Origin: Thereva unica
Taxonomy: Eukaryota; Arthropoda; Insecta; Diptera; Therevidae
NCBI GenBank assembly: GCA_949987705.1
Contig: CATLJY010000081.1
Location: 124,001 to 188,000 of the forward strand
Reading direction: 5' to 3'
DNA length: 64,000 nucleotides
Below are positions 1 through 64,000 of the stretch, in pieces. The stretch's first letter is position 1. The number at the start of each line of letters is the position of its first letter. The notes beneath the pieces were generated by a model that was given only the letters and a program-made list of their open reading frames with translations, was not told where the DNA came from and ran no database searches. The translations under genes and the position numbers were made by a program.

Positions 1-900
1 TTAACTGCGCAGTTGATCACATGTGACGTCATGCCTGGCCGATAAACTGTAGGAACTGTGCAGTTTTGAGCTATTTTCACTCAGCCCTCAGACCTAGGCT
101 TCTGGACTCTCTTTTGCTTCGATAAACTGCGCAGGTGAGACAGTTTATCGTTCCGTTCTCGCAGTTCCGTTCATTTGCCATTGTTTAAAAGATGCACTCA
201 AATCAACAAAACTGACGAGAGTGAGCAAAACAACCGTACAATGAACTTACGAACCCACGCATTTTCAATTCAGCTTATCGTACGGTTTTTTTACACAGTT
301 CGACTGCGCAGTAAAAAGTGATAATATGTGGGCCGTTTTAGAGCTCTCTGTGGTCTCCTCAAGAATTTCCTATAATCTTTTTCGGTCGTCAGGTTTTTTC
401 CTTCTCATTGATTCAATTGCGCGTAATCCATTAATTCGTCTTTGCATCGCTTCATAGGTCTGGTTTTGCTCTACATTGCTGTGATGTTTGACGGTACAGA
501 ATTTCGGAGCCATGTGTTTAAGCATTCTCAATAGATCCTTAACTAAAGAAAGTGTCAGATCGTAATGCTTTTGTTTATGTCAAGTTGTTTGTTTTATGGT
601 ACAACTTGTGATTGTATCTCTTTCTCCAGACATCCACTTCAATCACTATGCGTTGAATCCTACCAAGGGTTTTTCGCTCTCTTTCCTGCAGCTGGCGTAA
701 ATCTACTCGTCATACTCTCTAAGCGTCCATGATCTCATTGTCTCTGAAAAAAGCTAAGTTTTCGACGCCGCTCCTATTCAGCTCTTAGACTGACAGTTCA
801 CATTATTTATTTATTTATTTCTATTTTTACACTATACAATTAAGACATATGGGTCTTTTTTATATGTATAGGCTATACACAAAAAGGTAGCAAAAATAAC
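1..900. other. No gene recognised; short palindromes
   Basis: I see no supported gene here. The segment holds short inverted motifs: AACTGCGCAGTT near the left edge, ACTGCGCAGT near position 304, and a hairpin at about 121-149 in which GATAAACTG pairs with CAGTTTATC. A (TTTA)n stretch at about 785-805 looks like the reverse-strand tail of a LINE, but no LINE coding sequence is attached to it. Confidence 0.5.
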
Positions 901-958
901 ATCTTAATTAATAAAAGAAAGTTTCTGTATGCGTGTATGTATGTGTGCGCTATAGCGG
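901..958 (+). repeat. 58-bp inverted repeat, left arm
   Basis: This arm is an exact reverse complement of 2121-2178. It includes the TC terminus of the Helitron-like element and a GTATG/GTGTG-rich stretch. The partner arm sits about 145 bp inside the 3' terminus, so it is a mirrored copy of the 5' end and not a simple terminal inverted repeat. Confidence 0.9.
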
Positions 959-1078
959 GCGCACCAGTCATCGTAGAGCTTCGAAATTTTGCACGAAGGT
1001 CCGTTGGGGTCTGCCCTGAAACACCTCGAAGCCAGATTTTCGAAATTCAAAATGGCCGCCGAAAAATGACCGAAATTC

Positions 1079-1602
1079 CAAATGGCCACCAAAATATGAA
1101 TTTGCATTTGCAAATTGTGTTCCGATTTCAATGAAAGTGGGTATCTAGGGGTTCTTAAGGTCGCTAAAAACGAATTTGTGGTCAAAACTTAAAAATTCAA
1201 AATGGCCGCGCCAATATTGCCGACGAATTTGCCAATTGTGATCCGATTCCAATGAAAATCGATATCTGGGGTTTTTTGAGGTAGCAAATAACGAATGTTT
1301 GATCGGACCTTATAAATTCAAAATGGCCGCGCCAATATGGCTGACGAATTTGCCAATTGTATTCCGATTCCAATGACAATCGGTATCTGGAGTTTTATGA
1401 GGTAGCAAATAACGAATGTTTAAACAAAACTAATAAATTCAAAATGGCCGCCCCAATATGGCCGACGAATTTGCCAATTGTGATCCGATTCCAATGAAAA
1501 TCGATATCTGGGGTTTTTTGAGGTAGTAAATAACGAATGTTTGATCGGACCTTATAAATTCAAAATGGCCGCGCCAATATGGCTGACGAATTTGCCAATT
1601 GT
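1079..1602 (+). repeat. 121-bp tandem repeat, about 4.3 units
   Basis: The motif AAAATGGCCGC starts units at 1079, 1199, 1320, 1441 and 1562, giving a period of 120-121 bp. Each unit contains GACGAATTTGCCAATTGTG and a stretch reading ATCTGGGGTTTTTTGAGGTA. The last unit stops after the AATTTGCCAATTGTG motif, where the next repeated module begins. Open reading frames across it are a by-product of the repeat. Confidence 0.9.
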
Positions 1603-2120
1603 GAGGAAGAACTGTATATAGTTCAATTATAAAAAGGCAAATTTGGTTTTGGTTGTTTCCAAAAAAAGTCTACACATCACGAAATATTTTATAAAAAAAC
1701 AAATAAGTTCCATTCCCCGACCCTATTGCCGTGAACTTGGCCACTTTCTAAAAAGTGGGAAGTTTCTTAAATTTCCCCTAAACAGTGGAAACAGTAGAAA
1801 TATGTTTTCAGATTTGTATGAGGAAGAACTGTATATAGTTCAATTAAAAAAAGGCTGTTTGCATTGTAAAGCAAATTTTGTTTTGGTTGTTTACAAAAAA
1901 GTCTCCACATCAACGAATAAGTGCCCCCTATTGCCGTGAAGTTTGGCACTTTCTGAAAAGTGGGAAATTTCTTAAATTCCCCCTAACAGTAGAAACGGTA
2001 GAAATAGGTTTCCAGATTTATATGAGGAAGAACTGTATATAGTTCAATTAAAAAAAGGCTGTTTGCATTGTAAAGCAAATTTTGTTTTGGTTGTTTACAA
2101 AAAAGTCTCCACATCAACGA
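1603..2120 (+). repeat. Three copies of a ~100-bp module (spacing 204-217 bp)
   Basis: The module starts with GAGGAAGAACTGTATATAGT at 1603, 1820 and 2024 and runs on through a GGTTTTGGTTGTTT motif. The second and third copies are nearly identical and the first is shorter. Between copies there is a segment with AAAAGTGGGAA and CCCCTAAACAGT. The modules fill the second half of the Helitron-like element. Confidence 0.8.
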
Positions 2121-2178
2121 CCGCTATAGCGCACACATACATACACGCATACAGAAACTTTCTTTTATTAATTAAGAT
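2121..2178 (-). repeat. 58-bp inverted repeat, right arm
   Basis: Exact inverted copy of 901-958. It lies between the second repeated module and the terminal 145 bp of the element. If both arms are functional 5' ends, the element could be read as two Helitron heads facing each other with a single tail. Confidence 0.9.
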
Positions 2179-2694
2179 AGGTAACTCTAAATTTTTATAT
2201 GTATCCAAAATCAATTTTGCAGATTTGTTCTTTTTTTCATTATACTTTTTCCTACCGCGGACTGTGCACACATAATCTTTTTTTATTGAAAGGCGTTGCA
2301 ACGCACGCGGGTTTTTTGCTAGTTAAGAAAAAAAAAACAAAATCAATAAAGGAAATAAAAATGAATACATAGTAAACGAAAATTGTGACAAATTTAGTGT
2401 GAAGCAAAATGTTTATATAAAATCGCTTTAAAATTTTTACTGCTGCTGCTTCGTCGTACATCTAATGGTAGGGATTACTCATCCGAAAGGCTTAGGCTGC
2501 GGTCGCGTCTCGCGCTTGTAAGCTTGTTAGCTTGTTGCGCTTGTTCACGCTAGCAAGCGTTTACGCTTTCTGTGGTCAGATCTCACGCTTGTTATTATGT
2601 AGCTGGTTGCGCTTGTGATAGGTATTAAGCATTTACCATTCGCCATTCGAAGCTAAATAATTTATAGAGCATATTTTTCACATTGCTTTCAATT

Positions 2695-4526
2695 ATGGCA
2701 CTTTCAAGAAAAGAAATGTTTTGTGCAGAAAGTAGTTTTCTTAGAGCGAAAGTATTATTTTTTAAAAAGAAAAGATATACGGTCCATCCTATTTTTCGTG
2801 ACCGCTATAAGTTTGGTGAGTTTCACCAGTTATTTAAGTATTTGGAGGAAGACGACGAAAAATTTTATGAGTATTATAGAATGACTCGTGCTACGTTTAA
2901 CTATATTTTAAATGAAATACAGCCAATTGTAGAAAAACAGCAGACTAATCTGAAAAAACCAATCACTGCAGCTGAAAGGTTGTCGGTCACTTTAAGGTTA
3001 GTAAAACTAAGCATGTTATAAAAATATGTAGGTATATTTTAAAAATCATCAAATACAATATTATGTTCTAAATCACCCCAGGATGTTGAAGGAGTAGGAG
3101 TACATGTATTCGTTCCAAGATTGGATGAAGATGATGCAGAAACTGTTTCAAATAAAAGCTGGCTTACTTTCATTCGAAAGCGTAAGTTCTCATGAATAGA
3201 CATATTTTGCATTTGCGGCAGCAAACTCATTAAAAAATTGAAATTATCATCTTTTTTTAATGAATAATCTTCTTTCATAATTGCAAGTTTCTCCTTTTCA
3301 ATTTCTAGAAATTGCGATTCGTTAAATGTGCAATTACTTTTTAAAGACCTCTTTTTTGTGGCAGTAATTTTCAAAAAATCTTCATCTTTTTCCAGGTTCA
3401 CAACATTTTCATTAGTTCTGACAGATATTTGACCATTCTCCTCCATCTGCGTATCCATCTCGGCCCCGTGATTAATTTCCTGCTCGACTATAGAACTTGG
3501 TTCTTCTTGACTTTCGAAGTAGTGATCATTTAAGTTGCCACTAAGTTTAGCTGGTGTTAATGAATCACGGAGGAAATGCAAACTTGAATAATATTTCCAT
3601 TTACTTTGATAATTAGCATTAGCCCCACTTCCTGATTTCGGTTTTTTATTGACTTTTGCCAGTTCTGTTCTATAATTATCCCGTAGGGCTTTCCATTTCT
3701 TCTTTACAATACTATCTGAAAATAAATAATAACAAATAAAATTTACAGGTATCTCGCCACAGGATCATCGTATAGAAGTTTGGCATTTAGCTACAGGATA
3801 CCACATAATACAATTTGTGATATAGTGCCAAATGTGTGCAATGCAATATGGGCTAAATTCGTACGGATGCATTTGCCTCGTCCTTGTGAATCAGACAATA
3901 TCAGACATGCTGAGGAGTTTTATAAGCGTTGGGGATTTCCGAATTGTGTGGGTTGCCTTGATGGCAAACACATTCGTATTAAATGTCCCCCACACTCAGG
4001 AAGCTTATATTTTAATTACATGGGGTATTATTCCATTGTATTGCAGGCGGTTGCAAATGCACATTATAAGTTCATAGCAATAGAAGTTGGTGCTTATGGA
4101 AGGCAAAGTGATGGCGGTATATTTTCTTCGTCAGCTCTTTGTCATATGCTAGAAAATGAGGAATTTGGAATTCCTGCTCCCGCACCTTTACCTGGCACAA
4201 ATGTTGATGCACCTTTTGTTTTATTGGGAGATGAAGCGTATCCGCTTCGTAGCTACTTATTGCGGCCTTTTGCTCATAACACCAATATAAGTGAAAGTGA
4301 AGTTATATTTAATGAAAACCACACAAAAACAAGAAAAGTTATTGAATGTGCGTTTGGTATAACGACTGCAAAGTGGCGCATACTAACGAAGGAGGTAGAG
4401 ACCAATGTTAATACTGCGAAATTGATTACAAAGACGGTTTGCTTGCTACACAATATAATTATAGATAAAGAAGGAGTCGATAGGTCCTTGTTACTACAAC
4501 TACAGGAAAGAACATCGAATGTATAG
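2695..4526 (+). CDS. Harbinger transposase (DDE nuclease), two exons
   Basis: Nuclease that cuts and joins element ends. I join exon 2695-2996 to exon 3749-4526, giving 359 residues; the intron 2997-3748 has donor AG|GTTAGT and acceptor ATTTACAG|G, and the split codon restores an arginine. The start is the ATG at 2695. The catalytic triad reads as D172 in CLDGKH, D262 in LLGDEAYPL and E300 in IECAFG, matching DDE_Tnp_4/HARBI1-type proteins; the motif RPF follows the second D as usual. Family members are normally 350-450 residues, so length is complete. AATAAA lies about 165 bp after the stop. The intron carries exon 2 of the opposite-strand MADF-BESS gene. No frame damage seen. Confidence 0.88.
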
Positions 4527-5584
4527 AAGTTTTCAAACTCCGTGACACAAATAATTTGAAGGGTTCTGCGCACCTCGTTGCCCAATTTCATAAAATTTGT
4601 TCTATCATTTCCCCTCTTTTAACTTAAAAAGGCAACAAACGCAGAAAAAACTCAACAAAATAATTTGGGAAGGGATGTGCGCATGCCGGATGAATAAAGT
4701 TAAGTAATCTTTATATGTATTGAGAAGAGCTTTGAAATACATGTAAAACTCCTGCTCAACAAAGGCAGTTTATCCATCGTAATAAGCATAATTTTACTAT
4801 AATTATGCTAAATATTTCTCATCCTTAAATTTAAAATAAATTAAAAGAATTGCTGGACAAATTTCTTTTAAAGATATGAGCATTTTCATTCATAAATTGA
4901 GAGTTCTCCGCAGCCACAAGCAACGCAACCTCCCCAGGCAGAAGCGCGCTTGCGACTGGCGGAAAATGTCAAAAATCTAGTAATCAATGTGATAAAAACA
5001 CAAATATCGTATTTTTTAGTAGAAATTACTACAAATTATTTCTGTGGCATATGTGTAAAATATAAAAACCTTAAAATAAAAAAAATATATTAAAACGGGT
5101 GTTTTTCAGTCATAATTTGTAAATTTTTTAAATAATCATTGAAGTCCCAGAAAAATACACCTCCCGGTAGCAATACGCAGTCGCGACTGATTACATGGCA
5201 GCAAGTGATTTGATAGGAGGAGTTAAGTGAAGCTTTTGTCTGAACTTTTTAACATTTTTAAGAGCTTAGCTGGGGAAGATGCGCGGGATGTCACGAGGTT
5301 TGAAAAGGTCTATACATTCCATCGCTAAAAGCGTTTCAAATAATTCCAGTTTTTCAGCAATAAGCAACCGTAATATTTTTAAAAGTTATTTTCTTCTTGT
5401 AAATGGATCTTAATGTAAATTAAAAAAATATTAATTACAAATACAACTTACCATCAGTCTTCAATGTATCCGCTATTTCTTTCCATCCTTTTTTTAAAAG
5501 TACTCTGTTTTTATAATCTTTATTTTTGACATCCCACAAAAGACTTCTTTTTCTAACTTCATTTATCATAATTTCCAGGTCCAT
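3039..5584 (-). CDS. MADF-BESS protein of the Harbinger element, two exons
   Basis: Second protein of the transposon; in Harbinger elements a Myb/SANT-like partner binds DNA and carries the nuclease to the nucleus, and MADF is a Myb-like fold. I join exon 5584-5452 to exon 3715-3039 (minus strand), 269 residues. Donor is TG|GTAAGT, acceptor TTATTTTCAG|A; the 1,736-bp intron holds the transposase's second exon. The MADF domain covers about residues 1-95 and shows the typical conserved W residues (LLWD, GWKEIA, KKKWKALRD, SKWKYY). A BESS motif lies at about 200-234 (FNFLMSLLPQM ... RFRMKVSQLLFE). The linker is acidic and low-complexity. The start is the first ATG after the right terminal region. 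Confidence 0.85.
3716..3748. promoter_or_regulatory. 33-bp double-sided splice acceptor
   Basis: This segment ends both introns of the Harbinger element. Read on the plus strand it ends TTTACAG|G before transposase exon 2; read on the minus strand it ends TTTTCAG|A before MADF-BESS exon 2. The two second exons are therefore 33 bp apart, back to back, each inside the other gene's intron. Splice sites are inferred from consensus and protein continuity only. Confidence 0.7.
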
Positions 5585-5821
5585 TATAATTATGAATATT
5601 ATATGCAAAGTAAATCTTTAAGGGCAACTTGTTGTCGCTTGTGCGCTTGTAAATCAAATGAATTTGATCTACCAGCTTACATGCTTAAACAAGCGTACAT
5701 GCCTAAAAGCTGCAATCGTTGAACGCGACCGCTCTCTTGAGTTTCCATGCTTTTGATTTACAAGCGTACATGCGCGAACAAGCTTACAAGCTTACAAGCG
5801 CGAGACGCGACCGCGGCCTTA

Positions 5822-7850
5822 GTTGTATAGGATTATCCATGCTAGCCAATAATTATGAGTGTATGGATGTAGTCTGTAATTATTAATAATTAGTGTTTAG
5901 CACCTTTCCTCTTTCTCAACTTTTTCTCTCCTCCTTTCTCGAAGGCAGCAGATAGGGTCTCTTCATTGTACATACATAGATCGGTTTTGCTTCTTGGCCT
6001 CGATGATAAGCAAAATGAACGACCACAGGGTTGTTTCTAAGACATGGAAGATGGATTTCTGGAGACTGGAGTAGAAATAAAATTCAGTTATTCGGAAATG
6101 TCGAACAAATAATTATGTTGTAATCTAGCAGAAATATATTTGGAAGAAATATGTACAGTTTAGTAAAATATACAAAATATACCAAAGTAAATGTTATCGT
6201 AAAGTATTGTGAGTGGTAGCGGTAGTGTAGTGAAACAACATCCTTTAAATATGGCCACTTTGCGCGAAATCACGTCACCTCAAAATATTACAACGTTATA
6301 AAAATCTTGAAACCAGTACAGGATAATCAATTTTTTTGAGAGCCTAGTTTGTAGTTAAAAAAATTATATTTCATTTCAAAATTTTCACAAAGTAATTGTA
6401 AAAATTTGTCTATTTAATTTTTTTCAAAAAATATGTTTTTCTGTAACTCATAAAACTGTGACTCTGAAAGGTAAAATGATTTTCGACCTTTATTAGCTTA
6501 ATGACTACGGAAAATAAGAGAAAAAACCAGCCCTAAAGTAAAAGAAAGGACCAAATTCACAAGAAGGCAAATCCTTGTCGTATGTCCTTTCCCGTTTTCT
6601 GAAAGTGCCGATGGATGTTTATTATGGGCCCGTGATAAAATAATAAAATTGTCAACGGGCTACTTAAGGTATTAAAAGGAAACTCCCGTTGCTACTTTAT
6701 AAGATGTTTATGGTAGAAGAAATGTCAATATTAGTAGCTAAGATTATTTGCTGTACAAACAAGTCCAGAGGAGGGCTAATTTCATCGAATTAGGATGAAG
6801 ATTAGTTGGCAGTTTTAAAAAAAATGTAAACTCTCGGTGTGAAAATGTATTCTATCTTGTGAAAATCTAAATTCTTGATTATTCAGAATATTATTATCAA
6901 GTATTTGTGGTTCCTTATATATATGGGCCGGAAAATTAATCGATAACAAATTAAACTTATGTACTAACTGGATCATACGGTTAAAATATCTAAATCTGTA
7001 TTAAAAGTTCAATATAAAACATTTTACAGGATCCTCTTAATCCTAAGAATACAATCCTTCTTATTAAATGGCGCTACAGCCCTTGTAGGACTTGGTCCTC
7101 TAGAAGTCGCTACTCCCACTTGTGCAAAGGTCATTATCTGAATGTTTCTTTTGAAGATGCTTTTATTTGCGGACAACACTATCCTGTAGTAAATTTAATT
7201 GCCGAAGGAGGTCCAGATTTGCATAAGAAGATACTCGAATATACTGATCAACGTGAATAATAAAAGAAGTGCTTAAATTGGCAGTGATTTCTAGTTAATT
7301 AAAACAAAAACAAAATCCCAAATAGATAAATTAAAGGAATGGCAGCTACGCCACCATTTCTGAAAGATGCGTAATGCGAAAATCAAGATTATAGTGATTA
7401 TTGGGAATAGAATTGAAGAAGTATAATAAAATGAACGAGAGCTAGCAACGTTTTAGAGAATTCATTCTAACACGGCTGATTTTTTGATATAACCCTGACT
7501 TATTGACCTACCTAATGGACGCTGTACGTTTGCCACCGTAGTTGCGTTCTCTTCTGCGCATGTTTTCTGCAGAGATGAAAATTGTAAATTTCGAAATCAT
7601 TTTAAGACAATTTTTTTCTTTCTCACAGCTGATAAAAATCATAAAAATTAATAACTGCATGAAAAATGTTGGAAAGGGAAGAAAATATATTGTCACCAAC
7701 AGGCAAAATAAATTCAATTCGATCGGAGGGAATTTTAGAGGGTGGAAATGGTTTTTAAAGATTTTCAGCAAAACTAGACCTTCTATCGAAAAAAGTTAAA
7801 TATAAAATTTGTAGGTAATAAAAAGATCTACAACTTTTGTAATGAAAAAA
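5822..7850. other. No gene recognised
   Basis: AT-rich DNA without a supported coding region. The only recognisable item is a short LINE-like 3' fragment at about 7060-7160, listed separately. Open frames at 7508-7799 on both strands are uninformative and look like chance. Confidence 0.5.
7060..7160 (-). mobile_element. Probable RTE LINE 3' fragment
   Basis: Read on the minus strand it ends in GGGCTGTAGCGCCATTT, which resembles the stop-codon region of the better preserved RTE LINE of this window (GGGCTGTAGCGCCATTGG at 27359-27376). Only about 100 bp can be followed. Confidence 0.35.
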
Positions 7851-8199
7851 ATAGTGAAGGACCACTAACAGATGCCGGGGAGCGGAATCCTACCGTCATC
7901 TCCTCGTTGGTGCATCCTGGATAACCAACCAACGGCGGACGTTCCCAGTACCCGCGAGTATAGCTGGGATACCCTATCCGATAGCGTATAATTCACGGAT
8001 CCGGTCCGCCTGGTAGTGGGATTGAGCGTTGGGCTAACTACCGGACCCTGTAAAAACACATCAGTTAAAAAACCCGAAGAAAAGCCTTGGAACGGACGGG
8101 AAAAACGGCAACGACCACGGCAACTGCACCTGGATGTGATATCGGATCATGGAACACGCATACTTAGGAGTAGGCTTCATAATACACAAGTCATGTATA

Positions 8200-9945
8200 A
8201 AATAATGTATATGACACGGCCCCTTCCAGTAACATCAAGAGATTCATAGGAGACCTCAACACAAAAATTGGAAGAGAGAATTGGCACAGGACCGACGATT
8301 GGAAAGGAAAGTCTGCACGAAACATCAAACGATAACGGACAACTATTTTGCGATGAGCAAAAGTATGATCGTCAGTTCAACATATTTCCCAAGAAAATAC
8401 ATTCACAAATACACATGGCAATCTCCCAGCGAAAGATTCTTTAACCAAATAGAAAATATTTTCATACACAGAAGGGCAGCTTCCAGTACCCTCCAAGTAA
8501 GGACCTATAGAGGACCTATTGTGAATCGGACCACTAGATTCAGATGTCGACTATCCACTCAAGAAAAAAGAAACAACAAACTACAGAAATTCGACTTTGA
8601 AGGCCGTATTGGAGAGATTTCAGGCAACTCTATCAGTAAGGATAGGTCTAAATAAGTCTAAACATAAATAATGCGGATACAGTTGAGGGAAAATGGACAA
8701 AACTGAAGACCATACTGACAGATGTCACCAAGGAAACTGTAGGCTACAAACGCACAGCCAGAGCCAGTTCGACGAGGAATTTAAAACAGCTATAGAAGCC
8801 AGAAATAGAAATAGAAAGATATACATAGAGAAACCGACGAGGAGCAAGAAATTGAAATTCTAGGAAACAAGAAGTATCGCAAAAAACATCTGCAGGAAGA
8901 AGAAAAGACAATTCCTCAACATTTACATCCCGAGAGCAAAGGAAAATTTTGCACAAAACAAAATACGGAAAGCATACTTCTTCAAGAAAGGCTTCAAACC
9001 CTCCGACGGTATATGCAAGACAAAAGAAAAGCACTATAGTCACAGGAAGCGAAGATGAAAAGAAAAAATGGAAGGATTTTTTAGCGAGCTGCTGAACGCA
9101 AACGAGAACATCAGACATGTATCGGAATCCCGTCTGCAACATAACGATGACACTAGAGAAACAAATGTACCCACCTTGGAAGAAGTACAAAGTGCCATTC
9201 GATCAAAATAACTGAATTGAAAACATCCCACCAAAGTTGATCAAACAAGGAGGGGGATCGCTTTCCGCATGTATTACTATCCTGCATATGCAGCGAAAAA
9301 ATGCCTATAGATTGGGAGCAAAGCATTATCTACCCAATACACAAGAATAGAGATAAATTCAACTGTGAAAACTATAGAGGCATATCTCTTTTAAGCACAG
9401 TATGTAAAATAATGACAAACATAATTAAGGCCAGATTGGAACCTTATGCGGAAGCATCATCGACTTTAAACAAGCATACGACAGCATCGACAGGGAGCAA
9501 GTGTATGCGACAATACTAGTAGGAGTAATTCGCAAGTAAACATTGATGCAACCCTGTTTAACAAATAAAAACAGTTGGCAGGATATGCCGATGATATAAG
9601 CTGCCTTGCTAGATCCCTGTCGTACCTTAGAAAAATATTCACGGAATTAGAAACTGGAGCCAAACATACAGGGCTGCAAATAAATCCAGATAGAAGTAAA
9701 ATTCTAATTCAGTCAAGGGTGGAAAGAAGAAGAAGAAACCACAACATAACATGGGGGAACATAACTTCGATCGAGTAAACAAATTTAACTACCTGGGGTC
9801 CATAGTCGGCGAAGACAACGATGAAATGATAGACGCACAAAGAAGAATAAACCTCGCAAACAGAACATACTTCTCACTGCTGCCAGTAATGAAATCCAGA
9901 GACATGCACAGAAAAACCAAAATAAGAATCTATAAAACCAATCAT
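8200..9945 (+). pseudogene. RTE endonuclease-reverse transcriptase pseudogene, 5' part
   Basis: Fragments in several frames of a single RTE-type polyprotein. The endonuclease part keeps the acidic/asparagine motif GDLN and a WQSP...NQIENIFI segment homologous to the RTE copy at 24.3 kb (WQSPDGVTNNQIDHVLI). The RT part keeps the palm motif FKQAYDSID and GYADDIS, but the region that normally separates them is missing. It ends at the insertion point of the CR1-like LINE at about 9946. No intact open frame exceeds about 190 codons, and the longest is a chimera with the inserted LINE. Confidence 0.7.
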
Positions 9946-11512
9946 ACGTCACCTTTGGCTAAACCCCTGTGCAAACTTTTTGCTCTGTCTTACTTCTCCG
10001 GAGTGTATCCTGACTCTTGGAAACTAGCTCATGTTCAGCCAATATCAAAAAAAGGTGAAGCCAGCGACCCCTTAAACTACCGCCCAATAGCAATTACGTC
10101 TGTTCTCTCCAAAATCATGGAGACAATAATCAATAAAAAGCTGATGAAATATCTAGAATCCAACCAAATTAAACACGACAGGCAATACGGCTTCAGACCT
10201 AAACGGTGTACTGGCGATCTGCTTGTGTGTTTAACTGAGCGTATCAACCAAAGCATTCACAGCTTTGGCGAGTCTGGTCTGGTTGCTCTAGATATGTATA
10301 TCAAAGGCTTTTGACAGAGTATGGCACCCAGCTCTGTTGAATAAACTCCAAGCTATTGGTATACACTTAGTTCTAAGGAACTGGGTTAAGAGCTTTCTTT
10401 CAGGCCGTTCAATCAAGGTAGTATTGGACGGCGTCGAATCCAACCCACATGTCATTTCGACCGGAGTTCCCCAGGGGTCAATTCTCTCACCCGCACTTTT
10501 TCTAACCTTCATTAATGACCTGCTCTCAATCCCCTCCCACCCACTTCACTGCTTCGCTGATGACGGTATACTCTGAATTTCGCTTACTTCTTCGACAATA
10601 TAAGACAAGCACGTGCCAGACCTTGTCTTTACCACCGTCAACTGATGTCCACTTCGATCAACCGGGATATCGAATCGATTCTTCATTGGGGCGAAATGAA
10701 CCGCGTCGAATTCAATGCCATAAAAACGAAGTACTGTCTGATATCCAACAAAAATTGTACCGACCTTCCTCCTATCTCAGTGGATAAAGAGAATCTAACG
10801 GCTGACTCAACTCTCAACATCCTAGGGGTAACTTTAACGGAGCATCTGCGATGGAATGATCTTCTTTTCTTCTTTAAACTCCTTTTATCCCTCATGGGAC
10901 ATAGGGCGGAATGATCACATATTCCAAATCGCCAAACAAGCCTCCCAATGCCTTTGATTTCTTAAGAGATGCAAGTTCCTCCTCCAGCCAGCCGCATTGG
11001 CTACAATATACAAATCCTACATTTGGCCACGCCTCGAATACAACTCGTATATCTGGGCAGGCGCCCCAAAAATAACCTTGGCTTGTCTCGACAAGGTGCA
11101 AAATGGTGCCCGCAAACTTATTGGTGATGGCCTCTTTCGCGCCTCCATAGACACCTTAAGCCACCGTAGGAATGTAGCAGCCCTCTCCATACTTTATCGC
11201 TATTACCTTAGCGACTGTTCCACTGAAATTCAGGACCTCCTGCCTGCACGGCAATACTTTTCCCGCAAACCAAGACTAGCCCGCTCGGCTCACCCCCATA
11301 CCCTACAGCCCCCCCGTTCGCGCACAATACGGTTTAGAAGTTCGTTTATGAATGGAACAACTCGACTGTGGAATAATCTCCCGCAGTCAGTATTTCCGAA
11401 CTCGTATAACACCTTAGAGTTCAAACGTGAGCTTCATCGTCATTTTCTTCTACACCCTCCATGCCCCCTCTACTATACTACTATTCTCCTCTATTCTTCA
11501 AACCAAGCTTAG
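9946..11512 (+). pseudogene. CR1/Jockey-type reverse transcriptase pseudogene
   Basis: Reverse transcriptase in pieces: frame one to about 10300, then 10337-10576, 10645-10860 and 10997-11512. FADD carries the catalytic aspartates. The last piece (about 170 codons) is the C-terminal domain after the RT, ending with the FKRELHRHFLLHP block and a TAG-type stop at 11510-11512. The same C-terminal block recurs in the degraded minus-strand copy near 39.8 kb. Not functional as read. Confidence 0.75.
10861..10907 (-). repeat. 47-bp insert with 8-bp target duplication
   Basis: The insert interrupts the RT-downstream LRWND|HIF block of the CR1-like LINE. GGAATGAT is present on both sides (10853-10860 and 10908-10915), and removing insert plus one repeat restores the reading frame. 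On the minus strand it ends in an A-rich tract (AAAGAAGAAAAGAAG), consistent with a tiny retrotransposed fragment. Origin unknown. Confidence 0.7.
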
Positions 11513-11840
11513 ATACTACTAGACATTGCACCAAGAACTAAACGACATGACGGACTGGTAGTATAAAGGGTTACACCTAAGCTTGGTTTTTTCATATATA
11601 AAAAAAACGTACAGTAGCTACGTATGGATGTGAAGCATGGAGTATTTCTCAGAAATCCGTCGACAAGATGGATATAGTTGACAAGAAGGTTCTCCGAAAG
11701 ATATAAGGCGCAGTCAATGAAGATGGAGAATACGATCTAATCACCAATTGTACAACTTATACAAAGAGTGTAAACTCTCGAAACAAAATATTGGCGACGT
11801 GTTTTCATAAGCAAATGTGAAGCACTCAATTTTAGTAATA

Positions 11841-13710
11841 AGGGTAGTCCTGGGGGTAGTTTCGGATCAAATTAGCGGGTTGGTTTTATTTTTATTGAAT
11901 TCGGCATACCAAAATTAGTAAAAGGTGTCATTATCAGCGGGGTGTATCAATTCACCCGAAGTCAAATTTTTTTTAGATTTCTTTATTTAAACGTTCAGTT
12001 CTTCAAGTACCTTATTTATTTGGATTTTATTTTATTATACAGGATTATTTTTCGACCTAATTAAATTCGATTAGTTTTTTAATGAATTCACACTAATCAA
12101 AACTAACACTGTGTGACAGTCATAAATCAATCAAATTGACCATTAACGATTAAATAAATATATCGCGATTAGAATTAATATTTTAATCTCGATTAATTTT
12201 GCCGCGATTAACTTAATCGATTAAATGGGTTGGCCTTATTTAATGTCCACTGCACAATTCACTCACACCCGAAGAAAGCTATTGCTGAATTTGGCAAGAA
12301 AATAGAACTCATAAATATATTTCATAAATAAATTCATTTTTGCCGTCTATTGAGCTTTTCGAAAAATTCTGGATCGACCCCCTCCGAAAAATAATCCTGG
12401 GTACGCCTATGCTTTAAGATAATGTTAATAATTTGCCACGCTCATTTTATTCAATTTATCTGGGTCTTGGAAAATTTTGTATTATATTGTTCTTTAAATA
12501 TCCTACTTAGTTGCGGCTGCGGGCGACATCACCAGTACCTTTGGCTAAGTAATACCGGAAGTAGTAGGACAATTTCCCCTGCAGGTGATTTAATTATAAA
12601 TTGTTAAGTGATGTGCGATTTGCGTTATGTGCATTTTTATATGTGCAGTGAACACCAAATAAAACTTTTCTATTCAAAATTCTAGACTTTTTAGCAAAAC
12701 GATGCATCCTTAATACACACACACACTGCACAAATCTAATTTTTATTTCTCATAGCAAAAATATGTCTATGCCGTTAGTTAATATAATTAAATTTTTTTG
12801 GAAATCTTCCAAAGAAAATTGCTGTTTAAATTCTTTGGTGGTGCTATCAATATCCTAACGATTAATCTGCATAAATTCCGGAAGTTTATCCTTTAGAGTC
12901 ATCTAAGTGTCAAATTTGGCAAACAGGCAAAATCTTTTTTGCAAACTTCATCGTCCTTCAAATGGGCGAAAAGCTCTCTTGAATCTCACATCAAATAAGA
13001 TTCAGAATAAGAAATTTGTCCAACAAAACTCTTACTTCTCTTATTTTTAATCTATATTTTTCCGTTTAATTTAATTTCATTAAAAATTCTCCAATTGCCT
13101 TCTCTAATTTATTTAAATAAACAAACAAAAAAATATATATTTCAAAATAAATATCCCAGTCAGAAAAATGAAATTTTTGCATCATCAACTTATCCGAGAC
13201 ACCAAAAGCTTTCCCATCTTAACGAAAATAAGTTGGGACACTTATCATTTGCCGGTAATGCAGTTCGATTGATGTAACGTTAATCTTTTAATTTTTTACT
13301 TTGCAATTAATTCGAAAATGCATTAACATTGCATTGCAATGCATTTTTTTTAATTCATTTCTATAATTTTGTTAATAATTAATTCAATACTTCAAGAGCG
13401 TTTGGTTGCAGTTCTATGTAATTGCTTTATCAATTTTATCCAAGACGCATTTTTGTGTGGTATGTACATAATCCTGACGAAGTATGTTTTCTGCATTTTT
13501 GAGCTTTGCAAATTTTATTTGGGAATGCGAAAGGATTTTTTGTTTTGTTGATTGTTCATTGAAAAAGATATGTGGTGGGTGTTTTTCTTAAAAAGAATTT
13601 TCTTTCAAAATGAAGTGAAAAGAACGCACATTGGTAATTTTCTGCGAATGATTATGAATGCCTATGACATGATTCGTTGTAAAAATCAAGGTTATTGTTA
13701 AGGATGTTTA
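11841..13710. other. No gene recognised; AT-rich with palindromic CGATTAA motifs
   Basis: Between 12060 and 12240 the motif CGATTAA/TTAATCG is repeated in both orientations (for example ATCGATTAA). An (AC)n run lies near 12716. TGCATTGCAATGCA forms a palindrome near 13332. No coding region is supported. Confidence 0.5.
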
Positions 13711-14039
13711 CAGGTAACCCCCGAAGAACGGTAGTTGAAGAACACTTGTACCTTCACCGAATTACACTGTTTCAACTACCCGATTTTCCAGTAATTCTTT
13801 TGAAAAAGAATAACATATATTTTTTGATATAAAATTATTTCCAATATGTCATTTGTTTGATAAAATAGAGAATTATCATCAAAGGGAAATTTTTCAGAAT
13901 TATAAGGGAACTATAACTTTTATAACGAAATTTGAAAAATCACGACTATGACCTCAATTACATTCCACTTTAATTGCAATAGATATACGTTACTTTATTT
14001 TTGAAATTCTTAATTTACAAATTATCTGTAGAAAGTCGA

Positions 14040-16740
14040 AAAAGTTCGAAAAAGATGCACAATTTCATTTGAAACTAAACTACAAATTTTGGACCAACTA
14101 AAGAAGAGAAAAGTTATCAGTCGTTACAATTAATGAAAAAGAATGCTGACAAAATAAGAGAGTGTGTATCAAAAGAACTTAGGTGTTAAACGAACCTTTT
14201 GCTCAACAAATGTAAATATGATGAATACTAAGAAAACGCTGGCAATATGGATTGATGATTGTGAAAATAAAAGAGTCGCTTTGAGCAAGAACATTATCAT
14301 ACAAAACCGGTTAAGATAAACTAGCACAGAGTAACAATCGAAATCATTTTGTGCAAGTACAGGTTGAATGGAAGACTTAAAGCAAGATATTCTCTACACA
14401 ATATCCAGCTTCGCGCACCGGCCCTAGCCCTTGTTGAGGGTGGAGCGAGATTGTCTTTCGGCGTCCCTTTGGTCGACGCTTTCACTTCACATAAATTGTA
14501 TTTCCAGTTGACCTAGATAAAACTTTTTCGAGCACTGCCTGCCGGTCATTTTCTTACGAGATTATATCTCCCCTTTTGCAAGCTTGGGCTGTTCTGAGTC
14601 TTTCGGCCATCGCCCCCAGAAGACTTTCTTGCACGGTAACTAGTTGTTTCGTGGTCAGAAGAGTCTCCGGATCGCAAGCATGCCGATTCTGTCACTTTCT
14701 GCTATTTGACAGAAGGGCGGCTTTGGAGTCGTTCTAGACCTCATTATGGGTGCGTCCGACATTTCAGGCTTTTCAAACAGTATGGCCCAAGCCTTTGCTC
14801 TTTTCACCGGGCTATTATGCCCTGGAAAACATCCAGAAGATCTAACCCCCTTCTTATTAAGAAAATCGGTATCTCTGTCTTCTTCGGGGCCATGCGGACC
14901 CTACCGGCCTCTACACGGGAGTAGCCAGCTTCCAGATATCGCGTAAAACGTTTTCAGGCAGCGCCACCCCCCCTCTGAACGCGGTAGTTTTTTCGAGTCG
15001 CCTCTCCGATTAGGTGCCCTTACTTCCGCAGGAGATCTAAGGAGATCTCCCAATGGGGGGTGATCTCAATGTACTTCATCCCTGGGTTTACGGGCTCAGA
15101 CTGTCCTTCCTGAAGAATCCCGAAAACTCTCCTTCGCTGGGACCAGATTCGACACCTTGATGTGTGGATCCAAAAATATCTAACTGGCTTTGTAGGTCAT
15201 CCTTTTGGGAGCTGTGGGAGCCCCAGAAACGTTTGGAGCGTTAAGAAGTGCTCCATCTTCAAACGATTTTTTAAGGAAATTTTATAAGAACGGTCGCCTA
15301 TGGCAGAGCACAGTATCACCATTGGAAGGGTAATTCAAACCGAAGTTCGCCTGGTATCCGAAGTCCATCGTTAGTAGTGCATTCACGCAGTCCCATTCAT
15401 AACTTCAGCACGATTGTTTATACATTAGGATTGCGGTTTTTATCGAGTTTAGATCCGCCGTATTCAGTTTGCTCCTAAGGGCATGTACGATCGGTCTGGG
15501 AGTCAGTGCTCCCTGCTTGTGCCGTATTCGAGTCATATTAATGAGTGCATAGACTTGACTAGCTACAAACAACGCCCTCAAAAAGTGCCACCAAAATTTT
15601 ATTTTTTGCTCGAAATGGATTTTCGCATTCATTTTGGCGCCCCTTACCACGTGGCGCCTAGAGCGCCCGCTCCCCTCGCTCTACCGCAGGGCCGGCCCTG
15701 TCGCCTTTAAGGAGAAAGTGGTTCTGCAGATATAATTAAATAAATTAACAACAACTCTGATTTAAAATGGGTAAGGAAAGGATCACTCATCTCTTATGCA
15801 ATAATGCATCAGGAGATTGTTGTACGAAACCATTATTTATAAACAAATCAACGAATGCTCGTTCGTTGAAAACCTTAGATAATGTTGAAAATTAACTACC
15901 ACTTATATAAGACACATACAGACTCACATGCACACACACCGACATTTAAATTGGAATATATTATATTACTGTCCCCTTCCCCCTGGAGTCAGTTTTTCTG
16001 TCGGAATCAAACTGTACGCATCGTCGTGATCTTATTACTTATTAAATCTAATAAAGTCAGTCTTATTTCTAATTCCTGAGTTTTATTTTCGTCAGATAAA
16101 AGCAAGACCGGTGTATTGGCGAGCTTGGATCACTTCATTCACGATTATGTTTTCAGATTGGCTTCGCAACTGTCTTGTGCTTAATGCAGACACTTCCCCT
16201 GGACATCCGAAGGAGTTGGAACATCTGAATGTAAATATATTATTTCTACATCATTAATCCAGCCACTGGATCAAGGTGTAATATCAACATTTAAGGCATA
16301 TTACATACGAAGTCAGTCAATTTTGGATAATTTACAAGCTGTTTCTACGACACTTATCCAAGCTTGAAAGAATTTCTAGTCTTGGATTGCATTAATATTG
16401 CATCTTCATCTATAAGTGATCTTAAAGCTTCGAAACTGAATGCAGTTTAGAAAGCTCTGCTACCGGATATGGTGTATAAAGACTCCAATATTCAATGCAG
16501 GCACACTGAATATAATCAGATAATTAATGTTGCACGGTCGCTATGCGGTACAGGAAGTTTGATCATATATGTCTGCTGAAGAAGTTGATGAACTATATTT
16601 TAGAAAAAACATTGGATGAAGAAGATCCTGTAAGGCTTCTACAAGAATACAGTTCCCGTTCAATGACTGCAGAGGATACAGAAAATTATGAAAATGTATC
16701 TAAGCAAAATTTTTCTGTTGAGTATGTACGATAGCATTAC
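14040..16740 (+). pseudogene. Tigger transposase pseudogene, interrupted
   Basis: An N-terminal helix-turn-helix remnant is visible at about 14040-14310 (ISFETKLQILDQLKK, then TLAIWIDDCENKRVALSKN, the usual CENP-B-type sequence). A hAT-like insertion follows. The DDE_1 part resumes at about 16110 with the diagnostic SLIQPLDQGVISTFKAYY block near 16258 and a conserved C-terminal segment (SAEEVDEL ... TLDEEDPVRLLQEYSSRSMT) ending near 16734. Stops and frameshifts are frequent and the first catalytic region is missing. CENP-B host genes are single-copy and intact, so this is a transposon remnant. Confidence 0.72.
14413..15700 (+). mobile_element. hAT-like non-autonomous element inside Tigger
   Basis: The right end reads AGGGCCGGCCCTG (15688-15700), a typical hAT terminus when reversed (CAGGGCCGGCCCT). 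The left end, CACCGGCCCTAGCCC, is diverged. Left end (about 14413-14500) and right end (about 15560-15700) both match, inverted and in the same order, the two ends of the hAT element at 38716-40710, which has an 8-bp target duplication. The interior holds no recognisable transposase. I could not see a clean 8-bp duplication here. Confidence 0.6.
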
Positions 16741-17251
16741 ATTTGGCTAAAAAATTATAGATATTCTTAACAAAAAGCGATCCTTGCCAGGTACCGAAAA
16801 CAACATTTGCAGTACAACTCAAGAACTGCATTAGGCCGCATGAAAATTATTTAGAGAAATTGCAACACAAGAATAAACCATTATGTAGTACCTACTGCTT
16901 CATATAAAGACGAACCAAGCGATGTGGATATTCGGTCTCCTACAAAAATATATCCTAGCATCACAATGTTCCTAGATGACTCCAGTGATGAGAACTGGAT
17001 GGCATGGCAACTAATCAAAAAAATTGGTTTGTATTATGCAATACGTAAAATTTCAAGTACCACAAATTTCAATATGAATTCACAAAATAAAAATTTTTAG
17101 TTTTATTGTTAACAAAACATTATTTTCATCGTTTTTATATTTTCATACTTAAAACGGCACCGCGTTTTTATAGTCTCGAACAACACGGTTTCAAAGAACA
17201 CGAAACCAATTAATCGTGTTCTTCGGGGGTTATAGTCCATTCAAAACGCGG

Positions 17252-18360
17252 GGGGGGGGGGGTGTTCCAAAATAACACCGTTAAGAAAATCGAACCCTAA
17301 ACGTTTTTGGGGTCGCTGATCACGAAAATCGAGGTCCCGCGGTCCCAAAATTAGGGCGTCACCCCTAAAAATGCAAAAAACCCCCCCTTTTAGGGGGTTT
17401 TCGCGATTATTTCAATAATAATGAAAACTAATGCGATGAAATGAACTTTTTTTAATATTTATTTGCGAAGGGGATTGATTTATACTAAATTTAGGCGAGC
17501 TTAATGGTAAGGGGTACCCCTAAAGGGTTGAAAGTACCCCTAAATTGGCGAAAAATGGCAAAAATTGTAAAAAAATTTTTTTTCAAGTTTTTGCTTGAAA
17601 TTCGATTGTGGGCGTACTGTCAGGCAAAAATAAATTATTTTCAACCCTTAAGGGGTTAAAACTACCCCTACTATATAGTTAATTGAAAACTAGGGGGGGG
17701 GTGTTCCAAAATAACACCGTTAAGGAAATCGAACCCTAAACGTTTTTGGGGTCGCTGATCACGAAAATCGAGGTCCCGCGGTCCCAAAATTAGGGCGTCA
17801 CCCCTAAAAATGCAAAAAACACCCCTTTTTAGGGGTTTTTCGCGATTATTTCAATAATAATGAAAACTAATGCGATGAAATGCACTTTTTTAATATTTAT
17901 TTGCGAAGGGGGTAGATTTATACTAAATTTAGGCGAGATTAATGGTAAGGGGTACCCCTAAAGGGTTGAAAGTACCCGTAATTGGCGAAAAATGGCAAAA
18001 ATTGTAAAAAAAATTTTTTTTTCAAGTTTTTGCTTCATATTCGATTGTGGGCGTACTGTCAGGCAAAAATCAATTATTTTCAATCCTTAGGGGGTTAAAA
18101 CTACCCCTACAATATAGTTAATTGAAAACTAGGGGGGGGGGGTGTTCCAAAATAACACCGTTAAGAAAATCGAACCGTAAAGGTTTTTGGGGTCGCTGAT
18201 CACGAAAATCGAGGTCCCGCGGTCCCAAAATTAGGGCGTCACCCCTAAAAATGCAAAAACCCCCCTTTTTAGGGGGTTTTCGCGATTATTTCAGTAATAA
18301 TGAAAAATAATGCACTTTTTTAAATATTTATTTGCGAAGGGGGTTGATTTATACTAAATT
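17252..18360 (+). repeat. Left arm: direct tandem units, 439-441 bp period
   Basis: Each unit begins with a G-run of 9-13 and GGTGTTCCAAAATAACACC, itself a short inverted motif, and ends ATATAGTTAATTGAAAACTA. Units 1 and 2 are complete and unit 3 is cut by the SINE. Divergence between units is low, mostly in homopolymers, consistent with recent array expansion or conversion. Confidence 0.88.
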
Positions 18361-18823
18361 TTTTTTTTTATGTGAAAGACTAGAGTCACAGGAGGAAACG
18401 CCCTTTATACTGTGTCGACAATCTATTTTCTTCATATAGAGTGCAATGTCGAACAGCAGCTCTAGTCGGGGAAGGAAGGAACTGTCACAACCTACCAGCG
18501 ATATTTTTGCAGGCCACCTACTCCCAACCATTACTGGCGACTTTGTCATCGGGGCATCGAGAAACAACTCGCTGGAGTGTTATGCCTCCTGAAACGAGTT
18601 GAATCACATCAACCAACCGATGACATGCGCTTTTGGTGAAGCGGGGAAGCGCTGACTAAGGCTATGACAGAAGGAATCAGGAATGTAAAGAGGGAAGAAG
18701 AAAGAAGGAAAGTTATGTAGGTGGGAAAGTGGAAAAGGCGAAGGACCGTGGGGCTGGCCGGGATTCGAACCAGGGACCTCTGGGATAGTAGCCAGTCGCC
18801 TTACTCCCTAGGCTACCGAGGCC
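18361..18823 (-). mobile_element. tRNA-derived SINE with LINE-like 3' tail
   Basis: On the minus strand the element starts GGCCTCGGTAGCC and contains a pol III A-box-like sequence (TAGCCTAGGGAG, 18804-18815) and an exact B box (GGTTCGAATCC, 18761-18771), at tRNA-like spacing. It runs through a 350-bp body to TCTAGTCTTTCACAT and an A-run at 18361-18370. The target duplication is AAATT (18356-18360 and 18824-18828), inside a unit of the fold-back element. The 3' TCTTTCACAT-A(n) end resembles the 3' end of the CR1-like LINE copies in this window (for example 39605-39630 reversed), suggesting shared retrotransposition machinery. Confidence 0.82.
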
Positions 18824-19159
18824 AAATTAAGGCGAACTTACTATAATAAAAACAACTTTATATAAAAAAAATTGAAATTTTTTTTTTGCTTTTTGTTTGA
18901 AATTTGGTTCAAAAGGTATTATCAGCAAAAAAATTAATGCTTTCAACTCTTAAGGGGGTAAAACTACCCCCACATTAAAATTGTAATTGGAACAAATTGA
19001 AATTTATTGTTTTGCATTAAAATTTTATATTTGATGAAATATTATTAAAACATTTGGAAATTTTTTAACTCTCTTTCCTTCTGCCACCCGCCAGCCGCTG
19101 TCCGCCCTGTTCCGCCCGCGCCTCTTGCGCCACACGCTTGCTGACGTCCCTCACCCACC

Positions 19160-19950
19160 CCGCAGTACGCCCACAATCGAATTTGAAGCAAAAACTTGAA
19201 AAAATTTTTTTTTACAATTTTTGCCATTTTTCGGCAATTTAGGGGTACTTTCAACCCTTTAGAGGTACCCCTTACCATTAAGCTCACCTAAATTTAGTAT
19301 AAATCAACCCCCTTCGCAAATAAATATTAAAAAAAGTGCATTAGTTTTCATTATTACCGAAATAATCGCGAAAACCCCCTAAAAAGGATTTTTTTTTGCA
19401 TTTTTAGGGGTGACGCCCTAATTTTAGGACCGCGGGACCTCGATTTTCGTGACCCCAAAAACCTTTACGGTTCGATTTTCTTAACGGTGTTATTTTGGAA
19501 CACCCCCCCCCCCCTAGTTTTCAATTAACTATATTGTAGGGGTAGTTTTAACCCCCTAAGGATTGAAAATAATTTATTTTTGCCTGACAGTACGCCCACA
19601 ATCGAATATGAAGCAAAAACTTGAAAAAAAATTTTTTTTTACATTTTTTGCCATTTTTCGCCAATTACGGGTACTTTCAACCCTTTAGGGGTACCCCTTA
19701 CCATTAATCTCGCCTAAATTTAGTATAAATCTACCCCCTTCGCAAATAAATATTAAAAAAAGTGCATTTCATCGCATTAGTTTTCATTATTATTGAAATA
19801 ATCGCGAAAAACCCCTAAAAAGGGGTGTTTTTTGCATTTTTAGGGGTGACGCCCTAATTTTGGGACCGCGGGACCTCGATTTTCGTGATCAGCGACCCCA
19901 AAAACGTTTAGGGTTCGATTTTCTTAACGGTGTTATTTTGGAACACCATA
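19160..19950 (-). repeat. Right arm: inverted tandem units
   Basis: Reverse-complement copies of the left-arm units. The inner copy is diverged and merges into the central 360 bp (18824-19190), a unique AT-rich stretch with a C-rich segment near 19080-19160. The outermost unit ends GGAACACC, followed by the terminal repeat. With the left arm this allows a stem of several hundred base pairs. Confidence 0.85.
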
Positions 19951-20099
19951 ACGCGCGTTTTGAATGGACTATTACCTGTATTATCATATTTCACTGCGGA
20001 ATGCAGCGTTCTTCTTTAGAGCAGGAATCGTAAACTACTCGAGTTTTGGTAGAGAGTGAGAGAGCAGCGGTCATATAGTAGTATCAGCCTCGGCGACCT

Positions 20100-20920
20100 T
20101 TGATATTGCCGGTTACTATTATCTACATTAGAGTAACAGACCGAGGAGGGTGAAATGCGAGTGTTTCGCGCCGCAAAACGAAGAAAATACAAGGCTAGTC
20201 CTCCAGGCACGGAGCTGGCTGGCAACCTACTACCGTTAATACCTCAAGGTAGGCCTCCGGCACAACGGACTCAATGGCAACGACCCAAGCAATGTTAGAA
20301 CGCTAACAAAACTGGAGCTTTGGTTTTTATCATCACTAAAAAAATACGAAATAGAGATCACAAATCTACAGGAAATCAAGTGGACTCACAGTGGCACAAT
20401 AGATCTCAGACCTCACAAGGTACTATCCAGTGGATCACCGAACGGGAAAAGAGAGTTTGGAGTTGCATTGATTGTGGAAACGCATAATGAAATCGCTGCT
20501 GCTGGGGCCAAGGGAAAATTTAGAACACCGTTAACGACCAATGCAAACAGGACAAACGAAATTTAAAATATGAAATATACAAGGTATATCCGTTAAGTTT
20601 ACTGAGCGGCCGGCTGTGGATAGGTTTTGGATAGACGAACAAAAAATAATTTGGGTGGAAAATGGTTTTTTGGTTTACATATCACCCTGTATTTTTGAAA
20701 TCATTTGACCTATTTTCATGAATTTGGTAGCAATGTACGCAGAATACTCCCACCTATCTAAAACTGTAAAAGGCCGCTTTGTAAACTTAGCGGATACACC
20801 CTGTATAAGCGAAACGTGGAAGAAAGTAGATGCCTACCAGAATCCTGTCGTACAAAATTTGATGGAAAGAGTATAAGAACAGCCCAAGGACATAGATAGG
20901 AACCTATTGGCATACCCTGG
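20100..20920 (+). mobile_element. RTE LINE fragment with internal deletions
   Basis: From about 20127 the sequence follows the 5' leader and endonuclease start of the RTE LINE at 24.3 kb (GAGTAACAGACYGAGGAGGG, then the segment coding EIEITNLQEIKW). A deletion removes most of the endonuclease; pieces resembling its positions 25270 and 25690 appear at about 20835 and 20890. A small mariner-type element interrupts it at 20578-20805. Confidence 0.7.
20578..20805. mobile_element. Tc1/mariner-type MITE with TATACARGG ends
   Basis: Terminal inverted repeats of about 24 bp: ACAAGGTATATCCGTTAAG at the left and the reverse of ACAGGGTGTATCCGCTAAG at the right, with three mismatches. TA or TATA flanks both ends, as in Tc1/mariner insertions. 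No coding sequence. It lies in a deleted RTE copy. Confidence 0.75.
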
Positions 20921-21524
20921 TGAACTTTTTTTTATGAGGCAGCTCTAAGCTCAGAAGTCACCTTTTGTACTACCAGTCCGTTGTGTCGTTTGTCACGTCA
21001 GGGTGCAATGTGTAACAGTAAACTTAGTACGGAAGGGAAATAGAAGGTGGGCTACAGGGGCTCAAAAGGTCGATGGTGGAGCAAACGACGTCGTCACCGA
21101 TAAATTTGGAGGGCCCTTTTTTGTACTTATATGTGGTCATTCCATCGCAAGTCTTTGCCTAACGTCACGCCTAAGATGTTAAGGGATGGGTCGACCATTA
21201 GTTCAACACAATCCACTAGGACGGATGGAGAGGGGTTGCACTTTTTATTGGAGATAAGACAGTATTTGGTTTTGGTGGGGTTGCATTCGATACGATACGA
21301 TACGTCTTTATTTATGGAGTTGAACATTCGTTCAAGATCATCGAGATAGGATCTGGTACGTGCTTATCTTGATTTATCGAAGCCGTAAGAGTAACGCAGG
21401 GTACCGTCGTCACAGAAACTAAGAAGTGGGTTGGAGGGGATTAGAAGTAGGTTATTTATAAGTATTAGGAATAAAACAGGTGATAAAATGATCACTGGGG
21501 GACCCTTGCAATGATCCAATACTA

Positions 21525-22075
21525 ACGGGTGGGCCAGAAAGGAGTACGATTTTAAAACCACTCTTGCGTTTGAAGCTTTAGAGAGGGGACTGCGCGGGTG
21601 GTGGGGTTAAGTAGCTCCGTTCTCGGAAATTTAGCGACATGGTTTCAACAAGATGGCGCGACATGCCACACAGCTAATGCCTCTTTGGCGGTCGTAAACG
21701 AGATGTTTGCTGAGAAACTGATATCGCGCCGAGGTGACATTGAATGGCCTCCTAGAAGTCCGGATCTTACACACTGGACTTTTTTTTTGTGGGGATACCT
21801 AAAAAGTAGAGTCTACTCCAATAACCCAGCCACAATTGACCAGTTGAAGACCAATATCCGGAAAGAAATGGCAGATATTCCCCGTGCAATGTGCAATTTG
21901 AGGCTCAGATTCGAAGAATGTTTGCAGCGCGATGGTGCACATCTGGATGATGCTATTTTTAAGAAATGAATTTCCCAGATCTAAATTTTTGTAGAAATAA
22001 AAATTTGTATGTGAATTGTACTTAGTTTTTTTTTAGTGATTTTTTCAAATTCGCAATTCTTTCTGGCCCACCCTG
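21525..22075 (+). mobile_element. Internally deleted Tc1/mariner element
   Basis: Termini ACGGGTGGGCCAGAAAG and the reverse of CAGGGTGGGCCAGAAAG, flanked by TA (21523-21524 and 22076-22077). Removing the element and one TA rejoins the LINE reading GRSIKV|VLD, so the insertion postdates the LINE. At 551 bp it keeps only the C-terminal third of the transposase. Confidence 0.85.
21598..21972 (+). pseudogene. Tc1/mariner transposase, C-terminal fragment
   Basis: Catalytic-core half of a DDE_3-type transposase. WFQQDGATCHTA carries the second catalytic aspartate and PPRSPDLT the third, 36 residues between, followed by the usual FFLWGYLKSRVY block. It runs in one open frame to the stop at 21967-21969. 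The DNA-binding domains and first catalytic aspartate are absent, so the copy cannot be active, although the retained frame is unbroken. The third acidic residue is D, as in mariner-like rather than Tc1-like members. Confidence 0.8.
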
Positions 22076-23060
22076 TACTTTGATTGAACGGCCAAGAAGG
22101 AAACTCTCAATCCAATTCTGTAGAAGTGAGTCAACACCAATAGCTCTGAGTTTGGCTAGCAGGGCTGAGTGCCATACTCTATCAGAAGCCTTGAAAATAT
22201 CTAGAGCAACCACACTAGATTCACCAAATCAATGCGGAACCGGGGGTAGCGCATCAGTTTCGGGTAAAGAAGAATTTGAGGCGAACAGAGATACTAATAA
22301 TAAATCGGGCTTGGATTTGATGTCTGCTATCACCTTCTCATTGTAGATGCTGGCAGGGGTCGTGGATGTAGTGAAATTCTTCTTGCTGGAGCTTATCAAG
22401 GACCAGAAGTTTTCGCTACCACCGCGTGCACTAATGAGCTCGCTTCTCAACTTGCCAAATAAGGTTATGGTGGACTTGCAGCAATTTCTTAATTTTATAT
22501 ACTCTCGACGGAGCGATTCAGAGGGAATTTTTGTAAACTCTGAAGGCGGCTTCTTTAGTTTTGATTGCGTTCGTGCACTCCCGATAAAACCCTCTGTTCT
22601 GCCTTGGCTACATAGATTTGGTAGAATGGGGAATGAACAAATGCATTCCTGTCTGTATGACCCTGGTGATACGGATAGCGACAGAGTTGACCTCTTTGTT
22701 TAGGAAATACCGGTCCCAATCAGCCTAAACATAATACCACACAGTTCTCTTAGCTGTTTTGGGTGGGATGGGGAATTTGTATTTGAATTTGATGAGAAAT
22801 AAGAAATTCGTCAAGGAGATGGGCTGCTTGACCAGCGACTTCGGAGATTCTCGTGGGATGGTCCACAATTTAATGTAAATTATTGATGAATGCAAAAACT
22901 CGACGTCTATGCTGCCAGAAACACTGGTGCCATTAGAGTAACCAAGGCAGTTTACATTATGAATATTGAAATCACCTGCAACAATGATTTCACACTCAGC
23001 ATTGGATGACAAAAATCCCGAGATTTGTTCGGAAATAGCATCAAGTGGTGATGGTGGGCT

Positions 23061-23609
23061 TCGTTACTTCGTTACTGCTGTATAGGAAGCAGAATAGTAT
23101 GACGTGGTTTCTGCAGATGATTATAATCCAGAGGTAGTTAAATTCAGAAAGCGTATAGGGAGAGATGCAATTGCATTGGCAGTTACTCCCTCAATCTGAG
23201 GTTTTCAGGTGACCTTTTGATTCAGGTGATCTCTTGATCCATTATACTTTCGCTTCCTTCGCGAAAACCATTTTTTTACCATCTAGAGAGGGAGCTTTAT
23301 AATTTAGCTGCCTTCTATTAGTAATTGGACCATTCGCCATTCATCTCAGCAGTTATCAATCTCGCAGTTGCGGGTTTAATTCACTACTTTGCTGCGGCTT
23401 CATAATAGCGCCAAAGGCAACCAAACGCATAAGTGCAAAAGCGCAAAGAGAGAGAGGCAGAGATTTTCTTGACCCGGAGGGACCTGTTGATATGGCTGCC
23501 TAGCACGTTTCTACAAGACCCTTCTAATATGCCAGTCTAAATCTTTCTCCATCGTTTTCAGAAGAAAAAGGAGAGGTTGGTTGGTCGATAGGATTTTGCT
23601 TCCAACTGC
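23061..23609. other. No gene recognised
   Basis: Unique-looking sequence between two reverse-strand LINE fragments. It could be the 5' part of the LINE at 20937-23060, but I find no endonuclease motif in it. Confidence 0.4.
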
Positions 23610-23860
23610 GATTTTTTTTATGTGGCATGGTCAAGCTCAGGAATCACCCTTTTGTACCACTAGACCGTCATGTCGTTGAACTCATGGTACAATGTCCAGT
23701 AGTAAGCTTGATCTGAAAATAGAAAAAGAATAGAAAAGGTTAAGGGTTGTCTGGTGGATACATAAGGAGAAGGCAGTGAGTCTCGCGTTTGCTGTAGGTT
23801 ACTCTTCTCCCCGATTTATTGATAAAGATCACCCTAGCATCTCCAGCACCTCGGAATATA
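23610..23860 (-). mobile_element. CR1-like LINE 3' end
   Basis: On the minus strand the sequence ends GAGCTTGACCATGCCACAT followed by an A-run, the same end as at 52976-53100. About 250 bp of 3' region can be followed, without recognisable RT. It marks another 5'-truncated insertion of the family. Confidence 0.65.
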
Positions 23861-24260
23861 TGTAGGTCAGCGTAAAGCTACCCCGGAATAGTAACAGCAG
23901 GATTGGTAGGATTTCTTCCAAGCCCTTCTGAAGGAAAGTTGGAGAGATCTGGTCTTCCTCAGCAGCCTTGACCCCCCTATTCGATTTTACTAAAATCTAG
24001 CTTTTAATGAATATGGTCTTCACGCTGTGTCTTTAATCCGAAATGTAAAATTTTATTGCAATTGCGTTAAAGCAAATTTTGTAAATAGCAACAAGTCGCG
24101 ACAAATACCAGGTGACACCATTTTGCTAAATGCTTAGTGTACCCCTTCAATGCCGAGGCCATTTTGGAGTTGCTTGCAACGAGTATATTAGCAGCGGCAT
24201 AAATGGTTACAACCTCCACGAAGATGTAGATTTTACATCGGGTGTCCCCTGGATGCTCTT
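23861..24260. other. No gene recognised
   Basis: Intervening sequence upstream of the RTE LINE. Nothing interpretable was found. Confidence 0.4.
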
Positions 24261-24261
24261 G

Positions 24262-27200
24262 TCTACACAAGAGTAACAGACTGAGGAGGGTGAAAGGCGA
24301 GTGCTTCGCGCCTCAAAACGAAGAAAATACCGGACTGGTCCTCCAGGTTGGGGCAGGCTGACAACCTTCCACCGTAAAAACCTACCCGTCACGAATCCTC
24401 AAGGCAGGCCTCGGACAGGACGGACTCAACGGCAACGACTCAGGCAACGGAATATGGAATTCGATTTTGGAACATGGAACGTCAGGACGCTCAACAGAAC
24501 GGGCGCTCTGCGTTCGCTTTTATTTCTTCTAAAAAAATATAACATAAAGATCACAGCCCTTCAAGAAACAAAATGGACCCACAGTGGTATAATGGATCTA
24601 AAAACCCACACGGTACTCTCCAGCGGATCATCAAATGGAAGAAGAGAGTTCGGAGTAGCATTCATCATAGAGAAGGAAATGAAATCTCTGATTCTGGACT
24701 TCAAACCAGTCAGCAATAGAATATGCACACTTCGCAATAAAACAAGGCTACATAACATTAGTCTTATAAACGTCCACGCGCCCACAGAAGAGAAAACGGA
24801 TGAGGAGAAAGAGGAATTCTACCAAGAGCTAACAAGCGCCATCAGGTTAATACCGTCAAACGATATTAAAATGGTGCTTGGAGATATGAATGCCAAAGTA
24901 GGAAAAGAAGAGGAGTTCCTAGGAGTCATAGGAAAGCATAGCCTACACAACGTTACCAATGACAATGGTAGTCGATTGATCGATTTCGCAAGCTCAAACG
25001 CAATGGTAGTAAGTTCAACAGTGTTCCCGCACAGAGATATACATAAGATGACGTGGCAATCACCAGACGGAGTAACTAATAATCAAATTGACCACGTCCT
25101 AATTGAAAGAAGAGGGGCCACGAGTATACTGGACGTAAGAACAATGAGAGGAGCGTGCTGTGGCTCGGACCACTATCTAGTCAAAGTGAAATTGAGAACC
25201 CGGATAGCAACTAAAACTCATAGAGTGCAAACTCAACCAAAATACGATATAGGTAAGCTAAAACGGGAAGAAATAAGAGATGCCTACCAACATGCTGTCG
25301 TACAAAACTTGAGAGAGGTAGATGAGCAGCCTAACATCAACGACAAATGGGAACAGGTCAAAAGCAGCATAAAGGGGGCAGCAGAAGAGGCACTAGGCTG
25401 GGCCACCAGACAGACTAGAATTGATTGGTTCGACTAAGACTGTAGAACAGCAATTGAAGAAAGAAACCAGAGCCACCGAGAGTACATCGCAAGGCCAACA
25501 AGAGCAAGGATGGAAGTCTTCAAGGAAAAAAGAAAAATCGCAGACAAGCTGTGCAGAAAGAAGAAGAGGGAATATCTAAATAGGAAAATCTTACAGATAC
25601 AGGAAGACTTCAATGAAGGGAGAATTAGACAAGCGTACAAAGGAACTCGCCAGATCACCAATGAGTTCCAGCCAAGAACGGACATCTGCAAGGACATAGA
25701 TAGGAACTTGTTGGCAGAAACTAATAGGATAAAGGAAAGGTGGAGAGAGTATTTTCAGAACCTATTGAATCCTATCTCCATATCAAACGAGAATGCAGAG
25801 ACAGAGGCATTTGTAATTCCCCAAGATAACATCTCAATAGAACCACCAACACTGGATGAGGTGCGGGAAGCTGTAAAAAGGCAGAACAGCAACAAATCGC
25901 CTGGCGCCGATGGAATAGCAGCTGATCTGATAAAGGAAGGAGGACCCCAACTATTACGAACATTACACGAACTCATATGCACCATCTGGGAGGAAGAAGT
26001 TATACCAGAGGACTGGAAGAAAGCCATTATATGTCCAATATACAAGAAAGGAGATAAATTGAACTGCAAAAACTACAGAGGCATCTCACTCCTCAGCACC
26101 AGCTACAAAATCTTCACAATCCTTGTGAAACAAAAACTGGAACCTATAGCGGAAAGCCTTATAGGAGAATATCAAGCTGGTTTTAGGACAAACAGGTCAA
26201 CATCGGACCAACTGGTGACCTTAAGGCAAGTTCTGGAGAAAACCTGGGAAAGGAATGTAGATGTATACCAGATATTTGTCGACTTTCAACAGGCATATGA
26301 CTCAATAAACAGAGAGAGGCTATACGAGATCTTATCGGAAATAGGAGTCCCCTCAAAGTTGGTACAACTAATCAAATGCGCCACAAACAGCTCACTGGCG
26401 AAAGTAAGGATCCAAAATGTTGTAACAGAGGAGTTCGAAGTACGTCAAGGGCTTAGACAAGGAGATGGGCTGGCCCCCATGCTTTTCAACCTGGCCCTAG
26501 AATGGGTGATAAGGAAAACGTCAGTCCAGCGAAGTGCATCAATAGCTACCCAGTCGGTACAATTACTTGGATATGCGGATGACGTAAACATCGTGGGAAG
26601 GTCCTTTTTGGCAGCAAAAGAAGTCTATGTTGAATTAAAAGAGGCGGCAAAGGACATAGGCCTGAAGATTAACGAAGAAAAAACGAAGGTGATGCAACAA
26701 TTTAGCAGGACGATTTAGAATGGAAAGAAATATAACCATCGACGAACATAACCTAGAAATAGTCGATAAAACAGTCTACCTTGGGTCTACTATCACAAAA
26801 AGAAACGAAGAAAAAGAAGAAATAACTAGACGAATACTACTGGCTAATAGAGCCTTTTATGCCCAAAAACAAATCCTGCACTCAAGATTTGTGCACAGGA
26901 AAACGAAACTCTCACTCTACAAAACAGTAATACGACCAGTACTGTGTTATGGTAGCGAGACTTGGACTATGACCCAGGACATAGAGGAATGAGTCAACAG
27001 GTTCGAGAGGAAAATTCTCAGATGCATAATAGGCCCAATCAGAGAGGATGGAATATGGCGAAGAAGATACAACAACGAGTTGTATGAAATTTTTGACGAC
27101 CCACAACTCTCAACTTTCATAAAAATCAACAGATTGAGACTAGCCGGCCACGTGATCAGGATGGAGGACAATCGCATCCCAAAACGGCTTATGGCATCAG

Positions 27201-27410
27201 AAATTTCGGGAAGTAGGCCAGTAGGTAGACCCAGGAGGAGATGGATAGACTCTGTGACGGCTGACGCAGAGTCAATGCTCAACATCCGGAACTGGAGACA
27301 TGCTGCAAGGGACCGTCAAACTTGGAGAAATGCCCTAGAGGAGGCCAAGGCTCGATTTGGGCTGTAGCGCCATTGGATGGATAAATGGTTACAGTTGTTG
27401 TTGTGAGGCG
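24262..27410 (+). mobile_element. Nearly intact RTE-type LINE
   Basis: Complete order of leader, AP-endonuclease, RT and C-terminal domain in about 3.1 kb, with a single long frame and no ORF1, as in RTE elements. The 3' end is short and simple: stop at 27365, then GTAGCGCCATTGGATGG and a GTTGTTGTTG tail near 27393-27404, RTE-like microsatellite ends. The leader GAGTAACAGACTGAGGAGGG is shared with the fragment at 20.1 kb. Damage is limited to two in-frame stops and one frameshift. It is the youngest-looking RTE copy here. Confidence 0.85.
24454..27367 (+). pseudogene. RTE endonuclease-reverse transcriptase, 3 lesions
   Basis: Polyprotein of about 970 codons from the ATG at 24454. Endonuclease about residues 1-250: WNVRT, LQETKW, VHAPTEE, GDMNAKVG and CGSDHYL carry the N, E, D/N and DH residues of AP-type nucleases. 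RT: NCKNYRGISLLST, FVDFQQAYDSINRERL, RQGLRQGDGLAPMLF and GYADDVNIV (catalytic DD). C-terminal region ends with RRRWIDSVTADAESM and a stop at 27365. Lesions: TAA at 25435-25437 between endonuclease and RT, where GAA would fit; a +1 shift near 26717; TGA at 26990-26992. Each of the three is a single small change, so decay is recent. Confidence 0.85.
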
Positions 27411-30050
27411 ATAAATAAACGAAAACAGAAGTGCGAGAAACTTCGAATTCTTTGAGTTGTTTTTACAATTAACGACAAGTGCTTTGGTAGTCGAAAAATC
27501 TATTTTAGTTACCTCCAAGTGGTTCCAGCTTAATTGTGTGGTACGTTAATTCATCCTTATTGAGCCGTTTGTTATGATTTGCGTGGATTTGAACCATAAC
27601 TCGATACAATTCCAGGTTTTAATCAAAATTTCTAACCTCACCTTTATGCAATACAAATAGTTGAACTCCAGCTTTAGAAATAAAAAAGTACCTACATAAG
27701 AAATGGTAAAGTTCAGAAAATGCATTTGACAAAAGAAAAACACTGTAATCGCAATGAATCCTTCAAGGACTCCCAGTCCCCAAAATTTGGTGAAATTAAA
27801 ACGCAATAATCTCCGGGATTACAAAATAATAATCATAAATTTCATCGAATTTCTTTAATTTACTCGCTGCGGTTTCTCCTACCTCACGGGCGACGCGAGC
27901 TTTGATTGTTCCTGTAGTTCGTAACTGGCACAAAAAGCGCAAGAAAAGCTAAAATTCAGGTATAAAGTAGGTGCGTGCAGGCATCAATCAAACTATTAAA
28001 ACGCCATTAAGGTCTCACCGTTACGGAAAAAAGTTCTGAATGATCGCGGCCTCTTGATTACATTTCCTCCCCGCCATTAATCGTGTGCAAGGCAGAGCCA
28101 TACTCAAGTCGCCCATAAGATAATGCCGAAGAATAAAGAAAGGCTTCTCGTTTGCCTCATAAGAACGGGGCTTTGTTGATTCTTTCTTGTGCCGTTGTTG
28201 TTGCTGCCATATTTGTGTTAAGGCCGTCGTCGTTAGGTGCTAGAGTAAAACCAAAGATAACTCAGAAAGATACGACACTGTAATCCTTTCTGTGCGAAGA
28301 AAAAGGAAAGTAAAAATCTATGATCTTCTGTCTATTCATATACACGCTCCGGAATGGCGAGATGGCGGAGCAACGGCAAACTACACAAACACATGCAGAG
28401 CTGGAAGTACAAGAAGATGGTACATGAATTCACACAAGCAAAATAAAAGTCCAGACGGCACAAAAAATTGCGGAGAAGAGAAATCAGTGCGTCTCTTTCG
28501 CACTTCGTGAAATAACATTTCTTTATTTACCCTTTCTTTCTTCGATTTTTTTTTGTTTTTAAATTGAATTTTGTCTCGCTTGCACCTTGTCGATTGATAT
28601 ATTCACTCGCAAGGGAGCTTATGGGAAATTTTGAGAGTGTCGTATCTTTGTCGGTAATCTTTGGTAAAACTTTAGTACGCATCCAATGAGCAGATTCCAC
28701 GAAAGACCGGGACATTTGGAGCGCCTCGAGCTTCACCAGGAATTTCTGGGTTAAGACTTCCTGCACTGGGCCCCATTTCTCTTTTGGGTTTTTGTGATTT
28801 CTAGCTAGGCTTAGCGCCATATAAAAAGGGGCATGGTCGCCATTAGGGCGGTTTCCTCATTTCATGAACTCCAGTTGTGTTTCTTGGGTTGATTGAAAAG
28901 TTGCGTGCCGATGATTGCCGGGCTGTTGAGAGCTGATTCCTTTAGTTTCTTGGAATTTCATACGTACTTAACCGACCCGAAGGCGGCCTCAAGGATCTAA
29001 GTGCACGAGCTAACGAATCAGGTGTTGCTGGGCGACTGCAATTCCAAAATGCTTTGCCCACACACTTATGTCCTTTACTTATTAATTTCCATTATCCTTT
29101 CCCCACTGTAATTATTAATGGCCCGATATTCACACTATCGATGTTCATATATCGAATGTTTTTTCTTCTGATTAATATCGATGCTTTCGGGTTGGTCTGC
29201 AAATGGCATCGATTATTTTTAGGCTTGCAGTTCCTTCCCCGAGTTTAATTAAGCTGTAACCGAACCAAGTGAGGAAAAAAACTTCAAACGACATCGAGAT
29301 CTGACACGGTTGCCAAAGGGACGCCTTTATCACCACTCGATCAACTCGCAGTGCAGACCTTGTTGCGAGTTGCAAGCGCCGATGCATTTCAGTAAGACAA
29401 CATAACAAAATAAAAATACAAAAAATACAGCACATACTCAGGCACTTGGTTAATGGCTGTCAATTAATTATGGCCTGAATGCCGCCTTTGATGATTCCAT
29501 TTTAATGAAAATTTATTAATTTCAGCTCGAAAAGTATTGGTGGAGGCTGGGCCATAGTGCTGTGCAGATAGTCTCATGGGTTCCTTTAAATACGTTTTGT
29601 GCGTTTGCATTTTTTGGTGGTTGTGTTACTTTTAGCGGAATCATTCCTTTACGCCAGGTTTACGTATGCATAACAAGGAACGTGAACGCTATGTGACCGC
29701 ATGAGAAATTATGCTGCTGCAGACGTAACAGCGTGACAGATGACATAGTAACTGGCAGCTTACTATTTGGAAATGAAATAAAAAGAAACAACTTTTTAAG
29801 GGGACGAGCTTGATAATATGTGTACAAAAGGGTTTCATGGTTAATTACTTCTTGAGTATGGGAATGATCTGGTGAAAACACCGGTTGTTTTCAGGGCTAT
29901 TTGCGGACATGTCAATTTCTACATTGACAAAGCTGGGATTGGTCTGGTCTGGCGATCGTTTTTTCCATATCAAAGAGACTGTACGAGTGAACCAATTTAC
30001 TTGAGATTTTATAAACATAGACTTATTAAGGAATTAATTTGTCACTACTT
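27411..30050. other. Mostly unassigned; one orphan ORF
   Basis: No family recognised. A 97-codon ORF at 28527-28820 is listed separately. A (TTG)n-like stretch lies near 28193. This is the longest stretch in the first half of the window with no transposon that I can identify, so it is the best candidate for host non-coding DNA. Confidence 0.4.
28527..28820 (-). CDS. Orphan small ORF, function unknown
   Basis: A 97-codon frame opening with ATG at 28820 and ending TAA at 28527-28529. It is lysine- and serine-rich with a very basic C-terminus (KTKKNRRKKG). AATAAA immediately follows the stop codon, which could serve as a polyadenylation signal. No signal peptide, membrane segment or motif is evident, and I recognise no family. 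It may be a chance ORF. Confidence 0.2.
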   Translation of the reverse strand: MALSLARNHKNPKEKWGPVQEVLTQKFLVKLEALQMSRSFVESAHWMRTKVLPKITDKDTTLSKFPISSLASEYINRQGASETKFNLKTKKNRRKKG

Positions 30051-30683
30051 CGTTAGAGTACGCCGGTTCCAGGTCAATTTGCAGCTTTTTACAGTACGTT
30101 CTAGTGAACTTATTGGTTAGGTTTAAAAGATTAAACTTTCCCTAGGATGTTTTTAGAGTTTTCGGGTTTTACAGGTACTAGAACCACAAGTATTTCTATA
30201 ACGACACTGGGTGTCTCTAGGGTCGTATATTAGGATTCACCAAAGGTGGCATTTAATTGTTTTTGAACAGATTCAGTCCTCCTTTATTGTCGTGGAATAT
30301 GGGATTTCAGAGCGGGCATGCATATTCCAGGATTGGGCGGACCAGTGAACAATGCTTTTGTGACCCAGATGTTCCCTAGAGCCTACGATTTGGTCAACAT
30401 AGCTTAATATCTTTTCAAGATAATACTGCAGCTGTACCACTTTTATGGGTTATTGCATGGCATTTACTAGTAGTTGCAGCTTATTAGCAATCACACCAGT
30501 CTTGGAATGCATTAAGTTTAAACTGATCTTAACCTAACCTTATAGCACGTTACATTTTCAGGTCGTCTGCATAAAAGAAATGTGGAATATTTTATAGTTT
30601 ATTGTAGATGAAGATATTGATCAAATTATAATAAAAATAAAAATAAAAATTCCTGAATCTGAGGACCTGCGTTCTTACACTAA

Positions 30684-33680
30684 GATATTTATTTATTTAT
30701 TTATTTATTTTAATAATAATATACATATTATACAAACATGCTTTAAAATACATTGGTTTTCTTTAAATATACTATTCACTTTTTTAGTTCAGCTATTATT
30801 ATTATTATTATTATCAGGTGTAATTAAATTACAGATATTGCGGCTACAAATTTTACAGAAATTACATCACAGTTTACTTCAAAGACTTTTATCCCCGTCA
30901 TGTACGATGGATACAGAATCCACTCTATGACGGAGGTAAAATTTAATAATCTTAGGATCTAAAATCACATATTCGCAATATCTTCGCTAAAGGCAGTAAT
31001 GCCCGTGCGCGACCCTGTACATATTTATAATTGTATCGTAGAGCTATGTATTTCATCACTTTCTCTCCATACACATATGTACATTAATAATAAGAATCCC
31101 ATTGCATACATCATTTGTTCATGCGAACGTTAACACATAATTTACAGAATAGGGTGAAATAATAGTTTTATTTCTTCTTCATTTAGGCTAATAATCCATT
31201 TTCTAATAACTTTAGTTTTTTTAAGCTTAACGAGGAGTTTATCTTTGAAATCTGCCGGAATCGAATTGAAAATTTTTACACTAGTGTACCTATTGTTTCT
31301 TCTGTCAAATTCCTTATTTATTTTTGGTGTTTGTAACAATTGTTGTCTAGCAGATTTTTGTTTTACTTTAAGATATTTAGATTGAAGTGACTGGAAATTA
31401 CTCAAGAGTGATTTTTCAATATAATATTTCCTCAACTCAATTACTTCATGCTCTTTGTATAATTGTTCCGAGGGGAAGGAGAGGGGTTTATTAAAAATTA
31501 TTTTAAGTATTCTCTTTTGTATACTTCTAATGGAACCGATCACAGTATCTGTTGCTCCTCCCCACGCGATTATACCATACGTTGCGATAGACCAAAAAAG
31601 ACTGTAATATAATGTCATTAATTGTTTACTTGGGAGTATATTTTTCAACTTATAAAATAGATAAATAAGGTATCTAGTTTTTTTTTGTAATATTTGAAAC
31701 ATGGTCTTTCCATCTCAAGTTAGAGTCTGCAATTAATCCTAGATATTTAGTACAGTCCACCCTTTCAATTAATTTACAGTTCATAGGTCATTCATATTGC
31801 AAAAAAAGTCGTGAATTTTAATACTAGATGTGGCCGGTAAACTGTTACTATAACTACCAAAAGTTATATAAACTGTTTTACTAACATTTAAGGAAAGATG
31901 GTTAAGGCATAGCCATTTCATTACTTTATTTATTTCAATATTCGCCACTCGTATTGCATCTTCCCAATTCTCTTCTTTCACTAGTAAAACCGTATCATCC
32001 GCAAAAGAATATAAATTTGCATTAAGATTTAGACTAAAAATACTGTTTAAATATAATATGAATAGAATTGGTCCTAGAATAGTCCCTTGCGGGACACCAC
32101 ATTTCACGTATTGTTCACTACTCAATTTATCGTTAATTTTAACTACTTGCTTCCTGTCTGATAGATAGCTTTTTAACAAGTTGCAAGCAGTACCTCTGAA
32201 TCCCATGCAGTAAAGTTTTTTCAGCAAAATATTGTGATCAACTGTATCAAAGGCCTTAGCTAGGTCCAAAAATATCCCTATGCACGGGGAGGACGTACTA
32301 ATCGCATCATGTATATCGTCAAAAACTTTAGTCAACGCGTGATCTGTACTCTTGCCCGCCTGGAAACCAAATTGATTAGCATCTATCAAGTTATGCTTTT
32401 CGACAAAACTAATAATTCTTACTTTCAATATTTTCTCAAACACTTTCGCGAAGTTCGATATCAGTGATATGGGTCGATAGTTTGTCGTTATATCTTTATC
32501 TCCCGCTTTGTAGATTGGTACAATCTCCGCTTTTTTCAAGTGACTTGGAAAAATTGCAATTTCTATGCAAGAGTTAATTAGATACACGAAAGGTTTAACA
32601 ATTAAGTCAGCTATCAATTTAAGCGTGGTTGCTTGCAGTTTATCTATCCCGGAGGCTTTGTTAGATTTCAACTCGAGTATGATTTTTGTTAATTCCGATT
32701 CGGTAGTTGGATGTAGAAAGATAGAAAGTGGGTTTGAAAAGTCGTTTTTTGTATCGTACATTGGAATGTTTTCAAACTTTGTGTCCATTTCAGAACCTAT
32801 ATCAGCAAAAAAGTGGTTGAATTCATCTGCAATTTTCTTATCGTCGTAAATGTAATTTTTTTCACCTTCTGAGTAAATCTTCTCAATTACTTTTTTAACC
32901 GTTTTTTTACTTTTTACTTGAGCGTTTACAAAATCCCACAATTTTCTGGTGTCATTGCCTATATGCACTATAATATCATTGTAATATTTAAATTTAGCCA
33001 CTCGTATCAAACTCTTAAGTTTATTTTTGTAAGCAATATATTTGGTTTTTAATTCGAGATCATTTGGATTTTTTTGGTATTTTTGGTATAATTTATTCTT
33101 AATCTTACATGACTTTACGAGTCCTTTAGTGATCCAACTTTGTCTTTGTTTTTTATTTTTTGGTTTATTTATTACTACCGAAGTTAGATTGACATAAAAT
33201 TCTATTTTTTTTACGAATTTTTCAAACGGAATATCAACATTTTCTTCATTATAAATTTCATTCCACGTTTCAGTTTTCAACATTTCCCGCAGTCGTTCAT
33301 AGTTTATTTTAACCTGTCTTTTTTGATTAGTTGCATCATTTACTTTTGTTTGTTCATAGCCAATATTTAAAATAGTCGCGAAATGGTCTGTAATACTGGA
33401 CTCATAAACCGCAGATTTAAATTCGAAGTTATCATTACATGTCTTAACAAATATATGATCTATACAAGAGGCGCGAGTATTATCAACTCTAGTTGGAAGG
33501 TTTATATACGATTCAAATCCAAGTTCATAGTAATTATTCATATACTTGTTAACCGGTGTATTATCAGATAGAACATCTAAATTTATGTCTCCTAGTATAA
33601 TATGTGTATCGACGTTTTTATGTTGGTTCATATGATCATATAAATCGTCTATAAAGCTATCAACTGGTATACAATATATA
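30684..33680 (-). mobile_element. Jockey/CR1-type LINE (B), 5'-truncated, young
   Basis: Ends on the left in (TAAA)n on the minus strand (30684-30712), a common tail for this superfamily. The 5' limit is inside the endonuclease, at about 33680. Coding sequence is open for over 600 codons. The element sits inside LINE A. Codon use is strikingly AT-rich compared with the CR1-like and RTE copies in the window, so it is a different lineage. Confidence 0.8.
31142..33668 (-). pseudogene. LINE B endonuclease-RT, two frameshifts
   Basis: Endonuclease C-terminal part: ILGDINLD near the start and SSITDHFATIL about 85 residues later, giving the D/N and DH motifs. RT: YRPISLISNFAKVFEKIL, FGFQAGKSTDHALTKV, FLDLAKAFDTVDHN, KCGVPQGTILGPILFI and FADDTVLL (catalytic DD). 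A 616-codon frame ends at 31781; the frame then shifts, continues through KYLGLIADSNLRWKDHV, and shifts again at a run of nine A near 31680 into the last 185 codons (31702-31142), which hold the C-terminal region. Both shifts lie near low-complexity DNA. The endonuclease N-terminus is missing. Confidence 0.78.
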
Positions 33681-34150
33681 ACGACGTGATGCTAAGATGC
33701 TTCTTTTCTACAACTATTTCAGTAAATAAGGCTTTGATTCTGCCTATGTTGATTACTGATTATTATTTGTATCCATTACAGTGTAGGGCCGGTAATTCGG
33801 TATTTTAATAGTTTAGGAGTCAATATATCGTGGTCCACGGGATCAAAGGCCTTGCTGAAGTCTGTAAAGGCGCATAAATTCGATGGGTGTTCTCCGTTCC
33901 ACATAGAAGTCTAGAGGTAGGAACCAAAGGATTTCAAGTGAAAGCCCTTCTCAGAAACCGTGATCCTGTTCGTTAATGTTAGGGTATATACGAGGTGGCG
34001 CCATGTACGAGCTTTTTAAAAATTTAGGAATAGTGGGTAGTGAAATTTATGGAAGCGAGGTAGGATTTCTTCCATAGCTTAGAGAAACCTCCCAATGATA
34101 GTGATTAATTAAAAATTTGATGAAGGGGAAATCCTATTTGATTTAGACAG

Positions 34151-34480
34151 CGATGTAAGAAGCTGGCACGCAGATTGGCGTGAACTTTCTTAATGTTAAG
34201 ATTGATTAAACCTGCCCTTATGCAGTCTCCTGACCGAGATAGAATGATAGTTCACGTTTCAGTTCGAGTGAGGTTAGTGTGGGTTGTGTGGGATTTGGGG
34301 GCAAAGAATTCACTAAATCCCTGGGTGAAAAGAAAATATAAGACTGAAAATAGACCGAAAATTCACCGAATTTTTCAATATTTAAGATCAGTCGGAAAAC
34401 GCAACGAAACTTTACTTAAGTATAGTGAACATGAGACGGAACCACGGAACTGAAAATGTACTGAATGTACCTCCGAGATT
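34151..34480. other. No gene recognised
   Basis: Short interval between LINE A and an RTE fragment. An 86-codon frame at 34193-34453 shows no recognisable motif. Confidence 0.4.
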
Positions 34481-35670
34481 AGGCGGAAATATACGGAGCA
34501 AACGTTCTGGAAAGGACAAGCGGGATTTAGACATCGAGGATGCCTTGATCAAATATTCGCTCTCTGTCAGCTAATGGAAGAGAGAATTCGTTGCGGCAAA
34601 CAAACTGTCGTCGGTTCATCGATTTCAAATCTGCTTTCGATTGTATCGATTGGAAACAGAGCACGTGCCATTGAAAATCATCCAACTACTCCAAGCGTCG
34701 TACGATGGCGCAACCAGCAATGTTCGCATTCGAAGCGACTTATCCAAGAACTTCCCGATTCAAACGGGTCTCTGACAGGGAGAAGTCGCTTCGCCACTTC
34801 TCTTCAACGTTATGATCGACGCGATTATGCGTGAAGCATTCGATGGACGACGCGGAGCTCGATACGATGACAACAACATCGTAATCGACTTGATGTTCGG
34901 CGAAGTTAGCGCCTTCTTTGCCGACACTGATGCCGAAGCAACGGACATCTTATACGACATTTCCCGCATCGCCCAGTCATACGGGTTAAAAATCAATACG
35001 GAAAAGACCAAAGTGCTCACAACGGAGGCATCGAGGTCCTGTGAACAGGTCCCGATGTTCAAATATTTGGGATCATTGGTTGAGGAAACTAAAGTAGCAT
35101 CGACGGCCGACGTTCACAGCCGCATGGGCCAGGCAACAGCAACATTTGCCTCGCTCAAGCGGTGCTTATGGCAACGAACAAATAATATCATCAACACGAA
35201 AGTGCGCCTCGTTGATCCTTCTGATTCTACTTTATGAATCAGAAAGGTGCACATTGCTCAAGCCATACGTCAAGAAGGTCAAGCTCTTTCAAATGCGATG
35301 CTTGAGGCAGATTCTCGGTGTTTCACTCCACGATCGCCTTCGAAACGAGACAGTTAGACAAAGATGCGATCAACAGACACTAATCGAAGAAGAAATACAA
35401 AAACGTCGGCTACGGTGGTTTGGACATGTTTGTCAAATAGATGATAATCCCTTGCCACGTAAACTTCTCTTGCGAGACGGTCCGGCAGACTGGAGAATTC
35501 AGCGATCGGCACCGAAGAAAAAGTGGCTAAATAATATCAACGGCGACATAAAAAATCGACGATTATCAGTTTTCGAGGCTCGAGACGTCGCCAAAGATCG
35601 TCGAAAGTGGAAACGAATAGGGAATGGAGCTCGAGACCTAACGGCACCGACACACACCCCACAATGACTC
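34480..35670 (+). pseudogene. RTE-type reverse transcriptase fragment
   Basis: Pieces in three frames of an RTE RT and C-terminal domain. Seen in order: GQAGFRHRG, FIDFKSAFDCIDW near 34617, QTGVRQGEVASPLLFNVMI near 34756, then the active-site block, which reads FFADTDA where (F/Y)ADD is expected, and KINTEKTKVL. The C-terminal part (35270-35667) has RRLRWFGHV and KKKWLNNINGD. It lacks the endonuclease. This is a different RTE family from the copy at 24.3 kb. Confidence 0.72.
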
Positions 35671-35699
35671 CGGCAATTGCCTTTCTTCTACATCGATGT

Positions 35700-36400
35700 C
35701 GTTTAGTATTGCGAGCACCCCGATAATGCCATTTCAAAGTCTTGAACGATGGCCGGGTCCCGTAGACATCCCCAATTCTTCTGGGCTGGTGGTGGTGCCG
35801 TTTGCTTCGCTTTTTGTAATCGTGTCTGTAATTTCGCTCGAATAAGATAAACGTCCGATTCGTAATCGGGCCAACGCATTGCACGTACGTCTTTTAGCGT
35901 CGATCGGAATCTTGCGTTGATCAAAACGCAGTCTAACACCTACGAGTCTTTGACGGAAGGATTTCGCCAGGTAAGTTGGTGTTTAAGTGGATGGCGGAAA
36001 ATGCTGTTGTCAGCAATCAAGTTGTTAGACGCTGCGAATGAAAGGAGCCGTCAGCCGTTGTCGTTAATTACTCCGTGCCTGCTTTTTCCCATCGTTACTT
36101 CCCAGCCGTTTCGATCTGCTCCTGAATGTGCATTGAAGTCCCCCACGAGTACGATTAATTCGGTTCGAAATATATGTATCCAGTGTCTGTTGAAGCTGAT
36201 CGTAAAATTTGTCCTTGTTCGCGTCCGGGCTGGTTTCGGTTGATCGTAAAATTGCATTGAATTTCCATTTTCGATGTGACTAATTTCGGTGTTCGGCCAG
36301 TAGCCCACTTCTCACCAGCATCCTTGGTCCTCATTGCTGAGGCACCGGTTGCCCCGGATGCAGTAACATTATTTCGTGAAAAGTTAGTTCGTATATCCAT
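35700..36400 (-). pseudogene. RTE-type endonuclease fragment, opposite strand
   Basis: Minus-strand endonuclease half: LVGDFNAHSGADRNGWE near 36140-36100 with the D and N residues, then NDNG, the NNLIADN and LTWRNPS region, RAMRWPDYESDVYLI near 35880 (DH replaced by YES/D), and QKNWGCLRDPA. It probably belongs to the same family as the adjacent plus-strand RT. The two pieces are tail-to-tail with only about 30 bp between, which is not the order produced by simple 5' inversion. Confidence 0.65.
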
Positions 36401-36720
36401 GCGGTTCCGTGCCTAATTTCTTTGGATTCCCCGTTCTGATTAATTCGGCAGATCGACCATCCTCCTCCTTTAACCCCCTAGGCTTGGGACTAGACGACGG
36501 GGGATATTCGTACATTGATTTGATTTCATTTTCATAGTCGATTGAAACAACTTTTGTATCTTGAGCGAGATTAAACACTTCTATAAAAGGCTTAATGGTG
36601 AAACATGGCTCCGATAGTGTTGGATGAAGTTCAAGGCACGAAGTTCAATTGGGCAAATGAATTAAAACATGGCATCGATTAATAATGAATGTTCGAAGGC
36701 TTACCGTAAGGTACATTGTT
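36401..36720. other. No gene recognised
   Basis: Short unassigned interval. Its last 80 bp read like the N-terminal region of a mariner transposase (GINNECSKAYRK), but this is weak. Confidence 0.35.
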
Positions 36721-36734
36721 TTCAATAATGCATG

Positions 36735-37040
36735 AAGACTTCACTGGAAGGTCGATTAGAAGAGTGGTTTGGCGTTTTTCCGTCGCAATCGTCGCGAGTT
36801 TCTACGACGATATATAACTGTGGACGACCCACGGATGCACACTATACTCAAGGGACAAAGAAACATGTGAACTTGCGACTTGGCACCGAAAAAAGCGAAT
36901 ATTTTGAAATCCACCGACAAGGTGATGCCCAAACAGATGCCTATTTTGCAAACCTTCCGAAATATTATTTTTTTAGACTTCTCAAAAAAGTTAGCGAAAC
37001 TTTGGGTAAAGGGTATCGACCAAAAGGCAGATTATGTTGA
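36735..37040 (+). pseudogene. mariner transposase remnant, internally deleted
   Basis: Two frames show a mariner transposase: near 36785 a block equivalent to FLRRxVTVDETWIHHY is present as FLRRYITVDDPRMHTI (the first catalytic aspartate region), followed by APKKANI. After a deletion, the C-terminal block AYFANLPKYYFFRLLKK is seen at about 36940-37000. The two remaining catalytic aspartates fall in the deletion. Terminal repeats were not identified. Confidence 0.6.
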
Positions 37041-38707
37041 CAAATAGAATTTATTTGACATCTTTTTCCTAAGAACTTATTAAGCGAGCTCGGTAGCATG
37101 TGAAAAAAATTTAGCTTAGGAATCACTAACAAACTAACAGTCTAACAAACCCGAGATTGGGAGTTTGGGAGATGACAGATGGTCCCAAACAACAGTGTAA
37201 TTGTATAAACTTTACAGAAAAAGGACAAAATCCAAAAATTTCACTCGTTTTTACAATTCCAACCTAAGAAAATCATATTGATGATGTACAAAGAAAGAAA
37301 CTAAGTTCTGGCATAAAAATCTCTAAACTTCCGACATCTTCATCAAATAGAAATCATTTCGCACAAAGCTGCATCTTACGTCCTCATTAATTTGACAAAT
37401 AATCACAATAAGCAGCAATTTGTTGCCCAAACTGGAAAACATGCACGCGAGTGAACAATGTTGATGTCTTCATGATGGTCTAGAATGGGTGCATTATGTA
37501 CCACGGCATCTGAATGGGATCTGAATAATAAACAGGGTATATCCGCGTCAAAGTAGCGATTCCACTTTATAAGACCAGCATTACAATATCATCAGCATTC
37601 AGAGATTTCCTCCTTCCATTGTTTGCCAAACACCTACAATGTATACATGCACCAAAAAGTACCTATGAAAAGTAATTTTTTCTCTGTCCAACCACTTACA
37701 AATCAGCATGTCATCCTCTACTGTAAAGGGTTGCATTAGTGGAGGTTAGTGAATGAAAGTCATATTTAGATATACTGAAAGGATACACACGGAAGATAAC
37801 TCACGCGTTTCGAGACTATCACGAGCGAACTATGAAATTTATCTTGGGGGCAATTTGTCTTTCGGAAAAGTTTTCTAAATCTCTGAAATTGATTTCGAGA
37901 CTTGCCAACAACTTGTTAGGAGGGAATATGAAAATTCTGTAAGTGCGGAGGCGTAGCAGCTAGCAGCTAGCTAACGAAGGTGCTTCACCCCTTTGCGCAC
38001 CCTGTCAAATTCATGTAAATTGGTTACAGTCCCAGGATGATAAGATCGCGTTCTTTCGGAAATTAACTTCGAAGGAGACTTGCTCGTCAACCTATTTCTT
38101 GCCGGCGGTAGGCCGTGATCCAAGGCGCCAAAGGCATCTCTGTTGGGGAGGGTTCAGAGATGACATTTCATCTTTAATCCCGGTCGCATTTATCATTGTT
38201 GTGAATATAAATTTAATCAGTTTATAATTGAAAACATAAGAGGGAGATGGATGGAAACAAGAGTTGAGATTTCCAGCGATTAGATTGGGTTTAATTTTGT
38301 GTGGATTTAAGTGAAATTTTACGAAGTTTTAAGGTCGGTCGGTGGGAATAAGATAATGAAAGTGATTTTGGAGTGAAGGAAATTCTTACATATCAGAAAC
38401 TGAGGTCCACGAATTAAATTGTATATCTAAGAAATCTTGTTTGACATTATTTATTTTCATTTTAGAAGTTGCTTTATATATTCGGAAAGCTATAATGTGG
38501 ATTTCTTTAAATAACTGCGTGACAATTTGCGCCGGAATGGTTAACATAGACAAATTTCATTTTTATATTGATATTTAAGCTTATGGAATTGTGAAACAAT
38601 TTGAGGATTCAGTTCATAGCTAAAGGCTATTAAAAAACTACGCCTATGCTCTTCGAGACCTGTTGAAATGAGCTCTTTTTTGCGTTCACACGATAGCGGC
38701 TTTTCTC
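37041..38707. other. No gene recognised
   Basis: AT-rich sequence with no supported coding region, RNA gene or repeat. Confidence 0.45.
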
Positions 38708-38715
38708 TAATGACA

Positions 38716-40710
38716 CAGCGCCGGCCCTCGGCCCTCCCACCAAGAAGCAAGGAGTGCCTCAATAAACGTGAAAAACAATTTCGAGCGAAAAATAATATTT
38801 TGGCGGCGCCTTTAGCAATAAAAGGTAGATTTTGACAAATTTTGGTTATTTTTATTTATTTAAGACTAGCTTTCGCTCACAATCTCGTCCTCGTCGATTT
38901 TGCAGTGCCGAGAAAATTTGGTGCCTATGCAGAACTTCGCCCATAAGATTTTTCAATTTTGCCAAAGGTAATTAATTTTACAAAATTTGGCGCTCAGTTC
39001 ACTCACACTTTGGGGGTTATCAATACATTTCGGCTTGAGTCGAACATAGAAAACTTTAAAAATCTGTGTTATGTTTTTATCGTGGCGACACTACTTACAC
39101 TGAATTAACCCCTAATATATTGGGTGTTTCAGACTTCAATGCTAAGTCGTTAAAGGGTGATTCCTGGGAATATTTGGAGAAAAAATTATTCTAGGGGCCT
39201 TCGACGCCTAAAAAATATACACTACTTACACGTGCGTTGGTAGACTTCTTTTTGTTCATTTGTTTAACTTAGGTTTATTGTGTTTTTTTTATATAATATC
39301 TCTGACCCATCGATCAATAGTATTTCCATCTTTTGAAAGGACAATATCTTGCAGTGGCAGCAGCGTTCGATTCTGTCTACTACACAATCAATACGCAATC
39401 CTTTAGTATTGAGCTATACACACCCCATAACGGGTTGTCCGTCTCTGTCAATAAAATAACTGTTTGACTGAGTGAAAAAGAAGCCTAAAATATGTCTAAG
39501 AAAATATGTATAACCCGTCAAAAACCCATCAATCTGAGATTAGTCGGTTAAGAGATTAACCCCTACAAACAGATCCTGATTTTCTCATTCTAATTGAAGT
39601 CCTCTTTTTTTATGTGAAAGTCTAAGCTCAGGTGTCACCCTTTGTACTACCTGTCCGTCATGCCTTACACGTCAACGTCAAGTGACTGGTAGTAAGCTTA
39701 GCTCAAAGGATTCAGAAAGGATAAAATAGATTAAAGGGAGTCTGGGGGTGCATGAGGAGATAGAGATAAACCTTGCGTTTGAACTCTTGGATGTTGTATG
39801 AGTTCGGGAACATGACTGTGGAAGGTTGTTCCACAGTCGAGTTGTTCTCGAAAAGACCGAATTACTAAACTGTGCGCGAAAATAAGGGCTTTAGATAGTG
39901 AGGATGAGCCGAAAAGGCTAGTTTTGTGTTACGGGAAAAACATTGCCGTGGAGGCAGGAGGTTATATATTTCGGTGGTCATGGTAGATGCGATAGAATTT
40001 CACCAGAGCCTCTATATTCCTGCAGTGACTTAGTGAATCAATTGTGGAGCAAATAAGTAAATATTGATCGTATACGCTAACGCTATCCATGAAAATCTGA
40101 CCAAAACGAAAAGGGTTGTCTATAGTACGAACACGATTCATTTAGTTAAACTTATATCTTTCGGTAGAACTCTTTGAGGCCTATAATTAGAATGGTAAAA
40201 TAAATTTTTGACTTTATCAGGCTCTCCTTCGATTATCGGTTCAAGTTTTCGGTCTGACCGTTCCGTCAGTCCGTTCAGAGGGCAAAATTAGCCTAAGCAA
40301 TCAGAGCAATGCGTTAAAATCTGATTAGCGGTTCCCGAGTTTGAGATCTATAATTGGAATGATAAAAATAGTTTCGGCTCGCTTTCCGAGATTATTGAGT
40401 CAAGTTTTCGGTCTGAGCCGAGAGGCGAATACGATAGCCGGATCCGATAGTCAGATTGGAGCGAAAACGTTGCCTAAAATATTCCCAATACTACTAAATC
40501 TTCCGTGAAAGGCTCGTCGCTATCGGATTAGCCGTTTCTAAGATTATCCCGGACCAATAGACAGACAAAAATATAAAAAATGACAGTTAATGACTAATGA
40601 ATATACAAAGTAAGCTGAAGTCCAATTTGTGTGATGTTGTGAAAGCGTTGACCAAAGGGCGCCGAGAGATAATTTCGCTCTACCTTGTACAAGGGCGAGG
40701 GCCGACACTG
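38716..40710 (+). mobile_element. hAT non-autonomous element with 8-bp target duplication
   Basis: Ends are CAGCGCCGGCCCT at the left and, reversed, CAGTGTCGGCCCT at the right. The flanks are TAATGACA (38708-38715) and TATTGACA (40711-40718), an 8-bp duplication with one change, diagnostic of hAT-type insertion. Both ends match the element at 14413-15700. The interior carries no transposase; it contains a LINE 3' end (39605-39900) and a segment rich in TTTTCGGTCTGA and CCGATAG motifs (40200-40560). Confidence 0.78.
39605..39900 (-). mobile_element. CR1-like LINE 3' end inside hAT
   Basis: On the minus strand, a C-terminal coding trace FPNSYNIQEFKRKV (near 39825) matches the FPNSYNTLEFKRELH block of the copy at 9946-11610. 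It is followed by the 3' UTR and the end AGACTTTCACAT plus A-run at 39605-39615. Severely 5'-truncated. Confidence 0.7.
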
Positions 40711-41038
40711 TATTGACACACATATCCTGTTGTATTCACAGCTATATTTTGATTTGTGCGAGATAGCTTTAGGAGGTTATCAGTTTTGTTTTTGTTGTAT
40801 AACGGCCATGTTCTCTTGGCGGTGCTATCCCAGTAGGAATTCTAGAGTAAGGCCTTTCTGATGGAGTACTGATATAAGTAGTCATTTGGTAACGGGTTAC
40901 CCCTTATTTTTTGATGTTAGATGAGCCCTTATATAACCCATTACAAGAGAAGGCAGATGGTAAGGTGTAATCCAAAATTATACCCAAACAAGTGAGAATT
41001 TGCTCGATGACTAATTTGTTTTCGTATTTTTGTAATAC

Positions 41039-41995
41039 CTCAGTAGGACTTGTAATCTTACAGAAGTACTCAAAAGAGCACTTACTAGTAAGAGGTAGGC
41101 CTTACCATACGCCTTACAGATGAGCAGTTCTGTAAGCACTCTAAGGTAAGTACTTATGTAACTACTCTATGGAAAGTAATGCCTTACCTCCTATGACATC
41201 GTGTATAAAAATATATAGTTTAAAAAAACCAAAAAATACGCTTTTAATTTAAAATGAACTAAAAAGTAAAAAATTATTTTTAATGTAAAATTTTTATTGC
41301 TCCAGCCAGTATATGGGAACAACCTACGTTTCGAAATGTAAAAAAGCGTGGGGCTCCTTACCTATTTCCTTATTTTATTAACATTGGAACTTTTCGTTAG
41401 CGCCCCACGCTTTTTTACATTTCGAAACGTAGGTTGTTCCCATATACTGGCTGGAGCAATAAAAATTTTACATTAAAAATAATTTTTTACTTTTTAGTTC
41501 ATTTTAAATTAAAAGCGTATTTTTTGGTTTTTTTAAACTATATATTTTATTTTCTACTTTTTAGTCTATTATATGGTTTCTACCATTTTCTTGTCACCAC
41601 CATGGCATCTTGGCCGCTATTTTGAATTTAGAATTACGCTACGCAGCTAATTGTATTGTAGTTGGCATACCCATCCATTTGATACCCATGTCGGGGGGTC
41701 GGCGAACACAATTGCAAAATTCAGCCGCCATCCTGGACCCGTCATCTTGATTTTTTTACAAAATAGTCAGATTGCATTGTCATCCAAACTAAACGTGTGT
41801 GCAAAATTTCAGCTCAATCGGAAACCGGGAAGTGGGTCAAATTTAACTTACAAGATTTTATTACATAGTTACAAGTGAAGCTAATAAAAGCGTATTAAAA
41901 ATAAGAACTTCTATAAGGGGTATGGTAAGGCCTACCCATTACTAGTAGTAAGTGCTTATTTCAGTACTTCTGTAAGCTTACAGGTCCTATTGGGA
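41039..41995. mobile_element. Doubly palindromic (fold-back) element
   Basis: Outer inverted repeats of about 75-80 bp: AGTAGGACTTGTAATCTTAC at 41042 faces the reverse of AATAGGACCTGTAAGCTTAC near 41977-41994, continuing through GGTAGGCCTTACCATAC. Inside lies a second inverted repeat with arms of about 148 bp (41207-41354, 41402-41548) around a 47-bp spacer. The remaining 350 bp contain a module also found, inverted, near 62.7 kb. No coding sequence. Superfamily not determined. Confidence 0.7.
41207..41548. repeat. 148-bp near-perfect inverted repeat, 47-bp spacer
   Basis: Left arm 41207-41354 and right arm 41402-41548 are reverse complements with about one indel. They include CTCCAGCCAGTATATGGGAA and its reverse. 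The spacer 41355-41401 is unique. A diverged single arm lies at about 63365-63470. Confidence 0.9.
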
Positions 41996-43470
41996 TGTAA
42001 TATTAATTCTTACCATGTTGTATTAGCCATGGATAGGAAGTACAGATGAATTTTTATTTTTACCGTTTTGATAGGGAGGTCTTCCTCTAACGCTAAATAG
42101 GCCATGAATCCATGTTTGAATCCTCTTTGAAAATTCGTCTGTTGTATATTCCTATGGCCTGCCAAAATGCAACCGTAAAATGTATGCAACGTACTTAAGT
42201 AATAAGTTCAATTGTATGTACAGGTTACAAAATTATTACGTTTGTGGTTAAAACGGAGCCAGGTGAATAGGCTGGCTGCGAGATTCATACTAGTATACAT
42301 CACAGTAATTTCATCGGTTGTATACAAATAATTGCTAAGAAATGCCAAAAAACGATTAGCTCCGATTGCTATATTTGTATAATATGTATAATCGTTATCA
42401 TATTGGAGTTGATTTCGGTTCCGTTTCGTTTTCTTTTCGGCTATACAGTTCAGGTCTTAAGTCGTATATTTTTTGTATTTCATGGACCGCGGCTCAACAG
42501 TTCAGAGGACTAACCTTTCCCGTAAGCATTTTGGACTTTGCGCAATGGTGCTTGCTCAATACCTTTCTTGCCTCATCTTGAGCATCTTCCGTGAATCCGG
42601 AGAAGTGCTTATTTACTAGAAGCTAGATGGCTGTGTCCGTCTACGTCGCTGCTATAAGCAATTTAATGCTAAAATTGGCTCTGTTTCGTAATTTTTCAGT
42701 CCTTTTCCACCTGAGGTTATGTCTAAAAGTACCAAATAAGTCCATTTTTAACATTACAATAGCATATAGCTTTAAAACTAAAGGCCGTAGCATAAGGGTT
42801 GACATTATTCATAGGAAATTGTCCAAGTTTTCCAATTTTGTAAAAAAAATATCGGTTGAATTTGAAATTTTAGTGAAGAAAAAAAATTTTTGACGACACA
42901 TAACTCTGGAAGTGGGCTCAAGCCTTGATTTTTACCGTTTCACATAGGCGGAAGTACTCTGCGTAGATTGGGGCCTTATTCAAGAAACTATCTTATAGAG
43001 TTACAAAAACACAGGTGATATGTTTTTATTAAAAATTAAAAAAAAATTTAAAAATTCAATTTCAAAATACGGCTCAAGATAAACATTTATAAAAAAAATC
43101 AATAATTTAAAAGGGGTTTGAGTAACTTTATATGGACTTGTGGCGTCATTTTTTTTCAGCGGCCACCAATAATTTTCATGTTACTTTGTTCTGCTGTGTT
43201 AAGTGCACATATATGTTCAATTATTTTTATCCTAAGTTATATCAAAGCTGAGATATTTGAATTTGAAGATTTTAAAACTGTAGTCTCTATAAATACTTCA
43301 ATTACCGTCCTGCGTGAAAAAAATCTTAGTTATGTTTTTAGAAGATTGATATTAGTTATTGGCTTTACTGTTTCACGACCGTCTGTCAATGTGACGTTAG
43401 TATTGGGCCATAGGAAATAATAAAAACACATTATTATACTTTATTGCATTTATTACATGATTTTTAAAAA
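41996..43470. other. No gene recognised
   Basis: AT-rich sequence. Open frames at 42366-42893 and 43118-43420 show no recognisable motifs and no supporting context. Confidence 0.45.
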
Positions 43471-43478
43471 CACATTTA

Positions 43479-44163
43479 TTAACTTTCTTCGTCCATTTCG
43501 TTCTCAATGTCATGTCGAATAATGGTATCTAAAAATTGTGCCGGCGGAGTCAGATTATTTTGATATCTGCTCCATCCCATGTACCATATAATGGTCATTA
43601 TATGCGCACAGCAGCCTATGGTCCGTTTCCCGATTATACATGAGCAATAGTGGCCCAATATTGCATCCAGCCCTTGTGCATCTTGCCCTTCCAGTCTTTC
43701 TGCGAGAATATACATACACGTAATATGTCCGTCTAGATGAATGTCTGGATTGGATCCTGCCTCTAAGAAGCCACGGATCAATCCAGTTATAGGTTTCCGC
43801 CGAAAAATCATTCATATTGGGTTCTCTGCATACTTCAATCACATATGAACCGTCACTTTTTACATGTTCTCCGTAGTAGCGACGAGCTTGTTGTACTTGA
43901 TACGTTCCAAGTGCATAGAGAATTAAATCATCTTCACTTAAAATAGGAAAGTCATCCAGCCCAGGAACTTCAGCATTCATAGATTCAAAATTAGCCCTTC
44001 TTCTATTCATATTATTCGTAATGACATACTCGGCTAGTTGATTCCGTGGACTATGGTGAGGTATACGATTTACTATTTCCTGTGTTAGACTATGATCAGT
44101 CAGTGGTAGCCCGTCACACCATCGGCCCATAGATAACAGACATTGAGCGTCCGTTCCATTCAT
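43479..44163 (-). pseudogene. SWIM-domain transposase-like protein, C-terminal remnant
   Basis: Two overlapping frames on the minus strand form one protein trace. The first (from ATG 44163) includes LGTYQVQQARRYYGEHV and LLRGRIQSRHSSRRTYYVYVYS; a frameshift near 43720 leads into ILGHYCSCIIGKRTIGCCAH and WYMGWSRYQ, ending at 43479. The CxC...CxH spacing (YCSC ... CCAH) is a SWIM zinc finger. From memory, this C-terminal arrangement occurs in repetitive arthropod and cnidarian transposase-like proteins that often carry a DDE nuclease upstream; no DDE part is present here. Assignment to a transposon family is inference. Confidence 0.5.
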
Positions 44164-44572
44164 CTACGTCACTGTATTTGATTTATTTTATTTAGAATTC
44201 TTAAAAAAATATGGCAGACACCTAAAAGAGTGCAATAACATATAATAACTCTTCGATTTCAATTACCAATACAAAACCAAATATCTCAGTTCCGATATGG
44301 TTTAGAGAAATGTGTCCATAATAGCTTTTGATCGCTGTATTCTGTTCTTTCATAATATCTAAGTTTCATTACTGGCCGCTCAGCTTCAAAACGACGCCAA
44401 CTTTACCCAAATCCCTTTACGACCTCTAGGTAATTTGGGTGGAACACTGGCATATCTCGCCATTGTGGGGCGGGCCTAGAGATTGACAACTAGTAACGCT
44501 GTGGGTATTGCAGTTTGGGAAACTACTTGAGTGAATTAAGCCTGAATTCGAAGAATACATTTTTTACGAATT

Positions 44573-44838
44573 TATGGCCTCGATTCCCCATATCCGGCGG
44601 ATCGAAAGTGCGTGCGGATTTGACACTTTGCGATTCTCAAATCCGCAGTCGCGGATTCAATTAAATCAAAAATTCGTAGTGAAGACTCACGCGATAATGA
44701 AATACGTAATGTCGGATTATCTTAGGCGCATTTGTCGTTCAAATCCGCAGAAAATTTGTTGCGGATCACACTTTTACAACGCGGAAAATGTCAAAGAGAG
44801 ATTCGTGATTGCGGATTTGAGAATCGCAAAGTGTTAAA
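44573..44838. mobile_element. Truncated copy of the GGCCTCGATTCCC MITE
   Basis: Starts GGCCTCGATTCCCCATATCC and follows the MITE at 51214-51518, with its interior in reverse orientation, including GCGATTCTCAAATCCGCA and its inverse. It breaks off at about 44838 before the far terminal repeat. More diverged than the intact copy. Confidence 0.75.
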
Positions 44839-47800
44839 TATTTATATTATAGTTTGGAATAATTTTTAATTTAAATTATGAAAGTTCACATAATATTAAA
44901 TTAGTTTCAGAATTTATATTTTTAGAATTTAGTTTATATTTTAGAAACATGTATTAATAAATTTATAATTAATATAAAAAATCATCGTTATCTATTTTGT
45001 AATATTTTAAAATTTATTCGTGGGTTTACTACATACTTCATTTAACTTTCAAATTGCATATAAAATATCAAATTCACAGTTGAAGGATCCGTTCAGTTGA
45101 ATCGTTTGTGGCAAAACGCCAACTTTTTACACAACTCTGTTTGGGCCCTAACAATTTTTTACAATTGCATGATTTTTTTTTACTTATTACATGACTTCAA
45201 CCGAGTGAAAGCTCGACAGGATTGTGGGGACTTCTTCTTGTATACTCAAGATTTGTGGCGTTGCTTATATAAGTAAGTATGTAGGTAAGTGACTACAAGA
45301 AAAAATTCCATAATTATTACAGTAATTTTATAGGAACTGCATATCAGTCTTTGCGAAAACAATTTACAGAAGCACAGGGCCCTGTCGGTCAGTCGGTATA
45401 TGTCGTTGTCGTCTCGGTTTTTAGTTGGTGTGGTGAGAGTCGGGTGGCGTGACAAGTCGTTTGAGTTGAAGAAATTGTCGTTTCAGTAAAATTACGACTC
45501 TCAGCATAGGGGTTAGAGAGTGTATGTGCTAAATTTTTGTGTTTCGTGAGGAATAAATATTTTTAGTTTGAAGAATAAACATTTTTGAGTTTGTATTTCG
45601 CGAAAATTTTAATAAATTCTAAACAATTTGCGATTAAAGACGTTAAATTCTGCTGAGATGTGGTTTAGTAGTTCAGAAGTATATTCAATGCAAACGCGAA
45701 GAATTAAAATTTTTTTGTTATTATTTCTTCCCAAACATTTGTCAGCATATCTCTGCCCTTTATCCAAATTTGGATGGTTTTCTAAAATTCGAACTTATGT
45801 TTGGAATTGTTTTCTATGTGTAATTTTTATTCTGAAATTATTAAAAACTTAAAATCAAACACTCCAAAATAACAAATATGTATTTTCTTTAAAATTTTTC
45901 TATTTTGTCACTAACGCAAACAGCCCGACCAAAAGTGACAGCAAAACTACAATGAAAACGACTGTCAGCACACCAAATAAGCTGCCGTTTATATCAGCAG
46001 ATTTTATACGACAAAAATCTACTATCAGCCTCTGTATTAGCTTCACTTCTTATGACAGCAAAAACGACTTTGGGCACAGGGCCACAGCTTGGATCTGGGA
46101 CGTAAACACAATTTGCACAAAACTACCAGTGCGATAAGTAACAATTTTATAGTCATTCACGCTCAACTCATCCTATTTCATTATTCATGATTCATATATT
46201 TCGCAACAAACTATTCTGTCGAGCAGTTCATAGTGATCTGACTTTGTAATTGTAATATTATTAACGAACTACTGCAAGAATGACGAAATGAAATTTACGC
46301 TAATTTTGATTTCATTTTAACGCCATTCGAAGTACGAATTCTACACAATCTCCCCAGGAACTTGCTAGTGTTCGTAGAAATTTTGCCAAAAAGCATTCCT
46401 TTAATATCCACAACCTCGAGTATCAAAGCGTGAAAAAATGGCTTGGAAAAAAGAATTGTGCCTTAGAATAGTATCCAGCCCAGAAGCCCGGTGTATGGAG
46501 GGTTTTTTCTCCTCTCCACCGCTCTAAATAAAGAAAATACTTATCTCTTGTACAGTTACAGTCTGATTTTGACATTGACGGATTCGCCATCATTTGTCAT
46601 CCGTTCCCAAAAGGATATACATTGGATATAGCCATGGCCGTGTATACGTGGACCTAGCTGTATACATGGAGCGGCGAGTATAGGCAATGCCTACGTGAAC
46701 CCCTCTGCACAATTCGACGCACAAATATCTTCTGTTGATGCTGGAACGCGCTCGTTGGGGTGAGATTTGAGAAACAAGTGAATGCGCCGCTCTGGTTGAA
46801 TTGTTGCGAAAATTTCTATTCATGGAAGGGCAACGGGCACAAGATGCGAATCCCATTTCTGTATTGGTCGATGTAAGGGTGTGAAACAGCGCCACAGAAC
46901 GGGGCTACTACCCGAAATGATTGTAGTAAAAGTCTCCATTTCTCTTTTACTTTTCGTCATGGATTCCTTCGAGCGATGCCGCTGTGCGCTCGGGGAGGAC
47001 GCATTCAAAATTAGAGTAGTGGAATAGGATTTCGAAACAAGTTGGCTTTAATCAGACAAATTGAATTTTTAATCAGATTAACAGCCTATCGTCGACAGAC
47101 CTTATAGATGCCAGAACTTAAGACGAAGGTCTGTCATGATTAATGTCTTAATCAGGCCCTTAGACTATTGTTTTCGGTTCTGAATGGCTTTTCGAATTTT
47201 ATTCCAGGAACTACCGTATGACTACTAATGCTATCGCATCATACAAATCATCAGTCAAAACCTTAAGATGGAGGTTCTTTTTTTATGCCACCGATGTACA
47301 CGGCGATTCGTGGAAGTGAATAACGACTTTTCGACTTTAGATGATTTGATTAATTGTTTGGAAAAAGTGAATAAGATTTCAAGAAATAGGTGGAGAGTTG
47401 GACGAGAATTTCTAGGGAGTTTCAAATTGCAGAACTCGATTTTTAGTTTGAACTACAAAGCTAATGCATATTACGGTAGCTTGCACAACTTTATTAACAT
47501 AAAAAAATGTCCAACTTAGTTTTCCTGTGAAATATAATCTCCTGTTTTTCAGTAGGCTACATTTTGTTGTACAACGAGCCTGGAAAAATATTGACGTGTT
47601 TGCGGATGTACCACGGTGCAAATATACTGCAAGAAAGTATCAGATCGCCGATCCCACCACTTGAGGCTAAGGCAATAGGCATCTGATTATGTTTCGGCGG
47701 CCACCAAGCGTAGAATGTAGCAAAGTCATAAGCTGGCTAAAAATAACTAGGGCTGTGGTGCACATGAAATTTTTACAGAGCTGACCAATTTTGGAAAGTG

Positions 47801-48750
47801 GACTACACCAAGCGATTCATGAAAAAACGTGGAGTAGGAAGCTGCAGAGGTTTAATATCGTGTCATCCAATATGTACATATGTGCATATAGGTATAAATA
47901 AGACCTATTGAATCTTCACCAGTTTAAAATAAAAAAATCCTTTATCTTAGCGCGTATTTTTGTCCGATCGCTCTCCCTTGACACTGATATTTTCTTGAGT
48001 CAGTGTCTCTTGAGTCAGTGATCTTGAAAATAACGCCTAGAAACCTGGATCGCAGCTCACAAAAACATGTTAGAATATTTACTAAACGCTAAAATGTAAA
48101 AAGTTAGTCGGTCAATTGAATTTCCAGCTGTCTGTTGAGTTTTAAATTTTTGATTATGGTGTTATGCCCGACTACCATTTTGGCAGGGGTGCAGATAGGG
48201 CCCATATAAGCCTATTTTGACCGCTGCCCTTAGACCCGATGTGGATTGCCCTATAAGGCACACACAAAGAACCCTCATTTGGCTTGAATCGGAATGGGCC
48301 ATTTGGCCCCCCTTGAGGAAAAATAATTGCACCTCAATTCAGAGTAGAAAAGGGACGTCGAAAAATCTGAGAATTTCGGGGTGGATATTTGAGTAATAAC
48401 TGCGCCGGCATCGAAAACTTTATATTTTTAAGCGCGAGTGTCATTTTACCAATACGGTCTCCCAATGGAGTACTAATTACGTCCAATGCTGCTTAACCTC
48501 TGAAATCGAACCAAAACCGGTGTATTGACTATGCTGAGGGATACTCTTCACTTTCACCAACATGATTGCCTGAAATATGACGCAATGCAACAACAAAAAC
48601 TAAAGCTTTGTATGAGTTAAAAAAACCCGGCTTCACCGACCTCAGTTCAATAACAATAATGTCCACTTCAATCCACATAAGTGGCTTCACCGGCTAAAGT
48701 CCATTTCATGTTCAATTCGTTGATGAAATTGTTGTTACTTTTTTGCCCGA
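44839..48750. other. No gene recognised in 3.9 kb
   Basis: Several 60-100 codon frames (for example 45246-45455, 46590-46895, 47268-47519) show no domain, repeat or conserved motif that I can name. Base composition varies, with a more GC-rich stretch at 46480-47000. This is the longest unassigned interval in the window. Confidence 0.45.
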
Positions 48751-48889
48751 AGTCTGAAATGCAAAAGCCCACTGGAATGGCATTCTTCTATTTCAGTTGA
48801 TTACTCTCTTTTGAACGAGCTTGTACCTTCCAGTTGGCGAACTGAGGTTTGTTTATACTTAGTTGGATATGTAGAAATTTTATGCCACC

Positions 48890-51145
48890 TGGGGTTATTT
48901 TAAAGTTCAGTTCGCCAATTTACTCGAACTTGCGCACCTCGTCCGGGAAGTCGAATATTACATCATTTTACTCGCTCACCACTCCGCATGGATTCTTGAA
49001 CTTAATACCACAGTCTCTAATTATCGTACCTCCTACAATAACACAATTATTTACGACTTCAAGAATGCGAATTATATCAGTATTGGCCGTGAATTATCCC
49101 TGGTTGACTGGGAGCATAGGCTATCAGGTAATGATCTTGACGAAGTAGTATTATGCTTTTATACTATTCTTTTTAGCATCATTGACAAACATGTACCCAG
49201 GATTAAAAAAAGGGATAAATTATCGGAACCATGGCTGAATAAGGATATTCGTTCGCTTCGTAATCATAGAAATAAATTGTATAATATGATTAGAAATAAC
49301 CTCAACGTAAATGCGGATTTTAAATTAGCATACACTAGGTTAGCCTCTGAATTTAGTGTTAGGTCACGCGAGGCCTACATATACTACATATCTCAACTCT
49401 ATCGGAAATAGCATCATAAATGACCCCAAGAAGTTTTTCGCTTTTGTTAATACAAAACGAAAGACCTTAGGCTATCCGACAACAATGACAAACGGTAGTA
49501 AACACTCTTCGTGCCCCCAAGAGATCTGTAGCATGTTTGCTGATAAGTTCAGCAAAGTTTATTGCCCCAAGTCCAATTCTAATACGCACACTGACACTTT
49601 TCTTATAAATAATCTTATAGATAATCTTTCCCTGTCTGTTGACGATATAATGTCCGGTTTAAATAATCTCGACACTAATAAAGGTCACGGCCCAGACAAT
49701 GTACCTGAAATTCTCCTGAAGCTGCTCAAAAGAGGAACTGCTTCCGCTCCACCTTATCTTTAACAAATCATTATCGCTAGGAAAGTTTCCTAATATATGG
49801 AAGAAATCCTACCTCACGCCAATTCATAAAGCTGCTGATAAACAATCGGTCGGCAACTACAGAGGCATTGCTATCTTATCATCGATCCCTAAACTTTTCG
49901 AGAAACTTATTCATGACAAGATCGCCCCCTTAATCGATCCTCATCTCAACGAAGAACAACACGGTTTCAGAAAAGGGCGCTCAACCACTTCTAACCTTAT
50001 GGTTCTAACCTCCGAAGTGCTTTGTGGGATGGAGAACGGTTATCAAATCGATGCTGTTTATACTGACTTCAGCAAAGCTTTTGACCGAGTTGACCACAAT
50101 ACCTTAATTTCAAAGCTTTTTAAATTTGGAATTTCGGGACTTCCGCTGGAATGGATAAAATCATATCTTGACGGAAGATCACAGGTTATCAGATTCCAAG
50201 GATTTCTATCGAAGGAGATTGACGTCACTTCCGGCGTTCCTCAAGGCAGCCATCTAGGCCCTCTACTTTTTAATATATTCATCTCTGACTTATCTGAAAA
50301 ATTAGGTAATATTCCTCATCTCTTCTACGCAGATGACCTCAAAATATATAGCACCATTAAGTCCCAAGCCGACGTATCATTTCTCCAGTCGAAACACAAA
50401 GTATTGCAAGATTGGTGCATAGCCAATAAATTACATCTCAACACTGACAAGTGCCATGCAATTACTTTCTCTCGAAAGAAAACCACTCATCTGCACAAAT
50501 ATTATCTCAATGGCTAGATATTGAATCATGTCGATCATATTGTGGATTTAGGTGTTGTCCTAGACAAGAAACTAAATTTCAATATGCACTATGATAATAT
50601 TACTGCCAGGGCCAATAAGCTTCTTGGCTTTATAAAGAGAAGGGCTAAAGAGTTCGGTAATGTATGGGTTACAAAAACACTTTTTGTTCCTTAGTCCGCC
50701 CAATCCTGGAATGCGCTTGCTCGGTCTGGGATCCCATTTTCGAAGTTAACAGGATCAGGATTGAATCTGTTCAAAAGAAATTTCTCCTTTTTGCTTTGAG
50801 ACATCTGCATGATCCGCACGATTTTCAAGCCATGTCCGGCTCAAAGTTTTAGAGCTTATGCCACTGTCGACGAGGAGAAAAATGCTTATTTCATGCCTTA
50901 CCCTGGACATTATAAATGACAACCTTAAAGTACAGTTTCTATCGCGCATGATCAAATTCAATGATGATGTTCGACATACAAGACATACGAAACTTCTTAA
51001 GGAATACCCGCACCTCACTGAATATGGAAGAAACGAGCCCGTCAACAGAGGTTGTATGGTCTTCAATAGCCATGGATCATGTTTTTCCCCTACAATTGAT
51101 AAAATATCCTTTAAGAAAAAACTTAGATCCCTACTTATAGCATGA
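48890..51145 (+). pseudogene. Jockey-type LINE polyprotein remnant
   Basis: In order: linker (ISIGRELSLVDWEHRL near 49070, DIRSLRNHRNKLYN near 49245), a shift near 49390, FFAFVNTKRKT and DTNKGHGPDNVPEILLKL, a shift near 49745, then RT in one frame to 50517: SVGNYRGIAILSSIPKLF, QHGFRKGRSTTSNLMV, YTDFSKAFDRVDHNTL, TSGVPQGSHLGPLLFNIF, FYADDLKIY (catalytic DD) and NTDKCHAITF. A TAG at 50515 follows, then C-terminal pieces with CSLVRPILECACSVWDP and 50858-51145. Inactive but fairly young. Confidence 0.78.
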
Positions 51146-51213
51146 ATCCTTCCCACTAACAATTATCTTTAGCCAGTGTAATTTTTAAGACTGAATATTA
51201 TAAGAACTATAAT

Positions 51214-51518
51214 GGCCTCGATTCCCAGATCCGGCGGCGGGGAAGTGAGTTGCGGATTTGACACTTTGCGATTCTCAAATCCGCAACCCCGAATTTCTTT
51301 TTGACATTTTCCGCGCTGTAAAAGTGTGATCCGCAACAAATTTTCTGCGGATTTGAACGACAAATGCGCCTAAGATAATCCGACATCGTATATTTCATTA
51401 TCGCGTGAGTCTTCACTCCGAATTTTCGATTTAAACCAATCCGGGACTGCGGATTTGAGAATCGCAAAGTGTCAAATCCGCACTCACTTCCCCGCCGCCG
51501 GATCTGGGAATCGAGGCC
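51214..51518. mobile_element. 305-bp MITE with ~70-bp perfect inverted ends
   Basis: Ends read GGCCTCGATTCCCAGATCC and its exact reverse; the inverted match extends through GATTCTCAAATCCGCA with about one mismatch. AAT lies on both sides (51211-51213, 51519-51521), giving a likely 3-bp duplication inside a LINE 3' UTR. No coding sequence. A truncated relative lies at 44573. GG-ended termini and a 3-bp duplication are Harbinger-like, although AAT is not the usual TWA. Confidence 0.85.
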
Positions 51519-51805
51519 AATGTAATGTAATTTAATAGCCTTGTTTGGCTTATAAATAAATAAATAAAAATAAGATAATTTGAAATAAGATTTGCCTACT
51601 AGCGCCATTATGAAAAACTGATAAGCATTCATCGCTTCAGCATCGGCATGCCCTTCATTTGCTACGTGGGGTTCTTATGGGAAACCTGCGAGGAAAGCCT
51701 CCTTTTGGCATGCCCCTGAGGCAATCCCCTTTTTAAATGCAGTGTGGTGATGTTTAAAAAGTTTAGGCTATAGTTATAAGGTCTTAATAAGGTCTAATAT
51801 ATTAA

Positions 51806-52274
51806 GGGTATTCATTTCACTTTTCAAATGTTTGTAGTTTTGTAGTTTCGTAGTTTCGTATGAACAACTACATTGAATAATTTTCTTAGTTCATTTTTCT
51901 TATTATTACTAAGTGCCATTTTTAAGTTGTGATATTTTGAAGTTGTTGTTTTTTGAGAAAATGTCGAGAAAAAGTGAAAAACAAAAATTATTGGAAGCAT
52001 AAATCGATAAAGCTGCTATCAATGTTCCGATAGCCATCTTTTAAAATCGCAGCAATTAAATTCAATTAAGTAATTCAAAACACTTGACAACCGTCAATAT
52101 CACTACTACGACAATTTAAAATTACGAAGCCGTTTTGAAACTCAGTAGCTTCGTACTTCACACAAAATGTCGTAGTTAAAAAATATATGTAAATGAACTA
52201 CGAAAACTACGAACAACTACGAAGTACAACAAGTACGAAAAGTACGAAGAATTTCCGAAGTGAAATGAATACCC
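51806..52274. mobile_element. 469-bp MITE with TTAA target duplication
   Basis: TTAA at 51802-51805 and 52275-52278; terminal inverted repeats GGGTATTCATTTCACTT on both sides. Next to each end are short runs of TAGTTTCG-type (left) and ACGAACTAC-type (right) repeats that pair with each other. TTAA duplication suggests a piggyBac- or Kolobok-type transposase. No coding sequence. Confidence 0.8.
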
Positions 52275-52278
52275 TTAA

Positions 52279-52970
52279 TATATTTATGCCCGATTTCTTC
52301 ACTTTACACATATTCGCGGGTTTTCTAACTTTAGAGTAAAGATAACCTTCAATTAAATGTTGTACAGGTTTCTTCATGGGAATCCAAAATTACGTATTCC
52401 ACAGATAGTTAACCTATCATTGATATGACAGTTCTGAAAATTGCTGACAAATGTTTAGCTTTTGCGCAAGTCGTGGACAAATATCGCCAAATTACGTTGA
52501 AATAATTTTAAAATTTTTGAGACAGGGAGTATTTAAGTTAATATTGTCATTTATGAATGAAAAATATATGTTAATGTAATTTTTGCAGTTGTAATGGAAA
52601 AAGACAATGTAATTTTAATATTTTCGATTAAATTATCTTCGCTCTCATCGGTCGAGAAAACATTCATAAATGCTATTTTTAACACATATAATGAAATACT
52701 TACAAAAATGTCAGCCACAAAAATTTTGACAATTCAATAGAACAAACCGACAGATAATCCTTCAAAATTGGTCAGTTAACTTTATCCCCCCGAGAAGTCT
52801 TAACCCAATGGTAGCATAAGTAAAGAAACCCAATTTCTCTAGTTATACTATGGATAACGTTATCGGAGGTAGGTATAGCCTATTGCGAAGAAATCGGGCA
52901 TTAGTTTTCATATGGAGAGCTTTGCTTGTGCGCGGCCCTTCGTCCACATGCGTTTTGGGTAATCAGGTGG
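52279..52970. other. No gene recognised
   Basis: AT-rich interval without motif that I can interpret. Confidence 0.4.
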
Positions 52971-52975
52971 TACTT

Positions 52976-53100
52976 TTTTATGTGGCATGGTCAAGCTCAG
53001 GAATCACCTTTTGTACCACTAGTCCGTCGTGTCGTTCAACTCATGATACAATGTCTACTGGTAAGCTTGACCTGAAGATAGAAAAAGAATATGAAAGGTA
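52976..53100 (-). mobile_element. CR1-like LINE 3' end
   Basis: On the minus strand it ends GAGCTTGACCATGCCACAT plus A-run, nearly identical to 23610-23720. Only about 125 bp remain, joined at about 53100 to an unrelated LINE RT fragment on the other strand. Confidence 0.65.
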
Positions 53101-53109
53101 CTTGAAATA

Positions 53110-53430
53110 TTTAGGGTGTGGATTTCCCCACCCAAAGCCCTTCCGGTGGCCCTCAAGGAAGTCACATTGGTCCTCTTCTCTTTATTCTAACACTTGCTAA
53201 CATTATTCCTTTGCATACACAGTAAAATATTGATTTACGCTGATGACATCAAATTGTACATAAAGAGTATTGAGGATTGCAAACTATTTCAAGTTGACGT
53301 TGACACATTTTACTCTTGGTGTGCTAACAACAACCTGGTTCTTAATATTAGTAAATGGAGTAGGATTAGAACGAGACGTGGTCCTATAATATTTAAGTAC
53401 ACCTTTTCTTTTGAGGCTAGTTAATATATT
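53110..53430 (+). pseudogene. Jockey-type LINE RT fragment
   Basis: RT palm fragment: GPQGSHIGPLLFIL near 53145, then IYADDIKLY near 53235 with the catalytic aspartates, then YSWCANNNLVLNISK. Two frames are needed. Neither end of the parent element is present. Confidence 0.65.
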
Positions 53431-54859
53431 CTGTTCTAAATCCAGCATTTTCTACATTGGCATTTTTTTATTAAACTGTACAATATACATATGTATTTCT
53501 TTTGGTTACTTAGATACATATCTACTATATTTGTTCAGCCTTGTCTCATCTAATTTGTCATTTTTTTGATTTCAGCTGCATTTTTGGTAATGGTTTTAAA
53601 AATACTACTTAGCTAGGACTGAAACCTTCCTACAGTGGCTTAATAGAGAACTAGTCTATTGAATTCTTGTAACTTTTTATTTATATAACTCCAAAAAAGT
53701 GCTTTAAATAGTGTTTGTGTAAAATTGCAAAGTGGTTCTTTTAATTACAATGACAAAATAACTACATTCTTCTCCATTTTTTACTCACTATTTCGCTTAA
53801 CACTTCTTACAATTTCTTACTAAATATAGAACGAAATAAAATATATTTTTATCAATAACAGAAATCTCCCAACTATTTTAAGAAGAATACAAGAATAGCT
53901 CCTCTAGCAGGGATAAAAAAACACTAAGTTCCGTTTAGGGGTTTCTCTACAACTTGATTAATATCCACTCATTACTCAAACTCCCTTTCCTGCATTCTCG
54001 TGTGCTAGAATTTATTTAAGTTGTGCCATCTTCCAAGGGATGCATATGCCACTCAGACATCACAATCACAGACGGGAGTATAGAATTTCGGGAATTCCCT
54101 TCCTTGGATCCTTTTGTCTTGTACAGCATTTTGGTGTTAACGTAATTTTAATAAGTGTGCAGCTGAGAGATTTCACGGATAATCTGCACCATTAGTTCGA
54201 TATGGATTTTCTATTTTTCAATTATATCCCTTAAGGGTGCAGGCTTTTATTCTTAGGTAATTCAGAACAATCCCGATATAATTATACATAGCTGTTCAGT
54301 CCTCATCTAATTCCTGAAATACTTATCCTTATAGGAATGGACGAAAAAAATGGGGAAATTTATAATTAAATCATTTTGAAATATTTTCGAGTCGCAATAG
54401 GTGAAAAACCTTGCGAGTTCACTTTTTATACCTTATATACTTCCATCCAGGTACAGATATGGATTTATATCGCAGGACTACCGGCTTACACTTTCACGTT
54501 CACGTTTTGTGTGGCAGCAGGAAAAAAATATGAAAAATCTCCGGTGTTAAATATTAACAGTGATGGATTACCGACGAAATAATTTTTGGCTCCCAATATA
54601 TTATATGACGTTAATTTTCCACGGTGAGCGAGGAAGCCCGGAAAATGTGCTCTTGACCGGTTCAGTGAATTTTATTTGGGTGCAATTTTTTCCATTACAT
54701 ATTTTTTAGTAAAGCAATAATTTATCAACTAGAGAAGGCTTTAGCGGAAAAATCAGTTAGGATAATTCTATGTACATATAACTCAAGTAACAGAATTATA
54801 TTTCTTCGAAAGCGAAGAATTTGCTATTATTATAAAATCCGGTGATATCGATTCCGATT
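53431..54859. other. No gene recognised
   Basis: AT-rich sequence flanking the LTR element. No supported feature. Confidence 0.45.
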
Positions 54860-54864
54860 GTCGG

Positions 54865-56629
54865 TGTTTTTTATACAAAAACTTTAAACAAATAGCGGAA
54901 TTTCTCTGACGCTTCTAACTGCAGTACACCTGTGAAAAAAAAAGGTAAAGAAACAAAAACCAAATAAAAGAAGAAGAAGTAGGATTCAGTTACAACAGTT
55001 CAAATTTATTCATGATAATTCAAATATCAGTAATTCAATAAAATTCAAGTTCCTATAAATTAGTTCAAATTTAGTTATTTAGTTTTAGTTAATTAGTTTA
55101 GTTAGTAAGTTTATTAATTCAAATTTCAATAAAGAACAAAACTTCTGATAATTAAAGATTTGTCAAATTATTTAGTCAAATGACGATTTAATCAAAGTTT
55201 ACTTAATTCACCCTCAACAATGTTGGAAACTATAATTCAATTTCTTAATAACTTCAATATACAAAAGGGATAAAAACTTTGACAATTCATAAGTTAACAA
55301 AGTATTAATTCAAGTGAAGACTCACTCAAAATTTATTTGGATCACCCTCGACAATGTTGAAAACTATAAAATTCAATCTCATCACCTCGTCAACGATGTA
55401 AGCTATGAATTAATTATCGAATTGCAAAAATCACCTCTACAACGTTGTTCACTAAATCGCGAAGTTTAAAATTTCGAAGAAATAATAAATTCAATCACCG
55501 AATCACAAAGGAAATAAAAGAGAAAAGAAAAAAATATATATATAGAATTTTATCAGCATATAAATGAGGTACTCACCTGTTTTTTAGAGTTGACCTTGAA
55601 CTTGTATGACAAAAAGGAAATTACTGTTGTATGAAAACAACAAGGAAAGGAAGTACTGTGTTGATGGTCGAATCCCAACAACACAGTAAAGATTAATATC
55701 TTTGTTGATGGTCGAATCCCAACAACAAAGAAAGGTTAGTAGTTTGTTATGGTCGAAACCCAAAACAAACGAAATTAATAAGCCTTGTTGATGGTCGAAT
55801 CCCAACAACAAGGAAAATTAGTAAATCTGTTAATGGTCGAAGCCCAAAAACAGAAAAAGGTTAGTAAACCTTGTTGATGGTCGAATCCCAACAACAAGGA
55901 AAATTAGTAAACCTGTTAATGGTCGAAGCCCAAAAACAGGAAAAGGTTAGTAAACCTTGTTGATGGTCGAATCCCAACAACAAGGAAAATTAATAAATCT
56001 GTTGTTGGTCGAAACCCAACAACAGAGGAAAGTTAGAAATGGAAAAAAAAAAAAAAAAGAATAAGGAGGAAAAAAGGAACAAGTCCAGGATCAACTTACC
56101 TCGGTGAAGCTCCGGTGCAGAGAGAGCGAGCGTTTCGTTCGCAACAACATTTAATCGTTTGCTTGAATTTCAAGTTCAAGTGGGGATACAAAAGAAAACC
56201 GTAACGTTTGAAGTGATTTTTGCTTCGACGATAAAAGTGGGAATGCTAATTTATGTGTAAGCGTGTATTGAGGTGATGGGGTTACCAGAGTAAATTTTGA
56301 ATGAATATCGTAAATTGAAAATTAATTCTAATAAAATTAAATTATATTAATGTTAATGACGATGTAATTTGATGATGACTAATGTGGCGATCTTGGCCAA
56401 ATATGATGATGTTTATGTTTTGATGGATGTCCATTAGTAGCCAAATGACCAATCTTCCTTATTCAGAGGTTCCGAAAATGTGTAATTAAACCTGTTCCTC
56501 ATCAATAAATGTTATTCATCTGTAATAATAAAAAATTAAATGCCCTAAAGGTGATTCGGTGATTGGATTTTAATCCGACAGAATTCAAAGGATAACGAAG
56601 AAATTCCTCGCTGTGAAAGTATTTGAACA
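54865..56629 (-). repeat. 3' LTR (left copy)
   Basis: Near-identical to 60043-61807; the only difference noticed is in an A-run at about 56043 (AAATGG vs AAATGGG). At 55624-56026 it carries an array of hairpins. At 55208-55460 it carries four looser repeats of the type CACCCTCAACAATGTTG, also self-complementary. AATAAA motifs are present but I could not fix R/U5 borders. Confidence 0.92.
55624..56026 (-). repeat. Array of nine covarying hairpins in the LTR
   Basis: Units at about 42-46 bp spacing share the core TGGTCGAANCCCA. In each, TGG pairs with CCA around a 7-nt loop TCGAANC, and flanking bases form an outer stem of 6-10 bp that differs between units yet stays paired: ACTGTGTTG/CAACACAGT (55655), TCTTTGTTG/CAACAAAGA (55699), GTTTGTT/AACAAAC (55742), CCTTGTTG/CAACAAGG (55783, 55869, 55955), TCTGTT/AACAGA (55826), CCTGTT/AACAGG (55912) and TCTGTTG/CAACAGA (55998). 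A degenerate tenth, lacking the core, precedes at 55624. Inner and outer stems are separated by one or two A-A mismatches. Repeated in the other LTR. Confidence 0.9.
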
Positions 56630-56641
56630 TACTCCCCCCCG
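56630..56641 (-). promoter_or_regulatory. Polypurine tract
   Basis: On the minus strand ACGGGGGGGAGTA lies directly upstream of the TGTTC start of the 3' LTR. Position and composition fit the plus-strand primer of reverse transcription. Confidence 0.75.
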
Positions 56642-58190
56642 TTGAAACATTTTGGTATGTTTCAAAACAGTAAATTAACAAATCACCTTAAGGTGTTGAA
56701 ACTAAATGGGAGAAGAGGAAGGGGAGAAACAATAGATGAACTGAAACAATGGCGCTAGACTCAGTAACGTTTATTAGCCCAAGTCGACCTTGATGAATTG
56801 AGAAAAAAAAATAAATAAAATAAGAGAAGAGGGAATAGAGAAGCTATAAATAAATAAACCATAACTTCGATCGAGTAACTTTTACTAATCCATTTTGCAA
56901 CACCTTGAGTTTAATAGTGTCTCCATTACTAAAATGAAGACCCATTTTACGTCGGGATGTTTATAACAAATATTTAAACGAAAATGTTTGTGTTTCTGCA
57001 TAATTGTCCTCATCGTTTCAAAACTAAGTAGCAAATAAACAATCACCATGATTCTAGCATTGAATAGGTAAATGATCAATGGGATTGGCTAAAGGGAAGC
57101 AAAACAATACAAACTAATTATGAATATTTTTGTTAATCCATCCAGCTAGAAATGTATCTTCATTAGGATACGCATGAAATTGACATTTTATCATCTCCAA
57201 GTAATTGGTTTCGATATAATACATATGTAGTCCATCTAATTTTCACTAAGGCCTTGAAAAACAAAGCGAGTGGCCCAAAATATGAATTTTAATTCTCTCA
57301 ATGAAGGTAATTCCCTGAATTTATTTTTATTTCATTATTGATCTCGGTTACGTCTTTGTAAGAGACGATGATCCTATGACTTGACTGTTTTGAACTTTGT
57401 ACCATATTATTTGTTTGCGTTTTCGTATATAGTATATGCAATGATCGGTATGAGTTGTTCAAAGATAGCGGTGACAAATAATTAATTGATAACAAAGGGA
57501 ATTGAGAGAGTGAATCTTTTATGATAACAAAATTGTTAATATTCAACTGTTAGAAAAATTTTATTACAAGGAATTTAGTTACAGCTGACTTAATTTCAAG
57601 TTCAAGGTTAAGTGACTATTGAGGCTGTTAATGAAGAGATTTGTACAACTAAATTTGAAAATGAAGCAGAGTGGATGGACTGAAATTAAATGCGATTTGT
57701 TCAACTGATATTAGGTTAGATTAGGTTTATCAGGAATCAATTTTCAGACTTGGAATGTGTAATCCTTAGTACAGGGCTTGTAATTAGTTTTATACCTGTT
57801 GAAAGTATCAATTATGTCAAAGGAAATAATATTTTTTTTTTTTTTTTTTCAGATTTTATATGTGTGGGATTTATATGATTGTGTTAAGAAAGTTAACGGC
57901 GGTAAAGAAAGTTGAATTATTTTATGTGGACACAGAATCTCAAGACATAAATTATAGCCAGTTGTTATGTAGGTTGATCATGATTGTTCTGATTAAAAAA
58001 GGGGATATGAAATCTTCCCCTGAGATTGCGTAGTGCGCAGTTGTGCAGGTTGTTGTATTAATTTACCTGCAATTCGAGGACTATTGAATTTGAAAGGGAT
58101 AATAGTTATTTTATGAAGTGGTTAAAGTTGAATTGTTTGAGTTACTGGCATTTATTGACTGGGTAGAATATTGTTAGGAAAGTTAGAATA
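56642..58190. other. Internal region of BEL element, no coding sequence seen
   Basis: The position where pol would lie. Only short frames are present (56885-57079, 57298-57546) and none shows protease, RT, RNase H or integrase motifs. A run of T at about 57833-57849 is notable. The sequence does not look like a decayed pol. Confidence 0.6.
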
Positions 58191-58196
58191 TGAGGG

Positions 58197-58775
58197 TTAT
58201 TTTGAAGAATAAATAAAATACGAAGAAACGCTTGATTTTGGTTTCATTATGCGACGTTTATTGTTATTAGGGGCTACTGGTGTTGCGTTGGACGTTGGAC
58301 ATCGTTCCTTGCATTGAGACGCTTGTGATGTTTTAACTGCTAACTGTTTGTCCGCAGCAGTTGAGTACATTAAAATATCCTTGTGTCTTGTAGGTAACAT
58401 ATTATTTGTAAAATTTAATGAATTAACAGTGATTAATGAATTACTTGTGTAGCAAATTGGTTTAGATGAGCTAAGAAAGACGTTACAATTATTGGGAGAT
58501 GAAATTAATTTTAATTTAGGTAAGGTTTCTGTAGATGTAATCGGAAAGGGATCTGTTTTCAAATTTGCATTTCTTTTACTTGATAAGTTAGTTTTGCCAT
58601 TAATTCTATTGCTGAATTCTTTACATGTAACAGTTTTCGAGGACGTCATCGTCTTCTTATCAGCTGTTAAAGATATGAATAAGGGTTTGTTAAGACTAGT
58701 ATTTGAAATATTTTCAGAATCTGTAACAACTGGTAGTAGCTTGGGAATGTGTGCCAATGGACGAGGTGTGCACAC
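58197..58775 (-). pseudogene. Gag C-terminal-like ORF of BEL element
   Basis: A 192-codon open frame, rich in S, T, N and K, after the zinc-knuckle region and in a different frame from it. In BEL/Pao the protease follows at this point, but I see no DSG/DTG-type active site. The frame may be the end of gag or a leftover spacer; it ends at 58197 close to AAT-rich sequence. The start assigned at 58775 is arbitrary. Confidence 0.45.
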
Positions 58776-58807
58776 AGGAGCTGTTGATCGTGATGAGTGC
58801 GATCCAC

Positions 58808-59100
58808 TTAAATATGGTTGACGCGTTTTTTGGGAGTTGAACTTTGTAAAGAATTTTTGTGTAGTAAAGTATGATGAGTTTTACCGCAGTTTCTGCATCT
58901 AAACTTACTAGAGCAATTTGAAGTGGAGTGAGAATTTGAAAGACAGTTAAAACACAATTGGTTTGCCTTTACAATGCCATACTTTTGTTGATGGGAGAGA
59001 TTTGAAAATTTAGAACATGTTGACAATGTATGAGATTTTTACAACACGGACAAGTAGTCGCTGTGGTGTAAGAGAATGGGTGAGAAATTTGGAATTTGAT
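58808..59100 (-). pseudogene. BEL/Pao gag zinc-knuckle region
   Basis: Minus-strand trace in two frames: TCPCCKNLIHCQHVLNF (about 59065-59015), then ANQLCFNCLSNSHSTSNC and CRNCGKTHHTLLHK. This CPxC...CFNCL...C...CxxC..HHTLLH series is typical of BEL/Pao gag, where it lies before protease. A shift is needed near 58980. The large N-terminal gag part is missing and the tandem repeat occupies its place. Stop at 58808. Confidence 0.7.
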
Positions 59101-59164
59101 CCAATAGATGGGCATATATGTAAGAACTAAACTCTTATAAACACTTGATGTGGAAGAAGTTGAT

Positions 59165-59900
59165 ATTGATGAGAACTCGCCTCGAGAGTGTAATAAATTA
59201 GGTTGGTATGAAAACCTTCCAATTGATTTGATTACAAATGAGGGACTTGCCTCGGAGAATGGTATAATTGAGACTAGGCTCATGTAAATTTAGCTTGGTG
59301 CTTAAGACCTTGCAACAGGTGAGGGACTTGCCTCGAGAGTGTACTAAATTAGGTTGGTATGAAAACCTTCCAATTTATTTGATCTCAAATGAGGGACTTT
59401 CCTCGGAAAATACTATAGTTGAGGACTAGGCTCATGTAAATGTAGCTTGGTGCTTAAGACCTTGCAACTGGTGAGGGACTTGCCTCGAGAGTGTAATAAA
59501 TTGGGTTGGTATGAAAACCTTCCAATTTATTTGATCTCAAATGAGGGACTTTCCTCGGAAAATACTATAGTTGAGGACTAGGCTCATGTAAATGTAGCTT
59601 GGTGCTTAAGACCTTGCAACAGGTGAGGGACTTGCCTCGAGAGTGTAATAAATTGGGTTGGTATGAAAACCTTCCAATTTATTTGATCTCAAATGAGGGA
59701 CTATCCTCGGAAAATACTATAGTATTACTACTAGGCTCATGTAAATTTGCTGGGTGCTTAAGACCTTGCTATGGGTGAGGGGCTTGCCTCAAGAAAATTA
59801 TAAATTTTAAGACCAGGCTTGAAATAAAAATAACTTGGTGTGTAAGACCTTGCTATGGGTGAGGGACTTGCCGTGAAAATAATAAATTGAAACACTGGTC
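59165..59900. repeat. 152-bp tandem repeat in BEL leader, about 5 units
   Basis: GTGAGGGACTTGCCTCGAGA marks units at 59319, 59471 and 59623; a diverged unit start lies near 59167 and another at 59775, a constant step of 152 bp. Each unit contains GGTTGGTATGAAAACCTTCC, itself a hairpin (GGTT...AACC). It lies between the 5' LTR and the gag remnant of the minus-strand element. Confidence 0.88.
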
Positions 59901-60022
59901 TTAAAAATAGAAAGTCACTGAGCACTAGGTTCACATAGATGTTTGATATTAAGATCTTATAAAATGATAACTTTAATTTCACTTGACTCCTTTTAAACAC
60001 TATGCACTGCACTTAGAAACAC

Positions 60023-60040
60023 ATCCGGCTCGAAGGACCA
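60023..60040 (-). promoter_or_regulatory. Primer-binding site
   Basis: TGGTCCTTCGAGCCGGAT on the minus strand begins two bases after the 5' LTR end. It starts with TGG, as sites pairing with a tRNA CCA end do, and matches the GGTCCTTCGAGCCGG motif I associate with BEL elements. The tRNA identity was not determined. Confidence 0.7.
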
Positions 60041-60042
60041 TA

Positions 60043-61807
60043 TGTTTTTTATACAAAAACTTTAAACAAATAGCGGAATTTCTCTGACGCTTCTAACTGC
60101 AGTACACCTGTGAAAAAAAAAGGTAAAGAAACAAAAACCAAATAAAAGAAGAAGAAGTAGGATTCAGTTACAACAGTTCAAATTTATTCATGATAATTCA
60201 AATATCAGTAATTCAATAAAATTCAAGTTCCTATAAATTAGTTCAAATTTAGTTATTTAGTTTTAGTTAATTAGTTTAGTTAGTAAGTTTATTAATTCAA
60301 ATTTCAATAAAGAACAAAACTTCTGATAATTAAAGATTTGTCAAATTATTTAGTCAAATGACGATTTAATCAAAGTTTACTTAATTCACCCTCAACAATG
60401 TTGGAAACTATAATTCAATTTCTTAATAACTTCAATATACAAAAGGGATAAAAACTTTGACAATTCATAAGTTAACAAAGTATTAATTCAAGTGAAGACT
60501 CACTCAAAATTTATTTGGATCACCCTCGACAATGTTGAAAACTATAAAATTCAATCTCATCACCTCGTCAACGATGTAAGCTATGAATTAATTATCGAAT
60601 TGCAAAAATCACCTCTACAACGTTGTTCACTAAATCGCGAAGTTTAAAATTTCGAAGAAATAATAAATTCAATCACCGAATCACAAAGGAAATAAAAGAG
60701 AAAAGAAAAAAATATATATATAGAATTTTATCAGCATATAAATGAGGTACTCACCTGTTTTTTAGAGTTGACCTTGAACTTGTATGACAAAAAGGAAATT
60801 ACTGTTGTATGAAAACAACAAGGAAAGGAAGTACTGTGTTGATGGTCGAATCCCAACAACACAGTAAAGATTAATATCTTTGTTGATGGTCGAATCCCAA
60901 CAACAAAGAAAGGTTAGTAGTTTGTTATGGTCGAAACCCAAAACAAACGAAATTAATAAGCCTTGTTGATGGTCGAATCCCAACAACAAGGAAAATTAGT
61001 AAATCTGTTAATGGTCGAAGCCCAAAAACAGAAAAAGGTTAGTAAACCTTGTTGATGGTCGAATCCCAACAACAAGGAAAATTAGTAAACCTGTTAATGG
61101 TCGAAGCCCAAAAACAGGAAAAGGTTAGTAAACCTTGTTGATGGTCGAATCCCAACAACAAGGAAAATTAATAAATCTGTTGTTGGTCGAAACCCAACAA
61201 CAGAGGAAAGTTAGAAATGGGAAAAAAAAAAAAAAAGAATAAGGAGGAAAAAAGGAACAAGTCCAGGATCAACTTACCTCGGTGAAGCTCCGGTGCAGAG
61301 AGAGCGAGCGTTTCGTTCGCAACAACATTTAATCGTTTGCTTGAATTTCAAGTTCAAGTGGGGATACAAAAGAAAACCGTAACGTTTGAAGTGATTTTTG
61401 CTTCGACGATAAAAGTGGGAATGCTAATTTATGTGTAAGCGTGTATTGAGGTGATGGGGTTACCAGAGTAAATTTTGAATGAATATCGTAAATTGAAAAT
61501 TAATTCTAATAAAATTAAATTATATTAATGTTAATGACGATGTAATTTGATGATGACTAATGTGGCGATCTTGGCCAAATATGATGATGTTTATGTTTTG
61601 ATGGATGTCCATTAGTAGCCAAATGACCAATCTTCCTTATTCAGAGGTTCCGAAAATGTGTAATTAAACCTGTTCCTCATCAATAAATGTTATTCATCTG
61701 TAATAATAAAAAATTAAATGCCCTAAAGGTGATTCGGTGATTGGATTTTAATCCGACAGAATTCAAAGGATAACGAAGAAATTCCTCGCTGTGAAAGTAT
61801 TTGAACA
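60043..61807 (-). repeat. 5' LTR (right copy)
   Basis: Same length as the left LTR, offset by exactly 5,178 bp. It carries the same hairpin array at 60802-61204. For the minus-strand element this is the promoter-bearing 5' LTR. Frames of 75 codons at the same place in both LTRs are translations of the hairpin array and are not credible genes. Confidence 0.92.
60802..61204 (-). repeat. Hairpin array, second LTR copy
   Basis: Identical by eye to the array at 55624-56026, offset by 5,178 bp. On the transcribed (minus) strand the loop region reads TTGGGATTCGACCA, close to the reverse complement of a pol III B box with one base missing, and so similar to a tRNA T-arm. Confidence 0.88.
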
Positions 61808-61812
61808 GTCGG

Positions 61813-62420
61813 AATGGGGTGTTGAGAAATATCAATATTTAGGTAAACAATTAAAATTGGTTGTTTTTTGGCATTGTAACTAAGGAATTTGCACAGTAAT
61901 GAAAAAGAACTGTTCTGGTCCCATAGTAGCCTTGTTATAGGTAGAAGTACTTTTCGTTAAAACATATCAATAAAGGTAGGTCTATGCCCGGGATAGGATT
62001 TATAGTTAGCAAAAGGATGAAACCTACCATTATTGGCTTTAAAATAATAACTCTTTGTGTGAAAGACCATCTATCTATTTAAATATGATTGGAATGTCTG
62101 TCTGTGATTTAAAAATAATTGTGTTTTTCTATGTTCATATAGCTATTTATTTACATGTAATTAAAACAAAATCAAGTATTTTTAGAATTGTGTCTGTCTA
62201 TATGTCTGTTAGCCGCGCTAATCTCCAAAACGGCCAATCCTATTGGGATAGGACTTTCACTGGAATATTCAGTATTTTTTCGGGCATGTTTGAGGCTATA
62301 TCTATACACTTTATATTAGCTTTATCTGTATGTATGCATGTATGTGCATATGTACATATATGCAGACAAATCTTGCAACTTAATTTTGACCCACTTCCAT
62401 ATAACCGATCAATTACAAAT
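61813..62420. other. No gene recognised
   Basis: AT-rich flank of the LTR element. A 145-codon frame at 62055-62492 has no recognisable motif and overlaps an inverted repeat. Confidence 0.4.
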
Positions 62421-62424
62421 TTTG

Positions 62425-62684
62425 CACATCGTCGCTTATCCAGAATAGTGTCACAACTCAAAAACAATGAATTTTACAGGGGAGCCATTTGAAAGTTTTT
62501 AGTTTCATACAAGCCCATGTTATGATCTTGGATTCCAGCGGGTTTCCAGCGGTCATTTTTAGAAGTATTAATATGGATTTTTGCTACATATAAATATGCA
62601 TATTTAGCTATACATTCTTAAAATAAACTCGAAATTGGAAATTTTTGAGTTGTAGCACTATTCTGGATAAGCGACGATATGTAT
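62425..62684. repeat. ~40-bp inverted repeat with ~180-bp spacer
   Basis: Left arm 62425-62463 (ATCGTCGCTTATCCAGAATA and on) and right arm 62643-62684 are reverse complements with two to three differences. The spacer 62464-62642 is AT-rich without coding sequence. Could be a small MITE or the end of a larger fold-back element. Confidence 0.75.
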
Positions 62685-62689
62685 AGTTT

Positions 62690-62800
62690 GCGTGACAATG
62701 CAATCTGACTATTTTGTAAAGAGATCAAGATGGCGGTTCCAAGATGGCGGCCGAATTTCGCAATTGTGCTCTCCGACCCCCGACACGGATATCAAATGAA
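62690..62800 (-). repeat. Dispersed repeat shared with 41.7 kb
   Basis: Reverse complement of this segment matches about 41715-41795: both read GCCGCCATC(C/T)TGGA..C and CAAAATAGTCAGATTGCATT. It has the AAGATGGCGG-type motif that also appears near 62848. Family unknown. Confidence 0.7.
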
Positions 62801-63099
62801 AGGGTATGGTAAGTAGAATACAATCAGTACATTTAAAGTTCAAAATGGCGGACTACATTTTTCCTTAAAACACACTTAATATGGGTATCAAATGGGGCGC
62901 TAGCGAAAAGTTTTCAAATTTTTTTTTCTTTATTTGTACAACAGTCTTTCATTCGTAAAAATGTAAAAATGTAGTATGTAAGTTCAAAAATCATATTTTA
63001 TAAAATGGAATGAAAAGACGAAATCACAAGTCTTAAGTACTATGTAAAATAACTAACGTATAACAATAATAGGTAAATAACGTATAATAAAAATTTAAC

Positions 63100-63366
63100 A
63101 ATTATCCTTTGGTAAAATCTGGCGTATAGTTCGTCAAAGCTGTTCGTAGCAGTTCTGTGAGATGCTGATTGGTCAACTGTAAACGATATTTCCACTTTAG
63201 AGCTTCATTGTGGAGTTCGAAGACTCACAGCAATATGTTGTACCAAAAATTGAAAGTAAACAGCTAGCACGTGGAATATTCATTAATTTAAAGAGATACA
63301 TTTGGAGCCGCACTTGATTCAACGAAGAGCCGCATGCGGCTCTGAGAGCCGCGTTTGCCCACCGTT
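63100..63366 (-). mobile_element. hAT transposon 3' remnant with transposase C-terminus
   Basis: On the minus strand the coding trace (T)YCCESSNSTMK then KWKYRLQLTNQHLTELLR and TNYTPDF (about 63235-63120) matches the hAT dimerisation region (usually CCES.FS.M....K.R..L.D.HL...LR). The plus-strand right end GAGAGCCGCGTTTGCCCACC with the palindrome GAGCCGCATGCGGCTC (63319-63350) looks like a hAT terminus of Charlie type. Highly truncated: the terminus lies next to the C-terminus, so most of the element is deleted. Confidence 0.55.
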
Positions 63367-63470
63367 GCCACATACTGTCTGGACCAATTAAAACTTTACT
63401 TCCAAACTAATTTTTTACTCTTTAGCTGGTTTTAATATAAAAACGAAATTTTTAGTTTTTTTTAAACTGT
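63365..63470. repeat. Diverged single arm of the 41.2 kb palindrome
   Basis: CATACTGTCTGGACCAAT and the following AATTTTTTACTCTTTAG correspond to the right arm of 41402-41548. Only one arm is present. The adjacent 63475-63600 segment resembles, reversed, 40360-40480. Confidence 0.6.
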
Positions 63471-63600
63471 TTTCACTGGAATACGACTATCTGAACCGAT
63501 TTTCGGTTCCAGCTATTGTATCCGACTATCGGATTAGACCAGAAACTTGAACCCTTAGTCGGAAGAAAGCGAGTGAATTTTTTTTTTATCATTGCAAAGG

Positions 63601-64000
63601 TTCGCCAAAGTCAATCTTGACTTACTATATTAACCCTTATGTGGTTTATGGTTGATTTTCGTGGTAGAGTTTCTTATAGTCCAATCAAAATGTACTTAAG
63701 ATGCAGAACGACAACCTGCAACAGAGTATAGAGGCCGCCATAATGAACCGACTAAAAATTATATCTCTGTGCTATTGGTAAATCACTGATGTGATAACCG
63801 GGACATAAACTTCATAGAAAAGATAACAAATTACAATACAATACAGACTCACATATAATATGATACTCTGTTATATCCCTTAAAATTTGTTTATTGGCAA
63901 AAAAGATATAATTTTACACTCTTTCTTTCTATACCTTTAATTTATGCTCCATTAATCCCTCCAGCGGGCTCTGTTTTGGGCGACAGCTCTCAGCTCTGAC
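63601..64000. other. No gene recognised
   Basis: AT-rich sequence up to the window edge. Nothing supported. Confidence 0.4.

Follow-up and report, generated by a model that had tools for sequence, protein, structure and literature searches.

A tandem array of covarying hairpins and AYUAA linkers in the LTR of a BEL/Pao retrotransposon family

In a 64,000-nucleotide stretch of DNA from Thereva unica (contig CATLJY010000081.1, positions 124,001 to 188,000; hereafter the window), we found that the LTR of a BEL/Pao retrotransposon carries an array in which sense-strand hairpins alternate with AYUAA linkers resembling branch points, an arrangement that is new here. The anatomy of the array, the covariation of its stems, the AYUAA motif and its position between conserved splice-site-like sequences can all be read from the DNA. 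We propose, with a probability of about 0.45, that the array is a cis-acting RNA that would serve as a branch-point and STAR-protein platform in a leader intron of this family and would control splicing or retention. An earlier note on this DNA had described the hairpins and had missed the AYUAA linkers, the flanking splice-site-like signals and the non-autonomous status of the element in the window.

The element, its family and its array

The window element possesses LTRs with TG..CA ends, a short target-site duplication, a tRNA primer binding site (PBS) and a purine tract, placed as follows.

54865..61807, minus strand: whole LTR element, non-autonomous (LTR pair 99.94% identical, TG..CA ends, duplicated GTCGG)
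54860-54864 and 61808-61812: target-site duplication GTCGG, flanking both ends of the element
60043..61807, minus strand: 5' LTR, 1765 bp
54865..56629, minus strand: 3' LTR, 1765 bp, with a single difference from the 5' LTR, at 56043
60024..60040, minus strand: PBS TGGTCCTTCGAGCCGGA
56630..56640, minus strand: G-rich tract GGGGGGGAGTA adjoining the 3' LTR, likely polypurine tract

Since the PBS runs from 60040 downwards and the G-rich tract lies beside 56630, the element is on the minus strand, where the order is LTR, TA, TGGTCCTTCGAGCCGGATG, internal region, GGGGGGGAGTA and LTR. The PBS TGGTCCTTCGAGCCGGA fits what we take to be the 3' end of tRNA-Tyr. A search of three ORFs of the internal region against Pfam gave 0 matches, and LTRs and short internal pieces are what the element has in common with full-length copies; by sequence it is a recent non-autonomous member of its family, with no sign of coding capacity of its own in those three ORFs. 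Inside it, four tandem 152-bp repeats are found at 59175-59794; full-length copies have weaker versions of them immediately internal to the 5' LTR.

Genome-wide (910 Mb, 930 contigs), exact matches to TGGTCGAANCCCAA numbered 1,545 (678 + 867), compared with 15 for a reversed control. Full-length copies (L025-L027) have LTRs ~98% identical to the window's; L027 has a 1752-codon reading frame, and 1637 codons of the L026 frame lie inside the stretch analysed. When searched in three pieces against curated cut-offs, the L026 frame scored above them for DUF1759, Peptidase_A17 (Pao; 2e-40), Integrase_H2C2 and DUF5641, and below them for RVT_1 (29.4 vs 29.6), the integrase core rve (25.1 vs 32.6) and aspartyl protease (21.2 vs 24.3). 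Because of these polyprotein matches and the ~98% LTR identity, we assign the LTR to a BEL/Pao family with a Pao-type polyprotein in its full-length copies, in agreement with the earlier note. A tblastn search with the polyprotein gave 0 matches in the neighbouring stretches L070-L074, and viral contigs gave 0 matches to one exact pattern.

The array and its linkers are present in both LTRs, with coordinates here given for the 3' copy unless stated.

55654..56026, minus strand: nine-hairpin array (fold z -11.2)
55654-55688, 55699-55731, 55742-55770, 55783-55813 and 55826-55854, minus strand: hairpins 1-5
55869-55899, 55912-55940, 55955-55985 and 55998-56026, minus strand: hairpins 6-9
60832..61204, minus strand: identical nine-hairpin array in the 5' LTR (offset +5178)
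55625..55642, minus strand: tenth hairpin, degenerate, without the core
55693..55994, minus strand: eight AYUAA linkers between the hairpins
55693-55697, 55736-55740, 55775-55779 and 55818-55822, minus strand: linkers 1-4
55861-55865, 55904-55908, 55947-55951 and 55990-55994, minus strand: linkers 5-8
55060..55106, minus strand: second ACUAA cluster, seven sense copies (LTR positions 1524-1570), upstream of the second acceptor-like site

On the plus strand, the exact core TGGTCGAANCCCA starts at 55665, 55709, 55750, 55792, 55834, 55878, 55920, 55964 and 56006, and the core starts of the 5' LTR array span 60843-61184. The nine units with a shared core and the stems quoted earlier were thus recovered, with the same set in the other LTR, as was the T-A pair that replaces A-A in the last unit. 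Each unit of ~43 nt starts with a linker, in which AYUAA(Y) occurs together with a stretch poor in G and rich in pyrimidines, and continues with a hairpin that, in the sense strand, comprises a covarying stem, a U.U mismatch, UGG/CCA and a 7-nt loop GNNUMGA. The 13-bp core is strongly conserved, the closing UGG/CCA hardly varies and most loops fit G-N-N-U-M-G-A; the single loop sequence that the earlier note had given to all units is not conserved, being altered in the sense strand to GACUCGA and GUAUAGA in related subfamilies. Folding of the array gave z-scores of -11.2 (minus strand) and -9.8 (plus strand), and as good a fold was obtained in 0 of 100 dinucleotide shuffles for each.

We sampled 67 arrays (the window plus 16, 30 and 20 loci), each with at least one clean core, in which 2-9 units were chained, mostly 7-9, short stretches possibly having cut some arrays. 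One array (L058) contained a fused unit whose left arm belongs to one type and whose right arm belongs to a second, with its outer pairs broken, which is possibly a trace of recombination inside the array. Another locus (L095, G000:C2:90074900-90077900) displayed a satellite-like expansion of 70 hairpin units, spaced 41-43 nt apart over 3 kb; two types made up 54 of these 70 units, and the expansion adjoins an LTR match, with matches running on to ~90081561.

AYUAA is a branch-point motif and also a site for STAR proteins. In the window array, each of the eight linkers contained AYTAA. Among 188 linkers taken from 37 of the 67 arrays (68 distinct), AYTAA was found in 59 of the 68 distinct linkers (shuffled 3.9; reversed 2; reverse complement 7) and YTAAY in 62 (shuffled 13.7; reversed 11; reverse complement 20), although shuffle tests here and below overstate independence because linkers and units are related by descent. 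Across the window LTR, ACTAA occurred 14 times in sense and twice in antisense (dinucleotide shuffles: mean 2.6, maximum 8; n = 200), and 12 of the 14 sense copies formed two clusters, both with an acceptor-like site downstream; the second cluster overlaps a 14-bp repeat called by TRF at 55070-55112. Five further LTRs of the family (one partial) carried 11-14 sense and 1-2 antisense copies. The eight linker motifs of the array are predicted to be unpaired to an uneven degree, from 0.41 to 0.93, against a mean of 0.44 for the array.

Compensatory change in the stems

From the 67 loci came 46 distinct arrays with 55 arm types; 26 types were present in at least two distinct arrays, where "distinct" means differing in sequence, so that differing LTRs of one insertion would count twice. 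Over these 26 arm types, standard pairs filled 251 of 260 cells (96.5%), whereas with slid partners 23-71% of cells paired. Both sides had changed in 5 of the 10 stem pairs (2.2 in shuffles), and the other 5 never varied. The covariation score was 0.226, compared with 0.068 for shuffled and at most 0.102 for slid partners, and was reached by 0 of 500 shuffles; further pair types were matched by 5 of 500. Pair k2, second from the core, occurred as G-C, U-A or C-G, and pairs k7 and k8 each occurred as U-A, C-G or G-C. Between two unit types a single base differs on each arm (GTTTGTTT/AAACAAAC versus GTTTGTT/AACAAAC). Stem change on one side only was not found across the loci read. The U.U mismatch at k1, beside the core, was retained in 23 of the 26 types, and four arm types have two adjacent U.U. 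Wobble departures (7 G.U versus 8 A.C) carried no strand signal, and their asymmetry was dropped as a strand test.

On a minimum spanning tree of the first 48 units, we counted 6 compensated columns where 1.9 were expected (P = 0.0014; K = 8), or 7 where 3.5 were expected (P = 0.0116; K = 9). In a cleaned set (87 of 109 units, the 22 without a clean core being dropped, plus at most 2 long edges per run), tree P values were 0.0002-0.0044 for k1-k7, 0.05-0.26 for k1-k8 and 0.27-0.76 for k1-k9, and the uncleaned set, misaligned units included, gave 0.007-0.94. Event counts on the tree are therefore significant for the inner stem and not with the outer columns in the enlarged set. We conclude that a few independent double changes have preserved the inner stem and that pairing at the outermost positions is kept only loosely.

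The compensatory change that the earlier note had read from nine units thus extends across the loci read and exceeds the slid and shuffled controls, as would be expected of a structured RNA under selection; the part of that claim supported by tree counts is the inner stem, and covariation above background, evident against both kinds of control, is less clear on the tree. As the earlier note had suggested, the better reading is a folded RNA.

Splice-site-like surroundings and a proposed leader-intron switch

We called donor- and acceptor-like sites against what we take to be the splice-site consensus, and found both on the sense strand of the LTR only. In the sequences below, a slash stands at the putative splice point.

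56094..56102, minus strand: 5' splice-site-like GAG/GTAAGT (SD1; GT begins 56099, and at 61277 in the 5' LTR copy)
55577..55600, minus strand: conserved block resembling a small exon, 24 nt long on the assumption that ACAAG/ is the acceptor
54930..54953, minus strand: 3' splice-site-like pyrimidine tract TTTCTTTACCTTTTTTTTTCACAG/ (5 of 6 aligned rows)

SD1 was present in 8 of 9 aligned rows, the ninth having an insertion. It lies where, at LTR sense position 531, a conserved stretch terminates in CGAG/GTAAGTTG; past this point, identity to four related copies drops from 0.93 to 0.70, 0.64 and 0.37 per 20-nt step. The array occupies LTR sense positions 604-976, between SD1 and the small-exon-like block. 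The block, ACAAG/TTCAAGGTCAACTCTAAAAAACAG/GTGAGT, has an identity of 0.97 and 0.85 over two 15-nt steps (0.80 before, 0.72 after) and ends in CAG/GTGAGT (SD2; GT begins 55576; 8 of 9 rows); its start follows the last hairpin by 34-59 nt in the 31 arrays, of 37, where a block was found. Further on, at LTR position 1700, the pyrimidine tract terminates in CACAG/GTGTACTG.

All eight AGs of the window array lie in predicted stems (unpaired ≤0.03), AG is absent from six of 20 diverged arrays, and GUAUAGA loops carry one. An arrangement of tandem 3' splice sites, one per unit, was rejected, as the stem-end AGs of the window are predicted to be paired and are missing in many diverged units. A genome search for the exact exon1-exon3 junction found none. 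With 2 mismatches, three matches were found (L067, L068 and L069; 16 for the reversed control), and these were rejected as spliced copies: L069 is the acceptor itself, and L067 and L068 are not junctions. The search for exon1-exon2 junctions gave 0. This absence of spliced genomic copies agrees with the packaging of unspliced RNA and equally with no splicing.

We suggest that the array would form the branch-point region of a 5'-leader intron. SF1/U2 snRNP on the repeated AYUAA sites would promote splicing, and a Quaking/HOW-type STAR protein on the same sites would repress it; the hairpins would space the AYUAA sites, hold them open and conceal AGs from use as 3' splice sites, and the balance between spliced messenger and unspliced genomic RNA would be tuned by the number of units. 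The AYUAA motifs and the acceptor-like sites are present by sequence, and we infer the transcription start, the splicing and the protein binding at the array. More tentatively, and with some doubt on our part, tandem duplication within the LTR may have built an adjustable splicing rheostat of hairpin-insulated branch-point/STAR sites whose copy number sets the amount of unspliced, packageable RNA. To our knowledge, there is little description of how BEL/Pao elements share out a single transcript to translation and to packaging. Existing in many copies with graded divergence and unit number, the array provides a natural experiment for studying both tandem branch points and STAR-protein control of a mobile element.

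Parts of this proposal have counterparts in published work. SF1 and QKI (Quaking) compete at ACUAA branch sites in mammalian cells, and QKI binding upstream of RAI14 exon 11 requires both of two ACUAAC motifs, which lie 34 and 43 nt before the 3' splice site (PMC13004596). RAI14 intron 10 is like our array in placing several ACUAA(Y) close upstream of a 3' splice site or splice-site-like sequence; unlike it, the array, where binding and splicing are predicted, has mostly 7-9 units at ~43-nt spacing with covarying hairpins between and resides in a retrotransposon LTR. In flies, HOW binds CUAAC motifs through its STAR domain with nanomolar Kd, and among HOW(S)-bound testis transcripts with a 3'-UTR motif, 21% have several (PMC12868882). 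These HOW sites are in 3'-UTRs, not introns, whereas the array lies in a predicted intron.

Alternative readings and related elements

In retroviral leaders, Psi hairpins often lie downstream of the splice donor and are then carried by unspliced RNA alone. The array could likewise be a packaging or dimerisation signal that marks full-length genomic RNA for Gag, only unspliced RNA carrying it, which we consider unlikely. Its location downstream of SD1 fits such a signal equally well, and packaging could coexist with a splicing switch; the hairpins are repeated with a conserved GNNUMGA loop, and 0 spliced genomic copies were found (exon1-exon3 exact, exon1-exon2). The array is also kept in a non-autonomous element that has only short internal pieces in common with full-length copies, but the LTR is kept whole anyway, so that this retention is weak evidence. 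A packaging signal leaves the AYUAA linkers unexplained, and the self-complementary loop UCGA, able to kiss, becomes UAGA in one subfamily. Kissing of UCGA loops in dimerisation was rejected as the main function on account of those UAGA loops. For MLV, one study treats Psi as a dimerisation and packaging element, and reports that spliced SD' RNA also carries Psi (PMC2925334). The MLV Psi and dimer linkage hairpins resemble the array as a leader hairpin cluster downstream of a splice donor; the array differs in being made of tandem, near-identical units inside an LTR, with AYUAA linkers.

Alternatively, the array might be under no selection, if tandem duplication and homogenisation were accompanied by inverted-repeat correction through template switching in reverse transcription, such that the arms stay complementary. 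Such turnover would suit the range of 2 to 9 units across 67 loci, the 70 units in 3 kb at L095, the two-type unit fused once in L058 and the spanning-tree tests that are non-significant with outer columns (K = 8 and 9, enlarged sets). However, correction should erase the U.U mismatch too, which 23 of 26 types keep and four types have twice in a row; moreover, the loop and closing pairs are nearly invariant while the stems vary in matched fashion, and AYUAA is kept in the linkers. We therefore think purely neutral turnover quite unlikely. It seems very improbable that the array acts as DNA, either as tandem sites (an enhancer or insulator) bound by a protein of the host or of the element, or as cruciforms: the 13-bp core is strongly conserved and repeated in an LTR, and G.U and A.C are about equally frequent, but a sequence-specific DNA site has no need of arms that vary yet stay complementary, and the AYUAA and splice-site signals are sense-specific, even if covariation alone is compatible with cruciforms. 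The likeness to a pol III B box or tRNA T-arm raised in the earlier note is barely credible as an explanation. Although plus-strand GGTCGAANCC equals what we take to be the B box GGTTCGANNCC minus one base, the PBS and the G-rich tract place the element on the minus strand, so that the likeness is antisense to its transcript rather than on the transcribed strand, and the antisense loop is not conserved. An Rfam search of the window had no family at or above its threshold, and the array contains no predicted tRNA.

We also compared the window element with other retrotransposons. Achilles, a BEL/Pao element of the olive fly, is similar in its tRNA-Tyr type PBS and TG/CA LTR ends and differs in LTR length (672-674 bp vs 1765 bp here); the text on it contains neither "hairpin" nor "splic", and mentions LTR repeats in a figure legend (PMC4580426). 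Non-autonomous LTR elements of Culex are, like the window element, non-coding with tandem repeats, but the Culex repeats are described as not specific to a family, and the text on them has neither "stem-loop" nor "hairpin" (PMC3286476). Retrozymes share with it the status of non-autonomous retrotransposons with a conserved structured RNA, which in their case is a hammerhead ribozyme (PMC4918200); in the window, no Rfam family was above threshold. A search of the open PMC literature on hairpins, tandem repeats and ACUAA in LTR retrotransposons listed no report of such an array. Elsewhere in the window, ORFs at 48846-50517 resemble pieces of a LINE-type element, with an RVT_1 match in 49720-50517, and long-period tandem repeats occur at 1106-1604, 1721-2120 and 17253-18361 (periods 121, 204 and 439 bp).
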